Below are positions 1 through 52,652 of a stretch of 52,652 bases of DNA, piece by piece. The DNA is taken from the NCBI GenBank assembly GCA_000998135.1, contig LCCV01000012.1, forward strand, positions 1 through 52,652. The letters are read 5' to 3'. The notes under the pieces are model-generated. The model was not told the origin of the DNA. It made no database searches and saw only the letters and a program-made list of their open reading frames with translations. Position 1 is the first letter of the stretch, and each line of letters opens with the position of its first letter. The DNA comes from Parcubacteria group bacterium GW2011_GWA2_42_14. GTDB taxonomy: Bacteria > Patescibacteriota > Minisyncoccia > Sungbacterales > GWA2-42-14. The position numbers and the translations under genes are program-made.

Positions 1-1218
1 GATGGGAACTTTGACGAATTTTTCAATAGCGGAAATGTAACGAAGCGCCTCGCCGGGCAATTCATCCTTGAAACGACAACCTTCAAGATTTCCCCAGCCG
101 GAAAAATTCTTGTATTCCGGCTTCATTCGCGACAAATTAAAAAATTCGCGGGCGCCTATTTCGCCCCCAATCCCCTTATAGGCAACACACGCTTTAATCT
201 CCGGCATCAAACCAAGAATATCCATCTTCGTAAGCGCGATTTCGGTCAAATGATTGACTTCGGCGGCATATTTCAAAAGAGGTAAATCCATCCATCCGCA
301 CATTCTCGGGCGTCCTGTAGTAGCACCGAATTCCTTGCCAAACTGCCGCAATTTTTCATCGTCTTTCGCGTTTAATTTAGTTGGAAATGGCCCGGTGCCA
401 ACACGGGTCGGATAGGCCTTAACAAGTCCGACAATTCGCGTAACATCCTTAGGATTAATTACGGTCAGAAAACACGCGGCAATACTCGTGGTATTGGAGG
501 AGGTAACAAACGGATAAGTTCCGTAATCAATATCAAGAAGAGTTCCTTGCGCTCCTTCAAGCAAAATATGTTCCTTTTTCGCCAGCGCTTGTTTTACAAT
601 TTTGTCAGTGTCATCAATATGCTCAAACATTATTTCACGCGCGTCAAAATATTCCTTTCTTATTTTTTCAAAAGATGAAATTCCAGACCCCTTTCCGTAT
701 TTGGCTAAAAGTTCTTTTCTTTTCAGCACAGAAATTTTTTCCAGCACTTCCAGAAAATGTTTTTTGTCAAGCATATCGCCAACCTGAATTGCCCGCCACC
801 TTCCGGCCTTATCCTGATAACACGGCCCGATTCCCCGAAGGGTGGTGCCGATTTTCATGCCTTTTTCTCCGGCGGCGTCTTCAGCCAAATGCCATGGCAT
901 GATTAAATGCGCGAATGGGCTTATTTTCAGATTTTTCAAAGATACGCCCTTGGACTCAAGCTCTTTCATTTCTTCAAGCAGGGTCGGCGGATGCACTACC
1001 ACTCCTCTGCCAATCAAACACAAAGTATTCGGATTAAAAATACCTGCTGGAACAAGGTGTAAGGCAAATTTGCCCCGTTCAGGGTCAATAATAGTGTGTC
1101 CCGCGTTATTCCCACCATTGAATCGCACAACAACATCCGCTTCCTGCGCCAGCATATCAACGATTTTACCCTTGCCTTCGTCTCCCCATTGTGTTCCGAC
1201 TACAATTGTTACTGCCAT
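1..1218 (-). CDS. purA: Adenylosuccinate synthetase, C-terminus truncated by window edge
   Basis: Reverse strand from ATG at 1218 reads MAVTIVVGTQWGDEGKGKIVDMLAQEADVVVRFNGGNNAGHTI..., the PurA N-terminal signature; open to the window edge, so absent from the ORF track. Confidence 0.95.
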   Translation of the reverse strand, partial: MAVTIVVGTQWGDEGKGKIVDMLAQEADVVVRFNGGNNAGHTIIDPERGKFALHLVPAGIFNPNTLCLIGRGVVVHPPTLLEEMKELESKGVSLKNLKISPFAHLIMPWHLAEDAAGEKGMKIGTTLRGIGPCYQDKAGRWRAIQVGDMLDKKHFLEVLEKISVLKRKELLAKYGKGSGISSFEKIRKEYFDAREIMFEHIDDTDKIVKQALAKKEHILLEGAQGTLLDIDYGTYPFVTSSNTTSIAACFLTVINPKDVTRIVGLVKAYPTRVGTGPFPTKLNAKDDEKLRQFGKEFGATTGRPRMCGWMDLPLLKYAAEVNHLTEIALTKMDILGLMPEIKACVAYKGIGGEIGAREFFNLSRMKPEYKNFSGWGNLEGCRFKDELPGEALRYISAIEKFVKVPI

Positions 1219-1322
1219 GTTTTTATTTTACCTCTTTTCGTGTTTTATCAAAGACCAGCCCGTTGATTTTTACATATTTACGGCGTAAAATGCAAATGTG
1301 ATATGGGCGCTTAGCGAAGTGG

Positions 1323-1348
1323 GCCAAAATGAACTGCTTCATTTTGGC
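1323..1348. repeat. Perfect 11-bp hairpin (GCCAAAATGAA-ctgc-TTCATTTTGGC)
   Basis: Direct reading of inverted repeat between purA and the tRNA locus. Confidence 0.7.
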
Positions 1349-1472
1349 GGGAAATTTAAGAAATCATCTTCAATTTCCGTAAAAAATTTCCCCGGGGTTT
1401 TGTTGAAAAGACAAAACGAAAGCAATGTTATTGTTTTTTACGGGATTCTTCATTAGAAATCGAAATCAAATT

Positions 1473-1508
1473 GGACGGTTAGCTCAGCAGTAGAGCACTG
1501 CATTTTCA
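1473..1508 (+). pseudogene. 5' half of a tRNA-like sequence (acceptor/D-arm/5' anticodon arm)
   Basis: GGACGGT-TA-GCTC-AGCAGTA-GAGC-A-CTGCA-TTTTCA has tRNA positions 1-37 layout, but no T arm follows directly. Confidence 0.55.
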
Positions 1509-1526
1509 CCCCGTTACAAATGGGCA
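1509..1526. repeat. Left arm of 18-nt inverted repeat flanking tRNA-Val
   Basis: CCCCGTTACAAATGGGCA is complementary to 1594-1611 TGCCCATTTGCAACGGGG with one mismatch. Confidence 0.9.
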
Positions 1527-1527
1527 C

Positions 1528-1599
1528 GGGCATTTAGCTCAGTGGTAGAGCGCTTCGTTCACATCGAAGAGGCCGCAGGTTCGATCCCTGCAATGCCCA
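1528..1599 (+). tRNA. tRNA-Val (anticodon CAC)
   Basis: GGGCATT...AATGCCC acceptor stem, TAGCTCAGTGGTAGAGC D arm, CTTCG-TTCACAT-CGAAG anticodon arm, GCAGGTTCGATCCCTGC T arm. Confidence 0.95.
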
Positions 1600-1615
1600 T
1601 TTGCAACGGGGCAAA

Positions 1616-1653
1616 CATTATAGTGGCCACAGGTTCGAACCCTATTGCCCACT
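1616..1653 (+). pseudogene. 3' half of a tRNA-like sequence
   Basis: CAT-TATAG-TGGCC-ACAGG-TTCGAAC-CCTAT-TGCCCAC-T matches tRNA positions 36-73 spacing; acceptor does not pair well with the 5' half. Confidence 0.5.
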
Positions 1654-1789
1654 AAATAAAAGAGGTCAAGGGATTTTGGTTCGCTTCGCTTAGAACGACA
1701 AATTTTTGGCCCTGTTGACGAACTTACATTATATTTAATATCATTAATACGGGTCGTAAGAAAAATTAAATTAACCATATTTTTTAAAT

Positions 1790-4111
1790 ATGAACAAACA
1801 AATAAAACTATTCACAGTTCTGTCTGTTGCTGTGGTTATTGGCATTAGTTTCTTTATCGCTAATCCTGTTTCATCTCAAACTAATGAGCAAATCATTCAA
1901 CAATTGCAGGAGCAGATCATGCAATTAAAAGCGCAAATCACAGCTCTCCAGCGACAGTTAAGCGGTGTAACTCCGAGCGGTATAACTCCGAGTGAGCCGG
2001 AACCCGTGCCTACCACAATCCCTGTTTCTTCGGAATGTCCTGAATTTTCGCAAAGACTTTACCCGGGTGTGAGCGACGCGAGCACGGGGGGAGAAGTGAC
2101 TAAATTACAAAAAATGCTAGCCAACGACCCGAACATCTATCCAGAAGGGCTGGTAACCGGTTATTACGGCTTGCTTACTGAAAAAGCAGTTCAGCGATGG
2201 CAGACAAAGCAAGGAGTGGTGTCTTCGGGAAACCCCGCAACAACTGGGTACGGCGTTGTAGGCCCGCAGACACGCACAAGAATGGTCATTGCGTGTCCTA
2301 CTCCGGTGCCGAGACCAATTCCGCCATCAATAAACGCCGGCTATTTAGAAATCGAACCGTCATCTGCGTCTATTGCAGTTGACGAGAGTAAAAGTTTTCA
2401 GGCCTTTTACCAGCCGCCAATGCCGAAGTGCCCGGAAGGATTCGCTTGCCCGCAAGTTATGCCTGCTCGATTCCCTGTAGAAGCAGAATGGACTTCAAGT
2501 AACCCCAACGTTGCTTCAATAATTGGTGTTGCGATAGCTGATACTACTGGTCATTCGTATACCAGTGCTCAAGTCAAAGGAATTTCAAACGGCACGGCAG
2601 ATATTAAGGCTGCGTATAAACCGTCATCTGGAGCAGTTCTCGCTGCAACCGCAAGAGTAACCGTGGGTTCGGTGTCATCAGTTTCTTCCATCACCGTCAT
2701 TTCTCCGAACGGGGGAGAGACATGGGCTAAGGAATCTACCCAAACGATTAAATGGCAAGACAATACACCAGTTCCGTTATGTCCGGTCGGAGCAGCATGC
2801 GCGCCTCAAGCGCCGAAGTATTTTGACATCAAATTACTCCCTTACTACCCGCCGTGCACTACGAATTTATGTCCCGAATATTATCCTGCGCCATATACGA
2901 TTGCAAAAAGCGTGTATGGTCCTTCGTACAGTTGGTCAGTGGGTAAATATTTGGATGTTCTCGGAACTGGCACAGGTGGTATTGTCTCTGGCGGTTCATA
3001 TACAGTCCAAGTCTGTCAGACCGGAACCAGTATCTGCGACTCAAGTGATAGCTACTTCAAGATTATAAGCGGAGGCACGAGCACAAACAATCCTCCAGTC
3101 ATCAACGGAATTCCGGCCATGCCGTCTTCAATTCAACTTAATCAGTCCGTATCATTTTCCTGGGATGCCACGGATGCCGACAAAGATAATTTAAGCTGGT
3201 CAGTTAATTGGGGAGATGGCGCCGGGTCTGCGGGCGTTTGCGCCATTCCCGTGTCTAATCTAACTATCGGTACAAATTCCGGTACTAATTTTACGGCTTT
3301 TCACAGCTGGTCAAAGGCCGGAACATACACAGTCAAAGCGACGGTAAACGACTGCAAAGGCGGAAGCGACGCGCATACTTTCAATGTGACGGTGGGCAAA
3401 TTTGTTCAGACATCCGTTACTGTCATCTCGCCAAACGGGGGAGAAACTTGGACAAAAGGCACAACCCAGACAATCAAATGGCAGGACAATACACCAGTTC
3501 CGTTATGTCCGGTCGGAGCAGCATGCGCGCCTCAAGCGCCGAAATATTTTGACATCAAATTACTCCCTTACTACCCGCCGTGCACTACGAATTTATGCCC
3601 CGCTTATTATCCTTCGCCGTATACGATTGCAAAAAGCGTGTATGGTCCTTCGTACAGTTGGTCAGTGGGTAAATATTTGAATGTTCTCGGAACTGGAACT
3701 GGCGGCGTGGCCCCTGACGGTTCATATACAGTCCAAGTTTGCCAGACCGGAACCAGTATCTGCGATTCAAGCGATAACTACTTTAAAATTGTAAGCGGTA
3801 CTACCACCAACAATTCTCCAGTCATCAACAGCATTCCTGCCATTCCAGTTAACGTCAGGGTTGGTCAGTCCGTTTCGTTTAGTTGGGGCGCCACCGATGC
3901 TGACGGCGACAATCTCTCATGGGGAGTTTCGTGGGGCGACGGCACTGGAGTTGCCGGAGCGTGCCAATCTCCGAATCCGCAAAACAAGCAAGGATGGACG
4001 TTTAATGAGTATCACACATGGTCAAGCCCCGGAACATATACGGTCACAGCAACAGTCAACGATTGCCGAGGAGGAAGTAACGAGCACAACTTTGTTGTTA
4101 GCGTAAACTAA
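1790..4111 (+). CDS. Secreted surface protein: signal peptide, peptidoglycan-binding-like domain, Big-like domain, duplicated NGGETW/PKD modules
   Basis: LYPGVSDASTGGEVTKLQKML...VTGYYGLLTEKAVQRWQ (PG_binding_1-like); VISPNGGETW...QTIKW twice; two PKD-like domains (FSWDATDADKDNLSWSVNWGDG, FSWGATDADGDNLSWGVSWGDG). Confidence 0.8.
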   Translation: MNKQIKLFTVLSVAVVIGISFFIANPVSSQTNEQIIQQLQEQIMQLKAQITALQRQLSGVTPSGITPSEPEPVPTTIPVSSECPEFSQRLYPGVSDASTGGEVTKLQKMLANDPNIYPEGLVTGYYGLLTEKAVQRWQTKQGVVSSGNPATTGYGVVGPQTRTRMVIACPTPVPRPIPPSINAGYLEIEPSSASIAVDESKSFQAFYQPPMPKCPEGFACPQVMPARFPVEAEWTSSNPNVASIIGVAIADTTGHSYTSAQVKGISNGTADIKAAYKPSSGAVLAATARVTVGSVSSVSSITVISPNGGETWAKESTQTIKWQDNTPVPLCPVGAACAPQAPKYFDIKLLPYYPPCTTNLCPEYYPAPYTIAKSVYGPSYSWSVGKYLDVLGTGTGGIVSGGSYTVQVCQTGTSICDSSDSYFKIISGGTSTNNPPVINGIPAMPSSIQLNQSVSFSWDATDADKDNLSWSVNWGDGAGSAGVCAIPVSNLTIGTNSGTNFTAFHSWSKAGTYTVKATVNDCKGGSDAHTFNVTVGKFVQTSVTVISPNGGETWTKGTTQTIKWQDNTPVPLCPVGAACAPQAPKYFDIKLLPYYPPCTTNLCPAYYPSPYTIAKSVYGPSYSWSVGKYLNVLGTGTGGVAPDGSYTVQVCQTGTSICDSSDNYFKIVSGTTTNNSPVINSIPAIPVNVRVGQSVSFSWGATDADGDNLSWGVSWGDGTGVAGACQSPNPQNKQGWTFNEYHTWSSPGTYTVTATVNDCRGGSNEHNFVVSVN

Positions 4112-4240
4112 CAGAGAAAGCCAAAAACCCGTCGCTACAAGCGAGAACACGACAGAAATTCTCCGTGCCCGAGCGGTAAGTTGATGCCGAATTTTTTATA
4201 AAGTAGGCAGTACGAGCGGAATTGTATGAAGACACTAAAA

Positions 4241-4270
4241 AAGCGCGGACAGATTTTCTATCCGCGCTTT
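4241..4270. terminator. Rho-independent terminator-like hairpin
   Basis: AAGCGCGGACAGATTTTCTATCCGCGCTTT; arms nearly perfectly complementary. Confidence 0.65.
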
Positions 4271-4383
4271 GTGTTACGCCCGGTCGATTAGCTCGGCCAT
4301 TTGATGAAAGAACCGGGGAATTTATTGTCTATTAAAATTAGTAATGTTATTGTAAAATTGAAATTCCTCAATCAATAACCAAT

Positions 4384-7300
4384 ATGGATTTTAATAAAAA
4401 CAGCGAAAAACTTAATTCGGAAAATGCGGTAAGCAAAAGAACTGAATCTCCGGAATCTAAAAAAGAAATTGTAATCGGCAAAAAAACGCTGGTTTTTATT
4501 GTCGGCCTTCCGGGAAGCGGAAAAAGCACTTTTGCGATAAATCATTTTCCGGCTGAGACAATTGTAAGCACCGACCGTATCCGCCAGGAAATCAGCAATA
4601 ACCCGGCAAACCAACTGGTCTCCGGAAAAGCTTTTGAAATTGCCAAAACGCTTGTTGAAGAAAGACTGCGCCGGGGAGAAATTGCCGTAGTTGACGCCCA
4701 AAATCTTTCCGAAGACACCAGGGCCCAATTCTATCAGGCGGCAGAAGCTCACGGCGCCAGGGTTGAAGCAATTTTTCTTGATGTAAGTGCCGAAGAAAGT
4801 GTAGAGCGTGATCACGCCAGAAAAAAGAATGTCGGAGAAAGCTATATTAAAAGGAGAGGAAGCGCTCATAAGACAGCTGAAGCAAGTTTAAGGCGAAGCA
4901 AGCACGTGCATGCGGTTCATGCCATAAAATCAAATGAATTTGATACGGTTTCAGTTGCCTTGCCGGAAGACGATGCCGAAGCGCTCGAGGCCGATAAAGA
5001 ACTTTATAAAGAAGCGGGAGTGGCTGAAGCAATGATTACCGCGGCCGAAACCGGATTTTTAAGAAAAGAAATTCCGGAAGAACTTGAAACTATACCGCTC
5101 AAAGCCGGCTCAGTTTTGTTTCTTGAAAACGAAGAAGGTGCAGGAACTAAAACCTTTTCCAAAGAAAATTTCTTACCACACCAGATTATTGACGCAAAAA
5201 ATATTGCCCGCCGTATTAAAACCAATATTACTGACCGGGCAGTAACGGATATGATGAAAAATATTCTGCGCCAGCGCCTCTGGCTGAATCTTACCACCGT
5301 TGTTTCCTATCCTCCGAACTTTCCGTATACAGCAGAACTGGAATCGGCGGTAAAAAACAACGCGGAAAAACGCAAGCTTGAAATACCTGTTTCATTTATC
5401 CGCATTGTGCCTGACGCCCAAACACAGGAACTGCCAAAAGAATTAGCCGAATCAGAAAAAACGGGAGTAGCGCCGCTTATGACGACCATTAACAAAAATG
5501 ACGCCGCAAGATTCAGGGTTGAAGTGATACGCGACGCGCCCCAAGACAGTCCGCTTTTTATCATGGGAGATATTCAGGGATGCTATAAGGCCATGCGAGA
5601 ACTTTCAGGTGAAGTCAGGAAAGAAAATATTACCAAGAAAAAATCCGGAGAAAGCGAACCAAAAAGAACCATTGTATTTGTTGGCGATATGGCAGATAGG
5701 GGGCCGTATGACGCCGAAGCGGTCATATACATAACATCCCTGGTGCGCGCCAACAGGGCCATTCTTGTTAAGGGTAATCATGATGAAAATCTGCTTAGAG
5801 GATTAAGGGGCAAAGAAGTTAACTCGGAAGAAACCCGCTCCACACTTCAGGAATTGAAAAGAAGACTTAAGCCGGCCTCCCTCCAAAAAATTATTGAGGT
5901 GCTTGAAAAAGCCCCGGTCGTGGCTCAATGGAAAGGAGTTGTTGTAGCGCACGCCTCTCTTCCAAGAATCCCGAGGCCGGAAGAAAAATTCGCCGAATCT
6001 GAAAATGATGATGAGGATGAAAAAGGAAATAAGGCCCATGGAGAACGGCACCAAATAATTCATGGGGCCAGAAGCGGAAGATTTGTCGGCGGCCGGGCCG
6101 AAGTATGGAAATTGCATAACACCGTAGCGCACGACCCCGATGTGCTTATTGTCGGCGGACACACCCATGAGGAAGAACCAATAACTGATTTAATTGCCGG
6201 AACCACCATTCTTGACGCCAACGCCGAAATAAAAGGAAAACTTTGGGGAATGTATTACCCCGAGCTTGAATTTGCTTCGGCCGAGGAGCCGAGTGTTCTG
6301 AAAAAATATGAAATACTTACGGGAAAAGAATTACCGCGAGGTCAGGAACTTCTTGCTTTCATTGAATACGCGCGACAGCAAGGATTTATTGAGATAAAAC
6401 ACGGCACCGGAGAATACGAAGGATTGATTTTAACAACCTATTCCGGCATTACCGAAGCATGCAATGCTTGGGAAAAATATCCCGTATTAAGGGAATTTCG
6501 GGGACTTATTATTGATACTAAGGGCAATATTGTTGCACGTCCTTTTGAAAAAACGCATAAGGCCGGAGACGAAATTCCTCTTGATAAACTTGAAATTCCT
6601 CCGGAAAAAGTTTTTGAAAAAGCAAATGGTTCGCTTGGCATCGTTTATTTTTGGAAAGAAAAATGGAGAGTTGCCACTAAATTCAGCTTTGAGAGCGAAG
6701 AATATACCAAACCGGTCTATGAAATGCTTGGCCGAATGGATACTTCAGCACTGGACCAGGCCAAAACACATCTTTTTGAAATTATTCTTCCTAATGACTC
6801 CCACATCGTGGATTACGGCGGAAAACAGGACCTCGTTTTTTTAAACAGCATTATTCCTGAAACCGGAGAGCCGGCTGATTGGGATGAAGTTGGCAAAACC
6901 GCAAGGAAACTCGGCACAAGAACAGCCCGCGACGTGACCGCGGATTTTCCCAATAAAACCATTGCCGATATTTATCGGATGCTCCAGCAGGAAGGGAGTG
7001 CCGCGAATCTGGAAGGCGTTATGGCCCAATATTCCGATACTGAAGGGAAAAAAGTGCTGGTTAAAGTAAAAACACGGGAATATGACGATAAAAAATTCGT
7101 AAGAGACCGGCTGGACTGGAAAGATATTTTAGAATCATTTGACCCGAAAACCATGGAAGTGCCTCCGGAAAACCTTGAAAAGCTCCTCTCCTACAATTTT
7201 GACAATGCGTTTGCCAGAGCAACACTTGAAGCAAGAATCCAATGGATAAAAGAGCAATACCGGGAAATCGCCCGGCAAACTCTTGAATTTCTTTCTTCGC

Positions 7301-7602
7301 CCAAAGGAGAAGCTGACAGAATTTTTCAGGAAAAGATTTCACGGGGAATTGACCCCAAAAGGGCACTGGAAGAGTCCCTTAGGAGTGCGGCCGCGAATTT
7401 GAAAGAACTGCTTAAAGATTACAGCGGGGAAGCGTTTAAAAACGAGATGGGCGCTTTAATGGGTTTTTTGCGCGGCATCATGTCGGACAAAGAAAAACCT
7501 GAGGCAAGGCTGATTGGCCATGCTTTTGCAAAGATACAGAAAATGATAGAGCAGGAAAAAAAGAAAAAAGGCAAAAATTCTTTCTGGATAGTGCCTCAAT
7601 AA
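4384..7602 (+). CDS. Multidomain RNA end-healing/sealing protein: P-loop polynucleotide kinase, metallophosphatase, Rnl1-like RNA ligase
   Basis: GLPGSGKSTF kinase; GDIQGCY...GDMADRGPYD...KGNHDENL phosphatase; ligase motifs EKANGSLG (KxNG), FEIILPNDSHIVDY, EGVMAQY...VKVKTREY. Confidence 0.85.
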   Translation: MDFNKNSEKLNSENAVSKRTESPESKKEIVIGKKTLVFIVGLPGSGKSTFAINHFPAETIVSTDRIRQEISNNPANQLVSGKAFEIAKTLVEERLRRGEIAVVDAQNLSEDTRAQFYQAAEAHGARVEAIFLDVSAEESVERDHARKKNVGESYIKRRGSAHKTAEASLRRSKHVHAVHAIKSNEFDTVSVALPEDDAEALEADKELYKEAGVAEAMITAAETGFLRKEIPEELETIPLKAGSVLFLENEEGAGTKTFSKENFLPHQIIDAKNIARRIKTNITDRAVTDMMKNILRQRLWLNLTTVVSYPPNFPYTAELESAVKNNAEKRKLEIPVSFIRIVPDAQTQELPKELAESEKTGVAPLMTTINKNDAARFRVEVIRDAPQDSPLFIMGDIQGCYKAMRELSGEVRKENITKKKSGESEPKRTIVFVGDMADRGPYDAEAVIYITSLVRANRAILVKGNHDENLLRGLRGKEVNSEETRSTLQELKRRLKPASLQKIIEVLEKAPVVAQWKGVVVAHASLPRIPRPEEKFAESENDDEDEKGNKAHGERHQIIHGARSGRFVGGRAEVWKLHNTVAHDPDVLIVGGHTHEEEPITDLIAGTTILDANAEIKGKLWGMYYPELEFASAEEPSVLKKYEILTGKELPRGQELLAFIEYARQQGFIEIKHGTGEYEGLILTTYSGITEACNAWEKYPVLREFRGLIIDTKGNIVARPFEKTHKAGDEIPLDKLEIPPEKVFEKANGSLGIVYFWKEKWRVATKFSFESEEYTKPVYEMLGRMDTSALDQAKTHLFEIILPNDSHIVDYGGKQDLVFLNSIIPETGEPADWDEVGKTARKLGTRTARDVTADFPNKTIADIYRMLQQEGSAANLEGVMAQYSDTEGKKVLVKVKTREYDDKKFVRDRLDWKDILESFDPKTMEVPPENLEKLLSYNFDNAFARATLEARIQWIKEQYREIARQTLEFLSSPKGEADRIFQEKISRGIDPKRALEESLRSAAANLKELLKDYSGEAFKNEMGALMGFLRGIMSDKEKPEARLIGHAFAKIQKMIEQEKKKKGKNSFWIVPQ

Positions 7603-7604
7603 AA

Positions 7605-7629
7605 AAGCCCGCGGATTATTCGCGGGCTT
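7605..7629. terminator. Bidirectional terminator between convergent genes
   Basis: AAGCCCGCG-gattatt-CGCGGGCTT between stops of the convergent genes, A-rich upstream side. Confidence 0.75.
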
Positions 7630-9580
7630 CACTTTTTAATTCATTCCTGTTTTTACCGTTATTCAAAACTTCCGTAATTTCTTTAGCGTCCAGCGCGTTT
7701 TTTGTAAGAAGGAGTTCGGCAAGCTTAAGCACTTCTTCTTTCCTGCTTACGATAATATTTTTAGCTTCTCCCAGACATTCAGACAAAATCATCCGTACAT
7801 CTCCATCAATTTCCGCGGCCGTTTGTTCGCTAATCGGCCGTGAGCCGAAAAATCCCGCCCCCGACTTAAAAAATATGGTAGGTCCGAACTTACCCATACC
7901 CCACTCAGAAACCATTTTTCTGGCTAATTCCTCAGCTTTTTCAAAATCGTTTCCGCCGCCGGTAGTAATGCGATTTCTTCCCAAAAATATTTCTTCCGCA
8001 GCTCTCCCGCCAAGAAGAGATGTAATACGGGCTAAAATTGTTTCTTTTGAAGGCAAACTCGTTTCTTCGCTTCTGCTTAAGGTCATGCCCAAGGCCCAGT
8101 TTCTCGGCATCAAAGTTACTTTTTCTAAAATCTCTATGCCTTTTTCTACGGTTACAACAGCATGGCCCATTTCATGATAAGCCACAATTTTTCTTTCTTC
8201 CACGCTCATGATTAATTTTCTGGCAGGACCCATCTGAACCCTTAAAATCGCTTCTTCAAAGTCATGTTTGACGATTACCCGTTCCGGCTCTCCAAAAATT
8301 CTATCCTTAACCGACTGGGCGGCTTCCATAACTTTTCCGACAACGCCGGCTTTATTTTTTTCTTCTTCAAAACGGTGGCGCGCAAGCTGAGCCGCTTCAT
8401 TGGTTAACTGTTCCAAAGTAGCGCCTGTAAATCCCGGGGTTTTTAAAGCCAATTCACGAAGAACAACATCATGGGCCAAGCTTTTATTGGCAGTGTGAAT
8501 TTTAAGAATAGACTCGCGGCCGTCGGTATCCGGAGGCGGAACAAGGATTTTCTTGTCAAAACGGCCCGGACGCAAAAGAGCTTCGTCAAGAATATCTTCG
8601 CGATTTGTCGCGGCCAGTACCAGAATATCGCTATTTTTCGTTCTTAGGCCATCCATCTGATGCAAAAGTTCTGTTGTGGCGTGGTCAAATTCTCCGCTGG
8701 TGTCATAACCGCGCTTTCTTCCCAATGCGTCAATCTCGTCAAAAAAAATAAGGCAAGGCTGCATGGATCTGGCATTATCAAATAAACCTTTAATATCTCC
8801 CGCGCCGCTTCTGACGTAACTGCTTCCGATTTCAGCTCCGGAATAATCAAGAAAGTTAAGACCCGCCTCACCGGCCACGGCTCTCGCAACAAGAGTTTTC
8901 CCGCAACCCGGAGGACCTATAAGCAAAATTCCTTTAGGCAGGCGAATGCCCCACGCCTTGGCTTCTTCCTTGTTTTTATAAAGCGAAACAACGTCGCTGA
9001 ATTCTTCAATGACTTCGCTAAGCCCGCCCACATCTTTAAAGGTCGTGATTTTTTCTTCATCTTTAACAAGATGCGAAGAAACATTGCCGGAAAATGATGA
9101 ATGAAATAAGCCCTGACAAGCTTCCCAGTTTGAAAAAACTATCGCGCCAAGAGCAAACAAAAGACCGCCGGCCAAAAGCCAAGAAGCATTCGTCAGCAAC
9201 ATAATAAACGAAACCGCCAAAACTACGCCAAGAACAAAAACAAACACGGCCTGTTTTTTACTGAATCTTTTTCCCTCTTTCTCATCTTCTTTTTTTCCAT
9301 CCGGCATCCTTACCTTCAATTTTCTGTCGCGGTTGCTGCGGAAAAACATAAAAAGCGTAACCAACACTATTATCCAAATGGAGTGGAAAATAAACCAGTT
9401 ACCGGAAGTTAAATCCTGGCCGGGCCGCGAAGAAGAAGATGATGGAACTTCGAACACGCCGTAATCTTGGGAAGGATCATATTGGGCAAAAACTGAATGA
9501 ACCGCCATCGCCATAATTAGCGATAAACATAAAAACGCGGCGATAAAAAGGCGTTTCTGTTTCATCGTTTTTCGTGTCAA
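7616..9580 (-). CDS. ftsH: FtsH-like ATP-dependent zinc metalloprotease
   Basis: N-terminal TM segments, GPPGCGKT Walker A, FFDEIDALGRKRG Walker B, SRH region, HEMGH zinc motif. Confidence 0.93.
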   Translation of the reverse strand: MTRKTMKQKRLFIAAFLCLSLIMAMAVHSVFAQYDPSQDYGVFEVPSSSSSRPGQDLTSGNWFIFHSIWIIVLVTLFMFFRSNRDRKLKVRMPDGKKEDEKEGKRFSKKQAVFVFVLGVVLAVSFIMLLTNASWLLAGGLLFALGAIVFSNWEACQGLFHSSFSGNVSSHLVKDEEKITTFKDVGGLSEVIEEFSDVVSLYKNKEEAKAWGIRLPKGILLIGPPGCGKTLVARAVAGEAGLNFLDYSGAEIGSSYVRSGAGDIKGLFDNARSMQPCLIFFDEIDALGRKRGYDTSGEFDHATTELLHQMDGLRTKNSDILVLAATNREDILDEALLRPGRFDKKILVPPPDTDGRESILKIHTANKSLAHDVVLRELALKTPGFTGATLEQLTNEAAQLARHRFEEEKNKAGVVGKVMEAAQSVKDRIFGEPERVIVKHDFEEAILRVQMGPARKLIMSVEERKIVAYHEMGHAVVTVEKGIEILEKVTLMPRNWALGMTLSRSEETSLPSKETILARITSLLGGRAAEEIFLGRNRITTGGGNDFEKAEELARKMVSEWGMGKFGPTIFFKSGAGFFGSRPISEQTAAEIDGDVRMILSECLGEAKNIIVSRKEEVLKLAELLLTKNALDAKEITEVLNNGKNRNELKSEARE

Positions 9581-9727
9581 AGAGCGATTAGATTATATTA
9601 TCAAACTACAAAATTTGCCGTAAAAAGGCAAATAAGAAAATGAAAACAATTTTTGACAATTAAATTATTTTTTGCTACTGATTATCCTAAAGAGAAGCAC
9701 GATTAATATCCGAAAAAGGGGCTAATA

Positions 9728-11383
9728 ATGAGCTCTCCTGAAAAGAAAAACGGTTTTTGGGCAAAACTTCTCTTGCTTGGAAAGTTCTTTGTAAAAATAC
9801 TGACCTTCGGTTTTGTCGGCAATCTGAATAAGAAGGATGAAGAAGAAAATGAATCAGCAGAATTTACCGCCCAAGAGCTTAAAGAGCTTAAATCTGAAAT
9901 CAAATCGCTTCCTAAAACCGGGCCATGGCTTGAGATCAGAGGAATTAAATTCCCCGCGCCGGGACATATTTTCCGGCTTAAAGAAACAAGCCGCTATCGG
10001 CTATTAGGCCCCGGCTCTCTAGTTTTTGTTCAAGGAGTAGAAATTTTTAAATTTTATTTGAGCATGGAAGATATTCCGATTGAAGCAAGGTGTTTATCCC
10101 TTGACAACGACGGCCGGCTGGCCACCGGTGCTACTATCATGGCAGTAAGAATTACAGACCTTGCGGAAGTAGAAAATGAACAAACTTACTTTGATAATTG
10201 GAAAATGCCCGCGAGAGAATTAAACGCGTTTCCTGACGGAGAAGCCGTAGAAACCGTTGATGAAATTATGATAGCCGCACAAGGAATGATGGGAGCCGCG
10301 GTTTTCCGGCTCCCCAAAGGCGCTAAGGGCATAATTGATTTGCCGACAGTTGAAAGCGCGGGAAGCCTTGACAACATCAATTCATCGCACCTCATAAACA
10401 AAATACATGTAAAATGCGGACTTCTTTTGCTCGGTCTTGACGCTTCTGTTGAAGTTTTCAAAGAGATTCTGGTAAAAAATTTTTCCATCCCCTTCGGCGC
10501 CTACGGCGATAAATGCAAAATATATTTTCCTTCATTTAGGGCGCATTTTGACCTAAACAGGTCGCAAATCCGCAAAAGGGCATTTGAGCCCGAATTGTTC
10601 AACCGCGTTATACTTGATGACGACTTAAGAACACAAATAATTTCGCTGGCAAAAAGCGAGGAAAAGGATTTGAAGCGCTGGGGAGTTGCCAATTTCCAAA
10701 AGGGCTGGGGCAAAATTTATCTTGCCTATGGCGCTCCGGGCACGGGCAAAACAATGACCGGAGAAGCTTTGGCGGAATTTCTAGGCCGGCCTCTCTATAT
10801 AGTAAATTCCATGGATCTAGGGCTGCATACTTCATTATTTGAAGCAAATTTCAAAAACGTAATTGAACGGACCGCCCGCTGGAATTCGGTTACGGTCATT
10901 GATGAGGCGGAATCAATACTTCGCTCGCGGGATTTGGAAGCAATTGACTCCAACATCCGCATTACGGCAGTTCTTAGAAACCTGGAGGGTTTGGAACGGG
11001 GCATCATCTGGTTTACCACCAATAGGCCGTTTGACATTGACATTGCCATTGAATCACGCATCAGAGCCATGTTTTTCTTTAAATTTCCGGATGAGGCCAA
11101 ACGCAGAAAAATTTGGGAAGTAACCATGCCAAGCGAATTGCCGATTGACGGCATGAACGAAACTATTTTAAATGAAATTACTTCAATTCAACTTGACGGA
11201 CGGGAAATCAAGAACGCCATTCAAAACGCGGCTGACATGGCCTCAAGCGGCAAATTGGAAAATGTGCCTGCCGAATACCTTCTTAAGGCCGCGAAACTAA
11301 TCCAGCAAAACCGGGAAATCATGGCCAATGCCAAAAAGGAAGGCGGAAGAACTTCGGGGAAAACGCCGGGTCAGTATTTATAA
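9728..11383 (+). CDS. AAA+ ATPase with uncharacterised (possibly SPFH/band 7-like) N-terminal domain, C-terminus GQYL
   Basis: GAPGTGKT Walker A, VTVIDEAES Walker B, FTTNRPFDIDIAIESRI sensor; hydrophobic N-terminus; last residues TPGQYL. Confidence 0.75.
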   Translation: MSSPEKKNGFWAKLLLLGKFFVKILTFGFVGNLNKKDEEENESAEFTAQELKELKSEIKSLPKTGPWLEIRGIKFPAPGHIFRLKETSRYRLLGPGSLVFVQGVEIFKFYLSMEDIPIEARCLSLDNDGRLATGATIMAVRITDLAEVENEQTYFDNWKMPARELNAFPDGEAVETVDEIMIAAQGMMGAAVFRLPKGAKGIIDLPTVESAGSLDNINSSHLINKIHVKCGLLLLGLDASVEVFKEILVKNFSIPFGAYGDKCKIYFPSFRAHFDLNRSQIRKRAFEPELFNRVILDDDLRTQIISLAKSEEKDLKRWGVANFQKGWGKIYLAYGAPGTGKTMTGEALAEFLGRPLYIVNSMDLGLHTSLFEANFKNVIERTARWNSVTVIDEAESILRSRDLEAIDSNIRITAVLRNLEGLERGIIWFTTNRPFDIDIAIESRIRAMFFFKFPDEAKRRKIWEVTMPSELPIDGMNETILNEITSIQLDGREIKNAIQNAADMASSGKLENVPAEYLLKAAKLIQQNREIMANAKKEGGRTSGKTPGQYL

Positions 11384-11476
11384 TTTTTTTGCCAAAAGAC
11401 GCCCGTCCTCCGCAGTAGCTCTGCTACGGAGAATAGAAATCCGCCTTCGGCAGAAAAAATAGCATAATTCCAAAAC

Positions 11477-11502
11477 CCAATCTTTCATTGGGTTTTTTGA
11501 TT
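11477..11502 (+). terminator. Terminator hairpin downstream of AAA+ gene
   Basis: AAAACCCAATctttcATTGGGTTTTTT. Confidence 0.7.
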
Positions 11503-11528
11503 TTTAGCAATACTCAATGTTGCTAATT

Positions 11529-11684
11529 TTACTTTGAATTACGAAACGTCATTGCGAGGAGCATAGCGCAGCGACGAAGCAATCTATTACTTATAAAAAG
11601 ATAGATTGCTTCGTCGCTCACTTCGCTACTGCTCCGTTCGCTCCTCGCAATGACGATTTGAAGACATTTCGTAATTCAAAGTAA
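11529..11684. repeat. Long imperfect inverted repeat (MITE/REP-like), ~156 bp
   Basis: Three perfect nested arm pairs: 11529-11546/11667-11684 (18 bp), 11547-11562/11640-11655 (16 bp), 11570-11587/11601-11618 (18 bp). Confidence 0.9.
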
Positions 11685-11760
11685 TTTTAAAAAATTAATC
11701 AAAAACTGCCCCTTGACAAATTCGGGACAGTTTTTTATTTTTAATTGAGTTGTTCGCGTT

Positions 11761-13998
11761 TTAATAATTCGGGGATGTCGGAGTTAATTGGGTACATGAA
11801 CCCGCATACTTAACTGCAACTCCGGCAACTTTGGCCAAACATTCGTTGGAATATGTTTTTCCGTTTGCGCCGCATACCGGTTTATATTCATCGGTGCAAG
11901 CCGTTGTTGCCCTGCATTCTCCGGCGTAAGCCACTCCGGCTCCGGCAATTTTGGCATAACAGGCATTGGAATAAGTTTTATCGTTAGCGCCGCATACGGG
12001 ACTGTATTCTTGGGTACAAACTATTCCTCCGGTTGAATTTCGCGGAGAAACCGCTGTCGGCTCAAGCGGAATCGGAACCGGTCCGGTTGCAGAAGGAATT
12101 GCGGGAGGAACAGATTGCGAAACGCAATTGGCAAGCGGTTTTTGCAGAGCTTCATATTTTAACTTATAATCTTGCTCGTTGATTCTTCCGGCCTTAAATA
12201 TTTCCAAAAGTTCAGCCAAAGACCTTTTTATTTGCTCACACGCGGATAGCACAGGATAAGCCGGCTGTATTGGCAATGGCTTTATATCCGAAGGACGGAG
12301 AGAAGGCACGGATTGTATAACGCAAGAAGCAAATTCTTTTCGTAATGCCTCTAATTTAAGTTTGAAGTCACTTTCGCTGATTTGACGATTTTTAAGCTTA
12401 AATTCCAAATCGGACTGATTATGCTGAAAAATTTCGCATCTTGATTCCAGTGGCGGGCGCTTAATCCCGGTTTCTCCGGACTTTGGTGCTACGGCTTCAC
12501 CCGGATTCATCGGCATGGTTAGGCCGGGCATAGGCATTTGAGCCCCGCCCGGGCCCATCATATCGCCCTCAAGCATTCTTAATCCGTTTCTTGCCGCTAC
12601 TTCCGCGGAGCGAGCAAGTCCGAAAGCCACGCCATATTCACTTCTGTCAAAAGCTTCTCTGGCTTTTTGAAAATGAACTTTGGCCTGATCCAGCATTCGT
12701 TCAACTTGTTCCTTTTTATTATTGGGTACGCCCGGTTCGTTAATGGCAAACCTTCTTGTGGGAGTTGCCGGGCCAATACATGCCCATTTGCCGTTTCTGC
12801 ATTCCGTGGTTTGGGGAACAGGACATGCCGGAGCGACTCTATCGTCACAAGCAGTTCTTTCGGCGCCAACTCCTGGTTCATTGATAACAATATCCGAAGC
12901 GCCTGTTGGAATTTCTCTTTTTCCTTGAGACAATACCGGCTCGTTAACAACCAAACGCGCCAATTTTTCTTCAAGAAGCTTTATTAATTCTTCGGCTCTT
13001 TTCATTTGCTTTTCCGCCCTTTCTTTAATATCTCCTTCTTTTACAACTTCGTTATTCAGTTCTTCGGCGACTTTCCCCAGGGATGGAGAAAATTTTTCAC
13101 CGGCTCTCGCCTGTATTTCATCAATAATCATAAGGTGCCTGTCAAAATCTCCTGGCACGCGCTTAATCATTTCTTTAACTTCTTCGGGGTCATGTTTTTC
13201 CAAGGCATTTTTTAATTCTCCGTCAAGTTTTTGGGAAAATCTTTCGCGGAGTTTCATAAAATGTTCTTCGGTATTTTCCGGTAATTTCCCTTGTAAACGG
13301 TCAACAAATTCAACAGTTCGTAGATGCTCAAGCATTGGCGCGTCAGCCATATTTTTCTCAAATCTTTTAGCAAATTTTTCCGGGTCATCTTTTTTGGCCG
13401 CTTCAGCAACCCTTTCCACAAGTCCATCCCTAACCGATTTAATTTTTTCCTTTATTCCTTTCTTATCTTCATATCCGTCAAATTTTTTGGCAATTTCGGT
13501 AAAAAGCTTTTCGTGTTTTACAGTTCTTTCGGCAAGATTCTCCAAAAGACGGTCAACGTTGGGATTTTGCGAGGTTTCTTTTAAATTTTCCAGCCGCGTT
13601 TTTAACCGCCCCTGATTTTCCTGATAATTTTCCAGCGCCCTGGAAATGGCTGATTCATCATCCGGTTTTAATTCTTTAACTTTGGCAACTTCAGCGGCTT
13701 TCTCATTGGAAATTTTCAATTCCAATGCGGCTTTGGCCACAGCATTAAATGTAAAAACGCGCTGTATTCCTCTGCCCCATTCTTTAAAAAAGTACCATCT
13801 GCTTGTAGGCAGGATGCCCGGGTCAAAAACCCCAAGGTCATCTGAAGTTATAATTTCAACGACCTCGGTTGATTCTTGGGTTTGTTCCTGCCCCGTGTTT
13901 CCGGTTGTATCTTGAGCCCTTGTATCCAAAACCCAAAAAACAGCCGAAATGGCCAAAATTAAGCTTAAAAATGATATAAAAATATTATATTTTTTCAT
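11761..13998 (-). CDS. Secreted DUF5667-like helical protein with two C-terminal Kazal-type inhibitor domains
   Basis: N-terminal signal; SRWYFFKEWGRGIQRVFTFNAVAKAALELKISNEKAAE; two copies of C..EY.PVCGAN.KTYSN.C.AK.AG...YAG.C. Confidence 0.8.
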   Translation of the reverse strand: MKKYNIFISFLSLILAISAVFWVLDTRAQDTTGNTGQEQTQESTEVVEIITSDDLGVFDPGILPTSRWYFFKEWGRGIQRVFTFNAVAKAALELKISNEKAAEVAKVKELKPDDESAISRALENYQENQGRLKTRLENLKETSQNPNVDRLLENLAERTVKHEKLFTEIAKKFDGYEDKKGIKEKIKSVRDGLVERVAEAAKKDDPEKFAKRFEKNMADAPMLEHLRTVEFVDRLQGKLPENTEEHFMKLRERFSQKLDGELKNALEKHDPEEVKEMIKRVPGDFDRHLMIIDEIQARAGEKFSPSLGKVAEELNNEVVKEGDIKERAEKQMKRAEELIKLLEEKLARLVVNEPVLSQGKREIPTGASDIVINEPGVGAERTACDDRVAPACPVPQTTECRNGKWACIGPATPTRRFAINEPGVPNNKKEQVERMLDQAKVHFQKAREAFDRSEYGVAFGLARSAEVAARNGLRMLEGDMMGPGGAQMPMPGLTMPMNPGEAVAPKSGETGIKRPPLESRCEIFQHNQSDLEFKLKNRQISESDFKLKLEALRKEFASCVIQSVPSLRPSDIKPLPIQPAYPVLSACEQIKRSLAELLEIFKAGRINEQDYKLKYEALQKPLANCVSQSVPPAIPSATGPVPIPLEPTAVSPRNSTGGIVCTQEYSPVCGANDKTYSNACYAKIAGAGVAYAGECRATTACTDEYKPVCGANGKTYSNECLAKVAGVAVKYAGSCTQLTPTSPNY

Positions 13999-14299
13999 TT
14001 TGTTTATTATTCGAGCTTGTCAACCCTTCGACTTCGCTCAGGGCAGGGAATTTTATGATTAATGTAACTTCTCGATTTCACTCGAAGAATAATCAATATT
14101 GTTCGAGCCGAGTCGAGAACATACTTTAATTATAAAATTATAAATTTCCCCGCGGAGAACCTATTGAATAGTCGATTTAACCCAAAGAATAATCTATTTA
14201 CAACCTTACAGCTATTTTAACAAAAGTAAATTATTTCTTCAAATACAATCTCAAAAAACAGCATAATTCGCGATTGACTGCAAAAAACGGCGGACATTA

Positions 14300-14668
14300 T
14301 CAAAATAAATCCGATACACGCGACAAAGCAAGACGGTCCATGTCCTCGTCATTATAATTATCAACATGAGAAGACATGCACAAAAAAGCGATGATTGCGC
14401 CTTTTACCACAAACCACATGCGCGGCCATTGATTTGGGCGCAAGCCGGAATTTGGTATAACAAGCTCAATTTTCCAAAGCGTCCAAAGACCATTTTGTGT
14501 TACACGATGAAGTTTTGCCGGCGCAATAACTTGCCGCGGGTTTGTCGGATTAAATTGCACTTCACACAATCGTTCAAACGCAGAAAGACCGCCGCGTATA
14601 GTACGAAATCGCCGCTCTAGGGCGGCGATTTCTTTATGAATGCCGTCGTGGTACAAAAACTTAATCAT
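14300..14668 (-). CDS. Small protein, candidate toxin of a Panacea-type TA pair
   Basis: Overlaps the stop of the upstream Panacea-like gene by 4 nt (ATGA); compact basic/aromatic-rich protein. No family recognised. Confidence 0.55.
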   Translation of the reverse strand: MIKFLYHDGIHKEIAALERRFRTIRGGLSAFERLCEVQFNPTNPRQVIAPAKLHRVTQNGLWTLWKIELVIPNSGLRPNQWPRMWFVVKGAIIAFLCMSSHVDNYNDEDMDRLALSRVSDLF

Positions 14669-15156
14669 AAATCACTAAAATCTGTACCACGATAGAAAGC
14701 CAATTCGTAAGGAATTTCTTTCCGCAATTCCGTACCAATATATGGCGCTTCGGCATGAGATAATTCTTCTAATTGTTTACCGTTGAGATGACCATATTTA
14801 ATAACAATTCGATCCAGCATTTTCTTTTCTTCGTCGTCAAAAACAGAAAGGTCTGGTTCAGCGATACATTTATATATTTCAGTTGGATTGTATCCTTCTC
14901 GTTCCTCAACCTGCTCAATGCCGAGTAATTTCTTTTTCATCATTTCGGCTGTAATTTCTTCCAACGCGGAAGGCACGGGTCCCATTGGAAGCGCGCAATA
15001 AACATCGCCGGTAATTGATTTCTGACTTTTTTCGTATAAATCAAAATCCGCGAAATAGAGTAGTTTCGCCAGTTTTTTCTTGCCGCGCACTTCGCCTTTT
15101 AGCTTACGACATAAGTATAGAACGGCATTTTGATACTTTTTTCGGTGTAAAGACAT
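14665..15156 (-). CDS. Panacea/SocA-like (DUF4065) domain protein, candidate antitoxin
   Basis: KLAKLLYFADFDLYEKSQKSITGDVYCALPMGPVPSAL...LEELSHAEAPY matches the Panacea-domain pattern. Confidence 0.75.
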   Translation of the reverse strand: MSLHRKKYQNAVLYLCRKLKGEVRGKKKLAKLLYFADFDLYEKSQKSITGDVYCALPMGPVPSALEEITAEMMKKKLLGIEQVEEREGYNPTEIYKCIAEPDLSVFDDEEKKMLDRIVIKYGHLNGKQLEELSHAEAPYIGTELRKEIPYELAFYRGTDFSDL

Positions 15157-15279
15157 ATCAACTATATAATACTAAATATAATGATAAAAAACAACTGGTG
15201 GTGATGGTAACAAAAACCAGCATTTATGCTATTTTCTTAAACCAAAACTTAAATCCTTTCAACACTAAAAAAGAAAAAA

Positions 15280-15307
15280 CCCGCCAGAGGTCTTACCATT
15301 TGGCGGG
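15280..15307 (-). terminator. Terminator for the small membrane protein gene
   Basis: Reverse strand CCCGCCA...TGGCGGGTTTTTTCTTTTTT. Confidence 0.65.
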
Positions 15308-15313
15308 GTCGAG

Positions 15314-15808
15314 CTAATCTCGACGGGGTCGAGCTCGGCTCGACGAGAAGCTTTTCGGGCTACTCAGGCATTTCCAGGATGCGTGGACCTTTCTGCTCCA
15401 ACTGACGTATGGCTCCATTTCGTGCCAGTTGGGCCAGTAGGCTACCACACCCTCGACGTAACCCCAGCTTTCCCTCGAATCCCGGAGCACCTTTTGTGCC
15501 GATGCCCAGGGTTCTTTCGCCTTCCTCATGGCCTCGTCGAGCTGTGCCTGGGTTGCCGGATCGACTTCTCGGATGCGTCCGCGTTCCTGCTGGATAGCCG
15601 CCGCGCCGACATCATACCCCAGCCGCTCTATGTACTCTTCGACCGCAGTCATCAGCACTTCCTTATTTCCTCGTAGCGACTGAACAGACGGACCGCAGAG
15701 GGTCGTTGCGATCTTGTAAACGTTTTCTTCCTCCCGTTTATTGACACGCCACCGTAGGAAGAAACCACCTAACAGAAGTGCAAGCGCCAGAATGAGTACT
15801 TCTTGCAT
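15314..15808 (-). CDS. Small single-TM protein, high-GC3 codon usage
   Basis: AAGGAGTACGTCATG start at 15808: MQEVLILALALLLGGFFLRW...; track start 15835 lacks an obvious SD. Confidence 0.6.
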   Translation of the reverse strand: MQEVLILALALLLGGFFLRWRVNKREEENVYKIATTLCGPSVQSLRGNKEVLMTAVEEYIERLGYDVGAAAIQQERGRIREVDPATQAQLDEAMRKAKEPWASAQKVLRDSRESWGYVEGVVAYWPNWHEMEPYVSWSRKVHASWKCLSSPKSFSSSRARPRRD

Positions 15809-16081
15809 GACGTACTCCTTTCTTTGGTGGTTCACCCACCATGAGTTTCGACACGGTTCATCCGTGACGACCTGCGGAGGTTCATCCGCCGCAGAAGTTG
15901 ACTTTATTTATTGGAAAACCAACTTCTAGAGCGGAAAAACAATGAAATTTACAACAATTACTATTTTAAGTATAGCATATATAATCTATCTTGTCAAGCT
16001 CAATTTGCTTTTTTCTGTCAACTATATTAAATTAACCACATATTCAGTTCTTTAATATGCTACAATGAAAGGGCAACAAAA

Positions 16082-17320
16082 ATGTTTAATATATACGCAA
16101 TACTAATTATCACAATGATGCTCACCAAGTTTGCCCTTGATTTAACCGCGAATTTGCTTAATTTACGGACTCTTAAAAGAAACCTTCCTGATGAATTTTC
16201 CGGTGTTTTCAACGTTGAATCATACAAAAAATCGCAAGATTACACGAGAACCAATACAAAATTTCAGATGATTGAATTGACTTTCGGTTTTGCCCTAATT
16301 CTTGTTTTCTGGTTTGGCGGAGGTTTCGGAACGCTTGATTCCTATATAAGAAGCTGGAATTTTCCTGAAATCTGGACTGGACTGCTTTATATCGGCATTC
16401 TTACCTTGGGAAACGCGCTTATTTTTCTGCCATTCAGCATTTATCACACCTTTGTAATAGAAGAGCGTTTTGGCTTTAACCGCACGACTCCGAAAACTTT
16501 TATTCTTGACCTTTTGAAAATGCTGGCTTTAGGAATTTTGCTTGGAGGCGCGTTGCTTGCGTCTGTTCTTTATTTATTTCAATATGGCGGCGGCCTTGCC
16601 TGGATTTATGCGTGGCTGGCGGTAGCGCTTTTTTCTTTAATTGTGAGTTTTTTGGGACCCCGTTTGCTTATGCCGATTTTCCTAAAATTTACTCCTTTGG
16701 AAGAAGGCGAATTGAAAAAATCTATTATGGATTTGGCGGAAAAGCTGAATTTCCCTGTTTCGGGAATTTATGTAATTGACGGCTCCAGACGTTCCAGCAA
16801 AACCAACGCTTTCTTCACCGGCTTTGGCAAGCACAAGCGCATTGCTTTATTTGATACGCTGATTGCCAAACAAACAATTCCGGAACTAGTTTCGGTGCTT
16901 GCGCATGAAATCGGGCACTATAAGAAAAGGCATATGATTACCGGCTTGGTTCTCGGAATTCTGCAAACCGGCCTGATGCTTTTCCTGTTTTCTTATTTTC
17001 TTCTGATTACGGAATTTTTCACAGCTTTCGGCCTGAATCAGCCGTCAGTTTATGCCGGATTGATTATTTTCTTTCTTGCTTATTCGTTTTTAGGAAGGAT
17101 TGAATCGGTTTTAATGAATATCTTGTCGCGAAAACATGAGTATGAAGCAGACGTCTATGCGGCAAAAAACACAAAAAATCCGGAAATTATGATTTCCGCC
17201 CTGAAAAAACTTTCGTTGGACAACCTCTCCAATCTTGAACCACATCCTTTCTATGTTTTCCTGAATTACAGCCACCCTCCGGTTTTGGAACGCATCAGAA
17301 CATTGCGTAAAATGATTTAA
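16082..17320 (+). CDS. M48 family (STE24-like) membrane metalloprotease
   Basis: Multiple TM segments, HEIGHYKKRH zinc motif, downstream RKHEYEADVYA. Confidence 0.9.
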   Translation: MFNIYAILIITMMLTKFALDLTANLLNLRTLKRNLPDEFSGVFNVESYKKSQDYTRTNTKFQMIELTFGFALILVFWFGGGFGTLDSYIRSWNFPEIWTGLLYIGILTLGNALIFLPFSIYHTFVIEERFGFNRTTPKTFILDLLKMLALGILLGGALLASVLYLFQYGGGLAWIYAWLAVALFSLIVSFLGPRLLMPIFLKFTPLEEGELKKSIMDLAEKLNFPVSGIYVIDGSRRSSKTNAFFTGFGKHKRIALFDTLIAKQTIPELVSVLAHEIGHYKKRHMITGLVLGILQTGLMLFLFSYFLLITEFFTAFGLNQPSVYAGLIIFFLAYSFLGRIESVLMNILSRKHEYEADVYAAKNTKNPEIMISALKKLSLDNLSNLEPHPFYVFLNYSHPPVLERIRTLRKMI

Positions 17321-17345
17321 AACGCGAATATAAAATATAAATAGT

Positions 17346-17392
17346 CCGCACATAAAAGCCGGCTAACCCGCCAAGAGTGTGCGGTATTTTTT
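17346..17392 (+). terminator. Terminator downstream of the M48 gene
   Basis: CCGCACA...TGTGCGGTATTTTTTT. Confidence 0.5.
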
Positions 17393-17451
17393 TATAAAAA
17401 AAGGACGCGGCGAGATTCTATCGCGCGCGCCCCTACTACGAACGATCACGG

Positions 17452-17691
17452 CTACAGGACGAAGGACAACACCCACGTCGCGATAGCGGCTGGAACAGCG
17501 ATCTCGCCGAAAAACAATCCAGCGACCATGCACGGCAGGAACGGCACATGCACGGGGACGCCCTTGAAGTACGTTCCCCAGAACTGCACCGTATATTGCA
17601 CCGCCCAGCCGCCGATAAAGATGTTGAAGGTAATGAACACGAAGAAAAAAAGAACTACACCAATCACTCCAAAATCCATGAGCCACTTCAT
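17452..17691 (-). CDS. Small membrane protein (79 aa), high-GC3
   Basis: GAAGGAGGGGTAACATG start; two or more hydrophobic helices. Confidence 0.6.
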   Translation of the reverse strand: MKWLMDFGVIGVVLFFFVFITFNIFIGGWAVQYTVQFWGTYFKGVPVHVPFLPCMVAGLFFGEIAVPAAIATWVLSFVL

Positions 17692-17810
17692 GTTACCCCT
17701 CCTTCTGTGGGTTTTTATCGGTTTTCGCTAGGAAAAATAGCACAATTGCCATCTTCCCGAGAATATATTAATAATAGCATAATTGAAAAATAAAGTCAAA
17801 TGAAAATGCA

Positions 17811-17837
17811 AAAAAGGCCATAAACAATGGCCTTTTT
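17811..17837. terminator. Bidirectional terminator
   Basis: AAAAAGGCCAT-aaaca-ATGGCCTTTTT, 11-bp perfect stem. Confidence 0.75.
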
Positions 17838-17958
17838 CAATTTTTAAGCAACACTGAGCGTTGCTTAAATTTTTAAATGATGAGTATTGTCTTAAGGTTT
17901 TGGTTTAGTTCTCGACAAGCTCGAACAGTAACGAGTTTTCGGATAGTTTGACTGGTTT

Positions 17959-18330
17959 TCAACTGCATTCGATATCAAACTCCGCGGCCGGATTGGCATA
18001 AAGACGCTCTTTGGAAATTTCCTTTCCGCATTTTTGGCACAAGCCAAAACCGTCTTTATTTATTCTTTCCAGCGCCCGGTTTACTTCAGCCAAACGCGTT
18101 TCCAGCGTAAATTCTTTAGCTGTCAAATTCTCATATTCTTCTACCTCATCGGCGGATTCATCCAAAGAAGAATGCGAACCGGATTGCGCTTCACCCATTT
18201 GTGGAAAAACAGTATCCCAATCCCCTTTCATATTAGGGTCTTTTTTGGCAAAAGAAGATAAATCCTTTTCTAAAAGGACTTTCTCTTCAAGAAGTTTTTG
18301 TTTTAATTGTTCAAGCAGTGTTTTATCCAT
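17959..18330 (-). CDS. DksA/TraR-type zinc-finger protein
   Basis: Internal ATG at 18330 gives MDKTLLEQLKQKLLEEKVLLEKDL...LERINKDGFGLCQKCGKEISKERLYANPAAEFDIECS. Confidence 0.8.
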   Translation of the reverse strand: MDKTLLEQLKQKLLEEKVLLEKDLSSFAKKDPNMKGDWDTVFPQMGEAQSGSHSSLDESADEVEEYENLTAKEFTLETRLAEVNRALERINKDGFGLCQKCGKEISKERLYANPAAEFDIECS

Positions 18331-18566
18331 AAAATCTGTTTGGAGCAATCTTTTAGGTTTTAGCTTATAGCTCTTAGAACGAACCCGAATACCTCGTACC
18401 AAAAGCTAATCCTTAAAACCCAAACCCTATATTTAGAGCAAACTATTATTAGAATAACATAACCGAGAATAACAAACAAGGGTTGTCAAAATATAAATAC
18501 CTGCTATAATCCAACCAATGATTGTTCCTTGAAAAACCCCTATAAACAGAACAAAAGGAAAAGCTT

Positions 18567-20993
18567 ATGTCACCGGAAAACCATACCGAACAAATGCCGC
18601 CGCTTTTGCCATTGATAATTATCAGGGAAACTGTTCTTTTTCCGGATAACCCGGTTACGTTTCCTACAAACCTTGGACCCGTTTTTGCCAGAGTCGTAGA
18701 AAACGCTACTGCCGTTATTGTTGCTTCAACAGGCGCGAATATGACCGATGGTTTTACTTTTGGCGTTGTCGGGGAAGTTCGCGCTTTACGCCGCGAAGAA
18801 ACCGAACAGCAGATTGAAATCATGGGCCTTTTTCCCTGCAAAATGAAAACGGTTGAAAAAATTTCTTCGGTAAACGAAGAACCGTATTTTCTTGCCGGAT
18901 GGGAAAAAATAGCGGATATTCCTTTGACCGAGGAAATTTGGCGCGACGAAAAATTTCAGCATAATTTTTCCGCTTTCAAAAAGATGATTGCCGAAAATTA
19001 TGAATTAATAATTAATACGGGATTCAGCAACTTTTTTCCAGCTCTGCGGTATTTTTTTGAAGAAGGAATATTTGCTTTAGAAATGGCCGACCGTGGCAGT
19101 TTCACCGCGACCCTTAATAAAATCGCGATGATTTTTAATCATTCCCCGCGGCCTTGCCGAAAAAAATTATTGGAGGTGCTTGGCGAACCAAAGGCCCTTA
19201 AACGCCTTGACAAACTTGCGTTTCTTGCCCAAGATGACAATAAATATTTTAAAGATATGCAACGAATAATGGATATGGCTGGCGGCAGGGCTGGTAAAAA
19301 AAACGGGTATGGCGACGATAATGACAAACATCCGCTTGAAAAACTCTATGATGAAAAGAAAGATAAAATGTCCGAAGAAGCAAGAAAAATCGTGAAACAG
19401 GAAATGGAGCGCCTTTCCAGAACCCCTCCCCAGGCCGCGGAATATCAGGTTACGGAAAAATATATTGAATACCTTCTTAAAATTCCTTGGGGACAATATA
19501 CCGAGGACTCAATTGATATGACGCGAATAAAGGAAATTCTTGATGAAGACCATTGGGGGCTTGAAGAGCCCAAAGAGCGGGTGGTTGAAAACATAGCGGC
19601 AAAATCATTTAACCCTAAAAAGAAAGAGCCGATTATTTGTTTTATCGGCCCTCCGGGTGTGGGCAAAACATCTCTTGGAAAATCAATTGCCAGAGCCCTT
19701 AACAGAAAATTCGTCCGTACATCGGTCGGCGGAATTGACGACGAAGCGGAAATCAGGGGACATCGCCGTACTTATATCGGCGCCATTCCCGGAAGATTCA
19801 TTGAAGGATTGCTCAGGGCCGGTTCAATGAATCCGGTTTTCATGATTGATGAAATTGACAAACTCGGACAGGGAACCCGTGGCGACCCGAAAGCGGCGCT
19901 TCTTGAGGTCCTTGACCCGGAGCAAAACAATAGTTTTGTTGACAATTATCTGGCCATAGGCGTTGACCTTTCGCAAGTGCTTTTCATAACCACCGCCAAC
20001 ATGGAAAACGGAATTCCGGAACCTCTATTTGACCGCATGGAAACAATCTATTTTCCAAGCTATACCGAAGATGAAAAAATAAAAATCGCGGAAAAATTCA
20101 TTATCCCTAAAAAGATGCTGGAATTCGGCCTGGACTCCGAAACGGAAATACTGCGCGCGAAAAATCTCTGGCCTTTTAAAATAAAAATTGATAAAGACGT
20201 TCTTTCCGAAATCATAAACGAATATACCGCCGAAGCCGGAGTAAGAGACCTGGAAAGGAAAATAGACGCCATTTTCAGAAAAATAACCAGAAGGGCCCTG
20301 GAAACGGGACAAAAAGATTGGGAAATAAAAAACGAAAACCTCCTGCTTTATCTCGTAAAAAAAGATAAAGTTATTAAAAAGCATGATTTAAAGAAAAACT
20401 TACCCGTGGGAGTTGCTCCGATGCTGGCCGTATCTTCCGCCGGAGGAATAGTGCTTTACGTTGAAGCGGCATATCGCGATAAAGGAGTGAGTCATCGTAA
20501 AATCAAGGTTACCGGGGTTGACCCAAAAAATCAGCATATCGGACGCATGATTGAGGAATCGGCGGACGCGGCCTGGGACTTTCTTTTCAAAAAGGGCGGC
20601 ATACTTTCGAATTTGTCTTTGCCTGAAAAAATTTATCTTCATCTAAGATTTGCCAATGGCGGAGTGCCGAAAGACGGGACATCGGCCGGAATTGCCATTC
20701 TTTGGGCGCTTTACTCGCTTTTTACGGAACAAAAAGTAATTCCGGAACTTGCCGCGACCGGTGAAATCACGCTTGCCATGGGAGAAACTTTCCCGGTGGG
20801 AGGCGTAAAAGAAAAACTTATAGCCGCTTGCCGCGCCGGAGCGAAAAAAGTTGTGATTCCAATGGCCAATATAAACGACATAGACGACATCCCGGATGAA
20901 ATTAAACAAAAAGTTCAGATTATTCCCTGCGAAACAATGGTTGAAACTCTTAAAATCGCTTTTCCGAATTGCGAAAAATTAAGAACTCTTTAA
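18567..20993 (+). CDS. lon: Lon protease
   Basis: N-terminal PLLPLIIIRETVLFP; GPPGVGKTSLGKSIA; catalytic PKDGTSAG and GGVKEKLIAA. Confidence 0.97.
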   Translation: MSPENHTEQMPPLLPLIIIRETVLFPDNPVTFPTNLGPVFARVVENATAVIVASTGANMTDGFTFGVVGEVRALRREETEQQIEIMGLFPCKMKTVEKISSVNEEPYFLAGWEKIADIPLTEEIWRDEKFQHNFSAFKKMIAENYELIINTGFSNFFPALRYFFEEGIFALEMADRGSFTATLNKIAMIFNHSPRPCRKKLLEVLGEPKALKRLDKLAFLAQDDNKYFKDMQRIMDMAGGRAGKKNGYGDDNDKHPLEKLYDEKKDKMSEEARKIVKQEMERLSRTPPQAAEYQVTEKYIEYLLKIPWGQYTEDSIDMTRIKEILDEDHWGLEEPKERVVENIAAKSFNPKKKEPIICFIGPPGVGKTSLGKSIARALNRKFVRTSVGGIDDEAEIRGHRRTYIGAIPGRFIEGLLRAGSMNPVFMIDEIDKLGQGTRGDPKAALLEVLDPEQNNSFVDNYLAIGVDLSQVLFITTANMENGIPEPLFDRMETIYFPSYTEDEKIKIAEKFIIPKKMLEFGLDSETEILRAKNLWPFKIKIDKDVLSEIINEYTAEAGVRDLERKIDAIFRKITRRALETGQKDWEIKNENLLLYLVKKDKVIKKHDLKKNLPVGVAPMLAVSSAGGIVLYVEAAYRDKGVSHRKIKVTGVDPKNQHIGRMIEESADAAWDFLFKKGGILSNLSLPEKIYLHLRFANGGVPKDGTSAGIAILWALYSLFTEQKVIPELAATGEITLAMGETFPVGGVKEKLIAACRAGAKKVVIPMANINDIDDIPDEIKQKVQIIPCETMVETLKIAFPNCEKLRTL

Positions 20994-21103
20994 AAAAATT
21001 TAATTACACCCGCCCCCAAAAGGCGGGGTTTTTATATAAAATATAAAAAACACGAGGCGGCGTCCTTTTAAAATCCGCGCTAAAATGCTAAAAATATATT
21101 AGT

Positions 21104-21805
21104 ATGAATAAAAACATCCTTACACAAGAACTTATTGATTCCGGTTATTTAAAAACGCAGCGGATTATTGACGCATTTAAAAATATTGACCGGGCTGATT
21201 TTATTTTGGAAAAATACAAAAACGAAGCATACGAAAATTATCCCCTGCCCATACTGGGGAGCCAGACAATTTCCCAGCCGTTAACGGTGGCTTTTATGCT
21301 GGAATTGCTTGACCCCAAACCCGGAGAAAAAATTTTGGATATAGGCGCGGGCTCGGGGTGGCAAAGCTCATTATTAGCATATATAGTTAAAAAATTCCAA
21401 ATCCAAAATTCTAAATCCCAAATAAATTCAAAAATCGAAGTTCAAAATTCAAAACACGGTCTTGTTGTGGCTGTTGAAAGAATTAAGGAGTTATGCGATT
21501 TTGCCAAAACCAACATTGAGAAATATAAGTTTATTTCAAACGGAATTGTAAAATTTTATTGTGAGGATGCAACGGCCGGATTGCCGCCGGAAGGGCCGTT
21601 TGATAAAATAATTGCCGCGGCCGCGGCCAGCCGAGAGATTCCCGAAGAATGGAAAAACCAGTTAAAGCCCGGAGGAAAAATCGTAGCGCCAATCAACGGC
21701 TCAATTTGGCTTTTTGAAGAAACCTTAACTGAAGAATGGAATGAAAAAGAATTTCCGGGATTTAGTTTTGTGCCGCTTGTAAATAATAGACCCGTTGCTT
21801 ATTAA
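21104..21805 (+). CDS. pcm: Protein-L-isoaspartate O-methyltransferase
   Basis: GSQTISQPLTVAFMLELL...ILDIGAGSGWQ; contains a low-complexity insertion (see findings). Confidence 0.9.
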   Translation: MNKNILTQELIDSGYLKTQRIIDAFKNIDRADFILEKYKNEAYENYPLPILGSQTISQPLTVAFMLELLDPKPGEKILDIGAGSGWQSSLLAYIVKKFQIQNSKSQINSKIEVQNSKHGLVVAVERIKELCDFAKTNIEKYKFISNGIVKFYCEDATAGLPPEGPFDKIIAAAAASREIPEEWKNQLKPGGKIVAPINGSIWLFEETLTEEWNEKEFPGFSFVPLVNNRPVAY

Positions 21806-21850
21806 GGTTTTAGCCGTTTTTTTAAAAAATTAGCGGCTTAAAATAAAAAG

Positions 21851-22906
21851 ATGAATACTTCATCAAAAAAAATATTCAAAGCAATCGTTGTCGGGTTTTT
21901 TATTTTGGGTTACGGCTGGGCTTATCTTTTAACTCCGCATACTTCTTTTCAAGGTTCAAAATCGGTTGAAATCGTAAAAGGCGAGGGTTCGCGCGCTATT
22001 GCCGAAAAATTGAAAGATAACGGTTTTATCCGGTCAAAATGGATGCTTATTTTATATTTAACAATTACCGGCAGGGATAGTGACTTAAAACCGGGGAATT
22101 TTGTATTTTCTTCAAGCTCTGCTATTCCTGAAATTGTAAAACGGCTTTCGTCAGAAAGCGCTGCAGAACAAGTCATTACCGTTCTTGAGGGATGGAATAT
22201 TGACGATATAACCGAATATTTTGAAAAAGAAAATATTTTGTCAGCAAACGATTTTTATACAATTGCCAAGGGCAAAAATTCGGAGTCATGGCAAAAACTT
22301 ATTTCTTTTTTTCCCTTTCTTTCGGAAGTTCCAAAAACATCAGGGCTGGAGGGCTATCTTTTTCCCGATACATACAAAATTTACAAAAACGCGTCTGCCA
22401 AAGAAATTATTATAAAAATGCTGGAAAATTTTAAAAAAAAGGTAGTTCCGGAATTGCAATTGGAAATAGCAAGGCGCAACAAATCTCTTTTTGAAATAAT
22501 AATAACGGCCTCTTTGATTGAAAAGGAGGTTATAAGCGAGGAAGACCGCGCTTTGATTTCTGGAATTTTATGGAAACGGTTGGAATTGGGAATTGGTTTA
22601 AACGTGGACGCGACAATAAACTATATTAAACAAGTAACATGTAACATGAAACATGAAACATGTAATATACGACCATCGGCAAAAATTTCTACTGACGATA
22701 CTAAACTGGAATCTCCTTACAATACTTATAAATACCGAGGACTGCCGCCCGGCCCCATTTCCAATCCCGGGCTTTCGGCAATCAAATCCGCAATTTATCC
22801 TAAAAAATCCGAATATCTTTATTATTTATCTAAACCCGGCGGCGAGACCGTTTTTTCCCAAACCATGGAAGAACACAACATCGCCAAAACAAAATATTTA
22901 AAATAA
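21851..22906 (+). CDS. mltG: Endolytic transglycosylase MltG (YceG-like)
   Basis: SLIEKEV, SPYNTYKYRGLPPGPISNPG; N-terminal TM. Confidence 0.92.
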   Translation: MNTSSKKIFKAIVVGFFILGYGWAYLLTPHTSFQGSKSVEIVKGEGSRAIAEKLKDNGFIRSKWMLILYLTITGRDSDLKPGNFVFSSSSAIPEIVKRLSSESAAEQVITVLEGWNIDDITEYFEKENILSANDFYTIAKGKNSESWQKLISFFPFLSEVPKTSGLEGYLFPDTYKIYKNASAKEIIIKMLENFKKKVVPELQLEIARRNKSLFEIIITASLIEKEVISEEDRALISGILWKRLELGIGLNVDATINYIKQVTCNMKHETCNIRPSAKISTDDTKLESPYNTYKYRGLPPGPISNPGLSAIKSAIYPKKSEYLYYLSKPGGETVFSQTMEEHNIAKTKYLK

Positions 22907-23112
22907 ACACGGGGTTCCCTGACCGTCCGAAAACCGCAAAAATCAGTTTATCGTCATTCTGAGCGAAGCGAAGAATCTAAAGACCTTTTGCAAAATAAGG
23001 ATTCCGCTGAAATTTTATTCCCTGAGCCGAGTCGAAGGGTAAAATTTCAGCATAAAATCTTATAAAATTAAAGTATGTCTTCGACAAGCTCAGACAATAA
23101 AAACGCAAAATA

Positions 23113-23131
23113 CCGAGGAAAAAATCCTCGG
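23113..23131. terminator. Terminator-like hairpin downstream of ABC operon
   Basis: CCGAGGA-aaaaa-TCCTCGG with T/A-rich flanks. Confidence 0.6.
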
Positions 23132-23142
23132 CTTTTTTAAAT

Positions 23143-24090
23143 TTATAAATCCTTTCTTTCTTCTTCGGTAAGCGTCTGAAAAGAATCGGGGTGTTTAAGA
23201 TTAAAGCGCGTAACATGCTGAAAGTGGACCGGATCAAAAGCATCCTGGCGAATCTGCTGAATAAGCCCGCGAAATTCGGGCAAGTCCTTAACGGCAGTGG
23301 CGTTTACCCGGCGCGCCAAAGCCACATCAAACACAATTTTTGAACCGCGGCCAAAATTATTTCCCCTACCGTCGCTATAATACTGCGAAAGAGCCAAAAC
23401 TCGCGTTCCCAAGAATACCGCTTCTTCAAGGTCGTGAGTCACAAAAAATACGGTCATCTTAAATTCTTCCCATATCTCCAGAGTGAAAATCTGAAGATTT
23501 TCCCTGGTGCTGGGGTCAAGCGCCCCGAACGGCTCGTCCATCATCAAAATTTTTGGCTTCATAATTAAGGCCTGAACAATAGCAACCCGCTGCTGCATTC
23601 CACCGGAAAGCTCATGCGGATATTTGTCCTTGTGATTCTCAAGGCCAACCCTCTTAAGATATTCCATGGCCTCGTCACGCATTTCTTTGCGGCGGCTATA
23701 GCGCTCGAAAATTCCTGTAGAAAACCGCGGACCCAATAAAACATTGTCCAAAACTGAAAGATGGGGATAAAGCGGATATTTCTGATACACTATTCCGCGT
23801 TCCGGATTCGGATAGCCAACCGGCTTTCCTCCGACCATGATGGAACCGGATATCGGTCTTTCCTGGCCCAAGATTAACCGGAAAAGAGTTGACTTGCCGC
23901 AGCCAGACGGCCCGACCAGGGTGCAAAATTCTCCTTTGCTTACCGCCAAATCAATATCGTCCAGCACCATCTTATCGCCATAGGCCTTATGAACATTTTC
24001 AAGGTAAAGAAAATATGGCTTCGGATCTTTGACCATGATTTTCTCCTTAAACCTCTGCCACTTGATACCAGGGATATTTCCGGGAAACAA
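23143..24090 (-). CDS. ABC transporter ATP-binding protein, nitrate/sulfonate/taurine type
   Basis: GPSGCGKST, LSGGMQQRVAIVQAL, MMDEPFGALDP. Initiating Met may be internal at MVKDPKPYF. Confidence 0.9.
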   Translation of the reverse strand: MFPGNIPGIKWQRFKEKIMVKDPKPYFLYLENVHKAYGDKMVLDDIDLAVSKGEFCTLVGPSGCGKSTLFRLILGQERPISGSIMVGGKPVGYPNPERGIVYQKYPLYPHLSVLDNVLLGPRFSTGIFERYSRRKEMRDEAMEYLKRVGLENHKDKYPHELSGGMQQRVAIVQALIMKPKILMMDEPFGALDPSTRENLQIFTLEIWEEFKMTVFFVTHDLEEAVFLGTRVLALSQYYSDGRGNNFGRGSKIVFDVALARRVNATAVKDLPEFRGLIQQIRQDAFDPVHFQHVTRFNLKHPDSFQTLTEEERKDL

Positions 24091-24880
24091 ACTTTTTCAA
24101 AATCCAATCCATCGCGTATCCCAAAAAAGTAATCCATAAAACATACGGAATAATTATATCCATGGCCAGAAATCGGCGAACCAAATAAATCCTGTAACCC
24201 AAACCATCGGTTGAGGCAATGGCTTCGGCCGCAATCAGAAAAAGCCAGGCGGCACCCATTGACAACCGAACGGCATTAATCAAAACCGGCATCATTTGAG
24301 GCAGGGCCACACGATAAACAACGCCCAACTGTGAAGCGCCTAAAGTTAAGGCCTTGGTTATTTGTTCTCTTGGAATTTTTTCGGCTGTGCGCAAAATTGA
24401 AATGGCAATAACAAACGATGTTCCGATAAAAACCAGCACAACCTTTACTAATTCATCAACCCCAAATACGATAAAGAGAACAGGAAGAACTGCCAATGGC
24501 GGGATAATGGCTAAAAATATATTAAAGGGCAACAACAGCGCTTTCATTCCCGGAAACAATCCCATATTCAATCCGAGCAATAAGCCAAATACGGCCGCCA
24601 ACGACAATCCCGTACCAAGTCGCTTCAAACTGACAATCGTATCTTCAAGCATAAGATATTTGCCGGTTCGCTGGTCTTCGGTAAATGCCATTCTGTATAC
24701 CGATTCGACCATTTTGGTCGGAGACGGTAAAAACTTGTCGTCGGGGTTGTCGAGAAGCCGTATATGTGAAGCAATAAGATAAATGGCTATGAGAATAATG
24801 AACGGCAATAGTGTTAAAACTACTTTCAGCCACTTTGGCGGTTCGGCATGGAGTCCCCAAAACCACGCTGCACGCTTCAT
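24047..24880 (-). CDS. ABC transporter permease, SsuC/TauC-like
   Basis: Multiple TM helices; EAA-loop-like TKALTLGASQLGVVYRVALPQMMPVLINAVRLSMGAAW. Confidence 0.9.
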   Translation of the reverse strand: MKRAAWFWGLHAEPPKWLKVVLTLLPFIILIAIYLIASHIRLLDNPDDKFLPSPTKMVESVYRMAFTEDQRTGKYLMLEDTIVSLKRLGTGLSLAAVFGLLLGLNMGLFPGMKALLLPFNIFLAIIPPLAVLPVLFIVFGVDELVKVVLVFIGTSFVIAISILRTAEKIPREQITKALTLGASQLGVVYRVALPQMMPVLINAVRLSMGAAWLFLIAAEAIASTDGLGYRIYLVRRFLAMDIIIPYVLWITFLGYAMDWILKKFVSRKYPWYQVAEV

Positions 24881-24937
24881 TTCTTTTTCCTGTAAAAGAG
24901 CTTAAAATTGACTATTTACTATAATATCATAAAAACC

Positions 24938-24971
24938 TATCTTGTCAATAGTTACTAAAATTGACAAGATA
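24938..24971. promoter_or_regulatory. Divergent -35/operator palindrome
   Basis: TATCTTGTCAAT-N10-ATTGACAAGATA, perfect 12-bp inverted repeat; minus-strand TTGACA-N16-TATTAT. Confidence 0.65.
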
Positions 24972-25029
24972 AGTATTTTATGATACAAATAAAATGTTCT
25001 TTTTAAACTAAACAGGCCCAAATACCGGA

Positions 25030-26019
25030 ATGAAAACAGCGGAAAAACAGATTTTCGGAAAAACTTATTGTACTGATAACGCGCGAGACCAAACAAAACC
25101 TATTGAAACATGGTTTTCCAGTTCTCCGGAAGGCCTAATGCTTTTTATCATTTTTTATACCAAAGCATGCCGCTGGAATAAATGTTTGGGATGCAATCTG
25201 CCCTCGCTTTCGGCCTCAAGAACCATAGACTTCCGCGCGCTTATGTCGCAAATTGATTTTGTCTATCAAAAACCCGAGATTCTCTGTAAGCGCGCCAACA
25301 TCCGGCAGATTATCGTAAGCAACAACGGCTCTGTTCTTGATGAAGATACTTTTTCTTCAACCGCGCTAATTTATTTCGTCGCGAAAACGAACATGCTCGT
25401 TCCCAACCTATCGGTGCTCACTTTGGAAACAAGGATTGAATATGTTGATATTGAAGAGCTTGAATTTCTGGCCAGAGTTCTCAAGGAGGGTGAAACCCCT
25501 ACCACCCTTGAGATTGCCATCGGGCTTGAAGCATACGATGGCCATATTAGAAACAAGGTATTCAAAAAAGGGCTTTTGCTCAGCCAGATAGAACAATTGG
25601 CGGAAAAACTTGCCCGGCATAATTTCCGATTAAAATGTTACCTTATGCAAAAACCGGTTCCGGAAATGACAGACGAAGAAGCAATGGAAGACATTAAAAA
25701 TGCCATTGATTATCTGGACAAATTGGCCATGCGGTTCGGAATCAAGGTTAACATGCATTTGAATCCAACCTATGTTGCTACAGGAACCGCGCTGGAGGGG
25801 GCCTTTAAAAATAATAAATACCGGCCGCCGTATCTTAGCGACGTGACGCGAGCCGTGCGTTTTGCCAAGGGCAAAAATCTTTCAGTGTGCATTGGCTTGA
25901 ATGATGAAGGTCTTGCGGTTCCCGGCGGCTCATTCTTGCGGGAAGACGACGCTAAAATTGTTGAAATTCTCCATACTTTCAACAACACGCAGAACTTTGA
26001 ACTGCTCGAGGGAATATAA
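25030..26019 (+). CDS. Radical SAM protein resembling TIGR01210/RaSEA-type
   Basis: CRWNKCLGC (CxxxxCxxC) cluster motif; EIAIGLEAYDGHIRNKVFKKG and YRPPYLSDV segments. Confidence 0.75.
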   Translation: MKTAEKQIFGKTYCTDNARDQTKPIETWFSSSPEGLMLFIIFYTKACRWNKCLGCNLPSLSASRTIDFRALMSQIDFVYQKPEILCKRANIRQIIVSNNGSVLDEDTFSSTALIYFVAKTNMLVPNLSVLTLETRIEYVDIEELEFLARVLKEGETPTTLEIAIGLEAYDGHIRNKVFKKGLLLSQIEQLAEKLARHNFRLKCYLMQKPVPEMTDEEAMEDIKNAIDYLDKLAMRFGIKVNMHLNPTYVATGTALEGAFKNNKYRPPYLSDVTRAVRFAKGKNLSVCIGLNDEGLAVPGGSFLREDDAKIVEILHTFNNTQNFELLEGI

Positions 26020-26027
26020 CTAAAATA

Positions 26028-26055
26028 AAACCCCGGTTCTTCATGAACCGGGTTT
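26028..26055. terminator. Bidirectional terminator between convergent genes
   Basis: AAACCCCGGTTC-ttcat-GAACCGGGTTT. Confidence 0.75.
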
Positions 26056-26098
26056 ATTTATGTTTATTTTTTAAAAAAGAACTACCTCTTTAAAGAAC

Positions 26099-27196
26099 TT
26101 ACAGTTTGCCTTCGGCGGCAAGCTGCATGTAGGTTGAATCAAACCGGAACTTAACGTTCTTGGCATCTCCCATTACCGACTTGTCCGGGAACTGGATTCC
26201 CACGAAATCTTTGGACTTCTTTCCTTCGCCATAAAGCCCGTGGTCAAACGAAAACGTCCGCACGTACTCCATGGTATCTTTTAACTGCTTGCCCTTGGTA
26301 AAGGCAACTGCGTCAGCGGCCTTATAAAACATGGCCGTGGTCTTTAACTGCGCCTTAAACTGCGCAAGAGTCGCTCCGGAGTTCTTAGCCATGAATTCGG
26401 CAGAGGCGGCAGCAGTTTTGTCGTTAGCGGACATCACAGCCATCGTCTCGTACCAGGCGCCCGCCAGCGCTTTCTTCAGCTTGTCCGGGGCATCGGTTTT
26501 CACAACCAGCATATCAATGATTTCACCAGGAATCTGGGACGAATCAAACACCATTTTAGAACCCTTGGCCGTGCGAACTTCCATGAGCATTGGATTCCAG
26601 GTTACCACAGCGGCTCTCGAGTCAGAATCACTCAAAAATACATCCTGAATCTGGGCGTCGCTTGTATGCACAAGCGTCATATCTCTTTCGGTCAAACCCC
26701 GGCCCTCTTTATCAAGGGCGCGGGCCAAGAGGTAGTGCGACACCGACCCCTCAACAAGCTTGACTTTCCGGCCCTTCAAATCTCTGACATTTGAGCCGTT
26801 TTTCAGAACCACGCCATCATTGCCGTTGGAAAAATCTCCAACAACAATCGCGGTAGAATCCACTCCGCCAACTGCCGGCATAGTAAGCGTGTCCATGTTA
26901 GTCACGGTGACTCCATGGAACTGACCGCCGGTGTACTGGTTAATGGATTCAACATAATCCGTAAAAAACACCAGTTCAATCTCAATGCCATACTTCTGCG
27001 CCCACTTCTTGAGGATTCCTGACTGCTCCATATAACCGTACGGTTCCCAGCCAACGTAACGAGACCAGGCAATACGATACTTCTCCGGCTTAGCCGCTTC
27101 AGATAACTTGGGCATCGTGAAAACGCCAAAGAAAAATGTAACGGATAGCGCCAATGCCGCAATCGCTCCAGCAAAAACGAATTCTCTCCGCTCCAT
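26099..27196 (-). CDS. NMT1/TauA-like ABC solute-binding protein
   Basis: Signal/TM N-terminus; KYRIAWSRYVGWEPYGYMEQSGILKKWAQKYGIEIELVFF. Confidence 0.85.
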   Translation of the reverse strand: MERREFVFAGAIAALALSVTFFFGVFTMPKLSEAAKPEKYRIAWSRYVGWEPYGYMEQSGILKKWAQKYGIEIELVFFTDYVESINQYTGGQFHGVTVTNMDTLTMPAVGGVDSTAIVVGDFSNGNDGVVLKNGSNVRDLKGRKVKLVEGSVSHYLLARALDKEGRGLTERDMTLVHTSDAQIQDVFLSDSDSRAAVVTWNPMLMEVRTAKGSKMVFDSSQIPGEIIDMLVVKTDAPDKLKKALAGAWYETMAVMSANDKTAAASAEFMAKNSGATLAQFKAQLKTTAMFYKAADAVAFTKGKQLKDTMEYVRTFSFDHGLYGEGKKSKDFVGIQFPDKSVMGDAKNVKFRFDSTYMQLAAEGKL

Positions 27197-27296
27197 TTCC
27201 TTTTTCTCCTTTTGGCCGTCCGCCTTTGGCGGATTAGGCCTCCTTTGGTTGTTCCCCCCGAGCTTGTCGAGGGGTTGGGGTTGGGTTTCTTACAAA

Positions 27297-28493
27297 TTAC
27301 TCAACTTCAATCTGAAGAGAGGGGCGCACCTGATTGCCCTGCTCCATCTTCTTGATGGACTTTTCGGCCTCAACCGTCATCTGGTCAAGTTCGGAAATGG
27401 TACGGCCCATGCGGTCAAGCGCTTCAATCCTAAACCGCTCAACATCCTTCATGGCGGCATGAATATCGGCAAAAGCAGACTTGAGTTTATCCATGTCAAG
27501 CATGGCTTCCGAGGCCTGCTTATGAATTTCCACGCCCTGGGTTTTCAGAAGTTCGGCATTCTTGGCGATAAGGTCCGAAGTGGTTTTGTTTACTCCAATA
27601 ATCTTGTCCAGAACAATCCTTTGCTTGGCAAGAGCAAAAGCGGCTGTAACTGCAACATTCAAAGCATTGATGGTTACGGTATTGGCCCTATCCACTCCGC
27701 GAACAAGTTCGCGGTTATTCCTGATAATGATTTCATAAACCAGAATTCCCTGCTGATTCACTGCCAGCTGCTGCAACCTGTCCATGACGGTTTGGCGCAG
27801 AGTAAAGAGAAGCTCTTCCTGAAAGAATTTTTTCTTCTCTTCATCCGTTTCGGCCTGAATCTTTCCGGCAAGATTCTTATCAACCAGCTGCAAAAGTTTA
27901 ATCAGCTTTTCAAGCTTCAGAGTCAGTTCCCGCATCTTAATTTGTTCATCCTTAAGGGTTTTGTTGTCCCGAATGAGTTCAAACTTGCCCTTTTCCAGGG
28001 ATGCCACAATCGCGCCAATAACCGTTTGAGCGCTTTCGTATTTCGTGAAATAGCGCTTAAGGGCTTTTCCAGCGACCGGGGTTCTGCCCATAAGGCGCGA
28101 AAGCCATCCGGGCCCGAAATCCCACTTATGAGGGTCAAGCTCTTCCACCTGGATTTTAAGGTCAACCAGGGCGTTGGCAACATCTCCGCCATCAGCGCCC
28201 TTTTTGGCCAAAACCCTGACCTGCTCTTTTAGCATGGCGTTATTCATGAAATCAAGCTGTAATTTACGACCGGCGTTCTCAACTGCCATCCTCCGGTCTT
28301 CCCGTCCCCTTAAATCTTTAGGATTAATGGTTACGAGTTTTGTCGCGTATTCTTCAGCCTGTTTAACCAGTTCCGGGTCGGATTCGTCAACTTGAATCTT
28401 CTCCGGGTCAACCAAGTCAAGGTCTTCTCTTACCTTATTCGGGTCGGCAACCACCAATGGTTTTTCTGCCTGTATCTGAACCATCTCGGGCAT
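27297..28493 (-). CDS. TelA/KlaA family (toxic anion resistance) protein
   Basis: LGRTPVAGKALKRYFTKYES-like region (MGRTPVAGKALKRYFTKYESAQTVI), NRELVRGVDRANTVTINALNVAVTAAFALAKQ. Confidence 0.9.
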   Translation of the reverse strand: MPEMVQIQAEKPLVVADPNKVREDLDLVDPEKIQVDESDPELVKQAEEYATKLVTINPKDLRGREDRRMAVENAGRKLQLDFMNNAMLKEQVRVLAKKGADGGDVANALVDLKIQVEELDPHKWDFGPGWLSRLMGRTPVAGKALKRYFTKYESAQTVIGAIVASLEKGKFELIRDNKTLKDEQIKMRELTLKLEKLIKLLQLVDKNLAGKIQAETDEEKKKFFQEELLFTLRQTVMDRLQQLAVNQQGILVYEIIIRNNRELVRGVDRANTVTINALNVAVTAAFALAKQRIVLDKIIGVNKTTSDLIAKNAELLKTQGVEIHKQASEAMLDMDKLKSAFADIHAAMKDVERFRIEALDRMGRTISELDQMTVEAEKSIKKMEQGNQVRPSLQIEVE

Positions 28494-28561
28494 TCGTTTT
28501 CTCCTTTCCGGCTTTCTGCTTTTTGCAGAATAGCCAGCCCCTTCTTTTTTGGTAGTTCTTG

Positions 28562-29668
28562 CTACTCGGCATCCCGGGAATATTCCCGGGCCCGCTTGGC
28601 AAGCTCTTCAAGTTCCTTACGGGCTGTTTCCAAGTCAACCCTGGCTTCCGAACCTGTTTTCATTTCCATAGCAAGCTTAGCAGTTGTTTCATCAATTTGC
28701 GTCAGCGCTTCTTCATTGCGCGCCAAAAGTTTATTGACCAAATTCATCTGTTTATCATACAAATCCCTGCTCTTTTTAATAGCGGCGATTTCATCCAAAT
28801 CATCCTGTTTGGAACTTTTCTGTCGCTCGAATTCCTTAAGTTTTCGGGCAACATACTCCACATCAATAGCATCAGCGCTTCTCAAAAGATTCACAATATC
28901 GCGAAGGTTGTCTAGAGTAGCCAGATACACCTGTTCGGCCGTTCCGAGGTAGCGGGCGTAAGTAAGCTCGCCCTGATTGAGTTTTCGCGAAAGAATTTCC
29001 TGAAACGCCTCAAATTTTTCTTTCACCTGAACAAATTGTTCTTCGCCCTGGCGCGCGTATTCTTCCCCGCCTTTGATTTCCCTGCATTCGGCAAGTTCTT
29101 CCCGCAAGTTTTCAAGAAGAGAGGCGCGATACTTGGCCATCTCTTCTCTTAACTGCCGGATATACTTGTCGGCCAGAGCATCTTTGCGGACAAAGTAATT
29201 AATGGCCCAGCTTCCTGCTCCGATACCAAGCCCGCCCAAAGCCACGAAGGCAAAGACGGGGCTGATAAGGAACGCGGCAAGACCACCCGCAGCGCCCAAG
29301 GCAATCGGGTAAAGAGTGGTCCAATGCTGAATGGTTGAACTTTTAACAACCTTCCTGATTGCTTCCTGGGAAAAATCCGCAGGAGTCGGCGGTTTAATAG
29401 CCGCCTTTTTTGGGGGGCTAAGACCTGCTTTTTTTGCCGCTACTTCTTTTTGCGAACGAAGCGGTTTATCTTTACCCTTTGAGGGTCCGGAACCGCCAAT
29501 ACTACCGCCTTCCATGCCGCCATCATAAAATTTGTCCATTTTAAAGCATCCTCCTTTCTTGTAGATTTTTTTTATTTGTTTTATGTCTTTTAGAGATTCC
29601 TTTCCTCCCCACGAACTACCGCCACCATCTGTTTCGCCAAAACCGAAATTACCACAGCTATCATCCAT
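28562..29668 (-). CDS. Gly-rich N-terminus, two TM, coiled-coil protein (XpaC-like position)
   Basis: Start at 29668 preceded by AAAGGAGGTGGGCGTG; alternative in-frame start 29539 preceded by AAGAAAGGAGGATGCTTTAAA. Confidence 0.65.
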   Translation of the reverse strand: MDDSCGNFGFGETDGGGSSWGGKESLKDIKQIKKIYKKGGCFKMDKFYDGGMEGGSIGGSGPSKGKDKPLRSQKEVAAKKAGLSPPKKAAIKPPTPADFSQEAIRKVVKSSTIQHWTTLYPIALGAAGGLAAFLISPVFAFVALGGLGIGAGSWAINYFVRKDALADKYIRQLREEMAKYRASLLENLREELAECREIKGGEEYARQGEEQFVQVKEKFEAFQEILSRKLNQGELTYARYLGTAEQVYLATLDNLRDIVNLLRSADAIDVEYVARKLKEFERQKSSKQDDLDEIAAIKKSRDLYDKQMNLVNKLLARNEEALTQIDETTAKLAMEMKTGSEARVDLETARKELEELAKRAREYSRDAE

Positions 29669-29710
29669 CACGCCCACCTCCTTTGCTTCCTTCATTTTTT
29701 ATTTTCATAT

Positions 29711-31288
29711 TTAGTAAACTTCCGATACCAGAGAAATTTCCACGCGCGGAAGGCGGTAACTATAAGTCCGGCTGGATTCGCCTGGCTGTCTTGGCAGGGG
29801 CCGTTCTGAACCGAGTCCTACGGCATGAAGCCGATTGGCATCAACCGAATAAGTAACAACAAGGTAGCGGGCAACGCTTTCGGCGCGTTCCTGTGAGAGA
29901 TTCCGGTTCATAACCGGGTCTCCCTCAATACTGGTATGCCCCTTAATCACAACCCGAAAATTCGGATAATGCTTCAGGGTTTCGGCAACGCGGTCAATTT
30001 CTTCTTTACCCTGAATCCCCATGTCGGCCGTTCCTGATTGAAACGTAACCGGCTGGATTTTCAACGTTCCGATTTCACGAAGCGCGTTCCAGCCATCCTC
30101 GCCCAAAAGCGCAAACCTTGCTTCCAAAGAATTGGCCGGGGATGATTGTCCCGTATTTTTTGCTCCCGGCGTCGTAAATCCGGCAAAACCTTTGGTGAAA
30201 AGTTCCTTTATATATTCTTTTTCGGTCAAACGATACGGGTCTCCTTGAGGAATCGGATTTTTTGCAAAATCTCCGCTTTGCATCAGAATTCGTACGGTTG
30301 AATCAATCGTATCAACAAGGCCCTGGTCGGCATATCCGCCGTCAGACGAAATGCCAAACCACTCCTGGGCGTTTTCCGTAAGAGTTGCCCAATGAATGCC
30401 TTTTAGGAGCGAATCAACGGCGTTTGCGGAAAGTCCGCTTTGAGCCATGATTTCTTTTTTCAAAAATTCCGGCTCATCGCGATACATCTTCAAAACCTTG
30501 AAATAGGTTTCCAAAAGCATTTTAACGACTCCGCTGTTTTTTTCGGAAAACTTTCTATTCACCAACAAAATATCCACAATCAAACGTTCGGTCTGGTCCG
30601 TTCCTAAAAGTTTAACTATTCCTTTTTTAGCAAGCGCTTTGGAAACATCCGGCTCCCACAAAATAGCCACATCGGCCTTGCGGTCAAGCAGTTTCTTTAA
30701 GGCCTCTTCCGAACCGTTGGTTTCAATTCTTTTATCGCCCTTAGGCAAAAGTTCGGGCACATCAAAGTGTACGACCGCTGCCTTGCCAAGATGATGGCTT
30801 GGAGAGTTTGGAGTAAAGGCCACGCGAATATCAGCGCGGCCCTTAAGAGCATCCAGACTTGAAACTTTATCCTGCCAGGCCAAAATCGCGTCTCCGCCTT
30901 TTGATTTATCAATTACAACGCCTATAACTCCGGGAAAATCAAAGGGTGCCGCGTTTAAAATATATGAGTCAACCGTAGCCACGGCAAATTCAATCTCACC
31001 CTTATAAAGCTTTTCCATGCGTTTGGCATAGTCAGCTTTATCATCAAGGCACTCAAGCACCCAGCCGGAAACGCGCATCCGTTTTTTCATCTCGGATGAG
31101 CAAAGTGGAACATAGCCCGCCCAGTTATCCATGGCAATTTTAATTTTACCCTTGGTTTCCCGTGCATCGCTGGTTTTTTGCTGGCGGGTATCATCCCAAA
31201 TTGGCTTACCAAAGAAAAACCCCACAACTACAAGAGAAAAAATGATAAAAACAGCAATAGCGCTTTTAAGGTTTCCGCTCATACTCAA
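29711..31288 (-). CDS. Solute-binding protein fused to C-terminal OmpA-like domain
   Basis: KGKIKIAMDNWAGYVPL...VDILLVNRKFSEKNSG then FRVVIKGHTSIEGDPVMNRNLSQERAESVARYLV...LGSERPL. Confidence 0.85.
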   Translation of the reverse strand: MSMSGNLKSAIAVFIIFSLVVVGFFFGKPIWDDTRQQKTSDARETKGKIKIAMDNWAGYVPLCSSEMKKRMRVSGWVLECLDDKADYAKRMEKLYKGEIEFAVATVDSYILNAAPFDFPGVIGVVIDKSKGGDAILAWQDKVSSLDALKGRADIRVAFTPNSPSHHLGKAAVVHFDVPELLPKGDKRIETNGSEEALKKLLDRKADVAILWEPDVSKALAKKGIVKLLGTDQTERLIVDILLVNRKFSEKNSGVVKMLLETYFKVLKMYRDEPEFLKKEIMAQSGLSANAVDSLLKGIHWATLTENAQEWFGISSDGGYADQGLVDTIDSTVRILMQSGDFAKNPIPQGDPYRLTEKEYIKELFTKGFAGFTTPGAKNTGQSSPANSLEARFALLGEDGWNALREIGTLKIQPVTFQSGTADMGIQGKEEIDRVAETLKHYPNFRVVIKGHTSIEGDPVMNRNLSQERAESVARYLVVTYSVDANRLHAVGLGSERPLPRQPGESSRTYSYRLPRVEISLVSEVY

Positions 31289-31378
31289 TTCCTCCCTTTG
31301 ACGCGTATTTAGCGCGTATTTATTATTAAAATGTCAAGTTACACACTGCCTAAATATGTATCACGATAAAAACCGTTT

Positions 31379-31397
31379 GTCAAGGCACTCCCTTGAC
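31379..31397. promoter_or_regulatory. Divergent -35 palindrome
   Basis: GTCAAGG-cactc-CCTTGAC between oppositely oriented operons; plus-strand TTGACT-N17-TATAGT. Confidence 0.55.
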
Positions 31398-31468
31398 TTT
31401 TGATTTAAAATATAGTACTTTATTAAACAGGCATAAAATACGCTCTTTGAAAATTGGAGATATGAAAC

Positions 31469-33070
31469 ATGACAGATAAAGAATTTGAAGAATTTTTGGA
31501 CCAATCCGGCTTATCCCATTTAAAGCCGTTCATTTCCAATACGGCCGAGGTTGCTCAAAAACTTTCCCGTATACCAACGGGGGCTGCCAAAAATGTTCCA
31601 GAATTGTTGCAAGCGCTTCGCCAAGCCCAGGATAAAATCTCCGAACAAGATGGTGAAATAAAACGGCTTTCAGGTTTTCCTTTAGCGCACGCGGTAGTTA
31701 TTTTTAGCGATGAAACTTCCGGAGATTCTCCGGTATCGCCACACCCGCTTCTCATTATGCACGAAGGAAGAGTTATTGAAGTTCTGCCTCCGCCAAATAA
31801 AAAAATCAAAGCCGGCGACATTGTAAAAATTTCTCCCAAGACAACGCAGATTATTGATGTGGCCTCAGGTCCCCACCCTGGAGGAGTGGCGACAATTCAC
31901 CGCGTTCTGGACACTTTCTTAAGCGAGGCCAATTATCAGGGCGTTACGCGAATTGTCGTAAACGGAAAATTTGCCAACCAGCTTGAAGCCGGAGACCGCG
32001 TTAAAGTTGACTCAAGCGCTTCTGTTATTCTTGAACGTTTGTCGCGGGATGAAGACCGCTACCGTTTTTCCGAGGAAACAAATATTTCGTGGGATGATAT
32101 CGGGGGACTGGAAGAAGCGAAGGAACAATTGATTGAAGCGATTGAACTGCCCTATAAAGAACCGGAACTATTCGCTTTCTATAATAAAAAACCAATTAAA
32201 GGAATTATTCTTTACGGACCGCCGGGTTGCGGCAAAACAATGCTTGGCAAAGCGGCTTTTACCTCGCTTGCCCGCACTCACGACAATAAAGGCATTGCCA
32301 CGGGATTCTTGAGCATCAAAGGTCCGGAAATTCTTGACCGTTATGTGGGAGCGGCAGAGGCAACCATCAGGCAGATTTTCTGGCAAGCCAAGATGCATGA
32401 AAAAAAATACGGATACCCTGCCATCATCTTTATTGACGAAGCCGATGCTATTCTTTATGAGCGTGGAAGCGGACGAAGCTCGGATATTGAGCGAACGATT
32501 GTTCCCGCGTTTCTCGCGGAAATGGACGGGCTTTCCAAATCGGGCGCTATCGTGATTCTGGCAACAAACCGGCCGGATGTTCTTGACCGGGCCGTAATAC
32601 GAAACGGCAGAATGGACAGAAAAATCAAAGTCACGAGGCCAACCAGGGCAAGTGCCGCCACAATTTTTGAGCTCAACTTCAAAAAAATTCCTTTTGCGGA
32701 AAATACGAGCAAGCGTGAAATGGCCGAATTTGCTGTTAAAGAACTTTTCTCGGAAAAATACGCTCTTTATGAAATTACGCTTGACGGTTCCCGCGCCGGC
32801 GAAATCATCAAGTTCACGCTTTCCAATATGGTTAATGGCGCCATGATTGCTGGAATCGCCGACCAATCTTCCTCCGTAGCATTTCATAGGGATAGAAAAG
32901 AAAAAACCAAACAAGGCATTGTGAAAGATGACGTTATCAAAGCAACGGAAAGCATTTTCCGCGAGTCCCTGGATTTGGACCAAAATAAGGAACTGGATGA
33001 ATACATCCATGATTATCTTGAAAATGTGGAAATCGGCGGAATCAAAAAATTGAAGCAGACGATGAAATAG
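31469..33070 (+). CDS. ARC/Mpa-like AAA ATPase (coiled coil, OB-like, AAA)
   Basis: EETNISWDDIGGLEEAKEQLIEAIELPYKEPELF; GIILYGPPGCGKT; YVGAAEATIRQIFWQAK...FIDEADAILYERGSGRSSDIERTIVPAFLAEMDGL. Confidence 0.85.
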   Translation: MTDKEFEEFLDQSGLSHLKPFISNTAEVAQKLSRIPTGAAKNVPELLQALRQAQDKISEQDGEIKRLSGFPLAHAVVIFSDETSGDSPVSPHPLLIMHEGRVIEVLPPPNKKIKAGDIVKISPKTTQIIDVASGPHPGGVATIHRVLDTFLSEANYQGVTRIVVNGKFANQLEAGDRVKVDSSASVILERLSRDEDRYRFSEETNISWDDIGGLEEAKEQLIEAIELPYKEPELFAFYNKKPIKGIILYGPPGCGKTMLGKAAFTSLARTHDNKGIATGFLSIKGPEILDRYVGAAEATIRQIFWQAKMHEKKYGYPAIIFIDEADAILYERGSGRSSDIERTIVPAFLAEMDGLSKSGAIVILATNRPDVLDRAVIRNGRMDRKIKVTRPTRASAATIFELNFKKIPFAENTSKREMAEFAVKELFSEKYALYEITLDGSRAGEIIKFTLSNMVNGAMIAGIADQSSSVAFHRDRKEKTKQGIVKDDVIKATESIFRESLDLDQNKELDEYIHDYLENVEIGGIKKLKQTMK

Positions 33071-33080
33071 ATTATTATGA

Positions 33081-33101
33081 CCGCGCACCAGAGGTGCGCG
33101 G
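33081..33101 (+). terminator. Terminator of the ARC-like gene
   Basis: CCGCGCACC-aga-GGTGCGCGG followed by TATTTTATTTT. Confidence 0.75.
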
Positions 33102-33210
33102 TATTTTATTTTCATCCGCAATTCACCCCCGCAGCAAGTCTAATGACCCATAATGACCAACGGATTACGGCCTACGGCCGCAGGGAATTCCTGCAGACGA
33201 AATTAAAATA

Positions 33211-33242
33211 TCCCTGCTATGTGCTTAAGCGCATAGCAGGGA
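33211..33242 (+). terminator. Second terminator-like hairpin
   Basis: TCCCTGCTATGTGC-ttaa-GCGCATAGCAGGGA followed by A-rich sequence; long palindrome. Confidence 0.4.
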
Positions 33243-33331
33243 TAAAAAAAAGAACTTACGATTAGATATTTAGCCCTGTGAGAGTTTATTATTCAAACTT
33301 GTAGAGAATATATCTAAAAAGGAAATAAAAA

Positions 33332-33352
33332 AGGAGTTCATAATGAACTCCT
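33332..33352 (-). terminator. Terminator of the VWA operon
   Basis: Reverse strand AGGAGTTCA-tta-TGAACTCCTTTTTTATTT. Confidence 0.7.
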
Positions 33353-33356
33353 ACTG

Positions 33357-34142
33357 CTACTGCTTTTCAAAAACCGTCGCGTCAAATACCGGGGACTCCG
33401 CCAACACCTCTTTAAGTCCTTGGCGGAGCGAATCCAGGTCGCGCGCTTCCTGGTAAGTCACCCTTCCAGGCTGATTCAGAGAATGCTTTTCACCGATGCA
33501 AAATCCGATTGTTGTAAGAGTTACCGGAGAATTCTTTAACATGTAGTTGACGATTGATGTGGGGTCTTCTCCCATATTAGCTTCGCCGTCGGTAACCACC
33601 GCCATACGGTAAACACCGTAACCGAGTTGCCGGCGCGCCTGCTCTTCAATTTTCTCGTAAGCAAGCTTGATGGCGCTGTAAAGCGGAGTTCCGCCGTCAG
33701 CTTTGAGATTTCCTATCGCTCTCACAAAATCTTCGCGATTCTTCGGGCCCGAACCAAGAGGCACCACTTCACGAATTCCGTCTCTTGAAAAAATGAGAAG
33801 GCCGAGATTGGCGCCGGCAGGCACGGTCTTGGCAAACTCCATAAGGGCTTGTTTCCCCACAACCACTTTTTCCTGATTACTTCCGCACGCTTTTTGGCCC
33901 ATACTTCCCGAATCGTCAACAACAATGTAATAATTTTCAACCAAAACATTTTCTGCCAACTGAACTTCTTTGCCCTTAGGCGCGGGAGTTGGCCAAGCCG
34001 TAACATCTTGAAATTGACCCGACAATTTTCCGTTTGAATCAACGGAACCGCTATTGGTTGATTGAGTCGGCGGAGAATCGCATCCCCATACCGCTAAAGA
34101 TACTGCTAAAGCGAAAATTGGGAGAAGGATAATCTTTTTCAT
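33357..34142 (-). CDS. VWA-domain lipoprotein
   Basis: Lipobox-like LAVWGC; MIDAS YYIVVDDSGSMG; GGTPLYSAIKLA; VVTDGEAN. Confidence 0.88.
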   Translation of the reverse strand: MKKIILLPIFALAVSLAVWGCDSPPTQSTNSGSVDSNGKLSGQFQDVTAWPTPAPKGKEVQLAENVLVENYYIVVDDSGSMGQKACGSNQEKVVVGKQALMEFAKTVPAGANLGLLIFSRDGIREVVPLGSGPKNREDFVRAIGNLKADGGTPLYSAIKLAYEKIEEQARRQLGYGVYRMAVVTDGEANMGEDPTSIVNYMLKNSPVTLTTIGFCIGEKHSLNQPGRVTYQEARDLDSLRQGLKEVLAESPVFDATVFEKQ

Positions 34143-34165
34143 GGCTTTTTCTCCCGTCCTCTTCC

Positions 34166-35914
34166 TTAAAGCGGCTTAAACGCGGAAGATTCGGCTTCAA
34201 TCTGGATAATACGGAATTCCACGCGCATATTATTTCGCCATTCCTGCTCGGTCTTAGGGGCGCACGGGTCATTTCCGCACATTCCGTTTCTGGCCTTATC
34301 AATACCGTGTCCCACGACCACAAACTGCGACGCGTCTACCGTAATGCCTCTTTTCCTGGCATAAGCAATGACGCTGTCGCGAACGGCATTTGCCCGAGCC
34401 ATGCTCAAATTCTTGGCCGCCTGTCTGGTTCTGGATAAAACAACATCCGATTCACCGGACTTCTTGCTCTTAAGATAACCCAAGGGATCGCTATGCCCTT
34501 CAACAGTAATGACCGCTCCTCCATAAGTAGCGGCAAGATCCACCACCTTAGCAAACGATTCAGCGTAAGATTCAAACGGAAAAGAATTTTGGTTCGGCTG
34601 AAAATAAACTTCAAAGGAGAAAAGCTCACCTTCGGTCAAAGTTCCCTGTTTCTGCTTTTTATCAATAACTTTGGCAACTTCGTCTTTTTCAAACTTCGGC
34701 GCTTCAACACCGGCCACATCAGAAAGTCCGGCCTTGAGCCGATTATAGTCCCACTTGGCATGGTCCAAAGAAGTGCGCTTAGACAAAAGCCCGATAGCGG
34801 CAAAAGCGTTCTGGATTTCGGCAGTGCGTTTGTCAAAGTTACGCAGGTAATTAGGGTCCCCGAAAAACTTCACGTTTCCGCGATATCCCACAAATTCAGC
34901 ATCGCCATAAAGCCCTTCAGCGTCAGCTACGGCTTTATCGCTATCAAGAAGAATATCGGCAACCGCGGTAAATGCCTTCTTATATTCAACCGCGCGAGAA
35001 CTCTTATTCTTTACTAAACCCCGAAGCGATTCTTCGGCAATGAGCAATCCGTGAAAAAACTTTTCCACTTCGACCCTATGCGCCTGAAAATAATCGGCCC
35101 TAACCGCGTAAACGTCGGCAATAATGCGGTTGGCGGTCTTGGTGGTAAGAAGAATCTTGGCTCCCTTAACCGATTTTTCCGCGCCGGTGCCGACAGCACC
35201 GCCCGATGTTAATTCCGTGGCATCGGGGATAATAACCATAGCGGCATCAACGCTTTTATCATTCCGGAGGGCCGCGGCCGGAGTATCATCCGTGCCGGTA
35301 AGGTCCTTGGTCCATTTAATGGTTACGTCTTTCATGGAAAGACCGGCATCGGCCAGAATCTTTCCCAAATAATCAACATGCGGGCCATATGCCTGAACGG
35401 CGATAGTTTTGCCCTTAAGATCTTTCGCGGTTCTGATATAAGGATTACCCTTGACATCAAATGCCCGAACCGTCAAAGTGTCTCCGCCGTTTGATTCGGT
35501 CATTTGATAAACAACCACGGGTCTGGTTCTAGGGTCGCGATGCAAAACTTCAACGGCCATGTTAATCATTCCCATGGTGCCGCGAAGATAGGGTGTTTCT
35601 CCGCGCATATACATCTCAACTTGTTTCTTGAAATCATCTTCGCGGAAAAGTTTGAAATTCAGTCCTTCTTTTTCAAAAATGCTTCCTTTGACCGTGGTGC
35701 GCGAGTTGCCGTTGGCATAAATAGTGGCAATATCGCCCCCCCAGGTAATTAAGGGCAATTGAACCGGACCACCGGTTTTTACTTCGCCAACCTGGGTATT
35801 GATGGCTTGAGACAAAGGCGGAGCATCAACGTACTTTATAGCAGGAGCCGCAAAAACTCCACCAACCAAACTTATGCAAACAACAAGTGCCGTAAGAATT
35901 ACCAATTTTCTCAT
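34166..35914 (-). CDS. NMT1-like solute-binding protein fused to C-terminal OmpA-like domain
   Basis: Signal peptide; PYIRTAKDLKGKTIAVQAYGPHVDYLGKILADAGL; C-terminal ITVEGHSDPLGYLKSKKSGESDVVLSRTRQAAKNLSMARANAVRDSVI. Confidence 0.85.
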   Translation of the reverse strand: MRKLVILTALVVCISLVGGVFAAPAIKYVDAPPLSQAINTQVGEVKTGGPVQLPLITWGGDIATIYANGNSRTTVKGSIFEKEGLNFKLFREDDFKKQVEMYMRGETPYLRGTMGMINMAVEVLHRDPRTRPVVVYQMTESNGGDTLTVRAFDVKGNPYIRTAKDLKGKTIAVQAYGPHVDYLGKILADAGLSMKDVTIKWTKDLTGTDDTPAAALRNDKSVDAAMVIIPDATELTSGGAVGTGAEKSVKGAKILLTTKTANRIIADVYAVRADYFQAHRVEVEKFFHGLLIAEESLRGLVKNKSSRAVEYKKAFTAVADILLDSDKAVADAEGLYGDAEFVGYRGNVKFFGDPNYLRNFDKRTAEIQNAFAAIGLLSKRTSLDHAKWDYNRLKAGLSDVAGVEAPKFEKDEVAKVIDKKQKQGTLTEGELFSFEVYFQPNQNSFPFESYAESFAKVVDLAATYGGAVITVEGHSDPLGYLKSKKSGESDVVLSRTRQAAKNLSMARANAVRDSVIAYARKRGITVDASQFVVVGHGIDKARNGMCGNDPCAPKTEQEWRNNMRVEFRIIQIEAESSAFKPL

Positions 35915-36067
35915 TGCTTTTTTCTCCTTGCCCGACCCGGAGGGTTTAGGGCTTTTTGGCCATACCGTCTCAAGCGGAATTAGGCCGTTTTTTAGGTTTT
36001 AAAGGTACATTTTCTAATATTTCTAGCCGGTTAGCCGCAATTTTCACAGCATACCGGTTCGCGATTA

Positions 36068-36096
36068 ATTATAATCTAAACACAAAATAATGTCAA
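36068..36096 (-). promoter_or_regulatory. Consensus sigma70-type promoter for the SBP-OmpA/VWA operon
   Basis: Reverse strand TTGACA-N17-TATAAT, perfect consensus hexamers. Confidence 0.7.
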
Positions 36097-36100
36097 CCTC

Positions 36101-36130
36101 TTGACAAGATGGCAATTTATATGCTATAAT
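36101..36130 (+). promoter_or_regulatory. Sigma70-type promoter for candidate ncRNA
   Basis: TTGACA (36101-36106)-N18-TATAAT (36125-36130). Confidence 0.65.
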
Positions 36131-36136
36131 GAAAAT

Positions 36137-36390
36137 GGCCAGAATGGGGTAAAAGATAACCCCAAACTGACCAACCCAGCTGAGCTGGGTCAACAAAATA
36201 GCCCTAAATCGCCAACCGGGGCGAAGGGGCAACTATCATACAACGGAGGCAAAACTAATGTGGAGTAGGGGCTAAATCTCTTTCACTGATTAAAAAATTA
36301 AAGACGCGCCCCAATTCTACTACTTCCAACCAAAAAAGCCCCGTTCCTTTTCCATAGGCCGAGCGTTCAACGCTTCGGCCTCTTCTTTTT
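36137..36390 (+). ncRNA. Candidate structured ncRNA or leader transcript
   Basis: Promoter upstream, hairpins GGGGT/ACCCC (36146-36163) and ACCCAGC-tga-GCTGGGT (36174-36190), terminator AGGCCGAGCG-ttcaa-CGCTTCGGCCT + TCTTCTTTTT (36356-36390); no ORF of normal size on +. Confidence 0.5.
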
Positions 36391-36400
36391 ATAAGATTGT

Positions 36401-37192
36401 TTATATTCCCGTTTCCAGTCCTTCTTCCTCCTCGTCTTCCTCTTTATCTGCTTCTTTTTTTCTGTTCTCCCAGGCCAGCTTAAATAAACTTTTTATAGTT
36501 TCGCTTATCTCATCGGATTCAATTATGACCCCCATCATATCGCCTTTTAAAGATGCCATGCCAACCCGGTTGGCATAAATAAAAATATTGCTCCAAAAAG
36601 GAAATTTTTCCTGTTCAACAAACAATTCTTCCGCCATCTCTAAAGGATTTTTAAATCTACCCGCTGTTCTCGTGTAAATTGATTTTGATTTTATGCCCAG
36701 TTCTTGCCGCTTTTTGTCAAAACCGGTTTTTTCAAGAATGGAAAAAGTTTTGGGAAGAAGGTCGGCGTTATAAATCTCAAGAATTTCTTTGGTTTCAGAA
36801 CCCAAAATGTCTTCGGCTATTTTTTCAAACATAGCTTCTCCTTCATAAAATTGAATTTTGGGTTTGCCCGGGGCGACGTTATAGACCGATTTTAGTTCCG
36901 GCAGAATTTCCCTGATTTCCCGCTCCCTATTTTCAATCTCTTGCCTTTCTTTTTTTAAAATTTCCAATATTATATCGGGGCTTTGGGCGACAAAATAATT
37001 TCTTTTGCCGACTTTCAACGGCCTTACCAGTCCCCTTTTTTCAAGTTCCGTTATCATAACATAAGTGGTTGTCCGGTTTATTCCGGCTTTTTTGGCAATA
37101 TCCTGAATAGACGCCTTGCCCAATTCCAAAGCAGCCAAATATACTTTGGCTTCTTTATCGGATAGGCCGATTTTTTTTAATTCATTAAGCAT
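36401..37192 (-). CDS. TrmB-like HTH transcriptional regulator
   Basis: LKKIGLSDKEAKVYLAALELGKASIQDIAKKAGINRTTTYVMITELEKRGLV. Confidence 0.88.
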   Translation of the reverse strand: MLNELKKIGLSDKEAKVYLAALELGKASIQDIAKKAGINRTTTYVMITELEKRGLVRPLKVGKRNYFVAQSPDIILEILKKERQEIENREREIREILPELKSVYNVAPGKPKIQFYEGEAMFEKIAEDILGSETKEILEIYNADLLPKTFSILEKTGFDKKRQELGIKSKSIYTRTAGRFKNPLEMAEELFVEQEKFPFWSNIFIYANRVGMASLKGDMMGVIIESDEISETIKSLFKLAWENRKKEADKEEDEEEEGLETGI

Positions 37193-37288
37193 AAATCATA
37201 AAACCTGAAACATATAACATTGAATATAAGAAACTTAAGATTAAATATCGTCTGCGCGCGGCATGATATAAGTTTCATGTTCCATGTT

Positions 37289-38938
37289 TCAGAATTTGCC
37301 GACAATATCGGAAAGCAAACTTTTCCCTATCATCTCCACCGGCTTTTCCAGACCGAGCAGTTCCAAAACAGTGGGCGCGATATCGGTAAGAACTCCGCCA
37401 ATCGTCTTTTTTTTAGCTGTAATTTCTTGGGCAGTTCTTTCGCGTTCCAGCTTGAAATCCTTGCCCACCAGAAAAAACGGTACGGCATTTATAGTGTGTT
37501 TAGTTGATTTTTCTCCGGAAATAATATCAAGTTTTCTTTCCGCGTTTCCATGGTCTCCGGTAATTATCAAAGCTCCTCCGCTCTTAAGAAGAGTAATAAC
37601 AATTTCTCCAAGCGCTTTGTCCAGAACTTCAATTGATTTTTTTACCGCGTCAAAATTTCCGCTGTGCCCGACCATGTCGGCATTGGCAAAATTGGCCAGA
37701 ATAAAATCAAAGGAAGAAAATCCGCCAAATATCGCCTCTTTAACTCCAGCTGCGTTCATTTCCGGAACCTCGTCAAAATGAGCGGTTCTCGGAGAAGGAA
37801 TTAAAAGCCGTTCTTCGTGAGGATAGGCCTCTTCTTTTCCGCCATTGAAAAAATAAGTAACATGAGCGTATTTTTCCGATTCGGCTATATGAAGCTGATT
37901 TAGTCCCGCATTGCTTATAACCTCCGAAAGACACCGTTTTATTTTAAGCGGGGAGAAAGCCGGAAGCGCTTCCAGCCCTTCTTCATATTCGGTCATGGTT
38001 ACAAGCAAAAAATTAGAAAGGACTGTGCCGCGAACAAATCCGGAAAAATCTTTTTTAACTAATGCCTCGCTTATTTCCCTCATTGAGTCCTCGCGGAAAT
38101 TAAATGTAATCATCGCGTCATTATGGTTAACGCGCCCTACCGGATTTCCGGAATCATCAACCAGCATACCCGGCTCAATAAATTCATCGGATACGCCGTT
38201 TACATAAGAATCGTTAATATATTTGGCCGGATCCCGAAATTGGAACCCTTGTCCGGTCGTTAACATATCGTAAATTTTTTTTATTTTTTCCCATCTTTGG
38301 TCGCGGTCCATGGCGAATGTTCTGCCGACAACGCTTGCGATTGTAATAAATGGAAATTCTGCGGATATTTTATCCTGAAGCCGTTTTACAAATTCGCCGC
38401 CTTCTTTCATTGGAGCATCTTTACCATCAGTAAGAATATGTAAAAAAACCCTGCCCTGCCGCCAGGGGCGAGCCTCGCTTCCGGCGGGAGCCGAGTCAAA
38501 GGGCTTGTCCCGAAAATCCTGCTGTTTTAAAAATTCCATAAGAGCGTAAAGGTGTTCAACATAAGCATGAACCGAGCCGGAAGAAACCATGCCTAATAAA
38601 TGAAGAGCGGAAGAATTTTTACGAACATGCTCCACCGCGGACAAAAAAGACGGGTTCTGAAAAAAAGAGCCGTCGCGTATGGAATAAATGATTCTCGGCA
38701 AATGGTGATAAATCGGGCGTCCCGCCCCGATAGTAAGATGCCCAACCTCGGAATTGCCCGCCTCTCCATAAGGCAAACCAACAGCCAAAGAAGAGGCCTG
38801 AACTGTGGTAAAAGGGAAATTTTTTTCAAAAAAACCAAAAGTCGGCTTTTCTGCCGCGGCAATAGGGTTGCCCTTTATTTCTTCCGATATTCCGAAACCG
38901 TCAAGAATTATTAGGATGACCGGTTTGTAAGATTGCAT
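37289..38938 (-). CDS. gpmI: 2,3-bisphosphoglycerate-independent phosphoglycerate mutase
   Basis: VILIILDGFGISEE; GEAGNSEVGHLTIGAGR; NFANADMVGHSGN; TGDHGNAE. Confidence 0.95.
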   Translation of the reverse strand: MQSYKPVILIILDGFGISEEIKGNPIAAAEKPTFGFFEKNFPFTTVQASSLAVGLPYGEAGNSEVGHLTIGAGRPIYHHLPRIIYSIRDGSFFQNPSFLSAVEHVRKNSSALHLLGMVSSGSVHAYVEHLYALMEFLKQQDFRDKPFDSAPAGSEARPWRQGRVFLHILTDGKDAPMKEGGEFVKRLQDKISAEFPFITIASVVGRTFAMDRDQRWEKIKKIYDMLTTGQGFQFRDPAKYINDSYVNGVSDEFIEPGMLVDDSGNPVGRVNHNDAMITFNFREDSMREISEALVKKDFSGFVRGTVLSNFLLVTMTEYEEGLEALPAFSPLKIKRCLSEVISNAGLNQLHIAESEKYAHVTYFFNGGKEEAYPHEERLLIPSPRTAHFDEVPEMNAAGVKEAIFGGFSSFDFILANFANADMVGHSGNFDAVKKSIEVLDKALGEIVITLLKSGGALIITGDHGNAERKLDIISGEKSTKHTINAVPFFLVGKDFKLERERTAQEITAKKKTIGGVLTDIAPTVLELLGLEKPVEMIGKSLLSDIVGKF

Positions 38939-39059
38939 AATTGAATTATACCATTTTTAAGTAAATTTTCCTCCAGTACAAGTTTTATTGAAAAAGGGCG
39001 GATAATTTCCGCTCGTTTTTAATTTGCAATCAAATATGCAAAACAGATACACTTAAAAC

Positions 39060-39680
39060 ATGAATAAGTCCAAAAACATTTCAATAATTATTCTTCATGG
39101 CTGGGGCGGTTCGTCAAAAACTGATTGGATTCCTTGGCTAAAAAAAGAACTGGAAAAAGACGGTTTCGAAGTTTTTGCGCCGGACCTGCCGCGAACATTG
39201 GCACCTCGCTATAAAGAGTGGATGTCGGCAATTGAGGAAACTTTAAAGCTCGTTTCTTCGGAAAACAAAATATATTTTGTCGGCCATAGCTTAGGAGGGG
39301 CGGCCATTCTTCATTTTCTGGGAAATTTATCAAGGTCCGACCTTAGCGCCAAAAAGATCGGACCTTTAATATCGGGGGCGCTTCTTATCGCCTCCCCCAT
39401 AAAATTGTTAGACGTTGTGAAATTGAATGATTTTTCCAGACGTGAATTTCGCTGGGATGAAATTCAAAAATACTGCCCAAATTTCTCGCTTCTTTATTCC
39501 AAAGATGACCCGCTGGTTTCGCCGAAAAAACACGCCGTTCCTATTAAAAAATATCTTTCTCAAAGCAGGGTTCAATTACAAATAGTCAACGGCTATGAAC
39601 ATTTCATTATGAAAAAATGCCCTGTTATTTTGAAAAGCGCAAAAGAACTTTTGAATAATGTTTTGATGTTTGGTAAATAA
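39060..39680 (+). CDS. Alpha/beta hydrolase, RBBP9/YdeN-like
   Basis: IIILHGWGGSSKTDWIPWLKKELEKDGFEVFAPDLP; GHSLGGAA; final His region NGYEHF. Confidence 0.85.
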   Translation: MNKSKNISIIILHGWGGSSKTDWIPWLKKELEKDGFEVFAPDLPRTLAPRYKEWMSAIEETLKLVSSENKIYFVGHSLGGAAILHFLGNLSRSDLSAKKIGPLISGALLIASPIKLLDVVKLNDFSRREFRWDEIQKYCPNFSLLYSKDDPLVSPKKHAVPIKKYLSQSRVQLQIVNGYEHFIMKKCPVILKSAKELLNNVLMFGK

Positions 39681-39732
39681 TACATCCTTTAATCGAGAAA
39701 CAAAAAAAATAGTTAAAATTTACTACAGGGTC

Positions 39733-39761
39733 TTGACTAAATTTTAACCATTTGCTATACT
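39733..39761 (+). promoter_or_regulatory. Promoter for rny with long leader
   Basis: TTGACT-N17-TATACT. Confidence 0.55.
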
Positions 39762-40007
39762 TAAGCCATAATTCAAATTTGTTAATTTTTGATGAAAGAC
39801 AAAGGGTTTTACGGCATTATTTCTGAAACCCGGATATAAAGAAAAATTTTGTCATCATTCATTTCCTTGGTATCTAATACTCAAAACAAACAAAAAATAC
39901 ATAAGTTTTGGGCACATCTAAGTGCTCGTGTTTTGAATATTCTCGACCCCAAAACGTTTCTTTCGGGCAGGGGTTTCTAAAACTCATCTCTCATCAATTG
40001 AATAATT

Positions 40008-41543
40008 ATGGATAATGCTATTGCGATTACTCTCGTTAAGTTTTTAATTGCCATAATTCTAGGCGGCGTTGGCGGATATTATCTGCGCCAAATCCTGATG
40101 CAGAGAAGAAAAAATTCCATTGAATCCCGGCTCAAAAAACTGGTTGAAGATTCAAAGACAGAAGCCAAAGAAACTTTGCTTGAGGCCAAAAACAAAGCGG
40201 TAAAAATTCTGGAAGAGGCCAAAATCGAAGAAAGAGAAAGAATGGCCGAGTTAAGAAAAAGCGAAGAAAGAACGGCCAGGCGCGAAGAATCCCTGGATAA
40301 AAAAATAATGAGTTTGGATGAAAAAGAAAAAGAACTTCAAGAAAAAATAGAAAAAGTCAAAGCCATAAAACTGGAAATAGAAGAATTTAAGCAAAGGGCG
40401 ATAAAAGAACTGGAAAGAGTTTCGGGCTTGTCCGGAGAAGCGGCTAAAGAAGAGCTTTATAAAAAAATTGAAAAAGAACACGGTAATGATTTGGCCAAAA
40501 GGCTACGGAAATTGGAAGAAGCCGGAATGGAAGAACTTGAACAAAAAGCCAAAAATATCTTAACAACGGTTATTCAGCGCTTAGCCACCTCAACCGCGTC
40601 CGAAGTTACCACAACCACAGTTACCATTCCTTCCGATGACCTCAAGGGCAAAATCATCGGAAGGGAAGGAAGAAACATCAGGGCGCTGGAGAGGGCGGCC
40701 GGGGTTGAAATTATAGTTGATGATACGCCGGGAGCAATTGTTATTTCCGGTTTTGACCCGGTCAGACGCCATATTGCCAAAAATGCGCTGGAAGCGCTGA
40801 TTCTTGACGGAAGAATTCAGCCCGCCCGCATTGAAGAAGCGGTTGATAAAGCGCGCGAATCAATTGAAAAACAGGTTAAAGAAGCCGGAGAAACAGCCGC
40901 TTTTGAAATCGGCGCCTTTGATTTTGACCCGCGGCTTCTTAATCTTTTGGGACGCCTGAAATTCAGAACCAGTTATGGCCAGAATGTTTTAATGCATTCC
41001 ATTGAAATGGCCCATATCGCAGGAATGCTGGCAACAGAACTGGGGGCCGATATTCAAATTGCCAAAAAAGGAGCGTTACTCCACGATATCGGCAAAGCGG
41101 TTGACCACGAAATACAGGGAACGCATGTAGAAATCGGCAGAAGGATTCTTGAAAAATTCAATGTTGACAAACGGCTTATACAAGCCATGCAGTCGCATCA
41201 TGAAGAATATCCTTATGAAACAGTTGAGTCCATAATTGTCCAGACGGCTGACGCGATTTCTGCTTCCCGACCTGGGGCAAGACGTGACTCCGTAGAAAAT
41301 TATCTTAAACGCCTGCAGGATTTGGAAAATATAGCCAACTCTTTTGAAGGAGTTGAAAAGTCTTACGCCATTCAAGCCGGGCGCGAAATCAGAATTTTCG
41401 TAACTCCGGAAAAAGTAAGCGATCTTGAAGCCAAAAATTTGGCCAAACAAATAGCGGAACGGATTGAAAACGAACTAAAGTATCCCGGTGAGATAAAAGT
41501 GCATTTGATTAGAGAGCTAAGAACAGTGGAATATGCAAGATAA
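40008..41543 (+). CDS. rny: Ribonuclease Y
   Basis: N-terminal TM, long coiled coil, KH (GKIIGREGRNIRALE), HD domain (ALLHDIGKAVDHE). Confidence 0.96.
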   Translation: MDNAIAITLVKFLIAIILGGVGGYYLRQILMQRRKNSIESRLKKLVEDSKTEAKETLLEAKNKAVKILEEAKIEERERMAELRKSEERTARREESLDKKIMSLDEKEKELQEKIEKVKAIKLEIEEFKQRAIKELERVSGLSGEAAKEELYKKIEKEHGNDLAKRLRKLEEAGMEELEQKAKNILTTVIQRLATSTASEVTTTTVTIPSDDLKGKIIGREGRNIRALERAAGVEIIVDDTPGAIVISGFDPVRRHIAKNALEALILDGRIQPARIEEAVDKARESIEKQVKEAGETAAFEIGAFDFDPRLLNLLGRLKFRTSYGQNVLMHSIEMAHIAGMLATELGADIQIAKKGALLHDIGKAVDHEIQGTHVEIGRRILEKFNVDKRLIQAMQSHHEEYPYETVESIIVQTADAISASRPGARRDSVENYLKRLQDLENIANSFEGVEKSYAIQAGREIRIFVTPEKVSDLEAKNLAKQIAERIENELKYPGEIKVHLIRELRTVEYAR

Positions 41544-41730
41544 TTTTACTTTAAATCCTAATTTCAAAAATTTGCCCCCTCGGCAAATTCCCGGGCTTCG
41601 CCCGTCGAAAAAGCCAAATAGTTGGCTTTCGACCCAAATTCCCAATAATATCAAAATTCAAAAAAGATGGAGTTTTGATATTTGAATTTTATTCCATCTA
41701 TACAATACTAAGTTAAACCCCCCATAAATT

Positions 41731-42609
41731 ATGCGAATTTTGTTTTTCGGCGATATTTTCGGAAAGCCCGGGCGCGAAGCGCTTAAATTTATAATTCCTC
41801 AATGGAAAAAAGAATATGAGCCGGATGTAATTATCGCTAACGGCGAAAACATGTCGCATGGGGCCGGAATTTCCGAATCCGCCATAAAAGAACTCATGTC
41901 CGCGGGAGTCCAAATAATTACCGGAGGGAATCATACCCTTGAAGGCAAAAATGCTTCTAATTTATTAAATGATGCGAGTTTGCCATTATTGCGTCCGGCT
42001 AATATGTCTTCTGAACTTCCAGGCCGCGGATTTGGCTTCTATAGGATTGGGAATAATCCCCTCGACCCTGCTCGGGGCAGGGAATTAGGAATTATGGACG
42101 GACCAGAAAATGCCAATTTATTAGTTATAAATCTAATTGGCCAAGTGCATATGCGCTATCAATACGATTCTCCATTCAAGGCAATCGACGAAATTCTTCA
42201 AGACCCGACCTTGAAATCCGAAAGGTCGGGCCTTGTTAAAATAGTTGACTGGCACGCCGATGCTTCATCGGAAAAAATTGCTTTAGGATGGTATTTGGAC
42301 GGACGGGTTTCCGCGGTTTTGGGAACCCACTCCCATACTCCAACGGCCGATGAAAGAATTCTGCCCAAAGGAACCAGTTTTGTGTCTGATATCGGCATGA
42401 TTGGTCCGCATAACTCCATAATCGGACAGGAAATTTCAGCCAATCTTGAACGCTTCATCAAACAAATTCCAAAAAAGGTTGAGGTAGCTCCCGCGCCCCC
42501 TTATGAAATAAACGCGGTATTTTTAGAAACTGACGAAAAAACAGGAAAAACAATAAAAATACAACGGATAAGAAAAATTATTCACGAAAATCTTGCCAGA
42601 AACGAATAA
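41731..42609 (+). CDS. ymdB: YmdB family metallophosphoesterase
   Basis: MRILFFGDIFGKPGR; IANGENMSHGAGI; GGNHTLEGK; ALGWYLDGRVSAVLGTHSHTPTADERILPKGT. Confidence 0.93.
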   Translation: MRILFFGDIFGKPGREALKFIIPQWKKEYEPDVIIANGENMSHGAGISESAIKELMSAGVQIITGGNHTLEGKNASNLLNDASLPLLRPANMSSELPGRGFGFYRIGNNPLDPARGRELGIMDGPENANLLVINLIGQVHMRYQYDSPFKAIDEILQDPTLKSERSGLVKIVDWHADASSEKIALGWYLDGRVSAVLGTHSHTPTADERILPKGTSFVSDIGMIGPHNSIIGQEISANLERFIKQIPKKVEVAPAPPYEINAVFLETDEKTGKTIKIQRIRKIIHENLARNE

Positions 42610-42682
42610 AAAAGCCCGCCGGACTTGCCCTGAGGTTTTCCTCGAAGGGTGTTTTGGCGGGTAAATATTCTTACGCAAGTCC

Positions 42683-43339
42683 TCAAATAGAGGAGGGGTG
42701 TTTTCCGAAATAGAATAGATACAGCCGGTAAAAAATTGTTGCAATGAAATTATGAAAAAAATGAACAAGAAAACAGGCAATAAGTCCAAACTTCAAAAAA
42801 ACATAAGCAAAGACAAAAGATGTAAGAAATAAAGGAATAAATTTTACAGCGCGACCAGTGCCCTTGTAGTTAAATATGTGTAAATAGGCAAATACGGCAT
42901 TACTAATTAAAAGCAGGATATAAAATTGTATTCCGGTCCAACGGGGAAGAACCCCCAAGAAAAATCCTCTGAATATCAATTCCTCTGAGGCCGCCGTAAA
43001 GACGAAAATCAGCAGAGTTTTGAAAAAAGAGTATTTGTGAATGTCATCCAGCACCTTTTTTCGTTTTGGCGAACCGATTGCCAGACCAATTATATCATCA
43101 GAAACTCCCGAGAACAGTATCCCAAATATTCCGATAAGTAGCAGTATCGAGGCATCCGCCAAGACCAAAGTTACAGATGTTATTGCATTTGGTTGTGCGA
43201 GGACAAAACGAATAAATTCTGTAAGAAGCTTTGATAAATCCGAAGAATTGAAGTAAAGGCCTATAAGTAAAAAAGGTAACACCAAAACACTAAACAAAAA
43301 CCACTCTTTCATAAAAATGGACAGGGACTTTCTTTCCAA
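42683..43339 (-). CDS. CPBP family intramembrane metalloprotease
   Basis: AASEELIFRGFFLG motif, following AVFAYLHIFNY and FLVHFFHNF. Confidence 0.85.
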   Translation of the reverse strand: MERKSLSIFMKEWFLFSVLVLPFLLIGLYFNSSDLSKLLTEFIRFVLAQPNAITSVTLVLADASILLLIGIFGILFSGVSDDIIGLAIGSPKRKKVLDDIHKYSFFKTLLIFVFTAASEELIFRGFFLGVLPRWTGIQFYILLLISNAVFAYLHIFNYKGTGRAVKFIPLFLTSFVFAYVFLKFGLIACFLVHFFHNFIATIFYRLYLFYFGKHPSSI

Positions 43340-43737
43340 GCGCCTTCTCCGGCAGTAAAATGTTAAGTTACTTGTTTTTTACTATAACAATTCTATAAAA
43401 TTAAGTCAAGTTAATTTTGTTGCATAAATACTTGTTTTTTACTAACATTAACCCTAATAGCGCATAATCCCCGTTAGAAGTTCGGCAATGCCATAAATCC
43501 GGTATAACAACATAAAGCGAAGCGGCTTGCGCCTTACATCATAACGCAACAAAATTACATTTTATTTAGACTTCTAACGGAGTAAATTGTGGATAAAATC
43601 TTGTTTAAATCAACTTTACCGCATAAACACTCACTTTTTAAAATCAATGAAAAACAGCTATAAATCAAAAAACCGCTTAAAAATTGGGTTATAATGGTGT
43701 ATTATGTGTTTATCATTAAAAATCAATAAATGGTCGA

Positions 43738-43815
43738 TATATAACAACCAACAACTAATAACCAATAACCAACAACACGTGTTGTAAGTTGTGGGTTGTG
43801 AGTTGTGAGTTACGA
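43738..43815. repeat. ACCAATAACCAACAAC-type imperfect inverted/low-complexity repeat
   Basis: aaccaacaactaataaccaataaccaacaacacg / cgtgttgtaagttgtgggttgtgagttgtgag; shares exact 22-mer and 18-mer with the helicase ORF. Confidence 0.75.
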
Positions 43816-43818
43816 AGT

Positions 43819-44103
43819 ATGGTAATGAAATACGACAAGAAATGGCTTGCCGAATGGGTTATGAATAAAACCCAGGGCACCAAAAAGGCCTCCCAAGAAT
43901 TGGTTGACGGACTCTTTGATGAAATCACTAACGCCATGGTCAAGGGAGAGCAGGTAAAAGTCGCCGGATTCGGAGTGTTTAAGGTTTCCCGAAGGGCGGC
44001 CAGAGAAGGAATCAATCCGCGAACACAGGAAAAAATCCAGATTGCGGCCAAAGTCGCGCCGAAATTCCGAGCCGCCAAGCAACTAAAAGAAGCAGTCCAA
44101 TAA
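43819..44103 (+). CDS. HU family DNA-binding protein
   Basis: KKASQELVDGLFDEITNAMVKGEQVKVAGFGVFKVSRRAAREGINPRTQEKIQI. Confidence 0.93.
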   Translation: MVMKYDKKWLAEWVMNKTQGTKKASQELVDGLFDEITNAMVKGEQVKVAGFGVFKVSRRAAREGINPRTQEKIQIAAKVAPKFRAAKQLKEAVQ

Positions 44104-44130
44104 TATTTTTTCTCTAGAAAAAAATAAATG

Positions 44131-44147
44131 CCCCCGAATCTTGGGGG
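44131..44147 (+). terminator. Terminator of the HU gene
   Basis: CCCCCgaatcttGGGGG followed by TATTTGTTTT. Confidence 0.65.
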
Positions 44148-44155
44148 TATTTGTT

Positions 44156-44611
44156 TTACTTTAGGGTTTTAATATACGCAACAAGGTCGCTTATTTCCTT
44201 ATCATTAAAATGTTTCCATGGAGGCATGCCATTTGAGGGCGCGCCGTTCCTTATTTTTTGTGAAAGAACACTATTGGGCAAATTCTGGATTTCCGACAAA
44301 GTAAGGTCTTGTGGCTTTTTAGGAAGCGCTTTAGCGGCTCCCCCATCTCCTTTGCCGCGAACGCCGTGACAAGCAACACAGTTAGTTTGAAAAATTTTCT
44401 GGCCATTTTTAACGCCGGGGTCCATATTGGGATTAAGAGCCAGCTCTGCAGATTTTGTATTGTTTACACTACCTGCATCTCCTGAACTTTGACCGTCACT
44501 GCACCCGCCAAAAACAAGAATATAAAGAATTAACAATACGATAACGGCAATAAACACTAAAATTTTAAGAGGATTCCTTTTATCCTCGCCGCCAGGCCCA
44601 GTTCCATGCAT
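44156..44611 (-). CDS. Membrane-anchored c-type cytochrome
   Basis: N-terminal hydrophobic segment; GQKIFQTNCVACHGVRGKGDGG (CxxCH) and NGMPPWKHFNDKEISDLVAYIKTL (distal Met). Confidence 0.9.
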   Translation of the reverse strand: MHGTGPGGEDKRNPLKILVFIAVIVLLILYILVFGGCSDGQSSGDAGSVNNTKSAELALNPNMDPGVKNGQKIFQTNCVACHGVRGKGDGGAAKALPKKPQDLTLSEIQNLPNSVLSQKIRNGAPSNGMPPWKHFNDKEISDLVAYIKTLK

Positions 44612-44777
44612 TTTTTCATCTCCTTATTTATCAAAGATAACAATTAATAAGTAACAAGTAAAAACAGCCACGTCAAAGGCCATATCTCTCTAATCATTCT
44701 CTAATTTCTTCGCTAATAATCTCTAATCTCGAATTAGCGATAATTCGTGATTAAATTCGCGATTGATTAGCGATTAT

Positions 44778-45938
44778 TTAAAAGGGATTCTTAGCCCCTC
44801 TTACTTCAAAATGCACATGGCAGCCGGTGGAGTTTCCGGTGGAGCCGACTTGCGCGATGGTTTCTCCCTGGGGAACAATCTTGCCGACCGTAACAAAAAT
44901 TTGCTTCAAATGCGCGTAAAGAGTCTGCACCCCGTTATTGTGAGAAATAACAATATATTTTCCGTACCCGCCGTTCCAGCCGGAATTTTTAGCTATCAAG
45001 ATGGTTCCTTCGGCTGAAGCAAAAACCGGCCGACCGCAGGAAGGCACGGACGCATCGGAATTTACTAAATCAACTCCGTTTTTACCGTGAATTCCCCGGG
45101 AACGCCTGGCATTAAGAATCGGTTTCATAAAAAAACCTATAAGATTCGGCAGTTTAGATAATGTTGCGGCAGGCGCTTTGGGAGAAAAAATAGCGGGAGA
45201 GCCAACCAATTCGCCGTCAGGAATTATTATAATTTCTCCAACAACAAGATCTTCTCCTGAAGAAAGGCCGTTAAAAACCATAATATCGGCAATGTTCCCG
45301 TCATACCTCTTAGCAATACCGGAAACCGTATCTCCTTTTTTAATTTCATGCCTTACGCCTGAAACCGGCAAAATAATCAATTTATCACCGATTTTTATGC
45401 GGCCGGAATTCGATATGTCATTCGCCCAAAGAATAGTGTTTACAGTTACTTCAAAAGAAGAAGCAATACTTGAAAGGGTATCTCCGAGTTGAACTTCATA
45501 AACAAATATGGCATCCTCTCCCCCGCCAACTCCGTCCCGCATAATTCCCGTGGGGTTTGTATAAGCCAATAAGGCGCTTTCTTTAATTATTGCCAGAGAC
45601 ATATCTCTAAAACCATTGCCGGGCTGAAACAGCGGCAAAAAAGAACCCAATACAGAATCATTTTGTTCAAGAACAGAAGAAGCGTTAATTTCATTAATAA
45701 AAACTGGTGATTTATCATTATTGCACCAAAAACAAATATAATCAAAAAAACCGGCATTGGCTTCGCGCGGGTGAAAAAATAAAAAAAGGCTTAAAATAGC
45801 CAGGAAACTTGAAAATGTTCTTAAAAAAGCTAAAAACTTCTTTTGGGAAAGAAGTATTTTTGCCGGGTTTTCTTCAATTTTACCGAATTTTGAATAATTA
45901 TTTTGCTCTTTTTCCCAACTCGGGGGCTTTACAATCAT
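44778..45938 (-). CDS. LysM-repeat M23 metallopeptidase
   Basis: Two LysM motifs (VQLGDTLSSIASSFEVTVNTILWAN, HEIKKGDTVSGIAKRYDGNIADIMVFN); M23 HNNGVQTLYAHLKQI...STGCHVHFEVRG. Confidence 0.92.
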   Translation of the reverse strand: MIVKPPSWEKEQNNYSKFGKIEENPAKILLSQKKFLAFLRTFSSFLAILSLFLFFHPREANAGFFDYICFWCNNDKSPVFINEINASSVLEQNDSVLGSFLPLFQPGNGFRDMSLAIIKESALLAYTNPTGIMRDGVGGGEDAIFVYEVQLGDTLSSIASSFEVTVNTILWANDISNSGRIKIGDKLIILPVSGVRHEIKKGDTVSGIAKRYDGNIADIMVFNGLSSGEDLVVGEIIIIPDGELVGSPAIFSPKAPAATLSKLPNLIGFFMKPILNARRSRGIHGKNGVDLVNSDASVPSCGRPVFASAEGTILIAKNSGWNGGYGKYIVISHNNGVQTLYAHLKQIFVTVGKIVPQGETIAQVGSTGNSTGCHVHFEVRGAKNPF

Positions 45939-46194
45939 ACAAAAAAGCTAGTATTTATGCTAAAATCTAAGATCGGAGTTTATTATTCCCTACACCTACC
46001 AATTATATGATTTTATAGTATTTTGGCAAGTTGGATATTCACATCGTTATCATGGTATAGAGTTTAGGAACTAAACGCTATACGCTAAACGATAAGTTTA
46101 GAATTTTGAATTTTTGTTTACGATATGCTTTTATTGATATGAACCTCATTAAATCCCGGCATTTTATATAAAAAGGGCATAAGAGCTAAAAAAT

Positions 46195-49100
46195 ATGAAT
46201 TATAAAGAAATTAATAATAATATTGATGTATCTAACGGGGTGAGTACAATTCTTAACCAACTGAACGATAAGCAAAAAGAAGCTGTTCTGGCCATTGAAG
46301 GGCCGATTTTAATAATTGCCGGGGCCGGCTCCGGCAAAACCAGGGCCTTAACCCATAGAGTGGCATACCTTATATCTAAAGGGGTAAGGACGGAAAATAT
46401 CTTGGCGGTAACATTTACCAATAAGGCCGCTCAAGAGATGGCGGAACGAATTAACACGCTAATAACCAATAACCAACAACCAATAACCAACAACACGCTA
46501 TTTATAGGAACTTTTCATTCTTTTTGCGCCAAAATTTTAAGAAACGAGGCGCTAAACCTGAAATATACTAAATATTTTACCATCTTTGACGATAGTGATT
46601 CTATGTCGCTTTTAAAGGAGGTTATGAAAGAACTAAACATAAATTCCAAACAATTTCCCGCGCCAATGATAATGAACATTATTTCCGGTCTGAAAAGCGA
46701 ACTTATAGGACCAGAGCAATATGAAGGAAGAGATTCAATTGAGCCGTTTCCCAAAACTATTTATAAAATATATTCGCTTTACGAAAACCGCCTTAAAGAA
46801 TCAAACGCCTTTGATTTCGACGACCTCATCATGAAAACCGTGGAGCTTTTCAGGCGCTACCCTAAAATTCTCGAAAAATATCAGGAGCGTTTCCGCTATA
46901 TACATATTGACGAATACCAGGACACCAACACCGCTCAATATGAATTAACGCGGATCCTTGCTCTGAAACACAAAAACCTTTTCGTGATAGGAGACGACGC
47001 GCAGTGCCTTCCCCAGGGAACGCTGATAGAAACAAAAAACGGCAGGGTGCCGATAGAAAAAATTAGTCCGGCCGACAAAATCAGATCGGCTACCGGCTTC
47101 GGTAAAACAACGCTTTCCAAAATAGTTAAAATCCATAGACGCAACGGCAACGAGTTTCTAATGCGCGTAAAAACGTCTTCTGGTAAAAGTTTGGCTATAA
47201 GCGCCGGTCATATTGTTTTTGCAAAATTAAAGCCGGATCCCAATATTTTTTATGTTTATCTTATGGAAAGAAAGGACAAGGGTTTCAGGATCGGCCACAC
47301 CCGAGGAGTAAGAATGGGAAGCAAAAATGGTCTCCGGGTTATTAAAAACGGAATTCGGCAGTGTCTTAATCAGGAAGGAGCCGACAAAATCTGGATATTA
47401 AAAACAGCGTCAACAAAAGAAGAAGCGGTATTTTATGAACAGCTTTTGGCATTCACTTACGGAATTCCGACAACGGTTTTTTACGATAAAGGAAGGAATA
47501 TGCCGTTAAATCAGGCCTCCATAGATTTACTATTTTCTAAAATTAATACGCGGCAAAGGGTCGAACGCCTATTTTCTGATCTATCCCTTTCAACCAATCA
47601 TCCCCACCACCGGCCAAGAGGTATTACCCGCAACACCGCAGGGCTGTCTTTACGTTATCGTGCAACAATAGATGTTTGCTTTTTCGGCGGAAGCCAAAAA
47701 AGCAAACGGGCTGAATGGCATGGCCACAGAATTGCCCTTATCAGCGGATCTAATAAACTAAAGAGACGGCTTAAACGCTTTTCGCTCTGGACAATACGGC
47801 AAGCTAAGACGGATAAAAAATCCTGGAGGATAGAAACGGCCCGACAAAAATACGAAGATTGCATAGAATTTGCTAAAAAACTCGCCTCTGCCGGTGAATT
47901 GGAAATTCATGAAAAAGCCCGGCTCTCGAACAAAAAAGATTCGTTCGATCTCATGCCCGCGTCTCATCTGCACCCGGGAATGGCCATTGCTGTTTCTCGC
48001 AACGGACAAATAAAAGAAGAAACAATTATATCGATATCAAAAAAACATTATCGGGGAACACTCTATGACCTGTCTGTTGAAAACACCCATAACTATTCAG
48101 CCAACGGGATCGTCGTGCATAATTCGATTTATTCCTGGAGAAACGCCGACTTCAGAAATATTTTGAATTTTGAAAGAGATTGGCCGGACGCAAAAGTTAT
48201 TGTGCTTGATGAAAATTACCGCTCAACAAAAACCATACTGGAAACGGCTAACTCGGTTATTGCCCAAAACCTTCTGCAAAAACCCAAAAATCTTTGGACC
48301 AAAAACTCCGAAGGAGCAAAAATAGAATATGTTATCCTGCCTGATGAACGGCAAGAAGCCGGATTCGTTGCCGAAAAAATACAGGAATTGCTTAAGGGCG
48401 GGTGTTCGTTAAAAGATATCGCCGTGCTTTACCGCACCAATGCCCAGTCGCGCGCCATTGAAGAATCCTTGCTTGAAGAAAATATCCCTTATAAAATAAT
48501 CGGCGGAATAAAATTTTATCAAAGAAAAGAAATAAAGGATATAATCGCTTATCTGCGTCTTTTTTTAAATCCCAATGACCTCGTGTCTTTGAAAAGAATA
48601 ATCAATGTGCCGGCCAGGGGCATCGGGAAAATTACTTTTCTTAAATTTCTTCAATCAGGAAATAAAATATCGGGGGCCGGCAATTTAACAAGCCGCACGA
48701 ATGGATTTGGGCAAAATGCTGATATTACGCGGATGAGTCCGCTGAACAACGCTGATTATAACAGTAAAGAACAATCGGCTATTCAAAAATTTGAAAAAAC
48801 AATCGAGGAGCTTCGGGAATCTTTAAAATCGTTAACCCTGCCGCTTTTTATCAAAGAACTGATTAAAAAAATAAAATATGAAGAATATCTTGAAGAATCT
48901 TTTCTTGATTTTGAAATGCGGGTTGAAAATATAAAAGAACTCCAAGGCCTAGCCAGACGCTTTACGGAGAGCGAGCCAATTGAGGGACTTGCCAAAATGC
49001 TTGAAGAAATTTCGCTGGCGCAAGACCAGGATGAAATCAAAGAAAAAAATAATTTGCTTCATCTTATGACCCTGCACGCGGCCAAGGGGCTGGAATTCAA

Positions 49101-49383
49101 ATTCGTATTTATCACCGGAATGGAAGAAGGAATTTTTCCTCACACAAAATCAATGTTTGACCCCTCTTCCCTGGAAGAAGAGCGCCGGCTTTGTTACGTT
49201 GGCATTACCAGAAGCAAAGAAGGTCTTTGGCTTCTTCGAGCAAACCAGAGACAGCTTTGGGGAGACATTCAAAAAAACATTGAATCGCGATTTTTAAAAG
49301 AAATTCCGAAAACCCTTCTTAATATTGCCGATTTTAGCGGCGATGAATATGACGATGACGAAGGCGAGGAAATAATTTTTTGA
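46195..49383 (+). CDS. UvrD/PcrA/Rep-type superfamily 1 helicase interrupted by an intein
   Basis: GAGSGKTRALTHRVAYL; DEYQDTNTAQYEL; GDDAQ...SIYSWRNAD; TLHAAKGLEFKFVFITGMEEGIFPH. Confidence 0.95.
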   Translation: MNYKEINNNIDVSNGVSTILNQLNDKQKEAVLAIEGPILIIAGAGSGKTRALTHRVAYLISKGVRTENILAVTFTNKAAQEMAERINTLITNNQQPITNNTLFIGTFHSFCAKILRNEALNLKYTKYFTIFDDSDSMSLLKEVMKELNINSKQFPAPMIMNIISGLKSELIGPEQYEGRDSIEPFPKTIYKIYSLYENRLKESNAFDFDDLIMKTVELFRRYPKILEKYQERFRYIHIDEYQDTNTAQYELTRILALKHKNLFVIGDDAQCLPQGTLIETKNGRVPIEKISPADKIRSATGFGKTTLSKIVKIHRRNGNEFLMRVKTSSGKSLAISAGHIVFAKLKPDPNIFYVYLMERKDKGFRIGHTRGVRMGSKNGLRVIKNGIRQCLNQEGADKIWILKTASTKEEAVFYEQLLAFTYGIPTTVFYDKGRNMPLNQASIDLLFSKINTRQRVERLFSDLSLSTNHPHHRPRGITRNTAGLSLRYRATIDVCFFGGSQKSKRAEWHGHRIALISGSNKLKRRLKRFSLWTIRQAKTDKKSWRIETARQKYEDCIEFAKKLASAGELEIHEKARLSNKKDSFDLMPASHLHPGMAIAVSRNGQIKEETIISISKKHYRGTLYDLSVENTHNYSANGIVVHNSIYSWRNADFRNILNFERDWPDAKVIVLDENYRSTKTILETANSVIAQNLLQKPKNLWTKNSEGAKIEYVILPDERQEAGFVAEKIQELLKGGCSLKDIAVLYRTNAQSRAIEESLLEENIPYKIIGGIKFYQRKEIKDIIAYLRLFLNPNDLVSLKRIINVPARGIGKITFLKFLQSGNKISGAGNLTSRTNGFGQNADITRMSPLNNADYNSKEQSAIQKFEKTIEELRESLKSLTLPLFIKELIKKIKYEEYLEESFLDFEMRVENIKELQGLARRFTESEPIEGLAKMLEEISLAQDQDEIKEKNNLLHLMTLHAAKGLEFKFVFITGMEEGIFPHTKSMFDPSSLEEERRLCYVGITRSKEGLWLLRANQRQLWGDIQKNIESRFLKEIPKTLLNIADFSGDEYDDDEGEEIIF
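47005..48123 (+). mobile_element. Intein (373 aa) in the helicase
   Basis: In-frame CLPQGTLIETKNGRVPIEKI (block A, Cys1) ... YDLSVENTHNYSANGIVVHN (blocks F/G, His-Asn) followed by Ser+1; exteins rejoin as GDDAQ|SIYSWRN. Confidence 0.95.
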
Positions 49384-49471
49384 ACAGAAAATTATGAGGA
49401 TAGTGCTAATTATTTTTCGAGCTTGTCGAGAAAATACATTAAAGTAACTTCTTGATTCGCTTTCAGACCGT

Positions 49472-49595
49472 CTGAGAATGTCATTGCGAGGGAGCGAGTT
49501 CCCTCGCTATGCTCGGGACAGGCTCCGCAATCTCAAAAAATGGCTTATTCAAAAGATTGCTTCGCTCACGCTCGTCGCTCGCAATGACGAAAAGA
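49472..49595. repeat. GTCATTGCGAGGGAGCGA-type inverted repeat related to 11529-11684
   Basis: gtcattgcgagggagcgagttccctcgc...gattgcttcgctcacgctcgtcgctcgcaatgacg. Confidence 0.75.
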
Positions 49596-49682
49596 GGGTT
49601 TTCGTACGGGTCTGTTCGCTCGCTCGAAAAATAAACAACTCGCAGTGATTTTTGAGATGTATTCCAAACAGTCAAACAACAG

Positions 49683-51272
49683 ATGACATACGATAATGAA
49701 AAATATTATCTAAAAGCCGGGAAAGCATCGGATTTCAACAGGAATAAAGATAAAACTCTTTACAAGTTTTTGGAAATGCTTCCCGGGACCCTTGCCTGGG
49801 GCACGATTTTTGGAATTGTCCTTATATCCGTTTTTTTTCCGCTCTTTGCCAGTTTTTTTATAATTACCTTTGATTCATACTGGTTGATAAAAACCGGATT
49901 TTTATCTTTTCATCTCAGGGCCTCTCACAAGCAGATGAACAAAAATCTTTCCATAAATTGGCCGCAAACACTCGATAAATTAACTTCCTCCGAATATAAA
50001 ATTGAAGTTCCGCACTGGTCAAACATTTATCACTTGATTATTCTGCCGTTTTTTAAAGAACCTTACGAAGTTATTCGCGATTCCATTACCGCGATTTTAA
50101 AAAGCGATATATCCATAAAAAATAATTTTATATTGGTTTTAGGCATTGAAGAAAGAGCCGGAAAAGATGCCCAAGAAACGGCGCAAAAACTTAAAGAAGA
50201 ATTCGGAGAAAAATTTTTCAAAATTCTCATTACAATTCATCCTGACAATATTACCGGTGAAATCCCTGGCAAGGGCGCTAACGAAACCTATGCAACCAAA
50301 GTGGCCAAAGAAGAAATTATTGACCGAATGAACATACCTTACGAGCATGTACTGGTGTCTTCGTTAGACGCGGACAGCAATGTTTTCCCTTCTTATTTTT
50401 CCTGCCTTACGTATCACTATCTAACCGCGGAAAAACCGACGAAATCTTCATACCAGCCCATACCGATTTATAACAATAATATTTGGGAGGCCCCGGCTTT
50501 TTCTCGGGTGGTTGCGACTTCCGGCACTTTTTGGCAAATGATGCAGCAGGCCAGGCCCGAACGGCTCGCGACTTTTTCATCCCATTCCATGAGTTTCAAG
50601 GCGCTGGTGGAAATGAATTATTGGCATACCAATATTGTTTCCGAGGACTCAAGAATTTTTTGGCAATCGCTATTATTTTATGACGGCGATTACAAAGTTG
50701 TCCCGCTTCATTATCCCATATCAATGGACGCCAATGTTGCCCCGACTTTTTGGAAAACCGCAAAAAACGTTTATAAACAACAGCGCCGCTGGGGATGGGG
50801 AGTTGAAAATGTTCCTTATACTCTCTTTGGTTTTTTAAAAAATAAAAAAATACCTTTCGCTAAAAAATTGTTTTTTTCTTTCAACCAACTTGAAGGGTTT
50901 TGGGCTTGGGCAACCAATTCTTTTATTTTGTTCTTGCTGGGCTGGCTTCCGCCGATTCTCGGCGGCAAAGAATTCGGCTCCTCGGTTCTTGCCCATAATC
51001 TTCCTTATGTTACGCGCATTATCATGACTTTGGCCATGTTCGGACTTATTGCATCGGCAATTATTTCAACGTCCCTTCTTCCTCCGCGTCCTACAGGACA
51101 CCACGCGCGAAAATATTTTTGGATGATTCTTCAATGGGCGCTTGTCCCTATCACCATCATATTTTTCGGCTCAATTCCCGGGCTTGAAGCCCAAACCCGG
51201 CTCATGTTCGGAAAATATATGAGCTTTTGGGTTACCCCCAAATATAGGGGTAATCCAAAAGCCGGCGAGTAA
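49683..51272 (+). CDS. Membrane glycosyltransferase, GT2-like
   Basis: YHLIILPFFKEPYEVIRDSI; VLVSSLDADSNVFPSYF; EDSRIFWQ; KQQRRWGWGVEN; C-terminal TM helices. Confidence 0.85.
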   Translation: MTYDNEKYYLKAGKASDFNRNKDKTLYKFLEMLPGTLAWGTIFGIVLISVFFPLFASFFIITFDSYWLIKTGFLSFHLRASHKQMNKNLSINWPQTLDKLTSSEYKIEVPHWSNIYHLIILPFFKEPYEVIRDSITAILKSDISIKNNFILVLGIEERAGKDAQETAQKLKEEFGEKFFKILITIHPDNITGEIPGKGANETYATKVAKEEIIDRMNIPYEHVLVSSLDADSNVFPSYFSCLTYHYLTAEKPTKSSYQPIPIYNNNIWEAPAFSRVVATSGTFWQMMQQARPERLATFSSHSMSFKALVEMNYWHTNIVSEDSRIFWQSLLFYDGDYKVVPLHYPISMDANVAPTFWKTAKNVYKQQRRWGWGVENVPYTLFGFLKNKKIPFAKKLFFSFNQLEGFWAWATNSFILFLLGWLPPILGGKEFGSSVLAHNLPYVTRIIMTLAMFGLIASAIISTSLLPPRPTGHHARKYFWMILQWALVPITIIFFGSIPGLEAQTRLMFGKYMSFWVTPKYRGNPKAGE

Positions 51273-51394
51273 ATGTGAATAATTTCATATTTATAAGCCA
51301 TTGAATTTGCCGAAAAAATAAATTTTTGGGTTACACCAAAAATAAAAAGACGCGCCAATCAAAACGCGCCTTTTTTCTAAATAAAAACTAACAC

Positions 51395-51928
51395 CTAATA
51401 CCTGAATAACGTTCCAATCCTTATAATGACCGAGGCAAGAGAATTGGTAATAATCAAACGATAAACATCATCAACGTGGTAGGACTCCGAAACAAATGTG
51501 AGAAGCGAAGAAACCAAGAGGAGTATTACCCAAATCGCGACAAATACTTCTCCAAAAACCCTATGAGGAACCAGTTTGCCGGTTCGTATCCGCACTTCTT
51601 TTAAAACAAGATAGATACCGATAATTCCGAGATATGGTTCGGAAAGCGAATCTGCCAGATGGATCATGGTTTCCGGTATATAATCCTGCAAAAAGAAACT
51701 GACAAGAATTACCGCAAGATAAGCATGGGTTACAAAGCCGAAGAATACGTAAAGGATATCAAGGGAATGATTTTTTACAAACCCAATAAAGTTTTTATGA
51801 CCGCATTTAAGAATGGCAAGAATATCCCCGCCCTTACATTCCAGGTTCTCCATACCCCTGCATTCCGAGAACCATTTTTTTTCTTCAAAGATTCCCTTGA
51901 AGATTGTAGAAATTTTTCTCCAAGTCAT
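51395..51928 (-). CDS. Small multi-TM membrane protein (PsiE-like topology)
   Basis: Four hydrophobic segments (LDILYVFFGFVTHAYLAVILVSFF, YLGIIGIYLVL, FVAIWVILLLVSSLLTF, ...). Confidence 0.6.
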   Translation of the reverse strand: MTWRKISTIFKGIFEEKKWFSECRGMENLECKGGDILAILKCGHKNFIGFVKNHSLDILYVFFGFVTHAYLAVILVSFFLQDYIPETMIHLADSLSEPYLGIIGIYLVLKEVRIRTGKLVPHRVFGEVFVAIWVILLLVSSLLTFVSESYHVDDVYRLIITNSLASVIIRIGTLFRY

Positions 51929-52104
51929 GGTCCCTTGCTCCTCTTAAGGATTCAAGTAAAATTTAACATTTTGTCTTAAATCCTTAAAAAAGCGTAGAGA
52001 TCTTGACGAATCAAGAAAAATTCTCTCAAATGCTATTCTTTTTTGAATGTACCGAATATTTTATTAACAACCTTTCCCACTTGTTCTCCACATCATCTTA
52101 ACAA

Positions 52105-52131
52105 AAAACCCCTCATTTTTTGGTTGAGAGG
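52105..52131 (-). terminator. Terminator of small-ORF transcript
   Basis: Reverse strand CCTCTCA-accaaaaaa-TGAGGGGTTTTTT. Confidence 0.65.
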
Positions 52132-52163
52132 CCCTTAACATGGCTAAAGTGTCGTTATAAGAC

Positions 52164-52220
52164 CTAATAAACAAGTCGTTTATCAGGGGGATAAGATAAA
52201 TCAGCGTTATTTAAAGCCAT
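52164..52220 (-). CDS. Candidate 18-aa small ORF, MALNNADLSYPPDKRLVY
   Basis: Reverse strand promoter TTGCGT-N17-TATAAT, SD GGAGGG, ATG at 52220, TAG at 52164, followed by terminator. Confidence 0.5.
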   Translation of the reverse strand: MALNNADLSYPPDKRLVY

Positions 52221-52511
52221 TTATCCCTCCTCTCTTCTATTATAACACTGCCTATATCTTGACGCAAATGCCGCCTATTAAGTTATGTCGTTTTACCAAT
52301 TACAAAACCTATTATTTTTTCCTACTAAATTTTACACGCGCTTCGCGCGGCAGAAACTGAACGCTCGGGCGGGCAAAAAGGAAGGGGGTTGGGGGGGAAG
52401 GAATCCATTCGCTTCGCTCAGGACAAGCTTTTGCCCGCCCTCGCTTTTCCGCCGCCGAATTTCGTGCCAGTGAAACTGGCGCATCGCCATCAAAAAATGT
52501 AATTTTTCGAT

Positions 52512-52652
52512 CTAGTATTTCCGGCTCAAAGCGTAAAAAATTACACCAGTCCAAATAGAAAAGATACCGAATAAAAGCACGACGGCAGAAAATGCGTACG
52601 CGAATAGACCGAGATTCAATGCTGTTATAAGAGTGGTTGCCGTAATCCAAAT
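52512..52652 (-). CDS. C-terminal part of a membrane protein, truncated by window edge
   Basis: Reverse strand open to the edge: ...IWITATTLITALNLGLFAYAFSAVVLLFGIFSIWTGVIFYALSRKY*. Absent from ORF track because it has no start in the window. Confidence 0.6.
   Translation of the reverse strand: MWITATTLITALNLGLFAYAFSAVVLLFGIFSIWTGVIFYALSRKY

Follow-up and report, generated by a model that had tools for sequence, protein, structure and literature searches.

The window (the whole stretch of 52,652 nucleotides analysed here) belongs to a Sungbacteria-like genome, and all ten ORFs of the predicted cluster were confirmed at the coordinates originally assigned to them. The ABC ATPase (23143..24090, minus strand) is of the SsuB/TauB/NtrD type and has intact Walker A/B and LSGG signature motifs; an ATG 18 codons inside the ORF is its likely start. 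The BPD (ABC) permease (24047..24880, minus strand) was assigned to the NitT/TauT type by family profiles. The soluble substrate-binding protein (SBP; 26099..27196, minus strand) matched TIGR03427 with 490 bits (cut-off 334). It had been listed simply as a substrate-binding protein; more specifically, it is of this guanidine/urea-carboxylase-linked family. The TelA family protein (27297..28493, minus strand; PF05816, 204 bits, gathering score 30) is helical and carries neither a signal nor a transmembrane segment. The adjoining ORF (28562..29695, minus strand) encodes a helical (coiled-coil) membrane protein with two transmembrane (TM) segments that matches no known family. It was correctly recognised as an ORF, but its start may lie at 29695 instead of 29668.

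Two proteins combine SBP and OmpA domains. SBP-OmpA protein 1 (29711..31288, minus strand) has an N-terminal membrane anchor, an SsuA-type SBP domain and a canonical OmpA peptidoglycan-binding domain (57 bits). SBP-OmpA protein 2 (34166..35914, minus strand), encoded by the hallmark gene, has a signal peptide, an NMT1/SsuA-type SBP domain and a weak C-terminal OmpA-like domain. Next to it lies the gene of a von Willebrand factor A (VWA) protein (33357..34142, minus strand; VWA, 46 bits) with a lipobox-like signal (VWGC) and a complete MIDAS motif (DDSGS, GGTP, VTDGE). The two remaining genes are on the opposite strand. One encodes an accessory, RaSEA-like radical SAM protein (25030..26019, plus strand; TIGR01210, 113 bits, below cut-off) with a CX4CX2C motif, the other an ARC/Mpa-like AAA+ ATPase (31469..33070, plus strand; pup_AAA, 306 bits, cut-off 505).

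The conserved-neighbourhood search proposed with the original prediction was run, and the families were found to co-occur widely and in order. The recurrent order is SBP-OmpA, VWA, SBP-OmpA, two-TM helical protein, TelA, SBP, permease and ATPase. It is carried by Desulfobacterota, Proteobacteria, Acidobacteria, Verrucomicrobia, Planctomycetes, other CPR lineages, Vibrio plasmids and huge phages, and gene content and order are kept across more than 10 phyla and dozens of loci. Matches from Acinetobacter "phage" MD-2021a were set aside as probable bacterial contigs. Loci were collected through SBP-OmpA2, which is therefore present in 55/55 long loci by construction; VWA adjoins it in 55/55, and SBP-OmpA1 was found in 53/55. 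The two-TM protein was detected with an iterated profile in 64 of the 80 named-genome loci. Among 55 relatives, TelA occurs in exactly the 5 that have an SBP-OmpA gene (about 3e-7 by simple counting, with kinship ignored). TelA, the radical SAM gene and the ARC paralogue co-vary with cluster presence in these relatives, and the radical SAM gene was found only in cluster carriers, even where unlinked. In other genomes, too, the genes for the ARC-like ATPase and the radical SAM protein recur at the locus; clusters with the ARC paralogue are those of loci L008, L011, L052, L053, L062 and L103. Both genes belong to the cluster, because they recur at the locus and track the cluster in the 55 relatives.

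The position of TelA is not always filled by TelA. In the 80 named-genome loci, TelA was found in 39, a PspA-like protein in 14 and both in 0. At least three TelA/PspA-like exchanges on the tree are forced by well-supported branches. Comparison of the PspA-like slot protein with Pfam and PDB sequence profiles gave nothing significant. In its structural model the helices are arranged as in PspA, and the best PDB match was Vipp1, a weak one (E 0.012) with other coiled coils scoring nearly equal. The designation of the slot protein of these sister loci as PspA-like rests on this predicted fold and on a published operon (see below). Homology of TelA to the PspA-like family was rejected: profile comparison gave a probability of <1%, and structure did not rescue it. 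The TelA model was poor (pLDDT 62) and had no fold match. What stands between TelA and the PspA-like protein is equivalence of slot only. PspA_IM30 had no match anywhere in the Sungbacteria-like genome. Identification of the two-TM protein as XpaC was likewise rejected, as 28 family members gave no significant Pfam match, with XpaC among the families listed.

AAA+ ATPases, of three types in all, were located 4 kb or less from 32/80 loci. Within the same distance no AAA gene was found in 48/80, where many contigs are cut. AAA proteins of sister loci are about 590 aa long, and their sole recognised AAA domain is C-terminal. For the ARC-like ATPase, a role as proteasome activator was ruled out because no 20S proteasome subunit was found in the Sungbacteria-like genome. 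By analogy, it is a candidate Vps4-like partner. The anatomy of the cluster agrees with the predicted peptidoglycan-anchored sensing and uptake complex and its AAA module; the AAA protein, which had been paired with the VWA protein, more plausibly acts on TelA in the cytoplasmic PspA-like slot, since the VWA protein has a lipoprotein-like signal and so should sit outside the membrane.

For the importer part, the soluble SBP was placed in a tree as sister to SBPs of guanidine-carboxylase operons, with which it shares 50–57% identity. Conserved W/Y/N/D/E motif residues are common to both, and pocket-like residues are identical. The SBP-permease-ATPase triplet is also found in guanidine-carboxylase operons of Azospirillum, Rhizobium, Asticcacaulis, Peteryoungia and Pantoea. 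At the level of sequence, this makes a guanidinium-like ligand more likely than one of the generic NMT1/SsuA kind. Guanidine catabolism in the Sungbacteria-like genome was rejected. Of guanidine-using enzymes, the CT_C_D-domain carboxylase and arginase-family guanidinase were tested and are absent from the genome; the cluster contains no urea/guanidine carboxylase or allophanate hydrolase, and the window no guanidine riboswitch. A nutritional role of guanidine import in this genome is doubtful because the guanidine-using enzyme families tested were not found. A shared origin of the guanidine importer family and the envelope system is suggested, as is a different affiliation for many proteins annotated as "putative urea ABC transporter".

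Bacillus phage G encodes a permease, an ATPase, a PspA-like helical protein and SBP-OmpA proteins as one block (gp243-gp250), which is kept in 25/25 related contigs. VWA, TelA and a separate soluble SBP were not found in phage G-type modules.

We give an even chance to a reading in which a wall-anchored ABC/SBP complex is coupled to an ESCRT-III/Vps4-like membrane-remodelling pair. The cluster would then encode one trans-envelope machine. SBP, permease and ATPase would form an ABC importer of the NitT/TauT type, and its substrate would be a small cation, probably guanidinium or one closely related to it. Judging from their domains, the two further SBP domains would be fixed to peptidoglycan via OmpA domains, with one protein membrane-anchored and one secreted, and the VWA protein may help, through its metal site, to keep the outer assembly in place. 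On the inner side, TelA and the two-TM protein would build a helical structure bound to the membrane, with the function that PspA/Vipp1 (ESCRT-III-like) has in sister systems. The ARC-like AAA+ would remodel this TelA assembly as Vps4 does ESCRT-III; slot exchange and AAA+ recurrence suggest this pair. Transport and reinforcement of the membrane would be gated by the anchored SBPs, according to ligand occupancy or to the wall strain that they sense. The envelope-stress link of TelA genes and the published PspA-form operon (both below) also favour this reading; the lack of homology between TelA and the PspA-like family, the poor TelA model, the weak Vipp1 match, the loci without an AAA gene within 4 kb and the missing guanidine-using enzymes count against it. 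A more specific version is put forward tentatively: TelA may be the functional counterpart of PspA/ESCRT-III, forming a membrane assembly controlled by AAA+ and governed by wall-anchored, guanidinium-sensing SBPs, and huge phages may carry a PspA-type version keeping the host envelope sound during infection. If so, relatives of phage G and other huge phages would, with this module, encode a trans-envelope machine of their own for transport and membrane support.

Alternatively, in a dedicated scavenging importer, wall-anchored SBPs could gather guanidine or a similar scarce source of nitrogen close to the permease, with the TelA, AAA and VWA proteins as assembly factors. The triplet shared with guanidine-carboxylase operons and the identical pocket-like residues are what such an importer would lead one to expect, but it is made unlikely by the missing carboxylase, guanidinase and riboswitch. 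Phage G-type modules lack the separate soluble SBP yet keep permease, ATPase, SBP-OmpA and PspA-like protein, and guanidine importers elsewhere have no adjoining TelA/PspA partners. Equally unlikely, in our estimate, is an envelope stress sensor without net transport: much as in BceAB-type transporters, damage to the wall or membrane would be signalled by the SBP-OmpA proteins via the ABC proteins, and membrane repair would fall to the TelA/PspA-like proteins. In Lactococcus and Listeria, envelope stress induces TelA genes or is countered by them (PMC3139573, PMC12791056); the PspA-like partner, the OmpA domains and the occurrence on phages, which put the membrane under stress when they infect, also agree with such a sensor. 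However, permease and ATPase resemble ordinary TauC/SsuC-type importers, the ATPase motifs are intact, and no conserved regulator gene was seen among the cluster neighbours.

A tellurite or toxic anion resistance locus is very improbable: the Pfam name of TelA speaks for it, whereas no ter-type genes were seen among the conserved neighbours and the ABC part has importer polarity. Ter systems were reportedly studied by Anantharaman, Iyer and Aravind in 2012. A chance neighbourhood of unrelated genes, to which the two genes on the opposite strand might be thought to point, can be dismissed almost entirely, because order and content recur in more than 10 phyla and TelA tracks SBP-OmpA in 5/55 relatives; the phylogenetic profiles match as well. 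Part of the significance of the system lies with TelA, a widespread family of unknown mechanism. That it repeatedly trades places with a PspA/Vipp1-like protein, next to an AAA+ ATPase, gives a vaguely defined stress gene a possible role in membrane remodelling that can be put to the test.

The system had been predicted to be undescribed, which holds in part. In two sentences, Ravi et al. 2024 (mSystems, PMC11237479) mention an operon of PspA or TM-Snf7, AAA+, ABC ATPase, permease and PBPB-OmpA (example OGG56892.1), and likewise propose that solute transport is coupled to membrane remodelling. As in that operon, ABC ATPase and permease lie beside SBP-OmpA here, with an AAA+ ATPase near a putative membrane-remodelling helical protein. 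Unlike there, the slot holds TelA instead of PspA or TM-Snf7, and the AAA protein is ARC-like rather than one with an inactive N-terminal AAA copy. A second SBP-OmpA, a third, soluble SBP, the VWA protein, the radical SAM protein and, unless it is a TM-Snf7 homologue, the two-TM helical protein are extra. The main text of that paper names neither TelA nor VWA, and the guanidine and phage links are absent from the paper (PMC11237479). In the open-licence literature, nothing on the cluster was found for TelA combined with OmpA, VWA, SBP or ABC, and TelA-XpaC returned envelope-stress papers alone. The TelA form of the cluster and its reach into phages seem not to have been described before.

With the ABC importer of guanidine-carboxylase operons (uca, atzF, UAAP1/2), the cluster shares a homologous SBP-permease-ATPase triplet; carboxylase, hydrolase and riboswitch are missing, and OmpA-fused SBPs, VWA and TelA are added. 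The proteasomal Mpa/ARC ATPases are the closest AAA family by profile, but the protein here scores below cut-off in a genome without a 20S proteasome. In the XpaC-TelA pair of Firmicutes (CesSR regulon of Lactococcus; lmo1966-1967 of Listeria), TelA adjoins a partly helical membrane protein, as it does here, although the partner here has no significant Pfam family and the ABC, SBP-OmpA and VWA genes are additional. Phage G gp243-gp250 has permease, ATPase and SBP-OmpA in common with the cluster, and carries a PspA-like protein where the cluster has TelA.

All ten genes of the original prediction (window 23143–35914) were found at the positions given, and their family assignments were upheld. 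Eight lie on the minus strand in the order SBP-OmpA2 (34166–35914), VWA, SBP-OmpA1 (29711–31288), two-TM helical protein, TelA, SBP, permease and ATPase; within this run, an ARC-like ATPase and a radical SAM gene are encoded on the plus strand. A TrmB-like transcription regulator (36401–37192) directly upstream of the operon start is a possible regulator. The cluster is real, conserved and bigger than predicted. The host genome (1.24 Mb, 95% complete) probably belongs to the candidate phyla radiation, since the nearest relatives of its SBP-OmpA2 (69% identity) come from Candidatus Sungbacteria/Sungiibacteriota.

An SBP-OmpA2 profile run against the genomes of ~85,000 species of bacteria and archaea yielded 136 relatives, and the 80 best loci among these were retained. 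By single-sequence searches of the 55 loci with at least 8.5 kb of downstream sequence, VWA was present in 55/55, SBP-OmpA1 in 53, the two-TM protein in 44, permease and ATPase in 40, soluble SBP in 39 and TelA in 29. Iterated profiles detected the two-TM protein in 64 of the best 80 loci; a second copy lies a few kb past the cluster in relative G002 (L103, 2846–3709). The cluster occurs in Desulfobacterota (including cable bacteria), Gamma- and Betaproteobacteria, Myxococcota, Acidobacteriota, Verrucomicrobiota, Planctomycetota, Poribacteria, KSB1, Chloroflexi, Bacteroidota and other CPR lineages, and on the large Vibrio plasmids pAM7 and pSEA2. On these plasmids (L006, L091; 240–320 kb) it adjoins a replication initiator with an RctB domain, a type that serves Vibrio chromosome 2. 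An alternative arrangement was seen on a Sphaerotilus plasmid (L005, 8875–12924), where TelA adjoins VWA and a hypothetical protein, with no ABC genes alongside.

Within its own phylum the cluster is rare: SBP-OmpA2 was carried by 5 of 55 relatives and the cluster by 3 of 6 genomes of the same family, and a phylum-wide draw of 380 genomes gave a single strong match, the window itself. Its 60% identity to Desulfobacterota and a GC content slightly above that of the flanks (0.463 versus 0.431 and 0.403) make arrival by horizontal transfer likely.

Both plus-strand genes are part of the cluster, because they recur at it elsewhere and their phylogenetic profiles agree. The ARC-like gene is found there in the window's relatives (L008, L011, L103), and in L052, L053 and L062 it shares the strand of the operon, with SBP-OmpA1 on one side and the two-TM gene on the other; ten loci, spread over several phyla, have the radical SAM gene beside or close to the core. 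Among the 55 relatives, TelA is present in precisely the five with SBP-OmpA2, and radical SAM in four of these five (two on a separate contig) and none elsewhere. The same four carry an ARC paralogue (262–323 bits) at the cluster; other genomes have a true proteasomal ATPase instead. Since ARC-like pieces (325–335 bits) also occur in the fragmented relative G001 and on a second G003 contig, this link is less strict. The radical SAM protein (25030–26019; CX4CX2C), which accompanies the cluster in ten related loci, is a bacterial protein homologous to RaSEA, an archaeosine enzyme whose product group is an amidine, a chemical cousin of guanidine, possibly by coincidence.

TelA-less loci encode a coiled-coil protein of 275–280 aa at TelA's position. 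Named-genome loci carried TelA in 39 cases, the coiled coil in 14 and both in none, and a tree built from 57 SBP-OmpA2 proteins shows at least three switches of the slot label over well-supported branches. In the AlphaFold2 model, an N-terminal helix is followed by a long helical hairpin (residues 39–104 and 108–192, pLDDT about 90) and one more helix; this predicted arrangement is the layout of PspA/Vipp1. The best PDB match was Vipp1 (6zvr, 247 columns), and several more Vipp1 entries were among the matches, with E-values of only 0.01–0.1 and unrelated coiled coils scoring almost as high. Sequence profiles gave no PspA match. The PspA reading is independently supported by operons in which PspA and TM-Snf7 homologues are paired with ABC ATPase, permease, PBPB-OmpA and an AAA+ ATPase whose N-terminal copy is inactive (Ravi et al. 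2024, PMC11237479). No homology between TelA and the coiled coil was found, and a structure search with TelA returned no usable fold match; what is claimed is an exchange of function, not of related proteins by descent.

In 32 of the best 80 loci, the core has an AAA+ ATPase within 4 kb. Three kinds predominate: ARC-like, one here named Ycf46-like for its architecture (Pfam: AAA and AAA_lid_3), and a ~590-aa protein with a single recognised C-terminal AAA domain. The last accompanies nearly all PspA-like loci with enough sequence which, taken with the established partnership of ESCRT-III and Vps4, suggests remodelling of the slot protein by the AAA protein. Ravi et al. 2024 likewise propose AAA remodelling for the PspA form (PMC11237479). 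A role of the ARC-like protein as proteasome activator was rejected, its score being under the family cut-off and the genome having no 20S proteasome. The Ycf46-like gene directly adjoins SBP-OmpA2, mostly divergently, in ten loci (L022, L025, L027, L036, L058, L009, L013, L015, L020, L023), which may bear on the role of Ycf46.

The soluble SBP scored 490 bits against TIGR03427 (cut-off 334). Its nearest plasmid relatives (50–57% identity) neighbour urea/guanidine carboxylase, UAAP1/2 and allophanate hydrolase, and adjoin the same permease and ATPase as in the cluster; carboxylase operons of that kind serve guanidine import and assimilation (PMC12186494). In a midpoint-rooted tree, operon SBPs form a single group (support 72/50 for this group alone) among cluster SBPs, and those of phages and planctomycetes lie on the opposite side. 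Putative pocket residues W44, Y47, W50, N126, D127, S151–S153, Y155, W200–P202, E225, D228 and W248 are identical in operon and cluster SBPs, D127 and D228 even being retained in both SBP-OmpA families. From these we infer a guanidinium-like ligand. Searches found neither a CT_C_D domain nor an arginase-family enzyme in the genome, and no guanidine riboswitch in the window, so the compound probably acts as a signal or stressor or is put to another use. The NCBI name 'putative urea ABC transporter substrate-binding protein' also sits on envelope-cluster SBPs (L006, L091, others) whose surroundings lack urea and guanidine enzymes; the TIGR03427 model mixes two contexts.

The eight-gene order with a PspA-like protein in the slot is also present in huge phage LR756511 (595 kb) and in four viral contigs, one of them 436 kb long; the contigs from IMG/VR are viral by prediction. 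Bacillus phage G, an isolate, encodes permease, ATPase, two SBP-OmpA proteins and gp247, a PspA-like TM protein that matches the slot protein by profile (E 3.5e-6). Its block of permease, ATPase, gp246, gp247 and SBP-OmpA gp249 (L004, 10929–18014; related contigs L116–L140) is kept in 25/25 phage G-group contigs, phage G counted, and is apparently a core phage function. TelA was in no phage copy found here. The phage-collection records CAKLQF/CAKLQH (Acinetobacter phage MD-2021a) resemble bacterial contigs and encode several OmpA proteins and an amino acid transport SBP.

The whole is most likely a trans-envelope ABC system, in which three SBP domains, two of them wall-tied, would feed or gate a small-cation importer, and the two-TM protein and TelA would form a membrane-bound assembly remodelled by the AAA+ ATPase. 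Such an assembly fits the envelope-stress data on TelA from the Lactococcus CesSR study (PMC3139573) and the greater nisin susceptibility of a Listeria lmo1967 mutant (as cited in PMC12791056). The TelA form, the PspA-like exchange, VWA, the third SBP, the guanidine-family link and the phage copies are absent from the main text of Ravi et al. 2024 (PMC11237479); the general idea has precedent there, in two sentences.
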